Shown here in pieces: positions 1 to 64,000 of a DNA stretch of 64,000 bases. The DNA comes from Anaerobaca lacustris (GTDB lineage: Bacteria; Planctomycetota; Phycisphaerae; Sedimentisphaerales; Anaerobacaceae), in assembly GCF_030012215.1 (NCBI RefSeq), contig NZ_JASCXX010000008.1:124001-188000 (forward strand), in the 5' to 3' direction. The position numbers were made by a program, and so were the translations under genes. The notes under the pieces were generated by a model, which made no database searches, was not told the origin of the DNA, and saw only the letters and a program-made list of their open reading frames with translations. Every line of letters begins with the position of its first letter. Position 1 is the first letter of the stretch.

Positions 1-2256
1 ATACGCATCGGCCCTGCCGAGGCGCTGGCGGGCAAGAAGCGTGACGTCGTGCTGCGGGCCTACTGGGACGGCGACCGCACGCCCGCCATCGTCAGCCCGG
101 CCGGCGACTTCTTCGGATACGCCTGGGGCGAGCCGGCCATGAAATCGCTGCTGGCAGGCACCGCCGACGGCGTCAGCTACTGCTATTTCCCCATGCCGTT
201 CGACCGGTCGGCGCGAATCGAACTGTACGCCGAGCCGCAGTTGGATCGAACCGTCTCCGTCGAGGCGGAGGTGTTGTTCGTGCCCATCGCCCGCCGCCAG
301 AACGAAGGCAGGTTCTACGCCCTGTGGCGACGGGAGAACCCGACGACCCTGGGCGAGCCCTTCACCTTCCTTGAGACCGAGGGACGCGGCCACCTCGTCG
401 GCTGCGTCCAGCAATCGCAGGCCTTCGAGACCGGCGGCACCTACTACTTCGAAGGCGACGACCAGACGACGATCGACGGCGGACTGGTCATTCACGGCAC
501 CGGCTCGGAAGACTTCTACAACGGCGGCTGGTACGACGTCCCCGGCCGCTGGGAGACGCAGCGCTCGTTCGTCCTGAGCGGCTGCCTGGGCTACAAGAAG
601 CACCTCGGACGCACCGGCGGCTATCGGATCATGCTGGGCGACGCCTACGCCTATCGCCAGAGCATCCTGCAGACCATCGAGCACGCCCCGACGAACAACG
701 ACATGCTCAACGACTACTGCGGCCTGACTTATCTCTACTCGCAGGACAGACCCACGTGCGATTTCGCGCTGCCGCCGGCCGATCAGAGGGCGGTCCTCGA
801 CCCGGAACGAATCGTCTTCGCCACATGGTGGAACGTCCCGATCTATTCGTTCTCGCTGCGCAACGCGACGCTGACCAAGGAAGGCATCCAGCACGAGGGA
901 CGCGAGGTGCGCTTCCTGTCGATGCGGGCCAGAGACACCGCCACATTCGGCCCGCACTCGATCTCGTTCACGTGCGAGCTTCCGGCGGCCGGCACGTATC
1001 GCATCCGTCTGGACGTGGTCAAAGGGCCCCAGCAAGGCAAGGTGCAGTTGTTCCTCGATGAGGCACCGGTGGGGCCTGAGCTGGACCTGTTCAGCGAAGA
1101 ACGACACCCCGCCAGGGACCAGTACATCGGCACGCTGGATCTGGAGCAGGGGCCGAACAACCTGATGTTCAAGATCACGGGCAAGAACGAGAAATCCCAG
1201 GGCCTCGGCTTCGACCTGACCAACATCATCTGCGAGCGTCAGAGCCGAGAGGTGATCGCGGCCCAGTCGAGCCAACGAGCGGTCGAGCCGGAGGTGATGC
1301 AGCGCGTCTATGAGGAAGCCAGGACACCATTCAAGTACGGCGTCATCCTCAAGAGCCAGGACGGCAGGAAGCTCGACTGTCCCAGCGTCTTTCATCACGG
1401 CTCGAAATGGTACATGGTCTACATCGTCTTCGACGGCGACGGCTACGAGACCGCCATCGCCGACAGCGACGACCTGCTGACCTGGCGGCCACTGGGCACG
1501 ATCCTGCCCTTCCGCAAGGAGGGATGGGACGCCGTGCAGGCGGCCGGCTACATCGCGCTGCAGGACACGACGTGGGACGGATCGTACGAGCTGGGAACCT
1601 ACGACGGCAAGTACTGGATCAGCTATATCGGCGGCGCGCTGAAGGGCTACGAGACCGACCCCCTGGCCATCGGCGTCGCCTGGACAAACGACCCCACCGC
1701 CCCGGTCCCCTGGCAGCGACTCGGCGAGCCCGTGCTGTCGCGCGATCAGGGCGACGTGCGGCCGTGGGAGAGCCTGACCCAGTACAAGAGCAACATCCTC
1801 CACGACAAGGACCGCACGCTCGGCTATCCGTTCGTGATGTTCTACAACGGCAAGGCCAAAGGCAGCCCCGAGCGGATCGGCATGGCCGTCTCCCATGACA
1901 TGCGGCAGTGGCGCCGCTACGGGACCGAGCCGGTGATCGACAACCAGACCGGCATCTCGGGCGACCCGCAGGTGGTGCGGATGGGCGACGTCTGGGTGAT
2001 GTTCTACTTCGGAGCGTTCTGGCGTCCGAAGGCCTTCGACACGTTCGCCTGCTCCTACGATCTGGTCCACTGGACCAAGTGGGAGGGCCCCGATCTGGTA
2101 GAGCCGTCGGAGCCCTACGACGAAACCTACGCCCACAAGCCCTGGCTCATCAGACACGACGGCGTCGTCTACCACTTCTACTGCGCCGTCGGCGACCAGG
2201 GACGCGTCATCGCCCTGGCCACGTCGAAGGACCTCCGTCCCAAGGCAGCCCGTTAG
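1..2256 (+). CDS. GH172 (DUF2961) domain fused to a five-bladed beta-propeller glycosidase-like domain; 5' end cut by window
   Basis: The frame is open from base 1, so the true start lies upstream and 751 codons are visible. The first half has DUF2961/GH172 landmarks: YWDGDRTPAIVSPAGDFFG, the GTGSEDFYNGGWYDVPGRW block (probably holding a catalytic acidic residue) and GGYRIMLGDAY. GH172 members act on alpha-linked fructofuranosides or arabinofuranosides, so an exo-glycosidase role is inferred. A small beta-sandwich-like linker follows. From about nt 1350 to the end there are repeated blades (SVFHHGSKWYMVYIVF, GKYWISYIGGA, PFVMFYNGKAKG, DVWVMFYFGAFW) like the GH32/GH43/GH117/GH130 propellers. 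The two-domain arrangement is unusual. The gene ends 4 bp from a convergent gene. Substrate cannot be told from sequence. Confidence 0.82.
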   Translation: MRIGPAEALAGKKRDVVLRAYWDGDRTPAIVSPAGDFFGYAWGEPAMKSLLAGTADGVSYCYFPMPFDRSARIELYAEPQLDRTVSVEAEVLFVPIARRQNEGRFYALWRRENPTTLGEPFTFLETEGRGHLVGCVQQSQAFETGGTYYFEGDDQTTIDGGLVIHGTGSEDFYNGGWYDVPGRWETQRSFVLSGCLGYKKHLGRTGGYRIMLGDAYAYRQSILQTIEHAPTNNDMLNDYCGLTYLYSQDRPTCDFALPPADQRAVLDPERIVFATWWNVPIYSFSLRNATLTKEGIQHEGREVRFLSMRARDTATFGPHSISFTCELPAAGTYRIRLDVVKGPQQGKVQLFLDEAPVGPELDLFSEERHPARDQYIGTLDLEQGPNNLMFKITGKNEKSQGLGFDLTNIICERQSREVIAAQSSQRAVEPEVMQRVYEEARTPFKYGVILKSQDGRKLDCPSVFHHGSKWYMVYIVFDGDGYETAIADSDDLLTWRPLGTILPFRKEGWDAVQAAGYIALQDTTWDGSYELGTYDGKYWISYIGGALKGYETDPLAIGVAWTNDPTAPVPWQRLGEPVLSRDQGDVRPWESLTQYKSNILHDKDRTLGYPFVMFYNGKAKGSPERIGMAVSHDMRQWRRYGTEPVIDNQTGISGDPQVVRMGDVWVMFYFGAFWRPKAFDTFACSYDLVHWTKWEGPDLVEPSEPYDETYAHKPWLIRHDGVVYHFYCAVGDQGRVIALATSKDLRPKAAR

Positions 2257-2260
2257 GCGG

Positions 2261-4507
2261 TCAGGGCCAGAGCTGGTTGTCGAGCCATTGGTCGGCCAGG
2301 ATGGCGAAATCGCCGAAATCCACGGTCCGGCTGCCGTCCAGATCGGCCGCAAGACCGGTATCCCACGGAAGCTGGGCCGTCCCATCGCTGGCCAGATAGG
2401 CGATCTCCGCCTCCGACAGGGCGTAATCATAGATCCGGAAGTCGTCGATCAGACCATCGTAGTGCCCATACCAGCCGGAGCCAATCTGGAATGACTTGAT
2501 CCCTTCGATGGGCGAATCCGTCCCCGTCCGGCTGTCGTAGAGCACCCCGTTGAGATAGACCCGCATCAGGCCCTCGGCGCCCTCCGGGCCGACCCGGACG
2601 TCCTTCGTGAACGTCCAGTGGTTCCACCGCCCAGCCCATTCGCGTTTGGAACGGTGATGGCCTGCCACGCGGTTGGCGAACGACCACGGCGTGCCACAAT
2701 CCCAGCGGTACTGACCTGGGTCACGCCAGCAGCCGAGGTGGATCGCGATCGAAGGATGCGATCGACCGTATTCGTAATCCGAGCAGCAGATCGTGTCGGT
2801 TCGATGGGGCGAGTCGTCGCCGCGTTGCCAGAAGGCGATCGTGATCGCCTCTCGGATTCCACTGAAGACCACCGGGGCATTCGGGACCGTCACGGCGTCA
2901 CCCGGATTGGCGAAGCGAATGGCCTGTCCGCAGACGCCGGGCTCGAACAGCGGACGCCCCTGGATCTCTCCGTGGGCGACTCCGGCACTATCGTTGACAT
3001 TGCCGTCGAAGCGATACCACAGCACCGGAACGCTCGGCGCGACCACGTCCACCATACGGCCGCGCGTATCGAGCCACTCCATCGCCATCTGCATCACGTC
3101 GCGATGATCGACCCGGCAATCGCCCGTCAGGTCGCCCGTCGGTCGCCGTTCTTCCAGACACATCGACGAATACAGGCTCAGATCATCGACAAAAACCGTC
3201 CCCTCTCCGAACTGGCCCGGCTGGGCCGACGACCAGACGAACCCCAGGCCGACCCGTTCGACCGCCGTCAGATCGACGGCGTTGAAGTCGGCCAGCGGAA
3301 TCCACCATGCCGTCCACTCCGGACGCGCCAGAATCCCTCTGTCCCCGTCGAAGGTCACTCGCTGTTCGGCGTTCGCATCGCCGACGACGGCATACATCTC
3401 GCCCTTGGTGTCGTTGCCCGGCATGCCATACAACCAGAACGCCAGCGCCTGAGCCCCTGCCTGCGTCCAGTCCTGCGGCGGACTGAACCGGCGATGCGTC
3501 TCGGAAAAGCGGATGCTGTCGTAGTAGTAAGCGAACCTCATCGACTGCGGACAGCTTCGACGGGCGTACAACAGCTCCTCGCCGACACGCGCCATGCCGC
3601 TCGAACGCCAGGTCTCATAGAGGAAGCCGCCGGTGATGCCGTAGTCGTTGAAGTCGTCCAGCACGATATGATCGCTCGTGGTGAAGGACCAGACGTCGCC
3701 GGGCTCGAGTCCCTCGGCATCCACACGCCAGTAGTAGGTCGTATTCAACGCCAGTCCGTTCGGTTCGACGCAGTTGACGTCGCCGGGAACGACGCAAAGC
3801 CGCACAGCGGGATCGCCTGACTCGACCCACGACCGCACCTCGCTGAGGTACACGCTCTGGGCGACCGCATCACAGGCAGGCGTCCAGACGAGCGTGGCCG
3901 TCGGGCCAACGCCATCGGCCCGGTGGACGGGGTCGGGATGGTCCGCCCTGGGACCACACGCGCGCGAAACACGGGCCCGCACGTACGCCACGTCAAACCC
4001 CGGCGCGCCGCCGCCGCGATCCAGGGCCACCAGACGCAGCCCGCGAGGAGCAAACGGAGTGACCACATCGGCAAGAGACAGGCCGATGTGGCTGAGGGCC
4101 TGCATCTTGTAGAGCTTGGCCTTCGCCACGCCCACGGCGTACTCCTGGTCTACGCCGTCGGTGAGGAACACGGTCGCCTCCTCACCGGCCTGACCCCACT
4201 CGCCGACTTCGACGTCGTTGCCGTCGGCCCGCACGATCGTGCCGGAGAACAGCAATTCCACCCAGTCGTCCGTCGGCATCGTGACGGCCGAAAGACCGGA
4301 CGGCGGCGGTCCAACGAGCCACCGCTCCGGGCGGACCGGAACCGGGTACTCCCCCGCGATCCCCATGCCGACCCAGCAATCCCCGTCCGCGTCGTAGGCA
4401 TCTCGCAGGGCCGAAGGGTACTCGAAGTCCGCCACAGAAGCCGCCAGCGCAGAGACCCAGAGCAGCAGTAGCGCAATCCCCACGGCGCACCGTCCTACCG
4501 TCGGCAT
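2261..4507 (-). CDS. Secreted LamG-domain protein with dockerin-like repeats
   Basis: 748 aa. The start at 4507 was chosen over a longer open frame because GGAGG lies about 8 nt upstream and the protein then begins with a signal peptide (MPTVGRCAVGIALLLLWVSA...). The middle has an Ig/fibronectin-like stretch (YYWRVDAEGLEPGDVWSFTT) and a lectin-like region. One Ca-binding dockerin-like repeat follows (TGDLTGDCRVDHRDVMQMA), then a Laminin-G/concanavalin-like module (VNDSAGVAHGEIQG ... FQIGSGWYGHYDGLIDDFRI), and a last dockerin-like repeat at the C terminus (ADLDGSRTVDFGDFAILADQ). This architecture is characteristic of Phycisphaerae exported proteins. It is probably cell-surface or secreted. No catalytic residues were recognised, so carbohydrate binding is the likely role. 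Confidence 0.8.
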   Translation of the reverse strand: MPTVGRCAVGIALLLLWVSALAASVADFEYPSALRDAYDADGDCWVGMGIAGEYPVPVRPERWLVGPPPSGLSAVTMPTDDWVELLFSGTIVRADGNDVEVGEWGQAGEEATVFLTDGVDQEYAVGVAKAKLYKMQALSHIGLSLADVVTPFAPRGLRLVALDRGGGAPGFDVAYVRARVSRACGPRADHPDPVHRADGVGPTATLVWTPACDAVAQSVYLSEVRSWVESGDPAVRLCVVPGDVNCVEPNGLALNTTYYWRVDAEGLEPGDVWSFTTSDHIVLDDFNDYGITGGFLYETWRSSGMARVGEELLYARRSCPQSMRFAYYYDSIRFSETHRRFSPPQDWTQAGAQALAFWLYGMPGNDTKGEMYAVVGDANAEQRVTFDGDRGILARPEWTAWWIPLADFNAVDLTAVERVGLGFVWSSAQPGQFGEGTVFVDDLSLYSSMCLEERRPTGDLTGDCRVDHRDVMQMAMEWLDTRGRMVDVVAPSVPVLWYRFDGNVNDSAGVAHGEIQGRPLFEPGVCGQAIRFANPGDAVTVPNAPVVFSGIREAITIAFWQRGDDSPHRTDTICCSDYEYGRSHPSIAIHLGCWRDPGQYRWDCGTPWSFANRVAGHHRSKREWAGRWNHWTFTKDVRVGPEGAEGLMRVYLNGVLYDSRTGTDSPIEGIKSFQIGSGWYGHYDGLIDDFRIYDYALSEAEIAYLASDGTAQLPWDTGLAADLDGSRTVDFGDFAILADQWLDNQLWP

Positions 4508-4588
4508 GACTGAACCTCCAACTCCGCCCTCACAGCCGCCCCGGTCGGATGCCCGGCCGGCCGGATCACGTACGTAACTACCCTCTGT

Positions 4589-4617
4589 ATTATAGCATTT
4601 CCGCCCCTCCGGTGCAA
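4589..4617 (-). promoter_or_regulatory. sigma70-type promoter for the LamG-dockerin gene
   Basis: On the minus strand TTGCAC (4617-4612), a 17-bp spacer and TATAAT (4594-4589) lie about 80 bp ahead of the start codon at 4507. Confidence 0.7.
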
Positions 4618-4776
4618 AGCCGATACTGTCGCGATGGGCGCCGACGCCGGGAAAAAGGCTTGCCGTGCGATGGTTCTCGGTTAGACTCGTCCGGCATGTG
4701 ACGAGCGTTCGTGCGCCGATGCCGTGCGAACGATCCCGGCCCCGAAACAGATCGCGACAATGAGAGGGAACCGAGC

Positions 4777-6420
4777 ATGAGCCAGCATTCCGCAAGCCCG
4801 ACCGGCGAGACGTTCGAACTGCCCACACCCGACCAGTACGCCGGCGAACTGCGGCGGATCGAGGCCCTAGCCGACGCCGCCCGGGCCGAGGGCAAGGAGG
4901 TCGTCGTCGTCATGGGCGTCGGCTTCGTCGGCGCGGTCATGGCCGCCATCATCGCCGACACCACCGACAAGCAAACCGGCCGGCCCAGCAAGTTCGTCAT
5001 CGGCTGCCAGCGACCCAGCTCGCGGAGCTACTGGAAAATCCCTCTGCTCAATCGCGGCCAGTCCCCCGTCAAGGCCGAGGACCCCGAGGTCGATCCGATG
5101 ATCGCCCGCTGCGTGCTCGACAAGAAGACTCTCGTCGCGACCTACAACCCCGACTGCCTCAAGCTCGCCGACTGCGTCGTCGTGGACGTCCAGTGCGACT
5201 ACACCAAGCACGACCTGGGCAACATGCGCACGGGCGAGGCCGAGATGAGCGCCCTGGAGGCGACCATGCGGACCATCGGCGAGAAGATCGGCCCGCAGTG
5301 CCTCGTACTGATCGAGACCACTGTCGCGCCGGGCACGACCGAGTTCGTCGCCTGGCCGATCATGAAGAAGGCCTTCGCCGTCCGAGGGCTTGCCGCCGAG
5401 CCGCTGCTGGCGCACAGCTTCGAACGCGTCATGCCGGGACGACACTACGTCTCGTCAATCCGCGACTTCTGGCGGGTCTGCTCGGGCTGCAACGCCGAGG
5501 CGCGAAGCCGCGTCGAGAAGTTCCTCCGCGAGGTCCTCAACACCGAAGAGTTTCCGCTGACCGTCATGGACCGGCCCATCGAGTCGGAGACCACCAAGAT
5601 CGTGGAGAACTCCTACCGCGCCACAACCCTGGCGTTCCTGAACGAGTGGAGCCTGTTCGCCGAGCGCAACGGCGTGGACCTCATCAAGGTCATCAACGCC
5701 ATCCGGATGCGTCCGACGCACAACAACATGATCTTCCCCGGCCCCGGCATCGGCGGCTACTGCCTGCCCAAGGACGGCGGCCTGGGCTACTGGGCCTACA
5801 AACACATCCTCGGCTTCGAGGACGGCGACGAGATCTTCAAGCTCACCCCCACCGCGATCGACATCAACGACACACGCGGCCTGCACGTGGCGCAACTGAC
5901 CCGCGACGCCCTGCGGAACATGGGCCGCTACATCGCTGGCGCCGAGGTCCTGATCTGCGGCGCCAGCTACCGCCAGGACGTCGGCGACACGCGCTACAGC
6001 GGCAGCGAGATGGTCGCCCGCAAGCTCGCCGAGATGGGCGCCGAGATCCGCGTCCACGATCCCTACGTCGACCACTGGTACGAGCTCGAATCACAGGACA
6101 CCTACCCCGCCCCGGGCCACTCGTGGTCGCGCTTCTTCCGCAACCAGGAGCACCTGACGAACACCGTCGTGCAGAAGGACGTCTCCAAGGCCATCGCCGG
6201 GGCCGAGGTGCTGATCCTGGCCGTCCCGCACGAGCCCTATCTCGCGCTCGAACCCGACGACGTGGTCGCCTGGGCGGGCGAGCCGCTGGCGGTGATCGAC
6301 TGCTTCGGCATCCTCTCCGACGTGAAGATCCGACGCTACTTCGAACTCGGCTGCGAGGTCAAAGCCCTCGGCCGAGGCCACATCCAGCGAATCAAGAAAG
6401 AGGTCAAAGCTTCGCAATAG
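4777..6420 (+). CDS. Nucleotide-sugar dehydrogenase (UDP-glucose/GDP-mannose dehydrogenase superfamily)
   Basis: 547 aa, longer than the usual 420-450. The start at 4777 has GAGAGG about 9 nt upstream. About 40 extra N-terminal residues precede the Rossmann motif VVVVMGVGFVGAVMA (about 42-56). The central domain contains ESETTKIVENSYRATTLAF and the active-site loop GPGIGGYCLPKDGG with nucleophile Cys329. The C-terminal UDP-binding domain has VLICGASYRQDVGDTRYSGS. The family oxidises a UDP-hexose (or UDP-N-acetylhexosamine) twice to the uronate using NAD. The exact substrate is unresolved; closest by feel are UDP-ManNAc/UDP-GlcNAc 6-dehydrogenases. It probably supplies uronic acids for surface polysaccharide. 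Confidence 0.85.
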   Translation: MSQHSASPTGETFELPTPDQYAGELRRIEALADAARAEGKEVVVVMGVGFVGAVMAAIIADTTDKQTGRPSKFVIGCQRPSSRSYWKIPLLNRGQSPVKAEDPEVDPMIARCVLDKKTLVATYNPDCLKLADCVVVDVQCDYTKHDLGNMRTGEAEMSALEATMRTIGEKIGPQCLVLIETTVAPGTTEFVAWPIMKKAFAVRGLAAEPLLAHSFERVMPGRHYVSSIRDFWRVCSGCNAEARSRVEKFLREVLNTEEFPLTVMDRPIESETTKIVENSYRATTLAFLNEWSLFAERNGVDLIKVINAIRMRPTHNNMIFPGPGIGGYCLPKDGGLGYWAYKHILGFEDGDEIFKLTPTAIDINDTRGLHVAQLTRDALRNMGRYIAGAEVLICGASYRQDVGDTRYSGSEMVARKLAEMGAEIRVHDPYVDHWYELESQDTYPAPGHSWSRFFRNQEHLTNTVVQKDVSKAIAGAEVLILAVPHEPYLALEPDDVVAWAGEPLAVIDCFGILSDVKIRRYFELGCEVKALGRGHIQRIKKEVKASQ

Positions 6421-6454
6421 GTCCCATCGCCTCGCACGGCGTGCCCCTACCCGG

Positions 6455-6625
6455 CTATATGGCCTTCTTCTTCTCGATCCGCTTGGGGGGCAGGGAGACG
6501 GTCGGCTGGCCAGCGGCCTTCTCGCGTTTTCGGAGGTCTTCGCAGATGGCGTCCAGGTCGTAGTTGAACTGCTTGGCGTGGGCATCCCGCGCCCGGCGCA
6601 CCTCTTCGACGATGGGATCTTTCAT
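6455..6625 (-). CDS. Small antitoxin-like protein paired with PIN-domain gene
   Basis: 56 aa (MKDPIVEEVRRARDAHAKQF...). The ATG at 6625 overlaps the stop of the upstream PIN gene as ATGA, and GGAGA sits about 7 nt before it, so translation is probably coupled. The protein is charged and mostly helical, with a Lys-rich tail. Small proteins of the form DPIVEEVRxxRxxxAxxFxYDLDAI commonly sit next to PIN-domain genes. No DNA-binding fold is visible. Calling it the antitoxin is inference from position and size. Confidence 0.7.
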   Translation of the reverse strand: MKDPIVEEVRRARDAHAKQFNYDLDAICEDLRKREKAAGQPTVSLPPKRIEKKKAI

Positions 6626-7101
6626 GGCCATTCTCCGAACAATTCCTCGGGCGAGCACACCAAAGGCGGCTCGTACCCATAGCTCTCAAGGAAACTCTCG
6701 ATCTTCACTTTGATCTGTACGTTGTTGATGTGCCGGAAGTTCCACGTCAGGACGTAGTCCATGCCGTTCACAGCCGCGATGGCGATGTGCAACGCGTCCT
6801 CCGCGAATCGGGGCGGCATCAGCCTGTTTCGGATCATCGCCTTGGCCAAGTCGCGGGCCTCGTCCGAGATAGCCAGGGCCGTCATACCCGCCAGAGCAGC
6901 GAGTCGGCTGCCCGCCGCATCGGGATCACCGCGTTCGACCTCTTCTCGCACCAAGGCGGAGATGTAGCAGTCAAACCGCTCTATCAGGAGAGGCCAGATT
7001 CCACGCGTGATCTCCTGCCGGCCCACGATGACGATATCGCGAGAGAGCCGTCCCGACAGGTAACTGACCACGCTGGTCTCGATGTAGACTTTCTGCTTCA
7101 T
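6622..7101 (-). CDS. PIN-domain protein (VapC-like putative RNase toxin)
   Basis: 159 aa. The N-terminal YIETSVVSYLSG carries the first acidic residue (Glu in the place of the usual Asp, common in this PIN subfamily). The EEVERGD region gives the second. FAEDALHIAIAAVNGMDYVL followed by TWNFRHI gives the third acidic residue and the typical C-terminal segment. PIN proteins are Mg-dependent endoribonucleases, and in toxin-antitoxin pairs they cleave tRNA or rRNA. The next gene starts inside its stop codon. Toxin before antitoxin is the reverse of classic vapBC order. Confidence 0.8.
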   Translation of the reverse strand: MKQKVYIETSVVSYLSGRLSRDIVIVGRQEITRGIWPLLIERFDCYISALVREEVERGDPDAAGSRLAALAGMTALAISDEARDLAKAMIRNRLMPPRFAEDALHIAIAAVNGMDYVLTWNFRHINNVQIKVKIESFLESYGYEPPLVCSPEELFGEWP

Positions 7102-7139
7102 GGCTGTCCATCTGTGCCTCTGATCCCTGATCCTCTTCC

Positions 7140-7167
7140 ATTATACCGATTCTGATCGGCACGGCAA
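7140..7167 (-). promoter_or_regulatory. Promoter of the PIN/antitoxin-like operon
   Basis: Minus strand TTGCCG (7167-7162), 16-bp spacer, TATAAT (7145-7140), about 40 bp ahead of the PIN start codon. Confidence 0.65.
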
Positions 7168-7273
7168 GACCATGGCCAGCGTCTGGATTGTCATTGGGTT
7201 CCAGAAATGTCGGCAAACGGTCCATCGAGTTCATCGTAGACAAGGGTGAGTAAAAACTGGTAAACTATAGGTC

Positions 7274-8311
7274 ATGGACATCCGCGACAAACGCATCGCG
7301 ATTCTGGCGCCGGTGGCCTGGCGCACGCCGCCTCGGGCGTACGGGGCGTGGGAGACCGTCGCGAGCAACGTCACCGAGGGGCTCGTCGCCCGGGGCTTTC
7401 GCAACGTCACGCTGTTCGCCACGAAGGACTCGGTGACCAAAGCCCGCCTGGTCGGCTTCGTCGAACGCGGCTACGAAGAGGACAAGACCCAGGTCCCGCC
7501 CGTCTCGACCTGCCTGCACATCTCCAAGGCGTTGGAGAGGGCCGATGAGTTCGACCTGATCCACAGCCACTTCGACTACCTGCCGCTGACCTACGCCCGG
7601 CTCATCCGAACGCCCATGCTCACGACGATCCACGGCTTCAGCGAGCCGGACATCCTCCGCGTCTACCGTGAGTACAAAGACACCCATTACGTCTCGATCA
7701 GCGACGCCGACCGCGACCCGGAGCTGCCCTACGTCGCGACGGTCTACAACGGCATCGACCTGTCGAACCTGACGTTCCGCCAGCAACCGGGCGAGGCGCT
7801 CGTCTTTCTCGGCCGCATCCACCCCGACAAGGGCCTGCACCTGGCGATCGAGACGGCCAAGAAGGCCGACATGCCGCTGCTGGTTGCCGGCATCGTGCAG
7901 GACCGGGCCTATTTCGATCACTGCGCCCGGCACTTCGATGGCACGCGCATCCGCTACGTCGGCCCGGTCGATCCCGTCCAGCGGGACGAGCTTCTCAAAG
8001 AGGCCCGTGCCCTGCTGCACCTGAACACAATTCCCGAGCGGTTCGGGCTGGTGATGGCCGAGGCCATGGCCGCCGGCGTCCCCGTCGTCGCGATGGACCT
8101 CGGCTCCTGCCGCGAGGTGATCGAAGACGGACGGACCGGCTATCTCGTCCACAACGTCGAAGAGGCCGTCGAGGCCGTCCGCCGCATCGACCGCATCGAC
8201 CGCCGGCAATGCCGACAACGCGTCGAAGCCAATTTTACCATCGACCGCATGGCCGCCCGCTACGAAGACGTCTATGCCGAGATCTTCCGCCGCGAAGCGG
8301 AGAAACATTGA
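7274..8311 (+). CDS. Glycosyltransferase family 4
   Basis: 345 aa with GT-B fold signs. The N-terminal half contains PRAYGAWETVASNVTEGLVARG (shown in part: WETVASNVTEGL) and a DLIHSHFDYLPL segment. The C-terminal donor-binding domain contains LVFLGRIHPDKGLHLAIETA and the ERFGLVMAEAMAAGVPVVA motif (E-x7-E type), followed by a GRTGYLV loop. It transfers a hexose, often mannose, from a nucleotide sugar to a glycan. It lies 100 bp ahead of a GH130 phosphorylase on the same strand, so the two may work on one mannoside-type glycan. Donor and acceptor are not determinable here. Confidence 0.88.
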   Translation: MDIRDKRIAILAPVAWRTPPRAYGAWETVASNVTEGLVARGFRNVTLFATKDSVTKARLVGFVERGYEEDKTQVPPVSTCLHISKALERADEFDLIHSHFDYLPLTYARLIRTPMLTTIHGFSEPDILRVYREYKDTHYVSISDADRDPELPYVATVYNGIDLSNLTFRQQPGEALVFLGRIHPDKGLHLAIETAKKADMPLLVAGIVQDRAYFDHCARHFDGTRIRYVGPVDPVQRDELLKEARALLHLNTIPERFGLVMAEAMAAGVPVVAMDLGSCREVIEDGRTGYLVHNVEEAVEAVRRIDRIDRRQCRQRVEANFTIDRMAARYEDVYAEIFRREAEKH

Positions 8312-8347
8312 AGTCACTCGAATGGGATATGCCGGAGAGGGCAGCAT

Positions 8348-8370
8348 GTAGGATGGGCTTTAGCCCATGC
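8348..8370 (+). repeat. REP family A copy (GTAGGATGGGCTTTAGCC type)
   Basis: A 23-bp GTAG-initiated palindrome (GATGGGC/GCCCATC arms) in the gap between the GT4 and GH130 genes. The following bases include a second small palindrome around CCATGGCATGG. Confidence 0.8.
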
Positions 8371-8411
8371 TGTATCGAACCATGGCATGGTTTGTTGACA
8401 AAGGGCGCACC

Positions 8412-9347
8412 ATGAGAAAGCCGATTGTCACGCGCTATCCGGGCAATCCGATCCTGACCAAAGACGACGTTCCGTATCCGGTCGAGACGGTGCACAACGC
8501 TGGCGTCGCCCGGCACGACGGCCGCTACATCATGCTGTTCCGCTCGCACCTCGACACGGGCCGCTCGATCATCGGCATCGCCGAGAGCGACGACGGCTTT
8601 GCCTTCCGCGTCCGGCCCGAGCCGTTCCTGACGCCGGGGACCGAGCCGCCGTCTGCCGAGTACGAGGCGTTCGGCGTCGAGGACCCGCGCATCACTTTTC
8701 TGGAAGGCGCGTACTACATCACCTATAGCGCCTACTCGAAGCACGGCGTCCGCATCGCCCTGGCCCGCACGACCGACTTCGAATCCGTCGAGCGCATCAG
8801 TCTGATCACCCAGGCGGACTATCGCAACACGGTGCTCTTCCCCGAACGAATCGGCGGCCGCTACGTGCGGCTCGACCGCCCACACTCGGAGATCAGCCCG
8901 TGGTCGATCTGGATCAGCTACTCGCCGGACCTGGTCCACTGGGGCGATTCGCAGGTCGTGATGAAGCCGGTGACGTACCACTGGGACGAGATGAAGATCG
9001 GCCCCGGGGCCCCGCCGATCAAGACCAGCCGAGGCTGGCTGAACATCTATCACGGCGTCTTCCCCACCATGGACGGCTGCGTCTACCGCCTCGGCGTCGC
9101 CCTGCACGACCTGGCCGACCCCGCCAAGGTCCTCGCCGTCGGCGACCGCTGGATCCTGGCGCCCGAGAACCCGTGGGAACTCGTCGGCTACGTCCACAAC
9201 GTCGTCTTCACCTGCGCCGCGGTCCCTGAAGACGACGGCACGCTCAAACTCTACTGGGGCGGCGCCGACACTTGTCTGTGCGCCGGCACTGCCGTCATCG
9301 AAGACCTCGTCGACTTCTGCCTGGCCGCCCCCCGCCCGCCGATGTAA
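8412..9347 (+). CDS. GH130 glycoside phosphorylase (beta-mannoside type)
   Basis: 311 aa. The start MRKPIVTRYPGNPIL at 8412 matches the family N terminus and has AAAGGG upstream. Family landmarks are HNAGVARHDGRYIMLFRSH, FGVEDPRITFLEG (the Asp here is in the position of the family general acid), IGPGAPPIKTSRGWLNIYHG and a late LYWGGADT. These enzymes phosphorolyse beta-1,4- or beta-1,2-mannosides to mannose-1-phosphate; some are hydrolases. It belongs with the GT4 gene upstream. The exact linkage specificity cannot be read from the sequence. Confidence 0.88.
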   Translation: MRKPIVTRYPGNPILTKDDVPYPVETVHNAGVARHDGRYIMLFRSHLDTGRSIIGIAESDDGFAFRVRPEPFLTPGTEPPSAEYEAFGVEDPRITFLEGAYYITYSAYSKHGVRIALARTTDFESVERISLITQADYRNTVLFPERIGGRYVRLDRPHSEISPWSIWISYSPDLVHWGDSQVVMKPVTYHWDEMKIGPGAPPIKTSRGWLNIYHGVFPTMDGCVYRLGVALHDLADPAKVLAVGDRWILAPENPWELVGYVHNVVFTCAAVPEDDGTLKLYWGGADTCLCAGTAVIEDLVDFCLAAPRPPM

Positions 9348-9366
9348 CCCGTCCGCGAGGTCAATT

Positions 9367-9431
9367 GGGCGAGGCATGCCTCGCCCCTACCAATCATGCC
9401 TCCTGCCGTAGGGGCGACGCATGCGTCGCCC
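9367..9431. repeat. REP family B inverted pair
   Basis: A minus-strand copy at 9367-9390 (ends ...CGCCCCTAC) and a plus-strand copy at 9408-9431 (GTAGGGGCGACGCATGCG...) lie back to back with 17 bp between them. Each arm is itself a palindrome. It is the only content seen between the GH130 gene and the next start. Confidence 0.8.
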
Positions 9432-9528
9432 TCGCCACCTCACAGCGCCGTGAACTGACAAGACTCTGGCCAAGGGCCGCCGGGGGGTGTAGAATCGGCG
9501 CGCTTTGGCACGATTGAAAGGGATCGCC

Positions 9529-10086
9529 ATGATCTATCAGATCAAGATCGCGCTCGACGGCATTCGCCCGCCCATCTGGCGGCGCGTCCAGGTGCCGGCC
9601 GAGATGACGCTGGCCGAGTTGCACGAGGTGATCCAGCTCGCCATGGGCTGGGAGGACTGCCATCTCCACGAGTTCCAGATCGGCCACGATCGCTATGGCG
9701 TCCCGATGGACGATGATTTCGGCAGCGATCTGGACGCCGATGAGGCCAAGGTGCAACTGGACGACGTAGTCAGGCGGGAGAAGGCCAAGTTCCGCTACAC
9801 GTACGACTTCGGCGACAACTGGCGGCACACGCTGACGGTCGAGAAGATCCTCGAGGCCGAGCCGGGCGTCGCCTATCCCGTCTGCCTGACCGGCAAGCGG
9901 GCCTGCCCGCCCGAAGACTGCGGCGGGCCCTGGGGCTACGAAAGCCTCCTCGAAGCGAAGAAGCACCCGAAAGACCCACGCTGCGCTGAACTGCTCGAAT
10001 GGGCCGGCCCCTTCGACCCCGAGGCCTTCGACCTCGACGCCGTCAACGCCCGCCTCCAACCCCCCCGACGCCCGCCCTGCCCATAG
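9529..10086 (+). CDS. Plasmid pRiA4b ORF-3-like family protein
   Basis: 185 aa. ATG 9529 was preferred over an in-frame TTG 24 nt earlier, because AAAGGG lies about 8 nt upstream. Hallmarks of the pRiA4b ORF-3 family are YQIKIALDGIRPPIWRRVQV, TLAELHEVIQLAMGW, FRYTYDFGDNWRHTLTVEK and the end GKRACPPEDCGGPWGYE. Molecular function is unknown for the family. It is soluble with no signal peptide. It is a single gene between repeat-rich gaps, and its stop codon abuts a REP-like element. Confidence 0.85.
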   Translation: MIYQIKIALDGIRPPIWRRVQVPAEMTLAELHEVIQLAMGWEDCHLHEFQIGHDRYGVPMDDDFGSDLDADEAKVQLDDVVRREKAKFRYTYDFGDNWRHTLTVEKILEAEPGVAYPVCLTGKRACPPEDCGGPWGYESLLEAKKHPKDPRCAELLEWAGPFDPEAFDLDAVNARLQPPRRPPCP

Positions 10087-10136
10087 GTCGTCCGTCCCCA
10101 CACCACACAAGACGAGCGAAACGCTCGCCCTATGCA
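10083..10136 (+). repeat. REP family E bipartite element (degenerate copy)
   Basis: Begins at the stop codon of the upstream gene (ATAGGTCGTCCGTCCCCAC...) and continues with an arm ACGAGCGAAACGCTCGCCC. It matches the two-arm element at 32928, with GTAG changed to ATAG. Confidence 0.6.
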
Positions 10137-10159
10137 GATGGGCAGACGAGGATTCGCTG

Positions 10160-11014
10160 TTACGGGCGGCGGTACTTGCGGTCCATCAGGAGGATGACCT
10201 TGTCGTGGATTTCGGGGGGCAGGGCCTTCTTGAGCATCTTGCGGACCTCGCCCATCGCCGTGCGCTGGGTCAGGTGGGAGAGGATGACGTGCTCGTTTTG
10301 CAGGCGGCCGAGAAGGTCGGCCAGCTCGCTGACGTGCATGTGCCGGCCGGCGTTGGCCCGGCTGACGTGCTCGCCCTCATAGAACGTACACTCGGCGATC
10401 AGGATCTTGCTGTGGACGATATAGTCGAGCTGGGCGAAATCGACGTACGAGGTGTCGCCGAGATAGCTGACCAGCGGGATCTCCAGCGTCCTGTCGATGG
10501 GGACGCCCTGCTTCTTGATCTCGACGAGTTGCGGGCCGGAAAGGCCGAGGTATTCGCTCTTGAGCTTCTTTCGCTTCTCTAGGACGGTGAAGCCGACCGA
10601 GCCGGGACTGTGCCGGGTGGGGAAGGCCCGGGCGAAGAGGTTGGGCTTGACCGCGTATTCGTCGCCGGGCCGGACGCCAACGAGCTGGGCGGGGATGCGG
10701 TTGCCGTCGAGCCGGGCCCACGAATCGAGGATCTCCTGCATCGTGCGGATCAGGCCGGCCGGGGCCAGGATCGTGCCGGGCGACATCCCGCAGAAGTTCC
10801 GCTGGCTGAGGTAGTAGGCGAAGCCGGCCGAGTGGTCCATGTGGCCGTGCGTCAGCAGGACGTGGTTGATGGCGATAAACTGGTCCGGGGCCTTGCCCAC
10901 GTCGAAGCAGACGTCGAGCTGCGGTACCGCGACCACCGTCTCCTCGCCGGCCACCGAGTAGCCGACGACGTCGAGATCGCCCAGGGGAATCTTGGACAGG
11001 TTGTGACTGGACAT
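10160..11014 (-). CDS. Metallo-beta-lactamase-fold hydrolase, RNase Z-like
   Basis: 284 aa. It contains the zinc motif LLTHGHMDHSAGFAYYLS (HxHxDH). Later metal ligands are in PTRHSPGSVGF, YLGDTSYVDF (Asp) and ILSHLTQRT. RNase Z-type sequences have the same order of motifs and process tRNA 3' ends, but the long exosite arm is not obvious. It could therefore act on RNA or on a small-molecule phosphodiester or ester. Single gene. It starts at 11014, next to an AT-rich repeat. Confidence 0.75.
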   Translation of the reverse strand: MSSHNLSKIPLGDLDVVGYSVAGEETVVAVPQLDVCFDVGKAPDQFIAINHVLLTHGHMDHSAGFAYYLSQRNFCGMSPGTILAPAGLIRTMQEILDSWARLDGNRIPAQLVGVRPGDEYAVKPNLFARAFPTRHSPGSVGFTVLEKRKKLKSEYLGLSGPQLVEIKKQGVPIDRTLEIPLVSYLGDTSYVDFAQLDYIVHSKILIAECTFYEGEHVSRANAGRHMHVSELADLLGRLQNEHVILSHLTQRTAMGEVRKMLKKALPPEIHDKVILLMDRKYRRP

Positions 11015-11017
11015 TTG

Positions 11018-11122
11018 GATTTACGATTTACGATTTCTGATTTACGATTGAACTGTGATCCGCATGGGCTAAAGCCCATCCTACCGGCCAAATGGTAAAT
11101 CATAATTTGTAAATCGTAAATC
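11018..11122. repeat. AT-rich inverted repeat enclosing a REP family A copy
   Basis: The left arm at 11018-11050 (GATTTACGATTTCTGATTTA...) and the right arm at 11090-11122 (...TTTGTAAATCGTAAATC) are imperfect inverted copies. A minus-strand family A REP lies between them at 11062-11084. It fills the gap between divergent genes. Confidence 0.75.
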
Positions 11123-11130
11123 AAAAAACC

Positions 11131-11934
11131 GTGCCCGACAAACGAGAACATCGCGGCCCGCATCCGTCCGATGCGGCGTTGTTCGCACCCGACAGGCTCG
11201 CGAGCCTGCGAGAGGCGCTGGTGGATTTTTCGCTGCTGCGGAGCAAGGGCTATGCCGACAAGAGCGCGCTGAAGCTCGTCGGGGACCGGTTCGCCCTCAC
11301 GCAGAGACAGCGTCTGGCGGTGATACGCTCCGCCTGCTCCGACCAGCAGAGGCAATCCAGGCTCTCGCGTCGCGTCCAGATCGGCGAGTTGGGCGGCCGG
11401 ACGCTGGCCATCGACGGGTACAACCTGCTGATTACCATCGAGGCAGCCCTCAGCGGTGGGCTGATCTTTCGCGGTCGTGACGGCTGCTTCCGCGACCTGG
11501 CCAGCATCCACGGCACCTACCGCAGGGTGGAAGAAACGATCCCCGCCCTCGAATTGACCGGCGAATTCCTGTCCGAGATCGGCGTCGTCGGCGCCCTGTG
11601 GCTGCTCGACAGCCCCGTCTCCAACAGCGGCCGGCTCAAGACCCTGATTGCCGACCTGGCCCGAGAGCACCACTGGCCCTGGCACGTCCGCCTGTCGCTG
11701 AACCCCGACGCCGAGCTGCGCGGGCCATTCACCTTCTCCAAACAGGTAGGATGGGCTTCAGCCCATGCGGCTGATACAGCATGGGCCAAAGCCCATCCTA
11801 CAGAACTGCCCCCCATCGTCGTCACCACAGACAGCGTCATCCTCGACGCCTGCGGCGCATGGACCAACCTCGCCGCCGAGATCATCACGCACTGCCTGCC
11901 CGAAACCCCCGTCATCGACCTGGCCCGTTCGTAG
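11131..11934 (+). CDS. DUF434 domain protein interrupted in frame by a REP pair
   Basis: 267 aa from GTG 11131 with no clear ribosome site. The N-terminal DUF434 block is LLRSKGYADKSALKLVGDRF ... LTQRQRLAVIRSACSDQQ. The following conserved domain has RTLAIDGYNLLITIEAALSG and LWLLDSPVSNSGRLKTLI, and ends VVTTDSVILDACG. The IDGYN and LLDSPVSNSG segments suggest a nuclease-like Rossmann fold, but function is unknown. Codons 206-224 (VGWASAHAADTAWAKAHPT) are the translation of an inverted REP pair at 11746-11801 and do not look like native family sequence. The frame is kept. The stop TAG is part of another GTAG repeat at 11931. Confidence 0.78.
   Translation: MPDKREHRGPHPSDAALFAPDRLASLREALVDFSLLRSKGYADKSALKLVGDRFALTQRQRLAVIRSACSDQQRQSRLSRRVQIGELGGRTLAIDGYNLLITIEAALSGGLIFRGRDGCFRDLASIHGTYRRVEETIPALELTGEFLSEIGVVGALWLLDSPVSNSGRLKTLIADLAREHHWPWHVRLSLNPDAELRGPFTFSKQVGWASAHAADTAWAKAHPTELPPIVVTTDSVILDACGAWTNLAAEIITHCLPETPVIDLARS
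11746..11801. repeat. REPIN (two inverted REP family A copies) inside a coding sequence
   Basis: GTAGGATGGGCTTCAGCCC at the left and its reverse complement ending CATCCTAC at the right, separated by a short GGCTGATACAG spacer; 56 bp in total. It lies wholly inside the DUF434 gene and adds about 19 codons without a stop or frame change. Confidence 0.88.
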
Positions 11935-11985
11935 TGTGCTCGTAAGGGCATACAGACCACAGCGTCTCACGACGCCACGACCAAC
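11931..11985. repeat. REP family C element overlapping a stop codon
   Basis: GTAGTGTGCTCGTAAGGGCA... starts at 11931, so its GTAG supplies the TAG stop of the DUF434 gene. The second arm (GCGTCTCACGACGCC) is degenerate. The whole is the reversed counterpart of the bipartite element at 14869-14925. Confidence 0.7.
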
Positions 11986-12003
11986 AGCCCCTCTCGCACA
12001 CCT

Positions 12004-12086
12004 GTAGGGGCGACGCATGCGTCTCCCTCCCCAGCGGCCATGCGCACATACGGTGTCCGCAAGGGCGACGTATGCCTCGCCCCTAC
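12004..12086. repeat. REP family B inverted pair
   Basis: The plus copy at 12004-12027 (GTAGGGGCGACGCATGCG...) and minus copy at 12063-12086 (...CCTCGCCCCTAC) face each other across 35 bp. With the element at 11931 it occupies most of the 244-bp gap between convergent genes. Confidence 0.8.
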
Positions 12087-12178
12087 CCTATGTCCCGTGG
12101 CCATCGCCATCGGCCATTCGGAGGGACAGCGTGGGACAGAACCTGTCCAGAAGGCCCAATTCGCTCGCCGTTGGGCTG

Positions 12179-13456
12179 CTATTGTGCGCCGGCCAGCCAG
12201 TTGCCGGCCAGGATGGCGAGGTCGGCGAGATCGACGCGGCAGTCGTTGTTCAGGTCGCCGGGGATCGGCTCGGCGGCCGAGACCATCCGGAACAGCGCCC
12301 CACCGACCAGATCGAGCAGGTACAGCTCGCCGTCGGGGCCCTCGCCGAACGAGGAGAGAAACCCCACGTTGGCCAGGCCTGGATTCAGCTCGGCGGTGCG
12401 TTCGGCGAATTCCGTCAGAGTCGCGCCGTCGTATCGGAAGGACCAGATGCGGGCCGAGCCATAGTCGCCGAAGAAGTAGGTCCCCTGCAGACCGCCGAGC
12501 TTGTGGCCTCGATAGACGTAGCCGCCGGTGACGGAGACGCCGACGGCGTGCGTGTATTCGTAGATCGGGGGCACGAGCGAGGGGTCGTCGCAGGGCGGGT
12601 TGCCGCCGGTGCGGCTGTCGTCGCTGCACCGCGTCCCTTCCATGATGCGCCAGCCGTAGTTCTCGCCCCCGCTGCTGGAGGCGGGCTGGAAGTTGATCTC
12701 CTCGATCTGGTTCTGGCCGACGTCGGCGATGTAGAGGTCGCCGGTGAGGCGGTCGAAGCTGCACCGCCAGGCATTGCGCAGGCCGTAAGCCCAGATCTCG
12801 GGGCGCGCGCCGGGGACGCCGACGAAGGGATTGTCGGGCGGAATCCCATATTGGCCCGTCGGGCCGTCGGTGGCGCGCACGTCGATGCGAAGCATCTTGC
12901 CCAGGAGCGTGTCGAGGTTCTGGGCGCGGTTGCCCGGATCGAACCCGCTGCCGCCGTCGCCCGTGCTGATGTAAAGGTAGCCGTCGGGTCCGAAGGCGAT
13001 CCACCCGCCGTTGTGGTTGGAGAACGGCTGGGCGATGGACAGCAGCACGACGCCGCTGTCCGGATCGGCGACGTCCCAACTGGTCCGAGAGACGCGGTAG
13101 CGTCGAATCTCGGTCGCACCGCCGGCGACGGTGACGTTGACGTAGAACAGACCGTTGTTGGCGTGCAGCGGATCGAAGGCCAGGCCCAGCAGGCCCTGCT
13201 CGTTGCCGCTCACCAGGCCGCCCAGGCTCAGAAAGGGCGCAGGGAGCATCGAGCCGGTGTTCAGATCGACGATCCGAATGCGTCCGGTGTGCTGCTCGAT
13301 GACGAAGAGGCGGTTGGTGCCGTCGTCGGGCCAGGCGACGCCGACCGGGCGGTTCAGGCCGGAGGCCACCATCTCCAGTCTCAACGGACAGACCGCGTAA
13401 GCGGTGACCGGCGGCAGCAAGACGGCCAGGGATAGGACCACAACGAGTCGCTGCAT
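12179..13456 (-). CDS. Exported PQQ-dependent sugar dehydrogenase-like protein with dockerin-like tail
   Basis: 425 aa. The start at 13456 has GGGAGG about 10 nt upstream and gives a clean signal peptide (MQRLVVVLSLAVLLPPVTAY). The body is a glucose/sorbosone dehydrogenase propeller: GLNRPVGVAWPDDGTNRLFV, NEQGLLGLAFDP, FSNHNGGWIAFGPDGYLYIS, GDGGSGFDPGNRAQN, WAYGLRNAWRCSFDR and DLYIADVGQNQIEEI. Soluble GDH-type enzymes oxidise sugars in the periplasm using PQQ and Ca. The C terminus is a dockerin-like repeat (GDLNNDCRVDLADLAILAGN), indicating cell-surface or secreted deployment. Whether PQQ is really the cofactor is not shown here. Confidence 0.85.
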   Translation of the reverse strand: MQRLVVVLSLAVLLPPVTAYAVCPLRLEMVASGLNRPVGVAWPDDGTNRLFVIEQHTGRIRIVDLNTGSMLPAPFLSLGGLVSGNEQGLLGLAFDPLHANNGLFYVNVTVAGGATEIRRYRVSRTSWDVADPDSGVVLLSIAQPFSNHNGGWIAFGPDGYLYISTGDGGSGFDPGNRAQNLDTLLGKMLRIDVRATDGPTGQYGIPPDNPFVGVPGARPEIWAYGLRNAWRCSFDRLTGDLYIADVGQNQIEEINFQPASSSGGENYGWRIMEGTRCSDDSRTGGNPPCDDPSLVPPIYEYTHAVGVSVTGGYVYRGHKLGGLQGTYFFGDYGSARIWSFRYDGATLTEFAERTAELNPGLANVGFLSSFGEGPDGELYLLDLVGGALFRMVSAAEPIPGDLNNDCRVDLADLAILAGNWLAGAQ

Positions 13457-13725
13457 CGCACGAATCCTCCCAAGAGCAAGTTCAGCCCGCATCCGGGCAT
13501 CCTGTCGGTAGCTGCCCTACCGTTACGCCTGTGGCCTTGCCGAGTTCATTCGCTCCCGAATTCCCGCGGGACAAGCGGCACAAGTCCGCCTTGGACGCGC
13601 GCCGAGGCGATATGATGGCTTCACGGATGCGAGGCGGGCCGGTATCATGCCGCAGGTCGTGGCCGCCGACAGTTCGTGAATCATCGCGGCGGCCGGTGGC
13701 ACGAGCAAGCACATGGGGAGCAGGT

Positions 13726-14802
13726 ATGAACGAATCGGAATCATCAGGCGACGGGCCGGCATCGAGACCGGCGCGGCGGCCCCGCTATCGCGGCACGCAC
13801 CCGCGGGACTTTCGCGACAAGTACAAAGAACGCGACCTCCAGACCCATCCCGAGATCGCAGCGCACCTCCGCGCCAAGGGCAGAACCCCCGCGGGCAGCC
13901 ACGTGCCGGTGATGACCGAGCAGGTCCTCGCCCACCTGCATCCGTCACCGGGCGAGATCGTCATCGACTGCACGGTCGGCTGCGGCGGTCACGCGATGGA
14001 ATTCGCCCGGCGAATCGCACCGGCCGGTCGGCTGATCGCCCTGGACGTCGACGGCGTGGAACTGGAGCGAACGCGCGTGCGTCTGGGCCAGACGCCGGCG
14101 CCGGTGAGTTTCCATCGCGGCAACTTCGCGGGCGTGGGCAACGTGCTCGCAAAAGAGGGGCTCGACGGCTGCGACGTCCTGTTCGCCGACCTGGGCGTAT
14201 CGAGCATGCAGATCGACGACCCTGATCGCGGCATGAGCTACAAGCACGACGGCCCGCTCGATCTGCGGATGGACGACCGTCTCAAGCGGACCGGCGCCGA
14301 CCTGATCCAATCGGTGGACGAAGACACATTGGCACAGGCCCTGCGCGACCTGGCGGACGAGCCGGACGCCGAGGCGATCGCCCGTGCCATCGTCAGACGG
14401 CGGAGCGAGAGGCCGGTGACGCAGACGTTGCAGTTGGTCGAGCTGGTTCTGGCCGCCAAGGGCCTCACCGCCGAGACCTGGCGGAAGCAGCGTGCTGCGC
14501 ATCCCGGCCTGCTCCATCCGGCCGCCCGCACCTTCCAGACGCTTCGCATCCTGGTCAACGATGAGCTGGGCTGCTTGAAGAAACTGCTGGCCCTTGCCCC
14601 CTATTGCCTGCGTCCGGGCGGCCGGGTCGGCATCATCAGTTTCCACAGCGGAGAGGACCGCCTCGTGAAGCAGTCGTTTCGGGAAGGGTTGCACAGCGAC
14701 CTGTACCACGCGGCTTGCGAAGACGTGATCGTCCCCCGGCCGGACGACGTGGCCTCGAACCCCCGCAGTGCCTCCGCCAAATTCCGCTGGGCCGCCCGAT
14801 AG
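13726..14802 (+). CDS. rsmH: 16S rRNA (cytosine-1402-N4)-methyltransferase
   Basis: 358 aa. The start at 13726 follows GGGGAG. About 60 extra basic N-terminal residues (RPARRPRYRGTHPRDFRDKY) precede the usual first motif HVPVMTEQVLAHL. The SAM-binding site is IDCTVGCGGHAMEFA. Other signatures are DLGVSSMQIDDPDRG, LDLRMD, FQTLRILVNDELG, ISFHSGEDRLVKQSF and the terminal NPRSASAKFRWA. It methylates N4 of C1402 in 16S rRNA to tune decoding. rsmH usually heads the division/cell-wall cluster, but here it stands alone, as fits Planctomycetota, which lack a standard dcw cluster. Confidence 0.93.
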   Translation: MNESESSGDGPASRPARRPRYRGTHPRDFRDKYKERDLQTHPEIAAHLRAKGRTPAGSHVPVMTEQVLAHLHPSPGEIVIDCTVGCGGHAMEFARRIAPAGRLIALDVDGVELERTRVRLGQTPAPVSFHRGNFAGVGNVLAKEGLDGCDVLFADLGVSSMQIDDPDRGMSYKHDGPLDLRMDDRLKRTGADLIQSVDEDTLAQALRDLADEPDAEAIARAIVRRRSERPVTQTLQLVELVLAAKGLTAETWRKQRAAHPGLLHPAARTFQTLRILVNDELGCLKKLLALAPYCLRPGGRVGIISFHSGEDRLVKQSFREGLHSDLYHAACEDVIVPRPDDVASNPRSASAKFRWAAR

Positions 14803-14868
14803 ACCCCGGCCCCATCGTCGCGTTCTTGGCATGTGTGTGAGGACTTCCCGGCATGGGGATGGTCGTTC

Positions 14869-14925
14869 GTAGTGGCGTCTTCAGACGCTATCCTCATCGT
14901 GTGTATGCCCTGACGGGCACACTAC
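14869..14925. repeat. REP family C bipartite inverted element
   Basis: GTAGTGGCGTCTTCAGACGC... (plus, 14869-14893) and ...GACGGGCACACTAC (minus, 14901-14925) with 7 bp between. The two arms have different palindromes. It is the main content of the 296-bp gap before the MIF gene. Confidence 0.8.
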
Positions 14926-15098
14926 GAACTGTTTGCCACCCTCGGCTCTCTGTACCCGAAAGGGCCCTGCCCGGAAACCCGCTTAGACACTTGACGACGC
15001 AAGAGCGGTCGATTGGGGTTGTCAGGCGGGACGGATCGTGGTATGTACGAGTGCTCGGAGCAACGAACGCGTTGTGATCGGTCGATAAGGAGATGATG

Positions 15099-15452
15099 AT
15101 GCCGTTGATTCAGCTTGCGACCTCGTGCGATCTGTCCGACCGCAACAAGAAAGAGTCCATCGCTAAGGGCCTGTCGCGTCTGGCGGCCGAGGGGACGGGC
15201 AAGCCGGAGCAATACGTCATGGCGTGCGTGCAGGACAAGGCGACCATGACGATGGCGGGCGAGAGCGGCCCCTGCGCTCTGGTGACCGTCAAGGGGATCG
15301 GGGGACTGAGCCCGTCGGTCAATCAGGACCTCACCAGCCGGATCTGCCAGATGCTCCACGAGGAACTGGCGATCCCGACGGACCGCATCTACGTGACATT
15401 CGAGGAGCTGGCCGCCACCGCCTGGGGCTGGGACCGTCACACCTTCGGGTAA
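15099..15452 (+). CDS. MIF / tautomerase-superfamily protein
   Basis: 117 aa. Three ATGs run in series (15093, 15096, 15099). The third is best spaced from AAGGAG (15087-15092) and puts Pro directly after Met, as needed for the catalytic N-terminal proline. The chain MPLIQLATSC ... GKPEQYVMACVQDKATM ... GPCALVTVKGIGGLS ... LAIPTDRIYVTFEEL ... AWGWDRHTFG follows macrophage migration inhibitory factor along its whole length, including the GW-x-x-xTF end. The fold is a trimer with keto-enol tautomerase activity on phenylpyruvate-like substrates. The physiological role in bacteria is unknown. Confidence 0.88.
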   Translation: MPLIQLATSCDLSDRNKKESIAKGLSRLAAEGTGKPEQYVMACVQDKATMTMAGESGPCALVTVKGIGGLSPSVNQDLTSRICQMLHEELAIPTDRIYVTFEELAATAWGWDRHTFG

Positions 15453-15454
15453 GG

Positions 15455-16264
15455 CTATGCGTTCTTGACGGCGACGGCTTTGAAGAAGGTATAGCAGAAG
15501 ACGCCATCGGGTTCGGTCGTGCGGTAGAGGTCGCGAACACCTTCGTCGAAATCGGCGGCATCGATCAGGCCGGCCTCCAGCGCTGCGGCTCGCACACCGT
15601 CAACCATCGCGGTAAACGTCTTGCGGGTGAAGCCCTCGACCAGCTCGGGCCGGCTCGCATCGACGTACACCATGCGCGGCGAGACCCGGACGGCATCGAA
15701 GCCCGCCTCGGTGAGCAGGGGGAACAATTCGCGGCCGATGTTCGCGTTGCCCCCCGCCTGTCTCTGCAACTCGACCTGGCAGCGGATCGCGGCGTGGGCC
15801 TTGGTGCTGTCGGGATGGAAATGCGTCGAGCCGTGGTCGCCTTCGATCGCGGTCATCGAGCCGCCGACCTTGAGCAGTTTCTTCAGTTCCACCAGGGCCC
15901 GAACGGGCTCAGCAAGGTGTTCGAGGACGAAGCAGACGAAGACATGGTCGAACGACTCCGGCGCGAACGGCAGGTCGAAGATGTCACCCTGGCGGAACGT
16001 GACGTTCGTCAGGCCGGCTGCCGCGACCGCCGCCTGCGCCTGGGCGAGGGAACGCTCGGAGAGATCGACGGAGGTGATCTGCGCGTCGGGGCTGTTTCGC
16101 GCCAAGGTCACGGTCTGGGCCCCGACCCCGCAACCGGCCTCCAAGACCGTGGTCCCGGCGGCGTAGGCGGTGTCGCAGTGCAGCAGTTGGACCAGCGTCG
16201 AGGCCTGGTCCTGCAGCCGCGTGTTCTCGCGTGGATCGTATCCGTGTACGTACCTTCGTGCCAT
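15455..16264 (-). CDS. Class I SAM-dependent methyltransferase
   Basis: 269 aa. The start at 16264 has GAAGGAA upstream. It contains VLEAGCGVGAQTVTLARNSP (SAM motif I), ITSVDLSERSLAQAQ, FRQGDIFDLPFAPESFDHVF and VCFVLEHLAEPVRALVELKK. The C-terminal part has DAVRVSPRMVYVDASRPE and a long helical tail. It is of the UbiE/COQ5-like small-molecule methyltransferase type; the substrate is unknown. It follows the GT9 gene with 13 bp between, so the two are probably one transcript. Confidence 0.82.
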   Translation of the reverse strand: MARRYVHGYDPRENTRLQDQASTLVQLLHCDTAYAAGTTVLEAGCGVGAQTVTLARNSPDAQITSVDLSERSLAQAQAAVAAAGLTNVTFRQGDIFDLPFAPESFDHVFVCFVLEHLAEPVRALVELKKLLKVGGSMTAIEGDHGSTHFHPDSTKAHAAIRCQVELQRQAGGNANIGRELFPLLTEAGFDAVRVSPRMVYVDASRPELVEGFTRKTFTAMVDGVRAAALEAGLIDAADFDEGVRDLYRTTEPDGVFCYTFFKAVAVKNA

Positions 16265-16277
16265 CGATTCGCTTCCT

Positions 16278-17318
16278 TCAAGAGCCAAGTTGTTCGGCTG
16301 CACGCGCGTAGACCTCGTCGAGCGTGATGCGGTCGATCGCGTGGGCAGGGTCGGTGCTGCGAACGGCCATGCCACGAGCTTCGATGTCGCGGCCGACAAC
16401 GCATTCGGGCCGGCGATAGGGACCGACGCGGAGCGGGTTGGACCAACTGAACATCATCACGAGCGGCCGGCCGAGCGTCGCGGCGATGTGCCCGGGCCCC
16501 GTGTCGTTTGCGACGACGAGCCGGGCGGACCGAAGCACCTCGACCAGTTCGGGCAGCGAGGTCCGGCCGGCCAGGTTCACGATCTGGCAGGCGGCATGGG
16601 TCTGGACCCGTTCGACCATGACGCGCTCGGCCTCGCTTCCGATCGCGACGACAGCCAGACCGTGGTCCGACGCCAGCCGGTCGGCCAGGGCGGCGAACCG
16701 TTCGGCGGGCCAGCACTTGCTGACCTGGGCCGAGCCGGGGATCAAGACGGCATATCGCAACGGCGTCAGATCGTTCTGGGCCAGCAGCGCGGCTGCCGAG
16801 GCGACCGCATCGGGCTTCCGGGGCAGGACGAACTCGACGCCGAGGTCGCGGCCACCCATCGCCTCGACGAGTTTCATGTAGTAGTCGATCACGTGGACCC
16901 ACTCGATGCGTCGCGGGACCGTCGTCGTGTAGAAATGGTGGGCGAACTCGCGGCCCCAGACCGGCCCGAAACGCTGCGGGCAGCCGGACAGCCATGCCAG
17001 AGACGCCGTGCGAAGCAGGCCCTGGAGGTCGAGCACCGCGTCGAAGTGCCGACGGCGCAGGTCCGCGATCAGTCCCACGAGGGCCTTCATCGCGCCGGGA
17101 TGGTACCAGGCCTTGCCCAGCGTCTTGCGGTCGAAATGAACGATCTCGTCGAGGTGCGGGTGGCCCTCGATCAGCGGCGCAAACGCCGGACGCACCAGCC
17201 AGGTGATCCGCGCGGCCCCAAAGCTGCGCCGCAGCGCCGACAGCGCCGGCAGCGCCATCACGATGTCACCCAGCGAACTGGGCTTGATCAGGAGAATGTC
17301 GTTCCATCCATCGGACAT
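16278..17318 (-). CDS. Glycosyltransferase family 9 (heptosyltransferase-like)
   Basis: 346 aa with LLIKPSSLGDIVMALPALSA at the N terminus and VVANDTGPGHIAATLGRPLV plus MMFSWSNPLRVGPY at the C terminus, as in ADP-heptose:LPS heptosyltransferases. HFDAVLDLQGLLRTA is the usual acceptor-domain motif. It implies LPS-core-like glycan assembly at the inner membrane. A good promoter places transcription start only about 3 nt ahead of the ATG at 17318, and no Shine-Dalgarno sequence is seen, so the mRNA may be nearly leaderless. Confidence 0.87.
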   Translation of the reverse strand: MSDGWNDILLIKPSSLGDIVMALPALSALRRSFGAARITWLVRPAFAPLIEGHPHLDEIVHFDRKTLGKAWYHPGAMKALVGLIADLRRRHFDAVLDLQGLLRTASLAWLSGCPQRFGPVWGREFAHHFYTTTVPRRIEWVHVIDYYMKLVEAMGGRDLGVEFVLPRKPDAVASAAALLAQNDLTPLRYAVLIPGSAQVSKCWPAERFAALADRLASDHGLAVVAIGSEAERVMVERVQTHAACQIVNLAGRTSLPELVEVLRSARLVVANDTGPGHIAATLGRPLVMMFSWSNPLRVGPYRRPECVVGRDIEARGMAVRSTDPAHAIDRITLDEVYARAAEQLGS

Positions 17319-17327
17319 AAGCTGCGG

Positions 17328-17356
17328 ATTGTACGCCGAAGGCGGCCCTTCGGCAA
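17328..17356 (-). promoter_or_regulatory. Promoter for GT9 / methyltransferase pair
   Basis: Minus strand TTGCCG (17356-17351), 17-bp spacer, TACAAT (17333-17328). The predicted start of transcription falls at about 17321, right before the ATG. Confidence 0.65.
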
Positions 17357-17376
17357 CGGCGATCCGGCATCGGCGG

Positions 17377-17404
17377 TTGAAATGTCGTTGCGGGGCGATA
17401 GAAT
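17377..17404 (+). promoter_or_regulatory. Promoter for the NUDIX gene
   Basis: TTGAAA (17377-17382), 16-bp spacer, TAGAAT (17399-17404), about 50 bp before the NUDIX start. Confidence 0.55.
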
Positions 17405-17455
17405 GGCGGCCGATGCGCAGAGGCGCATCGAGGTGGGTAATAGAGAGAATATCGT

Positions 17456-17932
17456 ATGGCAAAGAAGGGCAAGTACGTATACGAGTGGCCTCGGCCGATG
17501 GTGACGGTCGATGCGGCGGTGTTCTGCCTGTCGGGCGGCAAGGCCCGCCTGCTGCTGGTCGAGCGGAAGAAGGACCCGTACCAAGGCCGGTGGGCGGTGC
17601 CCGGCGGGTTCATCGAGATGGACGAGGAATTGGAGGACGCCGTCGCCCGCGAGCTCGAAGAGGAGACGGGGCTGACGGGCGTGGCTCTGGAGCAGTTGCG
17701 GGCGTTCGGCACGGTCGGGCGCGACCCGCGCGGCCGGCAGATCACGGTGGTCTTCACGGGGATCGTCGAGGGGCCCGCCCGCCTCCGCGCCGGCGACGAT
17801 GCGTCCAAGGCGCGATGGTTCGACATCGACCGCCTGCCCGCCAACATGGCCTTCGACCACGACGAAGTCGCGCGCGTCGCCATCCGGCGGCTCAAGCGCA
17901 CCAGGGCCTATCGGCGTTTCGCAGCGGCGTAG
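17456..17932 (+). CDS. NUDIX hydrolase
   Basis: 158 aa with a complete Nudix box from GGFIEMDEELEDAVARELEE to ETGLTG (G-x5-E-x7-REUxEExGU). The N terminus WPRPMVTVDAAVFCLSGGKA and the end RWFDIDRLP resemble the ADP-ribose pyrophosphatase / NrtR-like 8-oxo-dGTP family. It hydrolyses a nucleoside diphosphate linked to another moiety; the substrate is undetermined. Soluble, single gene. Confidence 0.88.
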   Translation: MAKKGKYVYEWPRPMVTVDAAVFCLSGGKARLLLVERKKDPYQGRWAVPGGFIEMDEELEDAVARELEEETGLTGVALEQLRAFGTVGRDPRGRQITVVFTGIVEGPARLRAGDDASKARWFDIDRLPANMAFDHDEVARVAIRRLKRTRAYRRFAAA

Positions 17933-18002
17933 CGGCGCGACTGACCGGACGTGGCCGTCACGGTCATCAGGAATGATGACTCGCTGTCAGTATATTCCAC
18001 GA

Positions 18003-18031
18003 TTGCACGGAGCGAGACGTTCTGCTATAGT
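18003..18031 (+). promoter_or_regulatory. Promoter ahead of the hypothetical gene at 18116
   Basis: TTGCAC (18003-18008), 17-bp spacer, TATAGT (18026-18031). Confidence 0.6.
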
Positions 18032-18115
18032 CTTTTGCGCATGCTTGGATCGTCGCGATCATAGCGACGAAGGCAATGGAAGCCGCTGCAGGCACCCGGA
18101 AGGAGGATGGGAAAG

Positions 18116-18496
18116 ATGCAGACGATCATGGAGGACGCCGTTTGGCAAAACGGCCCAGGGGCGTGGCAGGCGCCGAGAAGCCTGCTCGATCAGATCGGAT
18201 GGAAGGGTCTGCTGGCCGTGGGGTGGTGTTCGACCCCCCTGCTGTTACGGCCGATTGCGTTGCCCTACACACTTCTCGCCTACAGAAAGCTTCTGGCGGC
18301 CAGCGACTGTCCTTGGCGCCTGCTGACGCTGCACAGCCGTCGCTATCAGGCGTCGCGTCTGTTCCGCGTGCTGCGACCGAGATTCCGCAAGACCCACGCG
18401 ATCCTGCGGTCTCTCCAGGCCAACAGCGAGCGTGCGACAGCGCACCTGGAACCGCTGCCGCAGCGGCCCCCAGCGGCGCGTCTGCAATTCGCATAG
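18116..18496 (+). CDS. Hypothetical protein, unrecognised
   Basis: 126 aa (MQTIMEDAVWQNGPGAW...). Support comes from a promoter at 18003-18031 and a strong AAGGAGG 9 nt before ATG 18116. A moderately hydrophobic stretch (WKGLLAVGWCSTPLLLRPIA) is followed by a basic region rich in Arg (LHSRRYQASRLFRVLRPRFR). No family was recognised. It could instead be a short regulatory leader, but the ribosome site favours a protein. Confidence 0.5.
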   Translation: MQTIMEDAVWQNGPGAWQAPRSLLDQIGWKGLLAVGWCSTPLLLRPIALPYTLLAYRKLLAASDCPWRLLTLHSRRYQASRLFRVLRPRFRKTHAILRSLQANSERATAHLEPLPQRPPAARLQFA

Positions 18497-18529
18497 AGCG
18501 TCGGCGACACGCAGGGTTGCGCGAACGGA

Positions 18530-18558
18530 TTGACATCCTGCCCCGGCGACCGTATCCT
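18530..18558 (+). promoter_or_regulatory. Promoter ahead of the small conserved gene at 18609
   Basis: TTGACA (18530-18535), 17-bp spacer, TATCCT (18553-18558). Confidence 0.65.
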
Positions 18559-18608
18559 TGGCGTCATCGTGTGGCACGCATTGGAACGGTCGAGAGCAGG
18601 AGCATCCC

Positions 18609-18881
18609 ATGAGCGACGAGGCACCCGAAGACGTCCTGGCGCCGGCAGCCCTCAAGCAGGCGATGAAGGCGTTCAAGAAGCGTCTGAAGCTGACCCGGCT
18701 GGACGCCGAGTCCGGGCTGGGGGGCGGTCCCTTCAGCGGGGGCCGCAGCTCCGACATCGTGGCCATCCAGCCGCCCAACCAGTACCCCCGCCAGGTCTGG
18801 GACAAGCTCGTCGAGATGGGCAAGCTGCGCCACGCCGGCGGTGGGCTCTACGAACTGCGTCAGGAGTCCGACGCACGCTGA
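18609..18881 (+). CDS. Small conserved hypothetical protein
   Basis: 90 aa. ATG 18609 is preceded by GGAG and its own promoter. The sequence ALKQAMKAFKKRLKLTRLDA ... SSDIVAIQPPNQYPRQVWDK ... GKLRHAGGGLYEL looks like a compact winged-helix-like or helical fold that I have seen as an uncharacterised protein in Planctomycetota. The KRLKLTRLD helix and the GGGLYEL end suggest nucleic-acid or protein binding, but nothing catalytic. Function unknown. Confidence 0.7.
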   Translation: MSDEAPEDVLAPAALKQAMKAFKKRLKLTRLDAESGLGGGPFSGGRSSDIVAIQPPNQYPRQVWDKLVEMGKLRHAGGGLYELRQESDAR

Positions 18882-18911
18882 GCGACAGGCCCCGACAGCC
18901 TGTGCCACGTC

Positions 18912-20849
18912 TCATCGATCGGCCGGGCCGGGAGCGGGCTTCTTCACCTGCTGATTGAACATTCCCAACTGGGTGGCGATCGCGCTGAGGGCCCATTCGA
19001 TGTAGTGCAGGCGGTGGGCGGGCTTGCGATGGCGTTCGATCATCAATCCGTGCTGCGCGGCATTGAGGAACTTGCCGATGACCTGGGGGCTGATCTGCGT
19101 CGGCTCGGCGGCCCACACTCGCAACTGCTCGTACTGCCGGCGCAATCGCGCACTGCTGCGAAGCTGCTCGGCGCTGAGGTAGTCGCCAGGATTCAGGGCC
19201 AGTTGCAGGCCCTTGAGGCACAGGATCAGCGGCTCGTAGTTGGCCCTCCTCTCCAGGCGGATGAACTTGTACTGCTGAATGTACGTCGTCGCCTGGACCG
19301 GCGCCTTGTCGCCGATGTCGTCGCGTCCGAGGTACCAGTTGCGCCGGCTGCGCCGCGCGAAGACCAACTCGTGGCCGAGGCGGTCCTGCATGATCTCGTC
19401 GTGGCCCATCCGCGAGACCCAGAGCCCTCCCGGTTTGCGTTCGGAGCCCCCGCCCAAGGCCAGGAGGCACTTGACGAACCCAATCGGCAGGACGTTCTGC
19501 TCTTCGATCCGGCTCTTGAACAACTGAAATGACAGGTGCAGACTGTGCGGGCGGACCTCGAAGAAGCCGACCAGTTCGTGGATCAACTGGTTCAGCAGCC
19601 AGGGATCGGACGTGGCCGGCCGCGACAGTTCACCGGCGATGCTGAGCCGTCCGGGCGCCACTTCGAGGAAACCCGAGCTGCGCCGCCGCTGTCCGGAGCC
19701 GGTGTGGTCGTCGATGTACCCGCCGAGCTTCCAGCAGAGCACGTCGAGACAGAAATCGTAGAAATACCGGAACCCGCCATAGACCGGATCGGACGCCTTG
19801 CTGACGCTGAGCCGGGGCTCGACGGCGTCCGGGCCGAGATTGCTCAGCTCCAGCTCGAAGCCGAGCGGCACAAGGCCCGGCTGGAGGTTGGATCGAATGC
19901 GACCCAGATTGGCCTCGGCCACACGTGAATCGAAGATGCTCCTGGCGGCGCGAACGGCGTACTTGACGTAGTCGATCAGATCGAACCGCTCGCAGGGCAT
20001 CGCAAGACCCCGCTGGACGATCAGGTCCACGGCGTTGCGGCTGGCGTTGATCATCCGCAAGGCCGCCAGCAGGCTGACGGAGCGAGCGAAGTAACGCTCG
20101 CTGGTCCGCATGTGCTCCAGGTCGTAGCGGTATCGGCTCTGGATCTGCTCGTCGAACTGATTGAGCAGCACCTGGCGCAAGACCAGGGCCAGATAGCTGC
20201 GCAGGTACGGCACCGCCTCCGGCTCGCTCAGAAGGGGTCGAATGCTCGGCCGTGGCCGATCCAACTCATGTTCCAGATAGTAGTCGCTCATCGCATCGGT
20301 CTGGTAGTGCGTCATCACCAGGTCGCGCTCGGTCGTACCCAGAAGCTCCCGTTCGGCCTGTCGCTCGATCTCCGCGTCGGCGGTCCGCTCGCCCGGACGC
20401 GTGTGCTTCCGGAGGAACCGGTTGATCCGCTTGCGAAGCCACAGCTCGTGGATCAGGTTGACGTGGAACCGGTCGCCGAAGTGCTTTCGCATCGACTCGG
20501 GCGTCACCAGGTAGGCCTGCGCTTCGACCTTGCCGTGGGCGGTGTAGACGTGGACCGTTTCCCGTCGGTATCGCTTGCCCTCGTATCGGTCCACTCCGGT
20601 CATGGTCGAGGCCGGCACGTCGTAGATGACCAGTCCCTCGATCCTGGCGTCGGGGGCCTTGACGGCGTAGTAGTAGACGTTGTCCGGACTGACGCGACGA
20701 TGGCCCGGCAGGAACGCCGGCTCGGCAAACAGCGTCTTGTCGTCGATCTTCGAGGGCTTTCGCGTGAACGCCAGACCGCCGACCGACTGGAAGACGCGAC
20801 TGTCGCGAAGCGATCCGTAGACGAAGAGATTGACTTTTCGCTCGTGCAT
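18912..20849 (-). CDS. GGCT/AIG2-like domain fused to a putative amidoligase (COOH-NH2 ligase)-like domain
   Basis: 645 aa from ATG 20849 (GGGGAGG only 2 nt away). The N terminus LFVYGSLRD is the gamma-glutamylcyclotransferase (AIG2-like) signature loop, followed by RIEGLVIYDV and VDRYEGKRYRRETVHVYT. Residues about 150-320 are helical and Arg-rich. From 330, GFELELSNLG (Glu332, Glu334), AGELSRPATSDPWLLNQLIH and HSLHLSFQL (His438) resemble the metal-binding ExE, E..SP and HxH-like blocks of glutamine-synthetase-fold amidoligases. Such ligases and cyclotransferases are known to be coupled in operons for peptide-amide making and breaking. The fused form and this reading are inference. It lies 45 bp behind a GT2 gene on the same strand. 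Confidence 0.6.
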   Translation of the reverse strand: MHERKVNLFVYGSLRDSRVFQSVGGLAFTRKPSKIDDKTLFAEPAFLPGHRRVSPDNVYYYAVKAPDARIEGLVIYDVPASTMTGVDRYEGKRYRRETVHVYTAHGKVEAQAYLVTPESMRKHFGDRFHVNLIHELWLRKRINRFLRKHTRPGERTADAEIERQAERELLGTTERDLVMTHYQTDAMSDYYLEHELDRPRPSIRPLLSEPEAVPYLRSYLALVLRQVLLNQFDEQIQSRYRYDLEHMRTSERYFARSVSLLAALRMINASRNAVDLIVQRGLAMPCERFDLIDYVKYAVRAARSIFDSRVAEANLGRIRSNLQPGLVPLGFELELSNLGPDAVEPRLSVSKASDPVYGGFRYFYDFCLDVLCWKLGGYIDDHTGSGQRRRSSGFLEVAPGRLSIAGELSRPATSDPWLLNQLIHELVGFFEVRPHSLHLSFQLFKSRIEEQNVLPIGFVKCLLALGGGSERKPGGLWVSRMGHDEIMQDRLGHELVFARRSRRNWYLGRDDIGDKAPVQATTYIQQYKFIRLERRANYEPLILCLKGLQLALNPGDYLSAEQLRSSARLRRQYEQLRVWAAEPTQISPQVIGKFLNAAQHGLMIERHRKPAHRLHYIEWALSAIATQLGMFNQQVKKPAPGPADR

Positions 20850-20894
20850 AACCTCCCCTGGCCTCGCCCCATCGACACAGATATGCGGCGCCGG

Positions 20895-21638
20895 TTACGG
20901 CTCGCGCGCGATACGCCGACGCAACCGCCAGAGCTCCTGGAACGCCCGCAGGACCACCCGGAGGTTGGCCCCGGTCTGCCGGCCGGCCGTGCGCGGATAG
21001 TGGTGCACCCCCTTCTGCGTGATCGTATACCCTTTTCGGATAGCCCGCGCCAGGATCTCCGTGTCGATCAGCGCCCCGGTGCTCTCCATCGTGATCTCGT
21101 CGAACAGGCGACGCCGATACAGCTTGAAGGCGCAATCCACGTCCCGGACCCGCATCGAGAACACCAGCCCGACGACCCTGGTCCAGAGCCATCCGTTGAT
21201 CTTTCGCACGAGGTTGTCCTGTCGGTCGATCCGATAGCAACTGACGATGTCGTAGTCGGACATCAGCGGCAACAGGGCCGGCATCTCGCCGATGTCGAAC
21301 TGGCCGTCGCCGTCGGTATAGAAGACCAGCTCCTTGCGCGCGGCGCGAAACCCCGACTGGAGAGCGGCCCCGTAGCCCAGATTGCGCTCGTGGTGGATCA
21401 CGCGAATGCGGTCGTTGCCCGCGGCGATCTCGTCGGCGATCCGCCCCGTGTCGTCGGCGCTGCCGTCGTCCACGAGAATGATCTCATAGTCGGCGTCCAG
21501 CTCGTCGAGCACGCCGACCGCCTGCTCGGCCACGCGTGCGACGTTGGCCTGCTCGTTGTAGCAGGGAAAGAAGACCGAAATCGACACCGGGGATCGACGC
21601 TCCCCCTGCCCGGACGCCGGCCTGTCCGTCTGAACCAT
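20895..21638 (-). CDS. Glycosyltransferase family 2 (polyprenol-phosphate sugar transferase type)
   Basis: 247 aa. It contains ISVFFPCYNEQANVARVAEQ, YEIILVDDGSADDTG, ERNLGYGAALQSGFRAA, FYTDGDGQFDI (the DxD metal site) and VRDVDCAFKLYRRRL. It is like dolichyl/undecaprenyl-phosphate mannose or glucose synthases without a C-terminal membrane anchor. It starts 3 bp after the stop of the large GT-C-like membrane protein. It probably makes the lipid-linked sugar used by that protein. Confidence 0.86.
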   Translation of the reverse strand: MVQTDRPASGQGERRSPVSISVFFPCYNEQANVARVAEQAVGVLDELDADYEIILVDDGSADDTGRIADEIAAGNDRIRVIHHERNLGYGAALQSGFRAARKELVFYTDGDGQFDIGEMPALLPLMSDYDIVSCYRIDRQDNLVRKINGWLWTRVVGLVFSMRVRDVDCAFKLYRRRLFDEITMESTGALIDTEILARAIRKGYTITQKGVHHYPRTAGRQTGANLRVVLRAFQELWRLRRRIAREP

Positions 21639-21641
21639 GGC

Positions 21642-24600
21642 TCACCACCTCTTCCGATTGGCGATGGAGTCCCGCTCGGCCAGATACTGCTGCATCTGCC
21701 GGGTGTACGTTTCCGACGCCTCGCGGTTGCCCTGGGCCTCGGCCAGTTGCCGCAGGCGCACCGTTGCCAGGCGCGCCGCTTCGAGCCGCAGGTTGTAGCC
21801 GTCGCGGCCCGCGTAGCTGGACTTGTTGGCCTCGAAATGCGTGGCGTACTCGATGCAGATCTCATCGACGCGAGATCGCAGTTCCGAGAACTGCGCCGCG
21901 ATCAGCAGCAGGTCCAGTATCGGTCCCGGCGAGGGGTCCAGGTGGAACGCCCGGATGACCATCTCCAGGCCCTTCTCCCTCTGGCCGTCCTCCCGCGAGA
22001 CCAGCAGGTTCCGACCGACCGTGAAATTGGCGGTGAACTCGTCGGGATACGTCGTCTGTCCGGTGAACATGCCGTCGAACAGTTGCCGGCCTGGCTCGGT
22101 CGTGATATTGACGAACAGCTTCTGCTTGTTGTTGATGAAGGCGACCCGCCAACTGGGTTCGTGCTCCAGGCCGTAGACGAAACTCTTGTCGAACTGGTTG
22201 GCCGGCATCAGGACCACCCAGACGTCGAACCTGTCGAGCTGCTCGGTGACCCACGCGCCGATCTCGCGGTACTCGGCGGTGGTCGGGCTGCGTCCTTCAT
22301 AGGCGGCCCGGCGCGCCGCCGGTCCGCCCGAGAGAATCTCCGTCCACAAGTCGAACGCCCGGGTGTCGTAGGCGGCCTGGGCCCGGCCGTCCATGAACAA
22401 TTGCAGCGGGGTCCGCCCGGTCTGCGGGTCGGGGTCCTGGCCCCAGGCGACGAACCCGCCTTCCGTCCAGTAGTTGAACATGTTGCCGGAGAGCTTGTTC
22501 TCACGAATGAACTGGCAGGCGTAGAACGGCTTGGCGTCGGAGGCGGTCATCCGCATGAAGATCGAGGTCAGCCTCGGGTCGGCCGGCCAGTAATCCAGAT
22601 AGATCTCCTTGAACCTCAGACCCACCCACAGGCCAAATCCAACGACGGCCGCCGAGATGGCCATCGCCGCGACGGGCCAGGCCGACTCGACAAATGGACG
22701 GCTGCCCGAGCCCTTCTCACCGGCCCCCTGCCCACCCCTGCCGGCACGACAGAACACAGCCGCCGCCGGAAACGCCGCGAAGGCCAGAAGCGTTCCAAAC
22801 GCCAGAAGCCAGAAACGAGGTTGGATCTGGGTGGGATGTCCCGGCACCGGCAGGAACAGCCAGGGCCAGAAGACCACACGCCACAATCCCAGCACGGCCA
22901 GCGCCGCCGCCATGCCGAGCAGGACGGTGCGATCGACGGCCTTGCGAAGATCGGCTTCGGACATCTGCGCGGCGCCGCGACCCTTGGCCGTCGTCAGCAG
23001 GAAGCCCACAATCCGCTGCACCAGCAGCGCCACGATGGGACAAGCGGCAAACGCGGCGACCGGTATGAACCGGCGCGAACGAATCGCCATGTAGACCGTC
23101 AGCGCCGCCACGAGCAGCAGCCCGATGTCGATCGCGGGCCACACCGACGCCTCATCCTCGGCGCCCCGTTTCTTCTTCGCGGACCGCTCGGCCATTGCCG
23201 CACGCACGCAGAGGAAGGCCCACACGAACAGGGCCAGCCAGGCGATGACGTACATCACGAGAAACGGAATGGCGGTGCCCACCGGGTTGGCCCAATCGAG
23301 GGCCCGATGCCACTCGTGCACGTCGCGCCAGCGTTCGGCGTGCTCGCTGACCGAGATGACGAAGGTGTGCGTCAGGTTGGTCAGGTGAAACGGATTGAAC
23401 AGGACCATGCCGACAAACGTGACCGCGCCGGCCCCGACGGCGTGGAGCAGCACCCGGCGGTCCAGAACGCGAACCGCCTTCTGGCCCATCGCAAGCACCG
23501 CCGCACCCAGCGCCACGGCCAGGACGAACATACCGATGCACGTCCAGCGCCCGCCGGCCACGTGATCGGCGAAGATCTTCAGCACGCGCTCGTTCATCGT
23601 GTTGGGCGGCGCGGGGAAATAGCGGCCCAGCAGCAGCAGGAACACCAGGCCGGTCGCCACCGCGTGCAGGGCCGTCACGGCAGCGTCGCTGATCCGCCGG
23701 TGGAAGACCGCCGCGATGCTGCCGCCGGCGGCCAGCAGCAGGAACACGATCATCCAGTCGTTTCCTGCGCTCGGCGCAACGGCGTGGCGCTGCGGGAAAT
23801 ACTCGTTGGTCAGCTCGGCCAGGCGACCGAGGAACTGGTGCGTCAGGCCGTAGAGGACCACCCACGTCAGGATGCTGTAGACCGCCACCAGCCAACGCCT
23901 CGGCAGACGCACGATCAGGTGCCAGCCCACGAATGGGACGAGGACGATGAAGGCGTAGATGTAGCCGCCGTGGACGTTGGACCAGAAGACCACCACCGGC
24001 ACGATCAGCCAGATATAGAGCGCGTTGCGGTAGCTCGTCAGCGCCAGGATCAGGATGAAGACCGCCACCAGCAGATTGGAAAAGCCGGCCGGACGAATGT
24101 CGAACAAGGACCGGCCGATGAACATCGCAAGCCCCGAAGCCGCTGCCGCCGGCGCCGGGTCCACGCCCATCAGTCGGGCCGTGAAGTACACGGCGAAAAC
24201 CGTCAGGAAATAGACCGCGAACTTCCAGACGACCAGCGCGTTGAAGTAGGGCTCCTCCGGCGAGCCCAGCATCGTGGTCATGCGATAGAAGATCACGTGT
24301 GTCAGCCAGTTCTGGTTGATCCAGCCGGTCGGGTGCCACTTGCGGACGGTTTCCAGGCCCACCTTCTCGGTGATCCACCGGGCCCAGCCGGGCCAGGTCT
24401 CGACCTCGGCCTCCGTCGGACCGGCGTCGTGGCTGTTGGCGCTGAACGGCTCGACCGTGTCCACACCGTGGTTGACGAAGTGCCGCCCGCACGCCATCGC
24501 CACCCACGTGTCGCCGGCCGCCACCATGTGCGTGCAGGCGTGAAACGCGAAGATCAGCATCGCCGACCAGCCGACCACCGCCGACCAGCGGGAGAGCGTC

Positions 24601-24656
24601 GAGCGTCCTTGCGTCGTGAGCAGCGTGCCTGCCTCGCCGGTCTGGTTTTCCGCCAT
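21642..24656 (-). CDS. Large multi-pass membrane protein, GT-C glycosyltransferase-like
   Basis: 1004 aa. I chose ATG 24656 (GGAAAG upstream) over ATG 24686, because the promoter at 24698-24726 would leave the earlier codon only about 5 nt of leader. The sequence has about a dozen hydrophobic helices. The first luminal loop has the GT-C-like pattern AAGDTWVAMACGRHFVNHG ... VEPFS with acidic residues. A long C-terminal soluble part (about 690-1004) contains FYACQFIRENKLSGNMFNYW and a TPR-like helical end (EKGLEMVIRAFHLDP). Members transfer sugar from polyprenyl-phosphate carriers outside the membrane. It is followed by a matching GT2. Confidence 0.75.
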   Translation of the reverse strand: MAENQTGEAGTLLTTQGRSTLSRWSAVVGWSAMLIFAFHACTHMVAAGDTWVAMACGRHFVNHGVDTVEPFSANSHDAGPTEAEVETWPGWARWITEKVGLETVRKWHPTGWINQNWLTHVIFYRMTTMLGSPEEPYFNALVVWKFAVYFLTVFAVYFTARLMGVDPAPAAAASGLAMFIGRSLFDIRPAGFSNLLVAVFILILALTSYRNALYIWLIVPVVVFWSNVHGGYIYAFIVLVPFVGWHLIVRLPRRWLVAVYSILTWVVLYGLTHQFLGRLAELTNEYFPQRHAVAPSAGNDWMIVFLLLAAGGSIAAVFHRRISDAAVTALHAVATGLVFLLLLGRYFPAPPNTMNERVLKIFADHVAGGRWTCIGMFVLAVALGAAVLAMGQKAVRVLDRRVLLHAVGAGAVTFVGMVLFNPFHLTNLTHTFVISVSEHAERWRDVHEWHRALDWANPVGTAIPFLVMYVIAWLALFVWAFLCVRAAMAERSAKKKRGAEDEASVWPAIDIGLLLVAALTVYMAIRSRRFIPVAAFAACPIVALLVQRIVGFLLTTAKGRGAAQMSEADLRKAVDRTVLLGMAAALAVLGLWRVVFWPWLFLPVPGHPTQIQPRFWLLAFGTLLAFAAFPAAAVFCRAGRGGQGAGEKGSGSRPFVESAWPVAAMAISAAVVGFGLWVGLRFKEIYLDYWPADPRLTSIFMRMTASDAKPFYACQFIRENKLSGNMFNYWTEGGFVAWGQDPDPQTGRTPLQLFMDGRAQAAYDTRAFDLWTEILSGGPAARRAAYEGRSPTTAEYREIGAWVTEQLDRFDVWVVLMPANQFDKSFVYGLEHEPSWRVAFINNKQKLFVNITTEPGRQLFDGMFTGQTTYPDEFTANFTVGRNLLVSREDGQREKGLEMVIRAFHLDPSPGPILDLLLIAAQFSELRSRVDEICIEYATHFEANKSSYAGRDGYNLRLEAARLATVRLRQLAEAQGNREASETYTRQMQQYLAERDSIANRKRW

Positions 24657-24697
24657 GCGCCTACTTTCCAACAGGTTTCGACTCATAATATCGCAGA

Positions 24698-24726
24698 AAG
24701 ATACGTTCTTCTGTCTCTATCGTCAA
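24698..24726 (-). promoter_or_regulatory. Promoter of the GT-C / GT2 / GGCT operon
   Basis: Minus strand TTGACG (24726-24721), 17-bp spacer, TATCTT (24703-24698). It decides the start codon of the next gene in favour of 24656. Confidence 0.65.
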
Positions 24727-24904
24727 GAACGCCCCCCCGGCTGTTGTTCTTTGTCGAAAACGCCACGCAGATGAGAAACAGAGGGCGTCCTCGGCGCGCA
24801 ATGAGTGTAGACGGCCGATGCGGCAACGCAATCCACCATCCCCAAACGCTACCGCGTTTGAGGCTGCCGCCCTCCGCCGCTTGCTTTTCGATGGGCTTGG
24901 CGGC

Positions 24905-26098
24905 TCAGCGAGCCAGCCACTGCTCCAGTCGGTCGAGGCCCTTGGTGATGTTCTCCATCGAGCAGGCGAAGCTCAGCCGAACGTTGTCGTCGCAGCCGAA
25001 TGGCAGGCCCGGAACCACAGCCACGTTGGCCTGTTCGAGCAGGGCCGTGGCAAATTCCATGCTGTTGGTGATCTTCGCGCCGCCGATGGACCGTCCGAAG
25101 TGGGCGCTGACGTCCGGGAAGCAGTAGAACGCCCCGGCCGGCTCAGCACACTGGATGCCCTCGATGGCGTTGAGACGCTCGGCCATGTACTTGCCGCGCT
25201 TCTCGAACTCGATCCGCATCGTTTCGATCGTCGCGTCGGCCTCGGGCCCCATCGCAGCAATCGCTGCATACTGGGCGAACGTTACCGGATTGGAGGTCAT
25301 GTGGTCCTGGAGCCGGGACATCGCCTTGATGACGTCGAGCGGTCCGGCGGTGTAGCCCAGTCGCCAGCCGGTCATCGAGAAGGCCTTGCTCAGACCGTTA
25401 AGCGTCAACGTCCGCCCGAACGCATCGTCGCTCAGCGCTGCGAAACTGATGAACTTCGAGTCGCCGAAGATCAGCTTCTCGTAGATCTCATCGCTCATCA
25501 CGCAGACGTTCGTGCCTTCGAGCGCCTTTGCCAACGCCCGTAGTTCGTCGGGCGTGTACATGAAACCGCCGGGGTTGCTCGGCGAGTTGATGACGAGCAT
25601 CGCCGTCTTGGGCGTGATGGCGGCCTTGAGCTGCTCCGGCGTGATCTTGTAGCTGTTGGCCTTGTCCGTCTCGATGATCTTCGTGACGCCGCCGGCCAGC
25701 TTGATCGCCTCCGGATACGTCACCCAGTACGGCCGCGGCAACAGCACCTCGTCGCCCGGATCGAGCACCGCCTGCATCGCCTCGTAGACCGAGTGCTTGC
25801 CGCCGATATTGACGACGACCTGCTCCGGGGCGTACTTCAGCCCGTTTTCGCGTTCGAGCTTCCTGGCGATGGCAGTCCGCAACTCGATGATGCCCGCGGC
25901 AGGCGTGTACTTGGTCTTGCCCTCTTTGAGGGCCTTGATCGCGGCGTCCTTGATGTACTGCGGCGTATCGAAATCGGGCTCCCCCGCCCCGAAACCGACC
26001 ACATCGATCCCCTGGGCCTTCAGCTCCTTGGCCCGGGCCGTCACCGCAATCGTCGCCGAAGGCGGCACGCTCTTCGCTCGCTGACTGACTTTGATCAT
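24905..26098 (-). CDS. aspC: Aspartate aminotransferase, class I (PLP)
   Basis: 397 aa, full length for the Ib subgroup. Landmarks are VVGFGAGEPDFDTPQYIKDA, PYWVTYPEAIKLAGG, INSPSNPGGFMYTPDEL, SDEIYEKLIFG and the PLP Schiff-base lysine Lys238 in LNGLSKAFSMTGWRLGY. The C-terminal substrate arginine lies in DNVRLSFACSMENITKG. It interconverts aspartate and 2-oxoglutarate with oxaloacetate and glutamate; related members also take aromatic amino acids or prephenate. Single gene. Confidence 0.9.
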   Translation of the reverse strand: MIKVSQRAKSVPPSATIAVTARAKELKAQGIDVVGFGAGEPDFDTPQYIKDAAIKALKEGKTKYTPAAGIIELRTAIARKLERENGLKYAPEQVVVNIGGKHSVYEAMQAVLDPGDEVLLPRPYWVTYPEAIKLAGGVTKIIETDKANSYKITPEQLKAAITPKTAMLVINSPSNPGGFMYTPDELRALAKALEGTNVCVMSDEIYEKLIFGDSKFISFAALSDDAFGRTLTLNGLSKAFSMTGWRLGYTAGPLDVIKAMSRLQDHMTSNPVTFAQYAAIAAMGPEADATIETMRIEFEKRGKYMAERLNAIEGIQCAEPAGAFYCFPDVSAHFGRSIGGAKITNSMEFATALLEQANVAVVPGLPFGCDDNVRLSFACSMENITKGLDRLEQWLAR

Positions 26099-26144
26099 CC
26101 AAACACCTTTCTCACAGGGTTCTCATTCCAACAACCGCCGTGCC

Positions 26145-26172
26145 ATTAAACCCAAATCCACCCCCCCGTCAA
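26145..26172 (-). promoter_or_regulatory. Probable promoter of the aminotransferase gene
   Basis: Minus strand TTGACG (26172-26167), 16-bp spacer, TTTAAT (26150-26145), about 47 bp before the start codon. Confidence 0.5.
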
Positions 26173-26323
26173 GCGAATTCGCCCCCAGGACTGATGTGGA
26201 CACCGTATGGAATTGGAGATGGGGTGCCCGATGCCGATCTGGAGTTCACCGGCGACCGTCATGGACCCATTGCCGGAACAGGCCCATGCCCTCGGCATCG
26301 CGCTCTGCCAGATGGGCGAGGAA

Positions 26324-26719
26324 CTACTGGAATGACTGTCGATCTTCGTAGTGCGGTATGCCGTGCAGGCGATGGGGATCGCTGGGCAGATCGTAATCCT
26401 GGAGCCTGATTCCCGACTCTTTGGCCCTTCGGATCAGCCAATCCTCCAACCTCGGACAGACAACGATGAGCCTGCGTTCGGCACTACCCCGGCGGACGAG
26501 CAGACGGAGCCCTCCGTCCGCCTGCACCTCGTCGTAGTTGGCCAGATCGCGGGGCTGGGCGCTGCCCGGGTCTTCATCAATGACACCGACGGCATAGTCG
26601 AGCTTGAGCACCCGCTTGACCACCTCGCCTTTGCACCGCTCGTGGCGCAACTGCCTCTTCGTGACCCCCAAGGAGCGAAGCACAGCCGCATCCGGATAGC
26701 ACTCCACCAGGACCGTCAT
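26324..26719 (-). CDS. Small TOPRIM-like protein coupled to an AAA ATPase
   Basis: 131 aa. The start overlaps the ATPase stop as ATGA. The N terminus MTVLVECYPDAAVL resembles the TOPRIM strand-1 glutamate motif (Glu6, Asp10). VGVIDEDPGS gives a DxD-like pair (Asp48, Asp50) at a suitable distance. The rest is RLIVVCPRLEDWLIRRAKES. TOPRIM domains cut or join nucleic acid with Mg. In OLD-family and related systems the ATPase and TOPRIM are fused or adjacent. The assignment is from pattern only, and it may be a non-catalytic partner. Confidence 0.55.
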   Translation of the reverse strand: MTVLVECYPDAAVLRSLGVTKRQLRHERCKGEVVKRVLKLDYAVGVIDEDPGSAQPRDLANYDEVQADGGLRLLVRRGSAERRLIVVCPRLEDWLIRRAKESGIRLQDYDLPSDPHRLHGIPHYEDRQSFQ

Positions 26720-27699
26720 CGCCCTTCCTCAAGGAAACGGTCCAGGTTGAAGAAGGGGTCGGCTTCCATCAATTCAGAGACCTGATCGGCGCTCAGCGGC
26801 TTGACCTTGGTCTGATAGTTCTCGAAGTACGTAATGAAGACCTGCACGTCCTCCACGCGGGCCTTTTCGATCACCGCCGAGAGCAGGTAGGGGTTGTGCG
26901 TCGCGATGAAGAACTGATTCGTCTCGTCCAGCGCGATCCGCTCACCCAGGTGCTTCGTGTAATACGGAAACGCATTCGACTCCGCCTCCTCAAACACCAA
27001 CACCGAGTCCTTGTTCGAAGCCATCGCCACGGTGTAGAAGATGATTCGCCGCAAAGTGTCCGACTGCAGGGCGTACGGGAGCTCCACAACGATGCCGTCC
27101 ACTTGCTTCTGGATGCTGAAGACTCTGTCATGGGGCTTCATAACCACCGTCAAGCCGTACTTTCGAAAGAACTCGACCATAGTCTCGCGGAGAGCCTTTG
27201 AACTGAATACACTGGAGAAGAGGTTCGCCCCATCTGGCGGCTTGAGGCTCCCTGGCTCACTGCCGCCGTACGTCGCAAGACCTTTGAACCTGTAGAACTT
27301 GATATCGCCCGTCCGGGGATGAGTGGCGCCTCCCTCGCCTTCTCCCTGATGGTTCACCTCTCTGAATCGTTGAGAAGTAACCGCCTGGCTTCGGAATTCA
27401 AAGCGATCTCGCGTAAACCGGACATACAGCTCCCCGATCGGTTGGCCCGACGAGAGTGACATCCCCACCCTGACTTCATCGTCCAGCAAACCATCATAAA
27501 ACAAGTTCTGCATGAATTCGAAGCGCACGTAGTCACTCAGGGGCTGCGAGTATTGATTGCACCACGACAGCATCGCGAGCGCTTCGAGGATGTTGGACTT
27601 GCCGGTGTTGGGCTCGCCGATGAAGAGGTTGACCTTCTTGCAGTCGATATCCAACCGGCGAACGGATTTGAAGTTCGCGACGCTCAGCTTCGTAATCAT
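26716..27699 (-). CDS. AAA family (AAA_15/AAA_21, SMC/OLD-like) ATPase
   Basis: 327 aa. ATG 27699 has GGGAG upstream. The protein begins ITKLSVANFKSVRRLDIDC. Walker A is FIGEPNTGKSNILEALAML (28-36). Walker B is VLVFEEAESNAFPYY with Glu-Glu, followed by FFIATHNPYLLSAVI, the switch-histidine segment. The layout matches OLD/Septu/PARIS-type ATPases that sense and gate a nuclease partner. The partner is the 131-aa TOPRIM-like gene directly downstream with a 4-bp overlap. No signal peptide. A defence role is inferred. Confidence 0.82.
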   Translation of the reverse strand: MITKLSVANFKSVRRLDIDCKKVNLFIGEPNTGKSNILEALAMLSWCNQYSQPLSDYVRFEFMQNLFYDGLLDDEVRVGMSLSSGQPIGELYVRFTRDRFEFRSQAVTSQRFREVNHQGEGEGGATHPRTGDIKFYRFKGLATYGGSEPGSLKPPDGANLFSSVFSSKALRETMVEFFRKYGLTVVMKPHDRVFSIQKQVDGIVVELPYALQSDTLRRIIFYTVAMASNKDSVLVFEEAESNAFPYYTKHLGERIALDETNQFFIATHNPYLLSAVIEKARVEDVQVFITYFENYQTKVKPLSADQVSELMEADPFFNLDRFLEEGR

Positions 27700-27734
27700 A
27701 GCCGCATCTCCCGCAGCGCCCTGCCAAAAGAACC

Positions 27735-27790
27735 GGCGGGCTTCCAGCCCGCCCCGCTGCCCATTGTACCGCCGCCCCGGCAGGTAACAA
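27735..27790 (-). promoter_or_regulatory. Promoter and leader hairpin of the ATPase/TOPRIM operon
   Basis: Minus strand TTGTTA (27790-27785), 16 bp, TACAAT (27768-27763). A perfect hairpin GGCGGGCTGGAAGCCCGCC follows at 27753-27735 in the untranslated leader. It could be a repeat of the REP type or a regulatory stem. Confidence 0.5.
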
Positions 27791-27855
27791 CCCCGAAGAA
27801 GGACGCGCCGGCGCAGCACGTGATAACCGGGAGCAAGACGCCACCGGTGACTTCG

Positions 27856-28806
27856 TCAAACGGCGCCGGTGCCGGTGAAGAGGCGGCGGGTGGCTTTGGT
27901 GCTCTCCTTGAAGGCCCCCAGCGGGGTCATGGTGTTGGGCGAGCCGGTCTCGATGGCCTGTTCGAGGACGATGTGCGGGCGGACGGACGCCTGGCGCAGC
28001 ATCTCGGCCAGCGCACGGTAGTCGATGTCGCCGGGGCCGAAGGCCTCGGTCCACACGCCGCCCTGCGATTGGCGCAGGTGCAGCTCGCTGATGCGCTTGC
28101 CGTAGAGCTTGACGACGTCGAACAGGGCGACCTGGGAGTTGCCGGCGCCGCGATAGACCCAATGGGCGTCGAGGCAGAGCGTCACGTTCGCCGGGTCGGT
28201 GCCGAGCATCATGTGGTGGAACTCGCGTGCGGCCTGCCGCAGCTCCATGTCGTGGTTGTGGTAGGCCAACGTCAGCCCCAGCTTCTTCAACTCGACCCCG
28301 AGCCGGTTCAGTGCCGCGGCCTGAACCTTGAGCTGCTCATCGTTCTTGTCCTGCGCGCCGCCCCAGGCGAGCGGATTGGGATTGGTCACGACGATCCGGG
28401 CCCCGACCTCTCTGGCTCTGGGAGCGACGGCGAGAATCTGTCGGATGCTCTCGTCGGCCCGGTCGGCCTCGTGCAGCAGGCTGTTGACGTAGAACGACCG
28501 CATCTCCAACCCGTGCTTCCTCAGCAGCGGCGCCAGACGATCGACCTGCGCGACGTCGGCAAACGACGGCTCGAACCCGTCGAGCCCGCTGGCGGCCACC
28601 TCCGCCAGGCCCTCGTCGAGCGACTGGTCGAAGTTGCGCCCCTGTCGTTGATAGAAGACCGACCAGGAGTAGGCGTTGCAGGCCACGTGTAATGTCTCGC
28701 TCTGTGCAGCCGCCGACCGGACCAGAGCCGGGGACAGCGCCGCCGCCCCGGTTGCCCGAATCACGTCCCCCAGGAACATCCGCCGCGTCTTCATCCGCTC
28801 TGCCAT
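27856..28806 (-). CDS. TAT-exported sugar phosphate isomerase/epimerase (xylose isomerase-like TIM barrel)
   Basis: 316 aa. The start at 28806 has AAGGAGG about 9 nt away, rejecting a longer frame. A twin-arginine leader (MKTRRMFLGDVIRATGAAAL) ends near SAAAQ. The barrel carries GLDGFEPSFADVA, SFYVNSLLHEAD, LTLAYHNHDMEL (metal His/Glu), VTLCLDAHWVYRGAG (Asp) and GKRISELHLRQSQGG, with a late Glu in HIVLEQAIE. Exported family members in Planctomycetota act on sugars or cyclitols outside the cytoplasm. Single gene. Confidence 0.83.
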   Translation of the reverse strand: MAERMKTRRMFLGDVIRATGAAALSPALVRSAAAQSETLHVACNAYSWSVFYQRQGRNFDQSLDEGLAEVAASGLDGFEPSFADVAQVDRLAPLLRKHGLEMRSFYVNSLLHEADRADESIRQILAVAPRAREVGARIVVTNPNPLAWGGAQDKNDEQLKVQAAALNRLGVELKKLGLTLAYHNHDMELRQAAREFHHMMLGTDPANVTLCLDAHWVYRGAGNSQVALFDVVKLYGKRISELHLRQSQGGVWTEAFGPGDIDYRALAEMLRQASVRPHIVLEQAIETGSPNTMTPLGAFKESTKATRRLFTGTGAV

Positions 28807-28956
28807 GATGCCAACCTCCTTCTTCCAAGCCCGATCCAATACCCCAACCACATCCATCAGGGACGGCACACCGAGTATGCAGCCAGCCACCGCCAAATGC
28901 AAGCCCATCTCTGCTGGTGAGCTTCTTGACGACGGTCCGGTCGGGATGAGGGCATG

Positions 28957-29002
28957 AAAAAAGCCAGCTTCCGGCGGGCCGAAGAGGCCGTAGGAAGCTG
29001 GC
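28957..29002 (-). terminator. Rho-independent terminator of the Cys-rich gene
   Basis: Minus strand 10-bp stem GCCAGCTTCC / GGAAGCTGGC (29002-28993 and 28972-28963), then TTTTTT (28962-28957), about 65 bp after the stop codon at 29069. Confidence 0.85.
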
Positions 29003-29068
29003 GGATTGAACTCCATCGTTGTTGCTGCTGCTGTTTCTGGTTGGCTCCTCAACGATCCCCTCTGCGGA

Positions 29069-29434
29069 TCACTTGGCCGCCGGGCATCCTCCGGCGCCGC
29101 ATTGTCCTGCTGTCACTGCGGCTTTCATGGGGCAGCCGGCACCATCGGCCTCCTGGGCCATCACCGCGGCGGCCGGACAACCTGACACAGAGCCGTCGGC
29201 ACAGCACGCGCCCTCCGGACAGTCCCCGGTCTCGGCCGGACAGGTCCCAGCCTCTTTCGCGCAGTCGTCGGTCCCCTTGGCCGGACAGGCGCCGCAGTCG
29301 CCCTTGGCCGCCAAGGCGGTGCAGCCCGCGGTCCCGGGCCTGTCTACATAGCCGGCCACCAACGCCGTGGCGACGATCAGACCGACGATGACAGCGACCA
29401 CCCAAACCGAATTCCTGGGAAGATTCACGCTCAT
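29069..29434 (-). CDS. Cysteine-rich membrane-anchored small protein
   Basis: 121 aa with CGGAGA upstream. One N-terminal hydrophobic helix (VWVVAVIVGLIVATALVAG, about residues 10-28) is followed by an about 85-residue exposed part with 12 cysteines, several as C-x2-C or C-P (DCGACPAK, GDCPEGACCADG, GCPMKAA, QCGAGGCPAA). There is no known fold. Cysteine pairs suggest metal binding or disulfide chemistry in the periplasm. It has its own terminator. Composition is Ala/Gly/Cys biased, so true relationships may be hard to detect. Confidence 0.72.
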   Translation of the reverse strand: MSVNLPRNSVWVVAVIVGLIVATALVAGYVDRPGTAGCTALAAKGDCGACPAKGTDDCAKEAGTCPAETGDCPEGACCADGSVSGCPAAAVMAQEADGAGCPMKAAVTAGQCGAGGCPAAK

Positions 29435-29633
29435 GGCAATTCTCCGTACTGTTCAAGCAGATTGTCAACGGCGGGCGGTTCCGATAACCGCCACGGCCTT
29501 GTCTATTTCCACATACACTACTATGCTGATGTGTTTGGTGTTCGTTTCGCTGCGCATTTTCTTGCGCCGGCCCCGCACCACCTCCGCCGGACGAACTCAT
29601 GATACCATGCATCCGGACCCGGACAAAATCCTT

Positions 29634-29662
29634 TTGACGGTGCCTCCGCAGCGGACTATACT
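29634..29662 (+). promoter_or_regulatory. guaB promoter
   Basis: TTGACG (29634-29639), 17-bp spacer, TATACT (29657-29662), about 45 bp before the guaB start. Confidence 0.75.
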
Positions 29663-29710
29663 GCCTCGCCTGACGTTTGGCCGAGCGGAAGCCTTTTATC
29701 GGAGCAGCGC

Positions 29711-31183
<1,473 letters not shown>

Positions 31184-31345
31184 TGCATGAAATACGAAGC
31201 ACGAATCTCGAAACTCGAAGCAAATCCGAATGACTCCAATTCAGAAACCTGAAACGGCGTTGCCATACCGATCGTGTTTCGGTCATTCGCTCGTTGGGAT
31301 TTCGTGCTTGTTTCGCAATTCGATATTCGGATTTCGGATTTTCCT
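31184..31345. repeat. AT-rich dispersed intergenic repeat between guaB and guaA
   Basis: The whole gap is made of short CGAA/TTCG-rich units (ACGAATCTCGAAACTCGAAG; ...GATATTCGGATTTCGG). Its right part is the reverse complement of the segment at 45567-45610. No Shine-Dalgarno is left ahead of guaA. Confidence 0.7.
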
Positions 31346-32887
31346 ATGACACGCGAAATGATCGCCATCCTGGATTTCGGCAGCCAGTACGGCCAACTGA
31401 TCGCCCGCCGCGTACGCGAGCACAACGTCTACTCCCGCATCTGCCCTGCCGGCACACCGGCCAGCGAACTGGCGAAAATGCCGCTCAAGGGCATCATCCT
31501 CTCCGGCGGGCCCGCCAGCGTCTACGCGCCCGGCGCACCGAAATGCGACGAGAAGATCTTCGACCTCGACGTCCCGATTCTGGGCATCTGCTACGGCATG
31601 CAGCTCGGCTGCCAGATCCTCGGCGCCGAGATCACCCGCGCCGTCAGTCGCGAGTACGGCCGGGCCACCCTGAGGATGATCGACCGCAGCGACCTGCTCG
31701 CCAACCTGCCCGAGGAAACGCTCGTCTGGGCCAGTCACGGCGATCAGGTCACGAAACTGGGCCGCAACTTCGAAACGCTGGGCGAAACGAAGACCTGCCC
31801 CTACGCCGCCGTGCGACACACCAAGAAGCAGTTCTACGGCGTCCAGTTCCACCCGGAGGTCAGCCACACGCCCAAGGGCGACATCATCCTCAAGAACTTC
31901 CTCTACAGCATCTGCGGCTGCGCCGGCGACTGGAAGATGAGCGACTTCGTCGGCGAGACCATCGACAGCGTCCGCCGGCAGGTCGGCGACGCGACCGTCA
32001 TCTGCGGCCTCAGCGGCGGCGTCGATTCCTCCGTCGTCGCCTCGCTCATCCACAAAGCCATCGGCGACCAGCTCGTCTGCATCCTCGTCGACAACGGCCT
32101 GCTGCGAAGAAACGAACGCCAGACCATCGTCGCCACCTTCCGCGACCATTTCCACATCGACCTGCGCGTCGTCGACTGGTCGCAGCAGTTTCTCGCCGCG
32201 CTGCAAGGCGTGACCGAGCCGCAGCAGAAACGCAAGATCATCGGCGCCGAGTTCATCGCCGCCTTCAAATCGGAGGCCGCCAAAATCCCCAACGCCCGGT
32301 TCCTCGCCCAGGGCACGCTGTATCCCGACGTGATCGAGTCGGGCTCCAAGGACGGCAACCCCGCCGCCAATATCAAGCTGCATCACAACGTCGGTGGTCT
32401 GCCCGCCGAGTTGGGCTTCGAACTGGTCGAGCCGCTGCGCGACCTGTTCAAGGACGAGGTCCGCCTGGTGGGCGAGCACCTGGGCCTGCCCGAAGACATG
32501 GTCTGGCGTCACCCGTTCCCCGGCCCCGGCCTGGGCGTGCGCATCGTCGGCGAGGTCACGCCGGAGCGGCTCGAAGTGCTCCGCGCCGCCGACGAGATCC
32601 TCATCGACGAGATCAAGGCCGCCGGACTCTATCGCCAGATCTCCCAGGCCCTGGCCGTGCTGGTCCCGGTCTCCACTGTCGGCGTGATGGGCGACGAGCG
32701 CAGCTACGAAAGCGTGATCGCCCTGCGCGCCGTCGAGACGACCGACTTCATGACCGCCGACTTCTCGCACATCCCCTACGACGTCCTCGGCCTGATCTCC
32801 ACCCGCATTATCAACGAGGTGCGCGGTGTCAACCGCGTCGTCTACGACGTCTCCAGCAAGCCCCCCGCCACCATCGAGTGGGAATGA
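31346..32887 (+). CDS. guaA: GMP synthase (glutamine-hydrolysing)
   Basis: 513 aa. The glutaminase domain begins [20 protein letters not shown]. The nucleophile is Cys82 in [12 protein letters not shown], and His/Glu are in [10 protein letters not shown]. The PP-loop ATP pyrophosphatase is [15 protein letters not shown]. The dimerisation domain ends PPATIEWE. It converts XMP to GMP using glutamine and ATP. Start 31346 is the first ATG of the conserved domain but lacks a ribosome site, because a repeat occupies the upstream region; ATG 31358 is an alternative. Confidence 0.95.
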
Positions 32888-32927
32888 CCCCGCGTCGTGC
32901 GTCGCGCGTGATGCGCATCGCGTCCCC

Positions 32928-32985
32928 GTAGGTCGTGCGTCCCCGCACGACACCCTGTGGACAAGCGAGCCCGCTTGCCCTGCGA
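32928..32985 (+). repeat. REP family E bipartite element
   Basis: GTAGGTCGTGCGTCCCCGCA... (palindromic arm) followed by ACAAGCGAGCCCGCTTGCCC. It matches the degenerate copy at 10083 in both arms and their order. Confidence 0.75.
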
Positions 32986-33043
32986 AGCAACCCCCAAGCC
33001 CCTCCAGCCTCCAGCCTCCAGCCTCCGGCCTGATTTTTTCCGT

Positions 33044-33072
33044 TTGCCCTGCCGCCCCGCCGCGACTATAAT
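33044..33072 (+). promoter_or_regulatory. Promoter-like sequence without an intact downstream gene
   Basis: TTGCCC (33044-33049), 17-bp spacer, TATAAT (33067-33072). It points at the short open remnant and the minisatellite. Confidence 0.5.
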
Positions 33073-33176
33073 GGGAAGGCACCCTCAAAGAGCAAGATGG
33101 CCGCCTGACCATCCCCGACGGCCGCTGGACCAAAGGCCAAAGCTCCGGCACCTTCCACGCCGCAAAGAAAGAGTAG
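33072..33176 (+). pseudogene. Possible gene remnant
   Basis: An open stretch reading WEGTLKEQDGRLTIPDGRWT... and ending HAAKKE before TAG. It has no start codon and is bounded upstream by an in-frame TAA. The composition looks protein-like (a C-terminal tail of a longer protein), but no family was recognised. It may also be chance. Confidence 0.3.
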
Positions 33177-33297
33177 ACCCGAGCGAGAACGAGGCCTGTC
33201 CCTCGGCCGTCTCGGCGGCCGCCCCGGCCGCAAAGTCGATTTGCTCCGCCGTCCGGTAACGCCGCCGCGTGATTGCGGCGATCTGCCGCCTGCCGGA

Positions 33298-33528
33298 GTG
33301 GATCGACTTGGCGGCTGCGACGCTCGACTTTGTCACGCAGGCGGTCGACTTTGCCGCATAGTCGGCCTGCTTTGCGACAAAGGCGGCCCGCTTCGTGACA
33401 AAGTCGACCCGCTTTGTGACAGAGACGGCCTGCTTTGCCATAAAGTCGGCCCGCTTCGCCTCGAAGTGGATCCACCTGCCGGCATAGTGGCTCGACTTTG
33501 CGGCAAAGACGATCGACTTTGCCGCCCC
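33298..33528. repeat. 21-bp minisatellite, 11 tandem units
   Basis: Eleven contiguous units of exactly 21 bp, each variable, for example GTCGACCCGCTTTGTGAC + AGA and GTCGGCCTGCTTTGCGAC + AAA. The unit is a multiple of 3 and lacks stops in several frames. Read on the minus strand it gives heptapeptides such as FVAKQAD, FVTKRAA and FMAKQAV. No spacers are present, so it is not a CRISPR. Confidence 0.88.
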
Positions 33529-33673
33529 GGACGGCGGCCATTCCTGGTGCGCGGGGCTCTTGCAGACTCGCCGACGGCCACAAGGCAGAGCCAATCCCCG
33601 ATAATCAAGTGAGCGACCACGGTGATCGCAAGCTTCCCCAAGCCCGAGGCCGGAATGCGTCGCCCGTGGAAGC

Positions 33674-33696
33674 GTAGGATGGGCTTTAGCCCATGC
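33674..33696 (+). repeat. REP family A copy
   Basis: GTAGGATGGGCTTTAGCC... single copy, identical in its first 20 bases to the copy at 8348. Confidence 0.8.
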
Positions 33697-33837
33697 GGAA
33701 CCTGCGGCCGGAAGACGTATCTCGTATCTCGTGGCTCGTATCTCGCATCGCGATAACCGTCAGCCTGCCGGTTTTCCTTCCCTCCCTGTCCCAGCCGCAC
33801 TATAATCGATCCCGTGCAGGTGGAATCAAGGCTCCAT

Positions 33838-34093
33838 AGAGATGCGGAAGGGCCTTTGGTCCACGGACGCGAACTGATGGCAAAACAAGCGAAACGGGTG
33901 AGCCTCATCCTCCGCCCGCAATGCAGGGCTTCGCCGCCTTGGGGTGGGGCTGCAAAGTTTTTTCTGGTCGCTGGTTCCTTTCTTGGCCGATAATGATATA
34001 AAGGAAGTCTTGGCCTCGGGCCAGAACGACAACAAGGGGATGCGATGTGCGCGCCAGACGTTTCGCGATAGTTTGGTTACGGCAGATGAACAC
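33838..34093 (+). other. Leader region of the queD-dpdA-like cassette
   Basis: 256 bp without a convincing gene. Base composition changes to A/T-richer here. A T6 run follows a G/C-rich stem-like segment at about 33930-33960. An inverted repeat TTCCTTT / AAAGGAA brackets 33976-34006. I looked for a preQ1 riboswitch and could not recognise one. An in-frame upstream extension of queD exists but looks non-native. Confidence 0.4.
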
Positions 34094-34480
34094 ATGAGCG
34101 GAAAGAGCCATTTCGAGGTACAGGTGCAGCTTACCTTCTCGGCGGCACATCATCTGCGAGGCTATCCCGGCAACTGCGAAAAACCTCACGGGCATAATTG
34201 GACTGTGGATATCGCGGTTGAATGCGAAAAGCTGAATGAGATCGGTATCGGCATCGATTTTCGCGATGTGAAGGCAGCGGCGCGGAAGGTGGTGGAGCAG
34301 TTCGACCACTGCGATTTGAACACGTTGGAGCCTTTTAGAAGCCAGAATCCGACCTCTGAGAACGTGGCGAAGTATCTGTATCGTGAGTTGGCAGGCGTGC
34401 TAAACAACGAGAGCGTCCGTGTGGCAAACGTGCGTGTCAGTGAAGGGGCCGGTTGCAGCGTACTCTACTGGGAGGACTAA
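34094..34480 (+). CDS. queD: QueD / 6-pyruvoyl-tetrahydropterin synthase family (6-carboxy-tetrahydropterin synthase)
   Basis: 128 aa from ATG 34094, matching the family length. Zinc ligands are the His in FSAAHHLRGY and the pair in CEKPHGHNWTV (His32, His34). Cys28 is in the position of the catalytic cysteine. The family DHxxLN motif is FDHCDLNTLEPF, and the C terminus VRVSEGAGCSVLYWED has the pterin-binding Glu. QueD makes 6-carboxy-tetrahydropterin from dihydroneopterin triphosphate on the way to preQ0. Neither queC, queE nor folE is in the window. It is 10 bp ahead of the DpdA-like gene, so it probably feeds a 7-deazaguanine precursor to it. Confidence 0.9.
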   Translation: MSGKSHFEVQVQLTFSAAHHLRGYPGNCEKPHGHNWTVDIAVECEKLNEIGIGIDFRDVKAAARKVVEQFDHCDLNTLEPFRSQNPTSENVAKYLYRELAGVLNNESVRVANVRVSEGAGCSVLYWED

Positions 34481-34490
34481 CAGCGAGACC

Positions 34491-36293
34491 ATGACGGGAG
34501 AGCGAGAGAGAAAGCTACCGATGTGGAGGGAGAAGACGCGGGGCCACCTTCTGATCCTTGCGTGCTCACAGACCAAGAATGCCGACCGTTCTCAATCACC
34601 GGCCATACACCTCTATGATGGTGTGAATTATCGCGTGCTCAGGAAGTTGTTCCTGGAGAAAGGATGGCCGCCCGGGCTTCAGATCAAGATCCTCTCAGCC
34701 AAATATGGGCTGATTAACCCCACCCGACTTATCGAGCCCTATGATCTTCGCTTCGACCCGCTTTCGGCCAAGGGGAAGAATTCGGCCACGCTCAGGCAAT
34801 TGCGGGAATTCGCGAAGACCAACACACCAGCATCCGTCTTCATCAATCTTGGAGCTGACTACCGACCCGCCATTGAAGGCATCGAAAAGGTGTTCGCACA
34901 CTCCAAGATCATCTATGCCGATGGACCGATAGGCATGAAGATGAAGAGGATGAAAGAATGGCTTAAGGGCCTGCGTTATGGCACCGCCGCCATCAAGGGA
35001 GTACCCAGAACGCGTCGGTCCTATCTATACTTCTTTCCGGACTGGGACGATTTCATCTATGAACCCTTCAGTGCTGACGACGGGCGATCCCCGGAAGGCA
35101 CGAAGACGTACGCACATGAAGCATGCGGAAAACGAATTCCGTTCGATGGAATTCTCCTGAGCTTAGCTCACTTGCTTGTGGGCAAGGGGGCCCTCCACAG
35201 ATTCACGAATACGAACGGACAGCGTGTGTTGCTGCGCAGACGCCTTCGCATTCCGCCGAACATACTTCTCTTTGGCGACTGTGGGGCATTCTCGTACGCC
35301 GGCGATGCAGAACCGCCATTCACACCGTGGCGCGCTGCTCAGTTATACCACAAGTTTGGTTTCGATATCGGGGCTTCGGTCGATCACATCCCACTTCCAG
35401 AGATTGTCGGCCGACAAACCGACGGCAGTGTCGTCAAGAGACCGCTTTCTGCCAACGCGCAGCGTAAGCGCATGCTCCTTACGCGTGACAACGCCGAGGA
35501 GTTCCTCGCGGTCTGTAAGCAACAGAATTACTCTTTCGTACCTCTTGGTGTCATTCAAGGGTTGTCTACGCGGTCCTATGTCAAGCGTCTCCACGAGTAC
35601 ATCGATATGGGCTACGGACATGTCGCCCTCGGAGGGCTCGTGCCTCAAAGCGATGACGCCATCCTCAAGACTGTCTGCGCTGTGAGACAGGCGATTCAGG
35701 CGCGAACCTCTGGCGTAAGGAATAACATCTGGGTGCATCTGTTCGGTGTACTTCGTCCGAAGTTACAGCCACTTTTCAAGGAACTGGGTGTATCGAGTTT
35801 CGACAGCGCCTCCTACTTCCGCAAGGCTTGGCTGCGCTCCAATCAGAATTACATAGCCCCGGATGGGCGCAGTTGGTATGGCACGATCCGTGTGCCGATC
35901 AGTGCGTCAAAGGCCATGAAGCAGGCGGCAGATTCCGAAGGACTGTCCGCTGAGGAACTGGGCAACATGGAGACCGAGTGCCTCGACGCTATCGAGAACT
36001 GCAATAGCGATCCTTCAGAAGACACCAGGGTCGTTGAGGCGATCAACCGCTATGGACCGCTGCTTCAACGAAAGGGCGAGGAAAACCACTTCGCTGAGAA
36101 ACATGCGGCGCTATTGGAGGACAGACCATGGGAGAAATGCTCCTGCCCGTTCTGCCAAAGCGCTGGCATACAGGTGGTTGTCTTTCGGGGTGCTGCAAGA
36201 AACAAGCGGCGGGGACTGCATAATACGTGGGTCTTCTACCACAAGGTGCTACATGGAAGTGCCGTCCCATCTTCGGCCTCGGAGAGCGAGTAG
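34491..36293 (+). CDS. dpdA: DpdA-like tRNA-guanine transglycosylase family protein with N-terminal DUF6884 domain
   Basis: 600 aa. Residues about 18-150 look like DUF6884 (HLLILACSQTKNA, KILSAKYGLINPTRLIEPYD). The rest is a TGT-like barrel. ILLFGDCGAFSYAG has Asp263 where TGT has its first catalytic Asp. FGFDIGASVDHIPLP and YGHVALGGLVPQSDD follow. GVSSFDSASYFRKAW has Asp438 as the likely nucleophile. The zinc site is Cys550-x-Cys552-x2-Cys555 ... His577 (TGT pattern). DpdA enzymes put preQ0 into DNA in exchange for guanine, unlike tRNA-acting Tgt. Neighbours (QueD before, helicase and nuclease after) support a DNA-modification role. The dpdA symbol is given by similarity. Confidence 0.75.
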   Translation: MTGERERKLPMWREKTRGHLLILACSQTKNADRSQSPAIHLYDGVNYRVLRKLFLEKGWPPGLQIKILSAKYGLINPTRLIEPYDLRFDPLSAKGKNSATLRQLREFAKTNTPASVFINLGADYRPAIEGIEKVFAHSKIIYADGPIGMKMKRMKEWLKGLRYGTAAIKGVPRTRRSYLYFFPDWDDFIYEPFSADDGRSPEGTKTYAHEACGKRIPFDGILLSLAHLLVGKGALHRFTNTNGQRVLLRRRLRIPPNILLFGDCGAFSYAGDAEPPFTPWRAAQLYHKFGFDIGASVDHIPLPEIVGRQTDGSVVKRPLSANAQRKRMLLTRDNAEEFLAVCKQQNYSFVPLGVIQGLSTRSYVKRLHEYIDMGYGHVALGGLVPQSDDAILKTVCAVRQAIQARTSGVRNNIWVHLFGVLRPKLQPLFKELGVSSFDSASYFRKAWLRSNQNYIAPDGRSWYGTIRVPISASKAMKQAADSEGLSAEELGNMETECLDAIENCNSDPSEDTRVVEAINRYGPLLQRKGEENHFAEKHAALLEDRPWEKCSCPFCQSAGIQVVVFRGAARNKRRGLHNTWVFYHKVLHGSAVPSSASESE

Positions 36294-36296
36294 CAG

Positions 36297-38732
36297 ATGA
36301 TTGCACTAGACGACTTCATTTGGACGGTACGTTCCGCTGTTCCACGGTTCCAACAGCATCCGCCGAATCGTAGGCAGGAAGTGTGTGTCCTTGCCCCGCC
36401 AGATACACCACTGATGATTGTTGCAGGGCCCGGCAGCGGCAAGACGACCGTTCTCGTATTACGGGCCCTACGACTCGTCTTCGTTGACGGGCTAATGCCC
36501 GAACACGTGGTCATAACTACGTTCACGAGAAAGGCGGCGGACGAGATCCGCTCTCGTTTGATCGAATGGGGATTGGGCCTTGTCGAATACCTGCGCGGTA
36601 CGCCACCTTCTCCAATGCCGAACGGATTTCTCAGGTGGCTGGATACCATTGATATTAACAGATTCATCACAGGCACTCTCGATAGCATCTGTGAGGATGC
36701 CCTCACCACACTGCGCGATCCTGGTGATGCTCCACCTGTTCTTGTGGAGGGCTTCGTCGGTAATGCTTTGCTTGCGCGAGAGGGGATGTTTCCAGCGGGC
36801 TCCTACGATCGAACTGCTCAAGCTATCAGTCAGGAATTGGCGGCATATCTTGCACCGTTCACTAGGGATGGGCAGGGTCCAGCTAACTTCGGAGAGGCAA
36901 TCTCAGTCTGTCGGACCGTGGTCGACAGACTGATTCAGGATCGTGTTGACATAGCGGCATTCGCCCGCGGTGTTCCTTGCACTCAAGGCAGGCAGATCGT
37001 CGTCGATAGCCTGCGTACGTATCGTGCCTACATGGCTCAAACGAACCGGATGGACTTCGCTGGTCTTGAGGAAGTCTTCTTTGACCGCCTCAGGCAACGA
37101 CGCCTCCAGAGATTCACGTCGACGATTCGCGCTGTGCTCGTTGACGAGTATCAAGATACAAACCCCCTCCAGGAGGCTATCTACTTTGAACTTCTGCGCG
37201 AAACACAAGCGTCCTTCACGGTGGTGGGGGACGATGACCAGTCCCTCTATCGCTTCCGTGGGGCAACCGTTGAGTTGTTTTGCCATCTCCCCACTCGGCT
37301 ATCGACCGCCGTGCCGCAGATACCCCGCGTGAAGACCGAGCACCTCGTCGACAATTACCGCTCCACGCCCGAGATTGTCACGTTCTTCAACGACTACATC
37401 ACATATGATCCAGCTTTCTTGCAGGCCCGCGTCCAGCCCCCTAAGCCAAGAATCATGGCGCAGGTTCGGTCAAACCACCTTCCGATTCTTGGGCTATTCC
37501 GGCAAGACGCTCAAACGTTGGCAGCCGACTTGGCGACCTTCCTCTACGATGTCTTCCGCGCGAACGGACGGACGCTCGCTACAATGGCACAACCAGTCCA
37601 GATTGTGCGAAACCCTCACGAGGGCGATATTGGGGACGCTGTTCTACTGGCACATACTGTGAGCGAGTTTGGGTCGCGCTTTGGCGACAATCCTCCCAGA
37701 GAACGGTTGCCTCTACTCCTGCGTCGGGAACTCTCAGCTCGAGGGATTTCAGTCTTCAACCCGAGGGGCCGCGCTCTCCGGGATATCCCTGAGGTCCAGG
37801 TTTTACTTGGCCTTCTCTTGCTGTGCATTGATCCCCCCAAGGAAGCGGCTCCTGAGGGGGCTCAACAAACCAGCGCACGCCTTCGCAGAGACGCACGTCA
37901 CTACCTGAGCGTATGGCGTCACAGCGCGCTCGACTTCATTTCCACGGATCCCGCTCCGAACACGCCTCGTACGCTTGAGGGTTTCGTTGCCGGTTGGCAG
38001 GAGCGGGTGAATCAGACATCGGCGGATGCCGATTGGCCCGACGAATGGCCTATTCTTGAGTTGTGCTATAAGCTAGTAACCTGGCTGCCCTTTTTCCAGG
38101 ACGACCCAGAAGGCCAAGTCTATCTCGAAGCTCTCTCTCGCTGCATTGCGCAAGCAGCTACCTTTTCGTCCTATCGTTCAAAAATCCTTCATGGACAGGG
38201 TGTACATGACGAGAAGAGTGTCCTGCGTGCGATATTGGACATAATGGTGCCCTTAGCCGAGAATTCCATCGAGGTCGACGAGGAGATTATGCCCCATGTC
38301 CCACGTGACCGCCTGCCGATAATGACCATCCATCAAGCCAAAGGGCTTGAGTTCCCGTTGGTGATTGTGGATGTGTCCTCTGACTACATGGTCAACCATC
38401 CGAAGCAGAGATTTCGTCGCTATCCCGAAGCCGCTGGTTCAGTTCAGTTGCTTGAGAATGACCTAGGGCCATATTCCAGTATTGGTGGCCTGCGAACTGC
38501 ACGGGCAGACCTGGCGCGCACTTCTGACGACCTAATCCGACTCTACTACGTGGCCTATAGCCGTCCGCAATCCCTGCTTATCCTTGTCGGGATCGACCGT
38601 TGTCTGCGGTACGCCAGCACGATTCGCCACGTCGCGACGGCGTGGCGTGCTGATGGGACATGGGCGTGGCAGAACCCTGTAACCGGCTCTCGTCCCGTAA
38701 TGGTGAACAACTGCCCGCTGGAGCTTGTGTAA
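36297..38732 (+). CDS. UvrD/Rep-family superfamily 1 DNA helicase
   Basis: 811 aa, starting 3 bp after the previous stop. Motifs in order are Walker A VAGPGSGKTTVLVL (44-50), motif Ia TTFTRKAADEIRSRL, Walker B/II VDEYQDTNPLQEAI (Asp283), III VVGDDDQSLYRFRG, IV VDNYRSTPEIVTF, V MTIHQAKGLEFPLVIVD and VI LYYVAYSRPQSLLILVG. It is a 3'-5' translocase type. Its stop overlaps the start of the nuclease gene (TAATG), an arrangement like the AddA/AddB partnership but much smaller. It probably unwinds DNA for the nuclease. Confidence 0.9.
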   Translation: MIALDDFIWTVRSAVPRFQQHPPNRRQEVCVLAPPDTPLMIVAGPGSGKTTVLVLRALRLVFVDGLMPEHVVITTFTRKAADEIRSRLIEWGLGLVEYLRGTPPSPMPNGFLRWLDTIDINRFITGTLDSICEDALTTLRDPGDAPPVLVEGFVGNALLAREGMFPAGSYDRTAQAISQELAAYLAPFTRDGQGPANFGEAISVCRTVVDRLIQDRVDIAAFARGVPCTQGRQIVVDSLRTYRAYMAQTNRMDFAGLEEVFFDRLRQRRLQRFTSTIRAVLVDEYQDTNPLQEAIYFELLRETQASFTVVGDDDQSLYRFRGATVELFCHLPTRLSTAVPQIPRVKTEHLVDNYRSTPEIVTFFNDYITYDPAFLQARVQPPKPRIMAQVRSNHLPILGLFRQDAQTLAADLATFLYDVFRANGRTLATMAQPVQIVRNPHEGDIGDAVLLAHTVSEFGSRFGDNPPRERLPLLLRRELSARGISVFNPRGRALRDIPEVQVLLGLLLLCIDPPKEAAPEGAQQTSARLRRDARHYLSVWRHSALDFISTDPAPNTPRTLEGFVAGWQERVNQTSADADWPDEWPILELCYKLVTWLPFFQDDPEGQVYLEALSRCIAQAATFSSYRSKILHGQGVHDEKSVLRAILDIMVPLAENSIEVDEEIMPHVPRDRLPIMTIHQAKGLEFPLVIVDVSSDYMVNHPKQRFRRYPEAAGSVQLLENDLGPYSSIGGLRTARADLARTSDDLIRLYYVAYSRPQSLLILVGIDRCLRYASTIRHVATAWRADGTWAWQNPVTGSRPVMVNNCPLELV

Positions 38733-39919
38733 TGCCTCTCGAATGCAAGAGACTGCCAGAGATCGTTCCAAACTACAGCCTCACCGGAGACCTGTTGTCC
38801 TTTTTGAGATGCGGTCTTCAGTATCGATATCACAATGGTAGTTCTCTTCCTCCTTCGCGACCTGTCCAGTTGTGGTTCGGCGAGTTCATACATGGTGTCA
38901 TGGAAGCGGCGTACCGCCTCTGGTCATCCTCGGCGCCACCACCCGTTTTCCCGTGGCCCTGCAATCCTACGCCATATCTTGGAGACGCACCACCAGGTCG
39001 AGAGCCGCATGACATTGGCACTATAGGTGACAGCGTTGAGGATACACTACGTGTGCAGGGGAAGATCTCGCGGAGTAAGGATGTCCGCGCCTCGGCGTAT
39101 CGCCGTGTTAAAGCAGCGGTGAATGAGATCGCACCTGACCTTTTTCCCCTTGTCGCATCCGCTGAAGAACGCGTAATCGGAACTCGAACGCTCGTCTCTC
39201 CAAACAATGCCGACCTCAGAAACCTCAGGACAAACCGATATGAACTGCATGGCGTTATAGATGTTCTTACTGACGTTCAACTCAATAGCGTTCCACCGGA
39301 GAACGTGTTTCATCGAGCCATCGCAGCGGGATGTCCCGCCTTGCCAGAACACTTTGAGGTGGTCGTGGACTACAAAGGTTCTCGCCGGCCTGCGATGAAC
39401 CACGTGTACTGGAATCAAGCGGCCTGGCAAGTGCAGACCTATGCGTGGCTTCGAACGAGGCAACCTGATTCCCTTCCCGTAGTCGCGGGCGTGTTGATCT
39501 ATGTCAACGAACTCGCTCCGATTGGAGATGACCTGCAGGAGCTACAACATGAGATTCGCGATGGGATTACAGACGTTGTCCCCGAGAACGGTACCGCAGA
39601 TGGGTACGCGCTGAGCTTGTGGCAACATAGTCGCGCCGTGCCAGACCTCTCGCCCTCGTTCCGCATCGGTCGTGCCATCCGTGTAGTCGCAGTAACGCCG
39701 GAGACCCAGGCAAATGCTACCGCTAATTTTGACCGGGTCGTCCTGGACATCGAGAAGTGCGTTGCGCAAGAAGCGAACGCTGGCACGATCCGGGGGCATT
39801 GGGATGCCGGCGGTGATGCGAGTACCTGCATAGCGTGCGACTTTCGCCATTTCTGCCCAAGCCCCGCGCCTCGTCAAGGAAATGGCCTGCGCCAGATCAC
39901 AGCGCCACCAGCCCCATAA
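38732..39919 (+). CDS. PD-(D/E)XK nuclease of Cas4/AddB type with Fe-S cluster
   Basis: 395 aa. The N terminus has FLRCGLQYRYH (Cys27) and FGEFIHGVMEAAY (His54). The nuclease core has HGVIDVL (Asp177), EVVVDYKGSRRP (Asp213, Lys215) and QVQTYAWL (motif QxxxY). The C terminus is Cys366-x2-Cys369-x5-Cys375 (TCIACDFRHFCP), which with Cys27 gives the four ligands of the 4Fe-4S cluster found in Cas4 and AddB. It is a probable single-strand or end-resecting DNase loaded by the UvrD-like helicase. Translation is coupled by the TAATG overlap. Confidence 0.87.
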   Translation: MPLECKRLPEIVPNYSLTGDLLSFLRCGLQYRYHNGSSLPPSRPVQLWFGEFIHGVMEAAYRLWSSSAPPPVFPWPCNPTPYLGDAPPGREPHDIGTIGDSVEDTLRVQGKISRSKDVRASAYRRVKAAVNEIAPDLFPLVASAEERVIGTRTLVSPNNADLRNLRTNRYELHGVIDVLTDVQLNSVPPENVFHRAIAAGCPALPEHFEVVVDYKGSRRPAMNHVYWNQAAWQVQTYAWLRTRQPDSLPVVAGVLIYVNELAPIGDDLQELQHEIRDGITDVVPENGTADGYALSLWQHSRAVPDLSPSFRIGRAIRVVAVTPETQANATANFDRVVLDIEKCVAQEANAGTIRGHWDAGGDASTCIACDFRHFCPSPAPRQGNGLRQITAPPAP

Positions 39920-39928
39920 GGTTGTCCG

Positions 39929-40507
39929 ATGTCTGATAAGCCTTCTTCAGTAGACAGACACGATTTCGTGAAAGAGATGTACCGCGCCTACTGGGCAAAC
40001 ATGGCGCGTTCTATGGAGGGAACCTGGAAAGTGATAGCCCCGGTGACGGTCGTTGGGACGATCATAGCTGCGGTGCACCGGGACTACCTGCCCCCATCGC
40101 TCGGCATCACCCTTGCCCTGGCAGTCGTCTTCTGGGGGCTCAACGTGATCATCGATCTTAACGCGTGGCATCGGCGCAACCTGTTCTTCCTAAGCAAGGC
40201 GGAACGGTTCTTTCTTCAGGATGACGACTACGGCCGCCTTCTCCCGACTGCCTACAAGGCCCCCAAGCGCAGTTGGATCGAATTCTACATCATCCACGCC
40301 ATCGCATTTCTTGGTCTTCTCCTTCTCTGCGTATTGTACGGCGCGTTCTACAAGTTGACTGGCAGCATTGAAGATTGGCTGCTCCCGCTATTCACCTTTA
40401 TCCTTGGGGCACTGCTGACATTCATCAACTTCCGGAAGCAGGAAGCGTCGGCCGCAAAGCACTTCAAAGAACTCTTCCAAGAACCGGCCATTCCGCCCCT
40501 TCTGTAG
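39929..40507 (+). CDS. Membrane protein with four predicted helices, last gene of the cassette
   Basis: 192 aa, starting 9 bp after the nuclease stop. It has a charged N terminus, then hydrophobic stretches VIAPVTVVGTIIAAV, LGITLALAVVFWGLNVII, FYIIHAIAFLGLLLLCVLYG and WLLPLFTFILGALLTFI, and a charged C-terminal tail (FRKQEASAAKHFKELFQ). No family was recognised. Membrane proteins of this size at the end of a defence operon are often the effector that harms the membrane; that is inference here. Confidence 0.72.
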   Translation: MSDKPSSVDRHDFVKEMYRAYWANMARSMEGTWKVIAPVTVVGTIIAAVHRDYLPPSLGITLALAVVFWGLNVIIDLNAWHRRNLFFLSKAERFFLQDDDYGRLLPTAYKAPKRSWIEFYIIHAIAFLGLLLLCVLYGAFYKLTGSIEDWLLPLFTFILGALLTFINFRKQEASAAKHFKELFQEPAIPPLL

Positions 40508-40669
40508 CAGAGGCCATGAGACCATAAGGGCCTTCCAGCAGGATTCCAGGCCCGCCCTGTTGAACGGCGGCATGATCCCGGGGCTGGCATGCCAGGGCCA
40601 GGGCCACCGGCAATGAGCCGCATCCGGCGGACGGTTCGCAGGTGACGGTTGACGGTTCACGAGGCACGG

Positions 40670-40740
40670 AGCACGAGCGACGAGCGACGAGATACGAGAT
40701 ACGAGCCACGAGATACGAGATACGAGACACGAGACACGCA
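40670..40740 (+). repeat. Heptamer-like GAGATAC tandem repeat
   Basis: Runs of CGAGATACGAGATACGAGC and variants. A 30-base block is identical to the reverse complement of the segment at about 33716-33745, so the two copies flank the island in opposite orientation. Confidence 0.8.
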
Positions 40741-40980
40741 GGCCACAGGCTGCGGGCCGTAGGCCGGAGGGATCACGCTTCTACGCTTCTACGCATCCCA
40801 GTTGCCAGTTCCCAGTTGCCGGTTCTCAGTTGTCAGTTGGCAGTTTACGCATCCCGCGCGACGCACGACGCACGACGCAGGCCGTAGGCTATAGGCTGGA
40901 GGCCAAAGGCCAAGCTTCTACGCTTCTACCCTTCTACCCTTCTACGCATCTACGGGTCACGAGACACGAGCGAAGCCTGT

Positions 40981-41048
40981 CCCTTCGACGAGGCTCAGAG
41001 CTTGCCCTGAGCACTGCCGAAGGGGCAAGCTCCGAGCGAAGTCGAGGG
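40981..41048. repeat. Long imperfect hairpin repeat
   Basis: The left arm CCCTTCGACGAGGCTCAGAG... (40981-41007) and right arm ...CCGAGCGAAGTCGAGGG (about 41022-41048) pair with a 14-base loop. It is of a kind widely scattered in bacterial genomes of several phyla. Confidence 0.75.
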
Positions 41049-41118
41049 AAGCGACGCGGTGGGGATGGGGCGTTTCGTTGTTCTCCGGCTTGGCGTGGTG
41101 GGTCGCGGGGGAATCTTG

Positions 41119-41146
41119 TTGGCTCGGGCGGCGGATTGCGTATAAT
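41119..41146 (+). promoter_or_regulatory. Promoter of the PHP gene
   Basis: TTGGCT (41119-41124), 16-bp spacer, TATAAT (41141-41146). Confidence 0.65.
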
Positions 41147-41206
41147 GCCACGTCGTCCGGCGGCGTCGCCGGGCGGCATCGGTCCCGGTTGTTGGATGGA
41201 GACGCC

Positions 41207-42388
41207 ATGAAGAAGCTCATCGCGCCAATCCCGCTCGTGTCTCTCGTCTTGTTTGTGCCCTTGCTTGCCTGCGTCGCCGTTGCGGGCGACGAGGCGCTTC
41301 TGGTGCGTACGGCGCCGGCGTTTCCCGATGTTCTCGTCGGGCCGCAGCGCTATGCGGTGCTGCGCGGGGACTTTCACATCCACACGCCCTACTCCGACGG
41401 CAAGCTGACGCCGGCCGAGCGCGTGCGCGAGGCGTGGGCGTACGGCTACGACGTCATCGCCATCACCGACCATCGCAACTTCGAGGCCTACGCCGAGGCG
41501 CTGCCGGTCGCGAAGGAGTTCGGCCTGATCCTGATTCGCGGCATGGAGACGGGCCTGCATGAGATGGAGCATCTGGTCGCGCTCGGTTTCGCCGCCGACT
41601 ACGTGCCGCGCGACCCGCATTCCTGGGCCGACGCCGAGGGCGGCCCCCGCGTCTACTACCGCGAGCAATGGCGACGGCTCACCGACGCCGGCGGCCTCGT
41701 CCTGTACGCCCATCCCCACGTCGGGTTCAACGGCGCCGGCGCCTGGGCGGCCGAGACCGGCGAGCCGCTCGATCCGCCGCTGCGGCACCGCCTGCGCGAG
41801 CCGATCCGATGGGCCCTCGCCGAGGGTCTGCTGCACGGCATCGAGGTGCGCAACCACGCGACCGATCGCGGGTGGGGCGTCGTCAGGGACCGCGGCACGC
41901 TGTGGTATCCGATGGCCCTGGACTGGGCGGACGAATACGGGCTGACCGTGTTCGCCAATACCGACGTCCACCAGGCCCGCGCGGACGACGGCAACGCCCA
42001 CGAGCCACAGTCGGCGACCCTGCTTCTCGTGCGGGAGCGTTCGCCCGAGGGCGTGATGGAGGCGCTGCGGGCCGGGCGCACGGTGGCCCACTTCGCCGGC
42101 CTGCTGTGCGGGCGCAGGGACATGGTCGGGCCGCTCGTGCGGGCGCTGACACAGGTCGATTTTAGACGCGGTCCCGACGGCGCCGGCCGGGTCCGGATCG
42201 AGAATCGCGGTCCGGTGGCGCTGACGGCCGAGTTCCGGGGGCTGGACCTCGAACCCGTGACGATCGACGCGCATCAGACGGCGCTCGTGGCGCTTGCCGC
42301 CGCACCGAACGAGCTTTCGATCGTCTGGACGAACGCGCTCGTCCGCTCCACGGAATCCCTCGTCACCGTCCATCGCCCCACACCATAA
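41207..42388 (+). CDS. Exported PHP-domain phosphoesterase-like protein
   Basis: 393 aa, with GGAG about 6 nt before ATG 41207. The signal peptide MKKLIAPIPLVSLVLFVPLL ends in LLAC (possible lipobox) or AVAG. PHP metal motifs are GDFHIHTPYSDG, IAITDHRNF, LVLYAHPHVGF and LTVFANTDVHQARADD. A small beta-domain follows (RVRIENRGPVALTAEF). PHP proteins are multi-metal phosphoesterases; secreted ones in Planctomycetota are uncharacterised. Single gene. Confidence 0.82.
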   Translation: MKKLIAPIPLVSLVLFVPLLACVAVAGDEALLVRTAPAFPDVLVGPQRYAVLRGDFHIHTPYSDGKLTPAERVREAWAYGYDVIAITDHRNFEAYAEALPVAKEFGLILIRGMETGLHEMEHLVALGFAADYVPRDPHSWADAEGGPRVYYREQWRRLTDAGGLVLYAHPHVGFNGAGAWAAETGEPLDPPLRHRLREPIRWALAEGLLHGIEVRNHATDRGWGVVRDRGTLWYPMALDWADEYGLTVFANTDVHQARADDGNAHEPQSATLLLVRERSPEGVMEALRAGRTVAHFAGLLCGRRDMVGPLVRALTQVDFRRGPDGAGRVRIENRGPVALTAEFRGLDLEPVTIDAHQTALVALAAAPNELSIVWTNALVRSTESLVTVHRPTP

Positions 42389-42429
42389 GGCAGGGAAAGG
42401 ACCTTTGCCGAAGCGTAACGGGCCGGCTC

Positions 42430-44511
42430 TCAACGAAGGGTGTAGGCGAGCTTGGCGAAGAGGCTGTGGATGGTCTCGGGGTCGTCGTCTTCGCGGACCC
42501 CGTTGTAGACGAGATAGAGGTGGGCGTCTTTGACGAACTCCCACCCGTAGATCACGCTGATGTTGTGGACCTCGGTGCTGCGGTGCTGGATCGCGCTCTT
42601 GAGCCACATCACGTCGGTGAAGAAATAATCGAAGACGATGCGATTGAGCCAGATCGTCTCCCTGTCCCCGTCGGGCCGATCCTCGAAGCGGATCACATAG
42701 TCGTAGCGTATGGGCCAGCGATCGATCGGCTTGAAATGCTTGCCGAGCGACAGCTCATCGTATTCCGTCTCTTCGAAGACACCGAACGCCCACTCGAATG
42801 CCGTGGAGCGCCAGAAGTCCGTCGCATCGAAGACCACGTCGAGTTCGGTGCGTTCGTTGTGGTAGGGACGATGGTAATCGCGGTCGTATTCGATCCCGAG
42901 TCGGACGTCGTTCTTGAGTGTCACGGACGCATCGGCCGAATAATCGCGAAGCGACGTCTGTCCGTCGCCGTTCTCGAAGTACTCGATACCGAAGTAGGCG
43001 AACAGCCTCTTGTACCAGCGGTCCGACGCGCGAAGGCTGTACATCGAGTAGACGGTGGGGCCGTAGATGTCACGGCGCGGGATGAAGCCGAGGACCGGGT
43101 CGAACCCCTCGCTGATCCCGCGGTAGTTGGCGCCGACCTCCCAGGGGTATTTCTTGTAGACGACCGATCCGTAGCCGAGGTAGTCGCTGCGGTCCCTGGC
43201 GGAGCGTTCGACGCCCTCTTCGAGCCGGTCGTCGGCGCCGGCCACCAGATAGTTGAAGCTCCAGTCGTCGTTGACAAACAGCTTGCCGTCGGAACCGAGA
43301 ACGCGGGAGTGGCCCTGCTTGAAATCCGAACTGCTCGCGTGCAGGCCGACGTTCGATTTCTCGCCCACGTTGCGGAGCAGCCGAAAGACGGAGGAGTTGC
43401 CATAGTACGGGTCGCCGTGGACGACGTCGCCGTAGACGTCGACCAGGGCGAACCGGTAGTCGTTCATCTCGCCGCTGACGCGGGCGCCGCCGTCGATGTC
43501 CGTGAGCCGACGACTGTAGTAGAGACGGTTCGCGCCGGAGGCGAACAGATCCTCTCCTTCCCGGAAGAACAGGCGCTTTTCCGGCAGGAACCGCTCGGTG
43601 TCGCGCAGCTCGATCGTATCGGCGTCGGCCTCGACCTGGGCGAAATCGGGATTGATGGTCCAGGACGTGACGATCGAAGGCGTCAGGCGAAAGCTGACGT
43701 CGCCACCGGTCTGCAGCTCCGTGCTGCCGTGGCCGTTGAAATCGGTGCGTGAGCTGACGTAGGGAGTGATCTCCAGGTTCCGGCTGAACTCGCTGTCGGC
43801 CAGGTCCAGCCCGACGAGATGCCCGAAGTGCCTGGGCTTGTAGGAATCGGTCGGGCTGAAGCTCCAGAAGCTCGTCGTATCGGTGCGTACGAGGTAGCGC
43901 GTGAAGTTCAGGCCCCAGATCTGCCCGTCCGCCCGACGGTAGTTCAGCACGCGCAGCGGAATGCTCATCTCGAACACCCAGCGGTCGTCGCCGATCCGGG
44001 CGGCCAGGTCCCATTCGGCGGTCCAGCTCGTGCTGAACGCGCCGCTGGGGCCCTCGGCGGCGTCGACGCGTACGCCCAGCGGGTTCGAGAAGAAGGCGTA
44101 CTTGGCGTTGTGACTGTGCAGCGGGTCCAGGTGGACCTCCAGCCAATCATCGCCCTGGAACTGCCGGTCCTCGCGCCTCTCGCTGGCGCGGATCAGGTCA
44201 ATCCGGTCGTCGAGGCACTCGACCGCGATGTGCAGATGGGTGCGGCTGTAAGCGATCCGGACGAGGGTCTGCTGCGCCGCCGGCTGTCCCGACCGCGTGT
44301 CGATGAAGTCCGTCGCCACCTCGGCGTCCTGCCAGAACGGTTCATCGAGAACGCCGTCCACAACGATCGGCGAATCCACCTTCAGGGCGCGCAGCGAGGG
44401 AACCGAGGCGTTCGGATCGTTGTGCGCGTCGGCCGGGATGGCGATTGCCAGCAATACCGCAGAACAGACCATGCACACACCGACCAGGGACCGTGCAATG
44501 CCTGTTCTCAT
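42430..44511 (-). CDS. CBM9-like domain plus DUF5916 outer-membrane barrel-like protein
   Basis: 693 aa with a signal peptide (MRTGIARSLVGVCMVCSAVL ... ADA). Residues about 40-230 form a CBM9-like sandwich: IVVDGVLDEPFWQDAEVATD, DDWLEVHLDPLHSHNAKYAF, RWVFEMSIPLRVLNYRRADG. The rest is DUF5916, rich in alternating beta strands and aromatic residues (SFRLTPSIVTSWTINPDFAQ, LPEKRLFFREGEDLF), ending in a C-terminal strand AKLAYTLR typical of outer-membrane barrels. It probably binds or moves glycans at the outer membrane. Confidence 0.8.
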   Translation of the reverse strand: MRTGIARSLVGVCMVCSAVLLAIAIPADAHNDPNASVPSLRALKVDSPIVVDGVLDEPFWQDAEVATDFIDTRSGQPAAQQTLVRIAYSRTHLHIAVECLDDRIDLIRASERREDRQFQGDDWLEVHLDPLHSHNAKYAFFSNPLGVRVDAAEGPSGAFSTSWTAEWDLAARIGDDRWVFEMSIPLRVLNYRRADGQIWGLNFTRYLVRTDTTSFWSFSPTDSYKPRHFGHLVGLDLADSEFSRNLEITPYVSSRTDFNGHGSTELQTGGDVSFRLTPSIVTSWTINPDFAQVEADADTIELRDTERFLPEKRLFFREGEDLFASGANRLYYSRRLTDIDGGARVSGEMNDYRFALVDVYGDVVHGDPYYGNSSVFRLLRNVGEKSNVGLHASSSDFKQGHSRVLGSDGKLFVNDDWSFNYLVAGADDRLEEGVERSARDRSDYLGYGSVVYKKYPWEVGANYRGISEGFDPVLGFIPRRDIYGPTVYSMYSLRASDRWYKRLFAYFGIEYFENGDGQTSLRDYSADASVTLKNDVRLGIEYDRDYHRPYHNERTELDVVFDATDFWRSTAFEWAFGVFEETEYDELSLGKHFKPIDRWPIRYDYVIRFEDRPDGDRETIWLNRIVFDYFFTDVMWLKSAIQHRSTEVHNISVIYGWEFVKDAHLYLVYNGVREDDDPETIHSLFAKLAYTLR

Positions 44512-44653
44512 GCGGACCTTTCACTGTGATTCCCTGTGACGGCTTCGAGTGACGCGGACACGGAGGAGATGGAGCCAAGGGCCGACAACTCCGCCGGGAT
44601 CATAGCGATTCGCAGCCCCCGCGCCAAGGGCCGAAATCGTCGAATCCGTGCCG

Positions 44654-45478
44654 CTACACCATTTCCTCGGAGAAGTGGACGTGGGTGAAGCACTCGGGGA
44701 TGTGGGAGTCGTAGACACCGTGGGTGTTGAACGACCAGCCGACGGACGGATCGGTCAGGCGGCCGTTGTAGCGCAGGGCCTCGAAGCGGGAGAAATCCAT
44801 TCGCCAGATGTCGCCGTCTTTGGGGGGCAGGCTCCGGCCCTGGGCCAGCGTCTTCATGCCCGACCAGGGGAAGGCCAGCTCGACGGTCCAGCCGCGATCG
44901 ACGGTCGAATCGTCGTTGAGCTTGCCATCGACGTGCACGGCGGACTGGAGATGCGGAAAGTCCCAGTCCATGAAGGCCCAGCGCCGGCCGCGCGGGTGCT
45001 TGCCGTAGCGAAGGCCGTCCTGGAAGCCGCCGAGGACGTCCACGGTGCGCGTCAGGAGATCGAATTCGGGTTTGTCGAATGCGCCGCCTTTCCGGTAGGC
45101 GTCCTGCCAGATGTAGAAGACCTCGTAGATCGTCCCGCGCGCGTTGATCTCGAACTCGTAGTAGCAGTCGGGCCCGGCGATGAAGACCTCGACGTCGTTC
45201 TCGAAGTAGATCGGCGAATCGCGCTGCGTGAAGTGGGCCTGCACGTTGGGCTCCTCGACCCAGAAGCCGATGTAGAGGTTCTCGTCGTCCCAGAGGGCGG
45301 CCATGCGCGTGTCGAGGAAGCCGGGCGCGCCCGTGACCATATCGACGAAGCGAGGCGACTTCGGCGCCCGCTGCCAGACGGCTTCGGAGAGCCTGCCGTC
45401 GACGACGATCTTCTCCCTGGTTCGCCGGCACGTGTAGTGCCCGACGTCCTTGTCCTCACAGCCATGTCTCTGCGTCAT
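44654..45478 (-). CDS. Carbohydrate-binding family 9-like protein
   Basis: 274 aa. KIVVDGRLSEAVWQRAPKSP, ALWDDENLYIGFWVEEPNVQ, YFENDVEVFIAGPDCYYEFE, RWAFMDWDFPHLQSAVHVDG and WTVELAFPWSGMKTLAQG are typical of stand-alone CBM9-like proteins. No signal peptide is visible. It is upstream of the DUF5916 gene on the same strand with a 142-bp gap, and it shares the CBM9 fold. Ligand unknown. Confidence 0.82.
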   Translation of the reverse strand: MTQRHGCEDKDVGHYTCRRTREKIVVDGRLSEAVWQRAPKSPRFVDMVTGAPGFLDTRMAALWDDENLYIGFWVEEPNVQAHFTQRDSPIYFENDVEVFIAGPDCYYEFEINARGTIYEVFYIWQDAYRKGGAFDKPEFDLLTRTVDVLGGFQDGLRYGKHPRGRRWAFMDWDFPHLQSAVHVDGKLNDDSTVDRGWTVELAFPWSGMKTLAQGRSLPPKDGDIWRMDFSRFEALRYNGRLTDPSVGWSFNTHGVYDSHIPECFTHVHFSEEMV

Positions 45479-45566
45479 TCATCTACCTCAAGCTCTACGT
45501 GGCACCCCAAGGGTCGTCCACCGTCATCAATTCAGAAGCCCTTCCTGCTCACGGTCTGTCACAAGC

Positions 45567-45630
45567 ACGAAATCCGAATATCGAAATCCGAAACAAGCAC
45601 GAAATTCAAATGCACGAAAGGCAAGCCAAG
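45567..45630 (-). repeat. AT-rich dispersed intergenic repeat
   Basis: CACGAAATCCGAATATCGAA and following units match, in reverse complement, the segment at about 31302-31343. Confidence 0.7.
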
Positions 45631-45802
45631 CATAGATGCCGAGTAGACCACACGGACCATGGGATGAAGGTTTCATGGCGGTCCCCTTTCCCAGCGGACG
45701 TTACGCGTCTGTTCGCCTGCACCGACCCACGGTCGCCGCCGGCACACTACCGATTATCGCGGTAACGGATACGGAGGACAAGAACGAATCGCCATGGATC
45801 CC

Positions 45803-45893
45803 GTAGGGGCAGCCCACCGTGGCTGCCCTGGTCCACCGAACCAGGTAGCCACCATCACCAGCGGTGGGGGCAGGCACGGTGGCCTGCCCCTAC
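45803..45893. repeat. REP family D inverted pair
   Basis: GTAGGGGCAGCCCACCGTGG... (45803-45828) and ...GGTGGCCTGCCCCTAC (to 45893) face each other across about 38 bp. Confidence 0.8.
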
Positions 45894-45909
45894 AGGATGG
45901 ACGATAGTT

Positions 45910-46317
45910 TCAATTTCGGGGCTTGCGGGGCCAGGCCCAGCGGACCAGCGCCACCGCCGCCAGCGCGCACAGGACCAGCCATGTCAACGCGAGCCATTTG
46001 CCATCGGCGTCGACGAACCCGACAACCGCCACGAATCCGAGGACCGCGAGGACCAGCAGCACGACGCCGTCAGTGATCGTGACCAGATGAGAAAGGCGGG
46101 CCCGGTCGCGTTGCCCGGCATCGGCCAGCATGCCGATCGCCATATCGCGTTCCACAGCCGGAACCGCGATCCGCACAACGTGCGCCGACTCGCGGTAGAC
46201 GCCCATTCGTTCGGTGTCGTCCACAACCACCGGATGCAGATGGCGACCCTCCAGGAGGCCCACGATCCGGGCCACCTCATTCGGACGGGCCTCATACACA
46301 GTGACGAGTTCCGCCAT
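45910..46317 (-). CDS. DUF2007-type small membrane protein
   Basis: 135 aa from ATG 46317. The N-terminal 65 residues (MAELVTVYEARPNEVARIVG, HLHPVVVDDTERMG, VVRIAVPAVERDMAIGML) look like the DUF2007 / putative signal-transducing domain. Two hydrophobic helices follow (VVLLVLAVLGFVAVVGFV, LALTWLVLCALAAVALV). Function unknown. It lies 58 bp after the SppA gene on the same strand. Confidence 0.7.
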   Translation of the reverse strand: MAELVTVYEARPNEVARIVGLLEGRHLHPVVVDDTERMGVYRESAHVVRIAVPAVERDMAIGMLADAGQRDRARLSHLVTITDGVVLLVLAVLGFVAVVGFVDADGKWLALTWLVLCALAAVALVRWAWPRKPRN

Positions 46318-46375
46318 GCAGCGTTCCTTCCTTCGCGCATTGGTGTCGTGACACGAATTCGCAATCGAACGAATC

Positions 46376-48214
46376 TCAGCGGAAGAGCACATCGAAGGGC
46401 ATCATCATTACCACGCCTTCGGTGCGGATCAGCTCGATGCGCTGCAAGGCCGCAAGCAGTGCGCGGGCCCGCTGGGGTTCGGTCTTCCGCAGCAGGTCGA
46501 GCAGACCCGCCATCGCCGGGTGATCGGCGAGGATGCTCGCGGCGCCGCCGATGGAAATGTCGCTCGGTCGTTCGCCCTTGCCGGAATACTGGTCCATGAG
46601 CATGGTGATGAAGTCCTGGGGCTCGGGAATCACGCGGACCTCGTAATCGTCGAGCGAGGCCTTGGCCGCGACGTATTGGACGGCCTGTTCGAGCCCGCCG
46701 ATGCGATCGACCAGCCCGAGATCGAGGGCCTGCCTGCCCGTATAGACGCGCCCGCCGGCGATCTCGTCGAGCGGCCCGGTGAGCTTGCCGTCGCGAGCCT
46801 GCGCCACGTGGCCCTTGAAAACGTCGTAGACGGTTTGCATGTATCGTTCGAGCACCTGCCGCTGCGGATCGTCAAACGGGCGGTCGCTGTTGAAGAGGTC
46901 GGCGTTGGCGCCGCGCCGGTAGCCGACCCAGTTGACGCCGAGCTTGTCCCACAGATCGGCGGTCACGAGCTTGCCCCCCACCACGCCGATGGAGGCGGTG
47001 ATCGTGACCTCATTGGCGAAAATGGTCTCGGCGGCGCAGGAGACGTAGTAGCCTCCGCTGGCGGCGGTGTCGCCCATCGAGACGACGAAGGGCTTGCGGG
47101 CCCGGACCTGCCGGGTGGCGTTGAGGATCATCTCGCTGGCCTCGGCCGAGCCGCCGGGCGAATCGACGCGCAGGACCACCGCCTTGACGGTGTCGTCGGC
47201 CGCCGCCGTCTCCAGGGCCTTGCGGATGTCGCCGCTGTAGGCGCCGCCGACCGGGCCGAACGGACTCGGCTGGCCATAGCCCGGCACGATCGCACCCTCC
47301 ACATAGACGATGGCGACGGCGTTCTTTCGCGGCTTCCTGGGCGGGTTCATCATTTCACCCAGCAGGGAGAAGAAGCCCAGCGGACTGGTGAGATTGACCG
47401 CCGGCTTCTCCTTGCGGCCGTAGCGATTGTCGAACCTGACCGGCGTGTCGATGTCCTTTCTGACCTGCGCCAGAAATGCATCCCGCGTCTGGACGGCGTC
47501 GATCAGCCCTTCTGCCAGGGCCTGCTCGGCCATGTAAGGCCCCCGGTCGATGAGGTCCCGCACCTGTTGGGCCGTCATGTTGCGCGCGCCGGCGATCATC
47601 CGCACGAGGCTGTCGTAGTAGCCGTCGAGCAGCCAGTTGACGTTCTGCTCGGCCGGACCGCTCGGCTCGGTGCGGGTGAGCATCTCCGCGGCGGACTTGT
47701 AGTCGCCCATGTGCATGAAGTCGGCCCGGACACCGATCTTGTCGAGCAGGTCCTTGACGTAGAGCGACTCGCCGTAGATGCCGGTCAGCCAGAGCATCGA
47801 CTGGGGCTCGACGCTGAGCCGGTCGCCCGCGCAGAGCAGGCCGTAGACGAAGGTGCTCATGCTACCGGTGTGGACGTAGACCTTCTTGCCGGCGGTCCTG
47901 AGCCCTCGGATCGTCGTTCGGATCTCCTCCAGTTGTCCAAGTCCCAGGGCCATGTTGTCGAAGGTCAGCACGACCGCTCTGACCCGGTCGTCGCCGCCGG
48001 CGTCGCCCATGCGGCGGACCAGATCGCCAAGCGACGTGACCTCGCCGGCCGTGAACCCGAAGGGGTCGGCCACGGGCGATTCGCTCAGCATCCCGGTCAG
48101 GTGAAAATGGGGCACCACCGCTTCGACCGCCGGGCCAGGCGTCTGGGCCGCCACCGAAACACCGGAAAGAAGCCCCGCGACAATCCACAGCAACCACACT
48201 CGCAACGATCTCAT
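46376..48214 (-). CDS. sppA: Signal peptide peptidase SppA, long (67K) type
   Basis: 612 aa with an N-terminal signal (MRSLRVWLLWIVAGLLSGVS). It has two ClpP-like halves. The general base Lys173 is in MHMGDYKSAAEMLTRTEPSG. The nucleophile Ser386 is in SMGDTAASGGYYVSC, with VVLRVDSPGGSAEASE before it and ITASIGVVGG after it. It is a membrane-bound serine protease that degrades cleaved signal peptides. The C-terminal 100 residues beyond the second half are an extension with no recognised domain. Confidence 0.92.
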   Translation of the reverse strand: MRSLRVWLLWIVAGLLSGVSVAAQTPGPAVEAVVPHFHLTGMLSESPVADPFGFTAGEVTSLGDLVRRMGDAGGDDRVRAVVLTFDNMALGLGQLEEIRTTIRGLRTAGKKVYVHTGSMSTFVYGLLCAGDRLSVEPQSMLWLTGIYGESLYVKDLLDKIGVRADFMHMGDYKSAAEMLTRTEPSGPAEQNVNWLLDGYYDSLVRMIAGARNMTAQQVRDLIDRGPYMAEQALAEGLIDAVQTRDAFLAQVRKDIDTPVRFDNRYGRKEKPAVNLTSPLGFFSLLGEMMNPPRKPRKNAVAIVYVEGAIVPGYGQPSPFGPVGGAYSGDIRKALETAAADDTVKAVVLRVDSPGGSAEASEMILNATRQVRARKPFVVSMGDTAASGGYYVSCAAETIFANEVTITASIGVVGGKLVTADLWDKLGVNWVGYRRGANADLFNSDRPFDDPQRQVLERYMQTVYDVFKGHVAQARDGKLTGPLDEIAGGRVYTGRQALDLGLVDRIGGLEQAVQYVAAKASLDDYEVRVIPEPQDFITMLMDQYSGKGERPSDISIGGAASILADHPAMAGLLDLLRKTEPQRARALLAALQRIELIRTEGVVMMMPFDVLFR

Positions 48215-48364
48215 GGCAAGTCTCCTGTTCGTCCGCCCGCATCCCAGTCCGCGTTCACATCAGGGCGGCAATACATGCGCCGCGCCACCCATATAGACGC
48301 ACCGCTCCCGCAGAAAATCAACAGAAATCCTCCCTCCCGCCGAAGTGCCGGACGGCGACGCGGG

Positions 48365-49120
48365 CTACTTCTGGGGTTTCTTGCGTTTGTCGCGGATGTA
48401 GATGGACCGGGAATGGCCGTCCCCGTGGGGGCGTTCCTCGATGTCGAACAGCTTCGTCGCCATCGCCAGCTCACGCAGCTTGCTGTAGCCGTAGTTGCGG
48501 GGGTCGAACTCGGGGGCCTGCTTGGCGATACTGCTGCCGACGGCCCGCAGGTGGGCCCAGCCGCTCTCATCGCTGGCCGCCTCGGCGGCGCTGCGCAGCA
48601 GGGCCACCAGCTTGGTGTCGCCTTTGAGCTCGTTGGCCGTCTTGGGCTTGGCCGCCTGCTCGGTGTCTTCCTCGAAGCGGAGCACTTCCACGTAGATGAA
48701 CTTGTCGCAGGCCGAGACGAAGGCCTTGGGGGTCTTCCGCTCGCCGAAGCCGTAGACGAGCAGGCCCTCCTCGCGAATGCGGGAGGCCAGCCGGGTGAAA
48801 TCGCTGTCGCTGGAGACCAGGCAGAACCCATCGAACCGCCGCGTATAGAGCAGGTCCATCGCGTCGATGATCATGGCGCTGTCGGTGGCGTTCTTGCCGA
48901 CGGTGTAACGAAACTGCTGGATCGGCTGGATCGAATGCTCCAGCAGGACCGATTTCCATCCGGTCAGGCTGGGCGTGGTCCAATCGCCGTAGATCCGCTT
49001 GACGCTGGCCACGCCGTACTTGGCCACTTCCGACAGCAGACCGTCGGTGATGGAAGCCTGGGTGTTGTCGGCGTCGATCAGGACCGCCAGCATCGTCTGC
49101 GCGTGTTTGTTTGCATCCAT
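48365..49120 (-). CDS. NYN-domain (LabA/DUF88) protein with OST-HTH-like C terminus
   Basis: 251 aa from ATG 49120 (AGGGAA upstream). The NYN/PIN-like nuclease core is MLAVLIDADNTQASI, KNATDSAMIIDAMDLLYT and GFCLVSSDSDFTRLASRIRE, with the conserved acidic residues. The C-terminal part, GDTKLVALLRSAAEAASDES ... NYGYSKLRELAMATKLFDIE, matches the OST-HTH/LOTUS RNA-binding module. It is a probable RNA-processing or RNA-decay factor. Single gene. Confidence 0.88.
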   Translation of the reverse strand: MDANKHAQTMLAVLIDADNTQASITDGLLSEVAKYGVASVKRIYGDWTTPSLTGWKSVLLEHSIQPIQQFRYTVGKNATDSAMIIDAMDLLYTRRFDGFCLVSSDSDFTRLASRIREEGLLVYGFGERKTPKAFVSACDKFIYVEVLRFEEDTEQAAKPKTANELKGDTKLVALLRSAAEAASDESGWAHLRAVGSSIAKQAPEFDPRNYGYSKLRELAMATKLFDIEERPHGDGHSRSIYIRDKRKKPQK

Positions 49121-49253
49121 TTGGTTTTCCCTGCGTCCCTTCGGTGAGCCGCGACTCGAAGGCGGGACGCCTTCGACACGGAGCGACCAAGCCGGCCGCG
49201 ACACGCCTGACAATACGCCCGGCAACCGACGGACGCAAGAGAAAAGATGGACC

Positions 49254-50420
49254 CTATACGTGGACCTGGCCGACGAAGGGCGACAGCTCGCGGAGGCGTT
49301 CGATGATCTGCGGCATTTTCTCGATGGTGAAATCGACCTCGTCTTCGGTGTTGTACCGGCTGAGGCTGTAGCGGATCGAGCCGTGAGCGGCGGTAAACGG
49401 CACGCCCATCGCACGGAGCACGTGCGACGGCTCCAGCGACCCGCTGGTGCAGGCCGAGCCACTGCTGGCGCAGATGCCGAACCGGTCGAGCATGAGCAGG
49501 ATCGCCTCGCCCTCGATATACTCGAAGCTGATGTTGGTCGTGTTGGGCAGGCGGTTCTCCGGGTCGCCGTTGATCCGGCTGTCGGGACAGCCCGCCAGGA
49601 TGGCGCTTTCGAGCTTGTCGCGCAGGGCCTTTACGCGGGTGTTCTCGTCGTCCATGTACCGGGCCGCCAGCTCGCACGCCTTGCCCAGGCCGACGATGCC
49701 GGGGACGTTCTCGGTGCCGGCCCGGCGGCCGCCCTCCTGGTGCCCGCCGAGCAGGAACGGGGCGATCCGCGTGCCCTTGCGGACGTAGAGTACGCCGACG
49801 CCCTTGGGCGCGTGCAGCTTGTGGCCCGACAGACTCAGCAGATGGATCGGGCTTTCGGAGAGGTTCAGCGGGATCTTGCCCACGATCTGGACCGCATCGG
49901 TGTGGAAGGTGATGCCGCGTTCGGTCACCATCTCGGCGATCTTCTCGAGGGGGAAAATCGTGCCCGTTTCGTTGTTGGCGGCCATGATGGTGACGATGGC
50001 CGTGTCGTCGTCGAGCAGGCTTTCCAGCTCATCCAGATCGAGGCGCCCCTGCTTGTCCACGCCGAGCTCGATCACGTGGTAGCCCCGGTTTTCGAGATCG
50101 CGGCAGACCGTCAGGACCGCCGGATGCTCGACCCGCGTGGTGATGACCTTGCGCCGGTGCGGCACGGCGGCAAGCGCCCCGAGAATCGCCGTGCTGTCGG
50201 CCTCGGTGCCGCAACTGGTGAAGATGACCTCGCCCGGATGACAGCCCAGCAGCGCCGCCACCTGCTCGCGGGCCTCGCGGACCCGAACGCCGACCTGGCC
50301 GCCGAACGTGTGCATGCTCGACGGGTTGCCGTAGAGCTCGCAGAAGTACGGCTGCATCACTTCGAAGACCTCGTCGGCCACTCTCGTCGTTGCGTTGTTG
50401 TCGAAATAGATGGTCTTCAT
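49254..50420 (-). CDS. nifS: Cysteine desulfurase, NifS type
   Basis: 388 aa. It begins TIYFDNNATTRVADEVFEVM. The PLP lysine is Lys201 in LSLSGHKLHAPKG. The active-site cysteine is Cys324 in ASSGSACTSGSLEPSHVL, in the NifS/IscS-like long loop. It removes sulfur from cysteine and hands it to NifU for Fe-S assembly. It starts 3 bp after nifU and is the last gene of a same-strand sulfur/Fe-S operon. Confidence 0.94.
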   Translation of the reverse strand: MKTIYFDNNATTRVADEVFEVMQPYFCELYGNPSSMHTFGGQVGVRVREAREQVAALLGCHPGEVIFTSCGTEADSTAILGALAAVPHRRKVITTRVEHPAVLTVCRDLENRGYHVIELGVDKQGRLDLDELESLLDDDTAIVTIMAANNETGTIFPLEKIAEMVTERGITFHTDAVQIVGKIPLNLSESPIHLLSLSGHKLHAPKGVGVLYVRKGTRIAPFLLGGHQEGGRRAGTENVPGIVGLGKACELAARYMDDENTRVKALRDKLESAILAGCPDSRINGDPENRLPNTTNISFEYIEGEAILLMLDRFGICASSGSACTSGSLEPSHVLRAMGVPFTAAHGSIRYSLSRYNTEDEVDFTIEKMPQIIERLRELSPFVGQVHV

Positions 50421-50423
50421 TGC

Positions 50424-51305
50424 CTATCCTTTGTGGACGTGGCCCTCTTCCACGGAATCCTTGTCTTCCTCGACGACGATGTCTTCCGAGACGAACTCGC
50501 GCAGCTTCGTCTCGACGACGTCCTTCATCGTGAACTCGGCCAAATGGCATTGCGCGCACATCCCTCGGAAGGCGACGGTGACCGTGTCGCCCTCGATGTC
50601 GATCAGCTCGATGTTGCCGCCGTGGGCCCGCAGCGCCGGGCGGATCTGCTCGTTGATCGTCTGCTGGATCAACTGCATCTTCTGGATGTTCGTCAGCTTC
50701 TTGCCCTTTCGCGGCACGGGCGGCGTGTGCATCCCGACCTTCTCGCCCTGGATGCGTTCGATGATCTTCTCGATCTCCCCGTGACATCCGCCGCAGCCGC
50801 CGCCGGCCTTGCAGTAGTTGGTCACCTGCTCGACCGTGGTCAAGTCATTCTCCCGAACGACCCGTTCGATCTCCACGTCGGTGACGCCGAAACAGGTGCA
50901 GACGACGTGGCCTTCCAGCTCGTGTTTCTTCACGTCGCCGCCCCGGTAGTTCGCGACGGCCGCTTCGAGCGCCTCGCGCCCCATCACCGAGCAATGCATC
51001 TTCTGCTCGGGCAGGCCGCCCAGATAGTCCGCAATGTCCCTGTTCGTCACGTTCATCGCTTCATCGAGCGTCTTGCCCTTGATCAGCTCGGTCAGCACCG
51101 AACTGGTCGCAATGGCGCTGGCGCAGCCGAACGTCTTGAACTTGGCGTCCGCGATGCGCCCGTCCTTATCCAGCTTGAACGTCAGCTTCAGCGCATCGCC
51201 GCACGCCAGAGACCCCACCTCGCCCACGCCGTCGGCGTTCTCGATCTCCCCGACGTTTCGCGGGTTGAAGAAGTGCTCCCGCACCTTGTCCGTATATTCC
51301 CACAT
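50424..51305 (-). CDS. nifU: Fe-S cluster scaffold NifU, three-domain form
   Basis: 293 aa. An IscU-like N-terminal domain (GSLACGDALKLTFKL, KTFGCASAIATSS, QKMHCSVMG) is followed by a central BFD-like 2Fe-2S domain (VVCTCFGVTDVEIER, NYCKAGGGCGGCHGE) and a C-terminal NifU domain (RPALRAHGGNIELIDIEG, CAQCHLAEF). All scaffold cysteines are present. No nitrogenase genes are near, so this is probably the general Fe-S scaffold. It works with the adjacent NifS. Confidence 0.94.
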   Translation of the reverse strand: MWEYTDKVREHFFNPRNVGEIENADGVGEVGSLACGDALKLTFKLDKDGRIADAKFKTFGCASAIATSSVLTELIKGKTLDEAMNVTNRDIADYLGGLPEQKMHCSVMGREALEAAVANYRGGDVKKHELEGHVVCTCFGVTDVEIERVVRENDLTTVEQVTNYCKAGGGCGGCHGEIEKIIERIQGEKVGMHTPPVPRKGKKLTNIQKMQLIQQTINEQIRPALRAHGGNIELIDIEGDTVTVAFRGMCAQCHLAEFTMKDVVETKLREFVSEDIVVEEDKDSVEEGHVHKG

Positions 51306-51338
51306 GGTCTGCCTTTACTCAAAACTCATCACTCAACA

Positions 51339-52622
51339 CTAAGAACTGGCTTTCAGGGCCTGTTCGAAATCGGCGATGATATCGTCGATGTGCTCGGTGC
51401 CGACCGAGACGCGAATATAATCCGGCGTCACGCCGGCGGCAAGCTGTTCCTGGCCGGTCAGTTGCTGGTGGGTGGTGCTGGCCGGATGGATCACGAGCGT
51501 CTTGCTGTCGCCGACGTTCGCCAGATGGCTGGCGAGCTTGACGCTGTCGATGAACTTGACGCCGGCGTCTTTGCCGCCTTTGATCCCGAACCCGAGAATG
51601 CCGCCGCAGCCGTTGGGCATGTATTTCTTCGCCCGTGCGTGGTCGGGATGCGAAGGCAGGCCCGGATAATTCACCCAGGCCACCTGAGACTGCTTTTCAA
51701 GCCACTTGGCCAGCGCCAGGGCGTTCTCGCAGTGCCGTGGCATCCGCAGATGCACCGTCTCGATCCCCTGGAGCAACAGGAACGCGTTGAACGGCGACAG
51801 GCACGCCCCCGTATCCCGCAGCATCGTGACGCGGGCCTTGAGAATATACGACAGATTGCCGAACGCCTCGAAGAACTTCATGCCGTGATAACTCGGGTCG
51901 GGCTCGGTGAATTCAGGGTACCGCCCGTTGTTCCAGTCGAACCGGCCCGCATCGACGATCGCCCCGCCGATGCTGCTGCCGTGGCCGCCGACGTACTTGG
52001 TGCAACTGTGCACGACGAGGTCGATGCCGTGCTCGAACGGCCGGAACAGGATCGGCGTCATCACCGTGTTGTCGCAGACGACCGGGACCCCGCGCTCGTG
52101 CGCGATCCGGGCGATCTCGGCGTAGTCGAGCACGTCGTTCTTCGGGTTGCCCAGGCTCTCGATATAGACCAGCCGCGTATCGTCGCGAATGACCTTGGCG
52201 AAATTGCTCGGCTCGCGCGCATCGACGAACGTCACATCGATCCCGAGCCGGGGCAGCGTGTGACTGAACAGGGTCACGGTGCCGCCATAGAGCGAGCTGG
52301 ACGAGACGATGTGCTGGCCCGACCGACAGACGTTGAGGACCGCGGCCGTGATCGCCGCCATGCCCGAGCTGAAGCACAGCCCCGCGACGCCGCCCTCCAA
52401 CGCCGCCAGACGCTTCTCCAGCACGTCGGTGGTGGGGTTCATGATGCGGGTGTAGATGTTGCCGAACTCCTGCAACGCGAACAGCCTCGCCGCGTGATCG
52501 GTGTCCTGAAAGCAATAGCTGGTCGTCTGATAGATCGGCACTGCCCGGCTCCGCGTCTCGGCGTCCAGTGCATGGCCGCCGTGCAGGGCGAGCGTCTCGG
52601 CGTGATACGGGTTCTGCTCCAT
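51339..52622 (-). CDS. metY: O-acetylhomoserine sulfhydrylase / Cys-Met metabolism PLP enzyme
   Basis: 427 aa from ATG 52622 (AGGAG upstream). Family motifs are [20 protein letters not shown], SRxMNP-type [57 protein letters not shown] (PLP lysine) and [18 protein letters not shown]. It makes homocysteine (or cysteine) from O-acetylhomoserine and sulfide. It stands between nadA and nifU in one operon; the 33-38 bp gaps fit co-transcription. Confidence 0.92.
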
Positions 52623-52660
52623 ATTCGTTTCTCCTGTGACCAAGGGTGGATGGCAACGCC

Positions 52661-53602
52661 TCAGTGTTTCGGAAGGATCTCCACCATGCGGTCCAACGAC
52701 CTCCTGGCCCTGGCCGCAATGTCGGACGGTACGGTGATCTCGTACTGCATGTTCTCCAGCGACGCGACCACCTTGTCGAGCGTGGTCTTCTTCATGTTCG
52801 GGCACACGCCGCGAGCGCTGGCGGCAATGAACTCGGCGTCGGGCCGCGCGTTCCGCAGTGCGTGCAGAATGCCGATCTCCGTGGCCACGATGAACTGCCC
52901 GGCCTTGCTCGTCCGGACGAACTTGAGCATCTGACCCGTGCTCAGAAGCTCGTCCGCCAGGGCCTTGACCGGCTCGGAGCACTCCGGGTGCGCCATCACC
53001 ACGGCTTGCGGGTGCGTTTCGCGAAGGTCGCGCACCTCCTGCTCGCCGATGAACTGGTGGGTCGGACAATATCCGGGCCACAGGATCAGGTCCCGGCCCG
53101 TCCGCTCCTGGACGAACTGGCCCAGGTGCCGGTCGGGCACGAACAGGACCTGCCGCTCGGCCGGCAATGACCGGACGACCTCGACGGCATTGGCGCTGGT
53201 GCAGCAGTAGTCGCTCTCGGCCTTGACCTCAGCCGGACTGTTGACGTAGCAGACTACCAGGGCATCCGGATGCTTTGCCTTCAACTGGCGCAACTGCTCG
53301 GCGGTAATCATGTCCGCCATCGGGCACCCGGCGCTCGGCTCGGGCATCAGCACGGTCTTCTTCGGCGAGAGGATCGCGGCGGTCTCGGCCATGAACAGTA
53401 CGCCGCAGAAAACGATGACGTCCGCGTCGGTCTGTGACGCCTGAACGCTCAGGCCGAGCGAGTCGCCGCTGAAGTCCGCCAAATCCTGGATCTCGTCCGG
53501 CTGGTAGTTGTGCGCCAGAATCACCGCGTTGCGGCGCTCTTTCAGTTCGCCGATCCGGCGAAGCAGTCTCTCGTCCAACTTGTTCTCCGAAACGACGCTC
53601 AC
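52661..53602 (-). CDS. nadA: Quinolinate synthase
   Basis: 313 aa from GTG 53602, which overlaps the cysE stop as GTGA and has AAGGA about 11 nt upstream. A longer in-frame start inside cysE is less likely. Motifs are [85 protein letters not shown] and [13 protein letters not shown]. Three of these cysteines hold a 4Fe-4S cluster. It condenses iminoaspartate with dihydroxyacetone phosphate in NAD synthesis. As an Fe-S client it makes sense beside nifUS. Confidence 0.95.
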
Positions 53603-54540
53603 GTCTCTTGGGTCCTTGTCTTGGATTTCTTCGTGTTCTTGCGATAGATCAGGTCGGGGCTCGGACTCCACACGGTCACCCCGGCCGGCACCGACTCCTT
53701 GATCCAGGCGTTGCCCCCGATCACCGCTCCCTTCCCGATGGTCACGTCACCGAGGATGGTCGCCTCGGCGTAGATCGTCACGTCGTCCTCGATCGTCGGA
53801 TGTCGTTTGCCCCCTTTGATGATGCGGCCCCGCTCGTCGCGACGGAAGCTCAGCGCGCCCAGCGTTGCCCCCTGATAGATCTTCACGTTCTTGCCGATCA
53901 CCGTCGTCTCGCCGATCACAACGCCGGTGCCGTGATCGATGAAGAAATTCCTGCCGATCCGGGCGCCCGGATGGATGTCGATGCCCGTCTTGGTATGGGC
54001 GCACTCCGACATGATGCGCGGGATCAGCGGGACCTGACGAACGTGCAGCTCATAGGCGATCCGATGGACGGCAATGGCCGTGATGCACGGATAGCTGATC
54101 ACGATCTCCTCGTACGACCGTGCCGCCGGGTCCCCGTCGAACGCGGCCTGAACGTCGCCCTTGAGCATTTCGCGGATGCGCGGCAGCGCTTCCAGCAGCT
54201 CCAACGCCGCCTTCCGCCCCATTCGCTCACAATCGCAGTCCCCGCACTTGCGGATGCGACACTGGTACTGATAGGCGCGCTTCGCCTGGTCCGCCAGTTC
54301 CGTGTAGATCTGGCTGAGAAGATCGCCAACGACGTACCGGACGTTGGATCGCGTCACGGCCTTGTTGCCCGTATGGCCCGGAAACAGCACCTCGAACAGC
54401 AGTTCCAGGATGTCGAGGATCTGTCCGCGCACGGGCAGATTCGCCGCATCGATGAAGTTGATTCCCGAGTCCCCTTCGTAGGTCTCGACAACCCGTTCCA
54501 CGAGCTTGCCCAGCATCTTGTCCGTCAGCGTCTTGCTCAT
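53599..54540 (-). CDS. cysE: Serine O-acetyltransferase (CysE/EpsC type)
   Basis: 313 aa from ATG 54540. A long helical N-terminal domain (about 1-170) with an unusual cluster [16 protein letters not shown] precedes the catalytic part [20 protein letters not shown]. The left-handed hexapeptide helix follows ([40 protein letters not shown]). Catalytic His is in IDHGTG. It acetylates serine to O-acetylserine, the substrate of the CysK encoded just upstream. Confidence 0.92.
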
Positions 54541-54568
54541 GCTCTTGCCACCCGGCACGGCGCGGTTG

Positions 54569-55513
54569 TCACGCCGTCTCAGGTTCTGGCAGTCCTTCGT
54601 ACAACTCGGTCGAGACATACCGTTCCCCGGTGTCGCAGATAAACGTCACGATGGTCTTGCCCTCATTCTCCGGGCGTTGGGCCACATGCATCGCCGCCCA
54701 GACATTGGCGCCCCCGCTGATGCCCGAGAGGATGCCCTCCGTGGCGGCCAATTGCCGGGCCGTGCCCATCGCGTCTTCGTTCGTGACCTGCACGATCTCG
54801 TCGATCAGGTCCACCTTCAAGACGTCGGGCACGAAGCCGGCGCCGATCCCCTGGATCTTGTGGGGCCCCGGCTTGCCACCCGACAGAACGGGCGACGCCT
54901 TCGGCTCGACCGCCACCACCTTCAGGTCGGGATTCTTGCCCTTGAGAACCTCGCCGCAGCCAGTCAAGGTCCCCCCCGTACCCACGCCGGCCACCAGTAT
55001 ATCGACGTGCCCGTCGGTATCGACCCAAATCTCTCGGGCCGTCGTCTCCCGGTGCGCCTTCGGGTTGGCAGGGTTCTTGAACTGCTGGAGCATCAGCGCG
55101 TTGGGATTCTCGGCCACGAGTCGCTCCGCCGTCTGGATGGCGCCGCCCATGCCGTTCTGCGCCGGCGTCAGAACGATTCGGGCGCCGAGCAGTTGCAGGA
55201 GCTTTCGCCTCTCGATGCTCATCGATTCGGGCATCGTCAGCGTCAGGCCAATCCCCTTGGCCGCGCAGATAAAGGCCAGGCCGATCCCGGTGTTGCCGCT
55301 GGTCGGCTCGACGATAACGGTGTTCGGGCCGATCTGTCCGGCCTGCTCGGCCTCCTCGATCATGTACTTGGCGATGCGGTCCTTGACGCTGCCGCAGGGG
55401 TTCTTCGATTCGAGCTTGACCAGGACCGTCGCCCGGCTGGGATTCAATCGGTTCAGCCGCACCAACGGCGTGTAGCCCACCGCCGCTGCGATATCTTCAA
55501 AAACAGCACTCAT
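54569..55513 (-). CDS. cysK: Cysteine synthase A
   Basis: 314 aa. The PLP lysine is Lys44 in [15 protein letters not shown]. The phosphate and substrate loops are [34 protein letters not shown] and [11 protein letters not shown]. It converts O-acetylserine and sulfide to cysteine. It is 18 bp after the Rrf2 regulator and 28 bp before cysE, clearly one operon. Confidence 0.95.
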
Positions 55514-55531
55514 GGCGATCTCCCAAAAATG

Positions 55532-55963
55532 TCAGATGCTGTAGCTGGGGGTTGGGGTCTGCACTCTGTGAACCATGTCCGCCAGGGTGATCGAGCGCAA
55601 CACGCGCTGGATCGCCTCCTCGACCTGCATCCAGACCTCCCTGGCCGCGCAGTCAGCCGCGCGATCGCAGTATTCCGCGTCTTCGGTACACTCGGCTGTT
55701 GTGACGGGACCTTCGAGACACCGGAAGATCTCGTTGAGTCGAATCTGCTCCGGCGGGCGGGCGAGAACGTAGCCCCCCTTCGAACCCCGGATGCTGCGGA
55801 CGAAACCCGAAGACCGCAGCAGACTCATCAACTGTTCGAGATACTTCACCGAAATCCCCTGCCGCTCCGCGATCGCCTTCAGTTGAAGCGGGCGTTTGCC
55901 CTCATGTTGCGACAGTTCGATCACGGCCCGGATGCCATAACGAGTTCGCGTCGAGAGTTTCAT
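55532..55963 (-). CDS. Rrf2 family transcriptional regulator, IscR-like with three cysteines
   Basis: 143 aa with GGAG upstream of ATG 55963. The winged helix is MKLSTRTRYGIRAVIELSQH ... SVKYLEQLMSLLRSSGFVRS ... GSKGGYVLARPPEQI. Cys92, Cys99 and Cys105 (AECTEDAEYCDRAADC) lie where IscR and NsrR hold their Fe-S cluster, unlike CymR, which has none. It heads the cysK-cysE-nadA-metY-nifU-nifS operon and has a strong own promoter that it probably represses. It senses Fe-S status or O-acetylserine/cysteine synthase; the cysteines favour Fe-S. Confidence 0.9.
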   Translation of the reverse strand: MKLSTRTRYGIRAVIELSQHEGKRPLQLKAIAERQGISVKYLEQLMSLLRSSGFVRSIRGSKGGYVLARPPEQIRLNEIFRCLEGPVTTAECTEDAEYCDRAADCAAREVWMQVEEAIQRVLRSITLADMVHRVQTPTPSYSI

Positions 55964-55992
55964 TGCATCAATCTCCTACTATTCCCACTGGC

Positions 55993-56021
55993 TTTATATA
56001 CTAAACATGTAAACCTGTCAA
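55993..56021 (-). promoter_or_regulatory. Near-consensus promoter of the Rrf2-cys-nad-met-nif operon
   Basis: Minus strand TTGACA (56021-56016), 17-bp spacer, TATAAA (55998-55993). An ACATGT-centred partial dyad in the spacer (TTTACATGTTTA) is a candidate operator for the Rrf2 regulator. Confidence 0.8.
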
Positions 56022-56032
56022 CTCCCCACACG

Positions 56033-56060
56033 AAAAAAAAGGGGGGTCTGAAATCCCCCT
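56033..56060 (-). terminator. Orphan intrinsic terminator upstream of the Rrf2 operon promoter
   Basis: Minus strand AGGGGG, 8-base loop, CCCCCC, then TTTTTTTT. It precedes the Rrf2 promoter, so it must stop a transcript starting farther right (56060-56300), where no gene is seen on that strand. Confidence 0.7.
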
Positions 56061-56240
56061 TTCACACTGTTGTACAGGACATTTGGCCCCAGGGTTCACT
56101 CCGGCGGGTTTCTCGACGATCTGAAACGGCCCCCCCAGCCGAATCCGAGAGCGTGCCACCACGGGCACGAAAGACCAGAACACCCTATATAAAGGGCGAC
56201 ACAGCCCCCGCACTCCATGATATGGGGGGTTGCGAACCCG
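56061..56240 (-). ncRNA. Candidate structured small RNA or leader ending at the orphan terminator
   Basis: Between divergent genes there are five inverted repeats in a row (56153-56168, 56183-56196, 56194-56207, 56205-56229, 56227-56239). Some share a strand, so they are mutually exclusive. They are followed on the minus strand by an intrinsic terminator. No known riboswitch motif was recognised and no clear minus-strand promoter was found. Strand and existence are inferred from the terminator. Confidence 0.35.
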
Positions 56241-56269
56241 GATAAATTATTGGCGTATCAGCTATCAGC

Positions 56270-56299
56270 TTGACAGATGCTGCGCCCAATCAGTATCAT
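56270..56299 (+). promoter_or_regulatory. Promoter of the GT4 fusion gene
   Basis: TTGACA (56270-56275), 18-bp spacer, TATCAT (56294-56299). It overlaps earlier in-frame start codons, so the start at 56343 is preferred. Confidence 0.6.
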
Positions 56300-56342
56300 G
56301 GGCCCTCAATCGGTTCTTGTGGGTGGATTCGGATCGATACGG

Positions 56343-58661
56343 ATGGGTAAAGGTGCCGCGAAAAAAGTCGTCTTCATTTCAACCTTTCCGCCGAGAAAAT
56401 GCGGCATTGCGACCTTCACAGCCGACCTGATCCGGAACGCGTCGGCCGCCGCCGGGGGGCAGTTCGAGCCGCTGGTCGTGACCATGCAGTTGGACCCGGC
56501 CCTGAAATACAACGACCCGGTCAAGTTCGAGATCCGCCAGAACGTCCGACGCGATTACATCTGTGCGGCCGATTACATCAACTTCAGCCACGTCGATCTC
56601 GTCTCGGTGCAGCATGAGTTCGGCCTGTTCGGCGGCCAGGCCGGCGCCTATCTGGGCCTGCTGCTCAAACGCCTCAAAGCCCCGGTGGTGACCACACTGC
56701 ACACGGTCCTGGAGCATCCCGAGCCGGACTATCGTGACTCCATGATGGAGTTGTGCGACCGTTCCGACGTGCTGGTCACAATGAACGAACGCGGCGTGGA
56801 CATGCTCAGCGACATCTATGGGGTCGGTCAGGACAAGATCCGACTGATCCCCCACGGCATCCCCGACCTGCCGTTCGTCGACAGCAACTACTACAAGCAC
56901 AAGTTCGGGCTCGAAGGCCGACGCACCATCCTGACGTTCGGCTTGATCAGCAAGAACAAAGGCATCGAGGTCATGCTGCGCGCGATGCCCCGCATCATCG
57001 AGACCCACCCGGACGTCATGTACATCGTCCTGGGCATGACCCACCCGCTGGTCCAGAAGCACGAGGGCGAATCCTATCGCTTCGGTCTCCAGCAGATCGT
57101 CAAGGACCTGCAACTGCACGACCACGTCATCTTCCACAACCGGTTCGTCGATGACGAGGAACTGCACAACTTCCTGTGCGCCGCCGACGTGTATGTGACA
57201 CCGTACCTCACCCAGGAGCAGTTGACCAGCGGCACGCTGGCCTTCGCCGTCGGCACCGGCAAGGCCGTCGTCTCCACGCCCTACTGGGCGGCGACGGAAC
57301 TGCTGGCCGACGGCCGGGGCCGGCTCGTGCCCTTCGGCGATTCACAGCAGCTTTCGCAGACCATCTGCGAGTTGTTGCATAACGAAAGCCTGTTCTACGA
57401 GTTGCGAGGCCGGGCCTACGACTACGGCCGGTCGCGAACGTGGCCCAAGATCGGGCAGGCCTATTGGAAGCTCTTCAGCGAGGTCGAGATCCCCGTCCGT
57501 GCGGCCGCCGGCAGCGTCCTGACGCCGGCCGAGACGTTTTCGAGCATCGAGGTGCCCGAGCCTTCGCTCGACCATCTGATCAATCTCACCGATGACACGG
57601 GGCTGCTCCAGCACGCCAAGTTCGCCATTCCCAACCGCGCCCACGGCTACTGCACCGATGACAACGCCCGCGGCGCCATCGCCATGGCCCGGTACCATTC
57701 GCAGTACCCCGACCCCGCGGCCCTTCGCCTGCTTGACATCTATCTGTCGTTCGTGATGCACGCGCAGAACCCGGACGGGTCCATCCGAAACTTCATGGAT
57801 TACGACCGGACCTGGTGGCCGAACGAGCCGGCGCACGACGCCTTCGGACGAACCCTCTGGGCGCTCGGGACCGTCATGGCCTGCCCGCCGTCCCCGGCGT
57901 ATCTGTCGCTGGCCAAGGAATGCTTCGATCATTCGGTCGTCCTCGTGCAGAGGCAGCACCCCCGGGGCATGGCGTATGCCATCCTGGGCATGTGCGACTA
58001 CCTCCGCCAGTTCCCCGGCGCCAGTGACATCAAGCGCGAGCTGGAGCTGGCCGCCGACGGTCTCGTGCGCCAGTTCGAAGAGAACCGCCAGAGCGACTGG
58101 GACTGGTTCGAGGACGTTCTGACCTACGACAACGCCGTCCTGCCCCACGCGCTGTTCGTCGCCGGGCTCAGTCTCGAGAACGAGACATATATCGAGGCCG
58201 CCCGGAAGACGGCGGGATTCCTTTTGGACAACACATTTGACGGCGATCATTTCAGCTTCATCGGCTGTTCCGGCTGGTACGAACGCGGCAAGGCCCGCGC
58301 GGTGTTCGACCAACAGCCGATCGAGGCGGCCGGCACCGTCATGATGCTCCGCGCCGCCTACGACGCGACGAAGGCCCCGGGCTTCCTGGCCCTCCAGCGC
58401 AAGGCCTTCGACTGGTTCCTCGGGGCCAACGACCTGCGCGTGCCCCTGTACGACTTCCGGACCAAGGGATGCTCCGACGGATTGATGGCCAGCGGGGTCA
58501 ACGGCAACCAGGGCGCCGAGAGCACCGTAAGCTTCCTGCTGGCCCTGCTGGCGATCGTCGAGAGCTACGCCACCGTCGACAGGACACAGGACGAAGGCGG
58601 TCCGAACTCTTCGGAGGCCGTCGGCGCAGACCCGCAGGACATGCCGAAGGTGGGCCGATAG
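56343..58661 (+). CDS. Glycosyltransferase family 4 fused to a C-terminal (alpha/alpha) barrel-like domain
   Basis: 772 aa from ATG 56343; earlier ATGs lie inside or before the promoter. The GT4 part (about 1-400) has VVFISTFPPRKCGIATFTAD, VSVQHEFGLFGGQAG, RRTILTFGLISKNKGIEVML and a donor-site loop YLTQEQLTSGTLAFAVGTGK. From about 420 on there is an all-helical domain: LINLTDDTGLLQHAKFAIPN, HGYCTDDNARGAIAMARYHS, AHDAFGRTLWALGTVMAC and WFEDVLTYDNAVLPHALFVA. It resembles six-hairpin glycosidase-like folds. The pairing suggests a bifunctional mannosyl-glycan enzyme. Function of the second domain is unproved. Confidence 0.83.
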   Translation: MGKGAAKKVVFISTFPPRKCGIATFTADLIRNASAAAGGQFEPLVVTMQLDPALKYNDPVKFEIRQNVRRDYICAADYINFSHVDLVSVQHEFGLFGGQAGAYLGLLLKRLKAPVVTTLHTVLEHPEPDYRDSMMELCDRSDVLVTMNERGVDMLSDIYGVGQDKIRLIPHGIPDLPFVDSNYYKHKFGLEGRRTILTFGLISKNKGIEVMLRAMPRIIETHPDVMYIVLGMTHPLVQKHEGESYRFGLQQIVKDLQLHDHVIFHNRFVDDEELHNFLCAADVYVTPYLTQEQLTSGTLAFAVGTGKAVVSTPYWAATELLADGRGRLVPFGDSQQLSQTICELLHNESLFYELRGRAYDYGRSRTWPKIGQAYWKLFSEVEIPVRAAAGSVLTPAETFSSIEVPEPSLDHLINLTDDTGLLQHAKFAIPNRAHGYCTDDNARGAIAMARYHSQYPDPAALRLLDIYLSFVMHAQNPDGSIRNFMDYDRTWWPNEPAHDAFGRTLWALGTVMACPPSPAYLSLAKECFDHSVVLVQRQHPRGMAYAILGMCDYLRQFPGASDIKRELELAADGLVRQFEENRQSDWDWFEDVLTYDNAVLPHALFVAGLSLENETYIEAARKTAGFLLDNTFDGDHFSFIGCSGWYERGKARAVFDQQPIEAAGTVMMLRAAYDATKAPGFLALQRKAFDWFLGANDLRVPLYDFRTKGCSDGLMASGVNGNQGAESTVSFLLALLAIVESYATVDRTQDEGGPNSSEAVGADPQDMPKVGR

Positions 58662-58712
58662 AATGGACGCCGACACGTGTCCGAGGAGGGGATCGCCACC
58701 GCGCCAGGCAAC

Positions 58713-59483
58713 ATGAAGATCGCCACGTTCAACGTCAATTCGATCCGCGCCCGCCTGCCGATCGTCGTCGACTGGCTTGGGGCCAACCGGCCCGACGTGC
58801 TGGCCGTGCAGGAGACGAAGGTCCAGGACCAGGACTTCCCGGGCGAAGCATTCGACGAGATCGGATATCGTTACGTCTTCCGAGGGCAGAAGAGCTACAA
58901 CGGCGTCGCGCTGTTCTCGCGGCATCCGATTCACGATGCGGAGTTCGGGTTCGACGACGAGCTAAAGGACGAGCCTCGCCTGCTGAAGGCATCGGTGAAC
59001 GGCCTGACGATCGTCAATACGTACGTCCCGCAGGGTTTCCAGCCCGATTCGGACAAGTATCGCTACAAGCTCCAGTGGTTCGCCCGACTGGGCGCCTATT
59101 TCCGCAATCGCTTCAAGCCGACCGACCCGGTGCTCTGGCTGGGCGATCTGAACGTGGCCCCGCAGGCAATCGACGTGCATGATCCTGTATCGCTGCTGGG
59201 GCACGTCTGCTTCAATCCGCAGGTCCAGGAAGCACTCGAGGCCGTGATGGCCTGGGGCTTCACCGATCTGTTCCGGCGGCACTGCCCCGACCCCGGCCAC
59301 TACAGCTTCTGGGACTACCGCGCCAGCAACGCCTTCAAGCAGAACCTCGGCTGGCGCATCGACCATCTCATGGCCACCGAGACCCTCGCACAGAAATGCA
59401 CCGCCTGCTACATCGACAGCCAACCGCGCACCGCCGCCCGCCCCAGCGACCACACCCCCGTCGTTGCGGACTTTCAGTGGTGA
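58713..59483 (+). CDS. xthA: Exodeoxyribonuclease III
   Basis: 256 aa. I prefer ATG 58713 ([16 protein letters not shown]), the usual family start, over a GTG 36 nt earlier. Motifs are [13 protein letters not shown] (Glu), [29 protein letters not shown] (Asp, Asn), [10 protein letters not shown] and [11 protein letters not shown] (catalytic His). It is an AP endonuclease and 3'-5' exonuclease in base-excision repair. It lies 51 bp after the GT4 fusion gene and ends 22 bp before a sulfatase. Confidence 0.93.
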
Positions 59484-59505
59484 CAACAAGGACAGGAGCA
59501 CGACC

Positions 59506-61062
59506 ATGCAGCAACACGAACGGCAAGAACTGGATTGCACCCCACTTTCCCGTCGCTCTTTCATGAGAGGCTCGCTCGCCTTCGGGGCGGCTCCGTCGTT
59601 GCTGGCGGCCGGCGCCACGGCGCGGGCGCGGCGGCGCGACCGCCGGCCGAACGTGCTGTTCATTCTGACCGACGACCAGCGGTCCGATGCGATCGGCCTC
59701 GGCGGCAGCCGGCGCCTCAAGACCCCGCACATCGACCGGCTGGGCCGCGAGGGCATCCATTTCAAGAACACCTTCTGCACCACATCGCTGTGCTCGCCGA
59801 GCCGGGCCACAATCCTCAGTGGCCTCTACGCCCACGCCCACGGCGTCGTGAACAACTTCACCGAGTACCCCACCGACCTCCAGAGCTTCCCGCTCGTGCT
59901 GCAATCGCAAGGCTACGACACCGCCTACGTCGGCAAGTGGCACATGGGCGAGGAGAACGACGAGCCGCGTCCCGGCTTCAACTGGTTCGTCACGCACAAG
60001 GGCCAGGGCAAGTACTTCGACACGGAATTCAACTTCAACGGCCGGCGCCGCGAGGTGGTCGAGGGCTACTACACCCACGTCGTGACCGACATGGCCGAGG
60101 AATGGCTCAGCCGCTCGCGCGACGACAAGCCGTGGCTGCTCATGATCGGCCACAAGGCGCCCCACAGCTTCTACTACCCCGAGCCAAAATACGAACACGC
60201 TTTCGACGATGTGCGCATCCCGTATCCCGAAACCGCTTTCATGCTCGACGACAAGCCCGCCTGGATCAAGGACCGGCTGCGCACCTGGCACGGCATCTAC
60301 GGCCCCCTGTTCGATTGGCGCAAGGAGTTCCCCGACGACCGCCCCGAGGCCGTCAAGGACTTCGAGGCGATGACCCGCGCCTATTGGGGCACGCTGATCA
60401 GCGTCGACGACAGCGTGGGCCGGCTTTACAGATTGCTCGAGGAGCGCGGCGAACTGGACAATACCGTGTTCGTCTTCATGTCGGACAACGGCATTCTCAA
60501 CGGCGAGCACGGCATGGTGGACAAGCGGACGATGCACGAGCCGAGCATCCGCGTGCCGCTGGTGGTTCGCTATCCCGGTTTGACGCCGCCGGAGAAGCCC
60601 AAGGTGATCGAAGAGCAAGTGCTCACCACGGACATGGCCCCGAGCATCCTGGAGTTGTGCGGCGCGCCGCCGCTGAAGGACATCCACGGCCGCTCCTGGG
60701 TCCGACTCGTCCAGCGGGGCGACCGCGGCTGGCGCAAGAGCTGGTTCTATCACTACAACTACGAGAAGCAGTTTCCTTACACGCCCAACGTTCGCGGCGT
60801 GCGGACCGATACGTGGAAGTACGTCCATTATCCGCACGGCGACGGCAGCCCCGACCGGCACATGGCCGAACTCTACAACATCGAGTTCGATCCGGAGGAA
60901 CGTTACAACCTGATCGGCAATCCGAAATACGCCGGCGTGGTCAAGGAGTTGAAGGCCGAGCTGGCCCGCACGATGAAGCAGGCCGGCCTGACACAGGCGA
61001 CGGACAAGATGCCCCTCGACGAGGGCATCAAATCCGAGCTGCCGGAAGAGTCGATTCGCTGA
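59506..61062 (+). CDS. TAT-exported sulfatase
   Basis: 518 aa with GGAG upstream of ATG 59506. The leader contains twin arginines ([20 protein letters not shown]). The catalytic start is [18 protein letters not shown] (metal Asp pair). The formylglycine site is Cys96 in [14 protein letters not shown]. Other motifs are [26 protein letters not shown] and [16 protein letters not shown]. It hydrolyses sulfate esters of glycans in the periplasm and needs a formylglycine-generating enzyme not seen here. It is followed by an exported DUF1593 protein. Confidence 0.92.
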
Positions 61063-61102
61063 TCGCCCTCCACGGCAACATCGTGACTTGCAGGAGATTC
61101 TT

Positions 61103-62092
61103 ATGCGGACGTCTCATCATTGGATTCTGGTGTTTCTGGCACTGGTGTGTGCCGTCGGTTCGGTGCGAGCGAAGGCCGCCGAGAAGCCCCGCGTGATCGT
61201 CTCGACCGACATCGGAGGCAGCGACCCCGACGACTTTCAGTCGATGGTCCACTACCTCGTCTACGCCGACCGGTTCGACACCGAGGGACTGATCAGCTCG
61301 CCGCCGCACGCCGGCCGGGCCAAGCACATCCTCGAAGCCCTCGAAGCCTACGAGCATGACTACTCCAACCTGCGTACCTGGTCGGCCGAGTACCCTTCGC
61401 CTCAAGCCTTGCGAGCGACTGTGCGCCAAGGCGCGATCGATCCGCAGGCCGGCGACGTCCCGCCTGAGACAATCAGCGACGGCGCGAAACTCATCATCGA
61501 GCGCGCCCGCGACGACGACCCGCGTCCCGTCTGGGTCCTCGTGTGGGGCTCGATCACCGACGTCGCCCAAGCCGTCCACAAAGACCCCGCCGTCAAAGCC
61601 AGACTGCGGATCTATTCCATCGGCTCGTGGAACACCCGCCAGGATCCCAAGGCCAGGGACTATCTCTACGCGAACCACCCCGACCTCTGGTGGATCGAGA
61701 GCGACACAACGTTTCGCGGCATGTACATGGGCGGCCAGCAGAGCGGCGACCTCGGCAACCGGAGCTTTCCCGCCGAGCACGTCAAGGGCCACGGCCGGCT
61801 GGGCGAGCTGTTCATGGCCAAGAAGGCCGACATCAAGATGGGCGACACGCCGAGCGTGCTCTACCTGCTGCACGGAAATCCCGACCGCCCCGAAACCGAA
61901 CACTGGGGCGGCGCGTTCGTTCGCCCCGATCCGCAGGACCGACCCAACTACTGGCACGATGACCCCAGCGACGAGAATCGCGACCACGACCGAAACGGCG
62001 CCAGGACCGTCAACACGTGGCGCACCGACTACCTGCGCGACTGGCAGCGCCGCATGGATCGGGCCAGACAGGCCAAAGCTGAGGCGCGATGA
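61103..62092 (+). CDS. Exported DUF1593 (nucleoside-hydrolase-like) protein
   Basis: 329 aa. ATG 61103 has AGGAG about 7 nt away. The signal peptide is MRTSHHWILVFLALVCAVGS. The domain begins RVIVSTDIGGSDPDDFQSMV, an inosine-uridine hydrolase-like Asp cluster, and continues GLISSPPHAGRAKHILEALE, WVLVWGSITDVAQAVH and RLRIYSIGSWNTRQDP. DUF1593 proteins are secreted and often linked with polysaccharide use. It is 40 bp after the sulfatase on the same strand, probably one transcript. Confidence 0.85.
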   Translation: MRTSHHWILVFLALVCAVGSVRAKAAEKPRVIVSTDIGGSDPDDFQSMVHYLVYADRFDTEGLISSPPHAGRAKHILEALEAYEHDYSNLRTWSAEYPSPQALRATVRQGAIDPQAGDVPPETISDGAKLIIERARDDDPRPVWVLVWGSITDVAQAVHKDPAVKARLRIYSIGSWNTRQDPKARDYLYANHPDLWWIESDTTFRGMYMGGQQSGDLGNRSFPAEHVKGHGRLGELFMAKKADIKMGDTPSVLYLLHGNPDRPETEHWGGAFVRPDPQDRPNYWHDDPSDENRDHDRNGARTVNTWRTDYLRDWQRRMDRARQAKAEAR

Positions 62093-62155
62093 CAAGACGA
62101 CCGATCCTGCGTTGCATTTGGTCGGGACGAACCTTGGGACTTGCGAGAAAGCCTC

Positions 62156-63136
62156 TCAGGGCGCGGCGGGCAGAGTGATCGGTCCGATGTACCGGCGGGC
62201 GACGACGATGTCGTCGAACCAGACCCGGCTGACGTGCCCGGGGGGCGCTTTGGTGATGTACAGAAGCAGCCACAGGAAGTTCAGGTCCAGCTCCTCACTG
62301 CTGCGCCAGCGGAACCCCTCGAAGGGCGCTGCGTCCGGATCGGGATGGAAGCTGTCCCACACCCACGCGCCGCGTGGGAACCCCGATCCCAGATGACTGA
62401 CGAGTTGGCCGTCTTTGATCCAGGGCTTGCCATCGATCCAGATCGCCTGCTCGCCGTTGCTCTCGCCTGGCGGATCGTTCATCTTCATCATCAGCTCGAC
62501 ACATATCCATCGGCCGCGATCCACCTTCAGGGCGGGATCGTTGATGAAGTCGTTGCCCCACGACCGGCCGCCGGGCGCCAATCGCATGCCCATCCAATAC
62601 GAGTAGAAGTCCCATCGCCACCTCTCGCCAAAGGGCTCGACGCCCGTGCTGAACCGCTCGTCGCCGCGCGGGCTCGTCCCCGCCCCGCCTTGCGGCCACG
62701 GCGTCGACGGATGGTATCCCCCCAGATGGACGAAATGATGGATGGCAAAGCAATCCGGATCGAACTTGACGTAGAAACGAAGGAAAAGCTTGTCGTAGCC
62801 GGGCTGGAGCCGGCGATACAGATGCCCGCCCGTGCTGCGGCCGCCGACGTGCGTCATCAGCAGCGAGCGCTGCCCCGAACTGGCCTGCGGAACATCGGCC
62901 GAAAGCGACAGGATCTCGGCGTTCTGCACGCTCTCCCATCGCGCCGCCACCGCATCGAGCGACCCGGCTTCGAAGTTCTCTGTGAAGACGACGTTGGGGT
63001 CATTCGCCAGACCAACATCCCCGGGATACTCGCGAGCCAAACCCTGCAAACCGTCGCCGGCCCGTCCACCATCGGCGGTGAACAAGACCACCGCGGCAAA
63101 ACAAAGCCAAAATGCCGTCAAGCCACACGGCTTCAT
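62156..63136 (-). CDS. Exported lectin-like / polysaccharide-lyase-like protein
   Basis: 326 aa. ATG 63136 overlaps the PPK2 stop as TGATG. The signal is MKPCGLTAFWLCFAAVVLFT. The mature part is a predicted concanavalin-A-like beta-sandwich: VFTENFEAGSLDAVAARWES, LFLRFYVKFDPDCFAIHHFV, WICVELMMKMNDPPGE, AIWIDGKPWIKDGQLV and the end VSRVWFDDIVVARRYIGPI. It is similar in feel to PL14/PL20-like or laminarinase-type folds, but no catalytic set was recognised. Function is not assigned. Confidence 0.75.
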   Translation of the reverse strand: MKPCGLTAFWLCFAAVVLFTADGGRAGDGLQGLAREYPGDVGLANDPNVVFTENFEAGSLDAVAARWESVQNAEILSLSADVPQASSGQRSLLMTHVGGRSTGGHLYRRLQPGYDKLFLRFYVKFDPDCFAIHHFVHLGGYHPSTPWPQGGAGTSPRGDERFSTGVEPFGERWRWDFYSYWMGMRLAPGGRSWGNDFINDPALKVDRGRWICVELMMKMNDPPGESNGEQAIWIDGKPWIKDGQLVSHLGSGFPRGAWVWDSFHPDPDAAPFEGFRWRSSEELDLNFLWLLLYITKAPPGHVSRVWFDDIVVARRYIGPITLPAAP

Positions 63137-64000
63137 CAGTAGACCTCCGGGACGAAGGTCTGGTCGGTGATCGGCGGGCGGACGTACCCCTTCTCTTCCT
63201 GTCGGGGCGGCAGTTCGATGGGCTCGGGCGTCAGGTCCCGATACGGAATCTGGCTCAGCAAATGGTGGATGCAATTCAGGCGCGCCCGCCGCTTGTTGTC
63301 GGCGGCCACCACATACCACGGGGCCTGCTTGATGTCCGTGTACTGGAACATTTCGTCCTTGGCCTTCGAGTACTCCACCCACCGTGCACGGGACTCCATG
63401 TCCATCGGGCTGAGTTTCCACCGCTTGGCCGGGTCGTCGATTCGGGCCTGGAAGCGCTGCTCCTGCTCCTCGTCCGAGATGGAGAACCAGTATTTGATCA
63501 GCAGGATGCCCGAACGGATCAGCATCCGTTCGAACTCCGGACAGGACCGGAAGAATTCCCGGTACTCCTGCTCCGTGCAGAACCCCATCACGCGCTCGAC
63601 GCCGGCCCGGTTGTACCAGCTCCGATCGAACAGCACCATCTCCCCGGCCGCCGGCAGATGGGCGACGTACCGCTGGAAATACCACTGCGACCTCTCCCGC
63701 CCGGTCGGCGTCGCCAACGCCGCCACCCGGCAGATGCGTGGATTCAGCCGCTGCGTGATACGCTTGATCACCCCACCCTTGCCCGCCGCGTCGCGTCCCT
63801 CGAACAGAACCACCACCTTCAAGCCCTCGTGCTTGATCCACTCCTGGAGCTTGACCAATTCGATCTGGAGTTTGTTCAGTTCGCGTTCGTAGACTTTGCG
63901 CTTGATCTTGCGCGGGTCCTTCTTCTGAGGCTCGATGAATCGGCGCGCCCCACCGTCACGAGCCGGGGCGGCATCCGCCGCCTTCGGTCCTTTGCCAAGC
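63136..64000 (-). CDS. ppk2: Polyphosphate kinase 2; 5' end cut by window
   Basis: 288 codons visible, open to the window edge. The N-terminal part includes KKDPRKIKRKVYERELNKLQ and EWIKHEGLKVVVLFEGRDAA (Walker A GRDAAGKGG). Walker B/lid segments are EMVLFDRSWYNRAGVERVMG and RWKLSPMDMESRARW. The end is NCIHHLLSQIPYRDL ... PEVY. It is a class I PPK2, using polyphosphate to phosphorylate ADP or GDP (or the reverse). The downstream exported protein is translationally coupled. Confidence 0.92.
   Translation of the reverse strand, partial: LGKGPKAADAAPARDGGARRFIEPQKKDPRKIKRKVYERELNKLQIELVKLQEWIKHEGLKVVVLFEGRDAAGKGGVIKRITQRLNPRICRVAALATPTGRERSQWYFQRYVAHLPAAGEMVLFDRSWYNRAGVERVMGFCTEQEYREFFRSCPEFERMLIRSGILLIKYWFSISDEEQEQRFQARIDDPAKRWKLSPMDMESRARWVEYSKAKDEMFQYTDIKQAPWYVVAADNKRRARLNCIHHLLSQIPYRDLTPEPIELPPRQEEKGYVRPPITDQTFVPEVY

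Follow-up and report, generated by a model that had tools for sequence, protein, structure and literature searches.

A GTAG-type REPIN read in frame within a DUF434/DUF5616 gene of Anaerobaca lacustris predates the split from the nearest species

The DUF434/DUF5616 gene and its 56-nt insert

Here, we present an analysis of a gene for a DUF434/DUF5616 protein and the palindromic repeat within it, which lie in a 64,000-nucleotide stretch of the Anaerobaca lacustris genome (the window). Genomes are designated by number where they have to be told apart; this genome is G000, and that of the nearest species, Phycisphaerales bacterium Planc_01, is G005. The locus contains the following features:

11063..11084, minus strand: single REP at the apex of a longer palindrome, 46 nt upstream of the gene; shared with G005
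11131..11934, plus strand: gene for a DUF434-DUF5616 protein of 267 aa, GTG start (list of open reading frames; Pfam; matches in 70 of 89 family genomes)
11725..11745, plus strand: probably what is left, on the 5' side, of an older loop insert (repeat type, CAGTTGACAGT), read as PFTFSKQ (PLTVPQ in G005), from alignment with the loops of G002, G103, G107, and G109
11746..11801, no strand assigned: 56-nt in-frame REPIN, an inverted REP pair (sequence; pair layout; genome family; hairpin; G005 copy)
11746..11767, plus strand: left REP GTAGGATGGGCTTCAGCCCATG, exact consensus
11768..11779, no strand assigned: spacer CGGCTGATACAG, which resembles those of the other 56-nt REPINs in this genus
11780..11801, minus strand: right REP, one mismatch to the consensus; the minus strand reads GTAGGATGGGCTTTGGCCCATG
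11802..11814, plus strand: 3' flank AGAACTGCCCCCC, probably what is left of this older insert on the 3' side

The product of the open reading frame matches both Pfam domains above the gathering scores, i.e., DUF5616 (residues 86-249; E 3.7e-46) and DUF434 (residues 25-79; E 1.7e-15). The initial annotation placed the repeat inside a DUF434 coding sequence; this holds for the gene as a whole, but the insert sits in the DUF5616 portion of the protein and not in the DUF434 portion. Outside the insert, dN is 0.066 and dS is 0.265 between G000 and G005 (dN/dS ~0.25), indicating purifying selection on the gene. In the AlphaFold2 model of the protein (mean pLDDT, 89.6; pTM, 0.89), the stretch encoded by the REPIN is disordered with a pLDDT of ~52. 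Four acidic residues (D95, D160, D193, and D234) are invariant in an alignment of 43 sequences and lie at or just past the C-terminal ends of strands in the model. Using VIA-align, the best match to the model was a PIN/FEN-like fold (7mxx; Z 8.6 over 133 residues, rmsd 3.7), and rows 1-38 of the results were all FEN/PIN-like. Foldseek against the PDB gave no significant match (best E 0.043), and the best match in a profile search was a flap endonuclease at an E of 0.73. The resemblance to FEN/PIN-like proteins, with a VIA-align Z of ~8, is only a lead.

The REPIN reads GTAGGATGGGCTTCAGCCCATG / CGGCTGATACAG / CATGGGCCAAAGCCCATCCTAC (22 + 12 + 22 nt), starting with the GTAG of the first REP and ending with the CTAC of the inverted second REP, so that the GTAG tag lies at the foot of the imperfect palindrome. 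Based on computed folding, the 56-mer as single-stranded DNA would form one hairpin (-23.6 kcal/mol; z -8.3). It is read as VGWASAHAADTAWAKAHPT, ~19 residues within the single open frame 11131-11934. Because only one of the three frames on each strand of the 56-mer is free of stop codons, openness in the frame of the DUF434/DUF5616 gene was not guaranteed. Judged by its sequence, the element is confirmed as a complete REPIN of the GTAG type that is read in frame, as the initial annotation had proposed from the inverted pair and its reading as about 19 codons.

The REP family and its candidate mobilizer

The REP core ATGGGCTNNAGCCCAT occurs five times in the window with at most two mismatches (0.20 expected) and 48 times exactly in the genome, while the reversed control sequence does not occur at all; a search of the window with Rfam at gathering scores gave no match. 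With a few mismatches allowed, the genome contains 54 REP loci, of which seven are inverted pairs and the remainder single REPs, several of which retain part of the REPIN spacer. Four of the seven pairs are exactly 56 nt long and have related spacers, and sister species also contain 56-nt and 63-nt forms. We assigned coding context by fetching the loci, applying a home-made hexamer gene caller, and then inspecting the open reading frames, making the in-gene counts approximate; several apparent in-gene REPs were due to over-extended starts of open reading frames. On this basis, about five or six of the 54 loci are coding compared with ~42 expected at a coding density of 78% in the fetched regions, and the bias of the family toward intergenic DNA is strong. 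The description of in-gene copies as rare is therefore fitting for this genome, but such copies have been documented before (PMC3733652).

The genome contains one full-length gene for a RAYT-like Y1 transposase of 230 aa (C17:115734-116423). The protein scores 54.8 bits against Pfam Y1_Tnp (cut-off, 23) and 62 bits against NCBIfam NF047646 (cut-off, 80), so the RAYT label itself does not rise above the curated NCBIfam cut-off. One REP with a single mismatch lies just upstream of this gene; in G005 and other relatives, the surroundings of the RAYT genes yielded no recognizable REP. Within L107:38-1897, close to a contig end, the gene has a phage-type integrase gene and a tRNA-like sequence as neighbors. 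G000 and G005, both of which have a full-length, stop-free RAYT gene, each contain 45 exact REP copies; the numbers are 11, 9, 6, and 3 in G001, G002, G003, and G004, respectively, in which RAYT was not found or is interrupted by a stop codon. That the number of REPs tracks the presence of RAYT across these six genomes, several of which are incomplete, is supportive of RAYT as the agent of REPIN copying but not proof. Similarly, E. coli genomes with RAYT hold more REPINs than those without (Park et al. 2021, PMC8049555).

The initial annotation suggested looking for a flanking duplication; none of at least three bases was found at the copy in the DUF434/DUF5616 gene, and shorter ones are beyond judging. 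This observation would fit an origin in which another REPIN was copied into the gene by recombination, gene conversion, or template switching rather than by RAYT, as would the short repeat already contained in the loop and the small change beyond the 56 nt that is needed to keep the frame (see below). However, the element is complete from end to end over 56 nt, from GTAG to CTAC, and target duplication is not expected from Y1 transposition of the IS200/IS605 kind. We consider this origin unlikely.

The single REP upstream of the gene occupies the apex of a long palindrome (window 11014-11125) built from GATTTACGATTT-type repeats, and in G002 the apex of the palindrome upstream of the gene holds a different small palindrome. 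Both REPs at the locus suggested that REPs favor the apices of palindromes; as strong flanking inverted arms were present at only one of 53 loci, we rejected this as a rule.

History of the insertion in orthologues

In an alignment that included orthologues from within and outside the family, the loop is short in most sequences (e.g., ELKETDRIVVSTDS) and contains no insert, which bears out the earlier proposal that the repeat was inserted. By contrast, G005 contains the REPIN at the identical place in the same gene, and its arms still pair in both genomes. The two copies differ at 3 of 56 nt, one of which changes an amino acid, and the third positions of the gene differ at 46 of 244. Because G005 has the same REPIN and purifying selection acts on the gene, we conclude that the insertion predates the split of the two species and is not recent. 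The recent mobility read from this copy in the initial annotation is therefore not upheld: the same copy occupies the same site in G005 at a gene dS of 0.27, and G000 and G005 have 14 of 19 comparable REP loci in common. The comparison covered ~2.0 of the 5.7 Mb of G005, leaving 35 of the 54 loci without a counterpart, and the shared fraction is consistent with slow turnover.

Alternatively, G000 and G005, in both of which the REP family is abundant, might each have acquired a REPIN independently at the same base. The copies have the same position and orientation, and their spacers differ at only 1 of 12 nt; moreover, the neighboring REP at 11063 is shared and the locus identity is 92.5%, making this scenario very improbable. 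Even less credible is an assembly artefact or a dead gene: the genomes are metagenome-assembled, but two separate assemblies agree, dN/dS is ~0.25, and the residues that are invariant in the 43-sequence alignment are retained.

The same loop is occupied by a different insert of 14-21 aa in G002, G103, G107, and G109, which is made of CAGTTGACAGTT-type repeats, and this motif is abundant in G002 and G107. These inserts of similar length and different sequence agree only in part with the native insert, unrelated to the repeat, that the initial annotation named as a refutation: they are repeat-derived themselves, and most orthologues are short-looped. Because the sequences on either side of the REPIN in G005 give their best alignment with the loop of G002, the REPIN most likely landed in such an older insert and appears nested in its remains. 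If precisely these 56 nt are removed, the loop is no longer in frame; thus, a small extra change came with the insertion, and the frame now depends on the REPIN. The loop flanks have diverged, and the exact empty site is consequently beyond reconstruction. An array of CAGTTGNCAGTT heptamer-like repeats of the same type as the older loop insert is also present elsewhere in the window (40797-40845).

Based on the identity, structure, and frame of the element, its presence or absence in relatives, the purifying selection on the gene, and the modeled loop, we consider it likely that this is a GTAG-type, RAYT-dependent REPIN inserted before the split of the two species and tolerated as a near-neutral loop extension. 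According to this model, the REPIN is a nonautonomous hairpin element, presumably copied by the RAYT transposase of the genome, which would have landed before the split of G000 and G005 in an already enlarged, disordered loop between a helix and a strand. The protein would have kept working because the 56-mer was open in frame and the loop faces away from the conserved acids, and the insert would have stayed as a near-neutral extension of 19 residues. A different view is that the insert is selected for a function, with the hairpin regulating the mRNA or the Ala/Trp/His peptide adding a binding surface. Retention of the insert in two species, arms that pair in both, and a reading frame that now depends on the insert would fit this view. 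However, the divergence of the insert (3/56) is not clearly below that of the third positions of the gene (46/244), the insert is modeled as disordered, and most orthologues do without it, and we regard a selected function as improbable.

Repeat-derived segments in this and other genes

Among 75 distinct orthologues, we identified 13 inserts of at least six residues, all of which are at residues 153, 183, or 198. In the AlphaFold2 model, these three sites are helix-to-strand loops, flanked by helix 136-149 and strand 154-160, helix 166-179 and strand 184-189, and helix 192-197 and strand 229-231, respectively. Because the conserved acids are at the opposite, C-terminal ends of the strands, the order of these elements, rather than a measured distance, suggests that the inserts and the probable active site are on opposite sides of the protein. 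At residue 153, the inserts in G029, G036, G102, and G106 are built on palindromic repeats, with the core GAGGGCGTCCCGCC in G029, G036, and G106, while G107 has another G-rich sequence at this site; in related genera, a second loop is occupied by a further palindromic repeat. The CGTC-type motif of the residue 153 inserts is enriched in the host genomes G029, G102, and G106 but not in G036. The third site, after residue 183, has 16-17 extra residues in L134 and L264. Altogether, this shows that, among relatives, several unrelated repeat families have decorated one gene in frame.

Other in-gene copies, which the initial annotation proposed to look for, were found in several genes of the genome. 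A squalene-hopene-cyclase-like gene (C14:124549) contains a single REP in frame that is also present in G005 and G001 but not in G002. In a GH9-GH95 fusion (C19:91964), a REP lies exactly in the linker; it is also present in G005 and degraded in G001 and G002, while in G003 the GH95 half is a separate gene, and a repeat may have been involved in the fusion. A third REP, common to G000 and G005, encodes the C-terminal tail of an OPT-family transporter (L116:3480-3501). Finally, in a GH123-like gene, part of the signal peptide is encoded by a REPIN in G001 (C447), while G000 (C4:167061) has half a REP, the right half having been replaced by another repeat, GGGCGACGCATGCGTCGCCCCTAC; neither form is present in G005, G002, G003, or G004. 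Some of these in-gene REPs are older than the insertion in the DUF434/DUF5616 gene. With respect to GTAG as a target site, G005 has a native GTAGG at the matching place of the GH123 gene; the other polymorphic loci are too rearranged to bear on this.

In-gene repeats of this sort are already known, and the REPIN described here is of a known kind because both intragenic GTAG REPs and the palindromic elements of Rickettsia set precedents. Di Nocera et al. (2013, PMC3733652) described GTAG REPs, including those in the PVC superphylum, as forming head-to-head dimers, being linked to RAYT, and occurring inside genes, and proposed that in-gene REPs are possibly neutral in linkers or loops. Like the intragenic GTAG REPs of that study (e.g., in Opitutus terrae), the element analyzed here is a GTAG palindrome in a head-to-head dimer, in frame, in the PVC superphylum, and RAYT-associated; unlike those stressed there, which are in DNA replication and repair genes, it lies in a DUF434 gene. 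The REPINs of Pseudomonas and E. coli (PMC3116915, PMC8049555) similarly consist of two inverted REPs forming a hairpin, with singlets as decayed halves and a higher copy number in the presence of RAYT, but they differ in sequence and were described in extragenic space. The Rickettsia elements cited in PMC3733652 (RPE-4, RPE-6, and RPE-1) are also palindromes that are tolerated in frame in many genes; however, RPE-4 and RPE-6 are assigned to the CGTC type, a type with no known dedicated transposase, and their host is intracellular.

Beyond PMC3733652, our analysis adds orthologue evidence for age and several repeat families in one gene. The orthologues provide a before-and-after series for an in-gene palindromic insertion, leading from the empty loop via the older repeat insert to the REPIN. 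Together with the decoration of a single gene by several repeat families, invariably in loops that point away from the conserved residues, this makes testable the idea that bacterial hairpin repeats supply new protein segments. Of further interest are the linkers and the signal peptide encoded by REPs in other genes of the genus. One could speculate further that short palindromic repeats are a regular source of new protein parts in this planctomycete lineage, as loops, an inter-enzyme linker, and a signal peptide, and that the DUF434/DUF5616 protein is a preferred acceptor because it acts on hairpin DNA itself, possibly in a nuclease-like manner; we hold this to be a long shot. For annotators, peptides of the type VGWA(S/L)AHA...AWA(K/E)AHPT should be taken as a warning, as they are translated repeats. 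Elsewhere in the window, a perfect palindrome, TCGAAGGCGGGACGCCTTCGA, at 49156-49176 resembles the CGTC-type repeats that related genera have in the second loop of the DUF434 protein.
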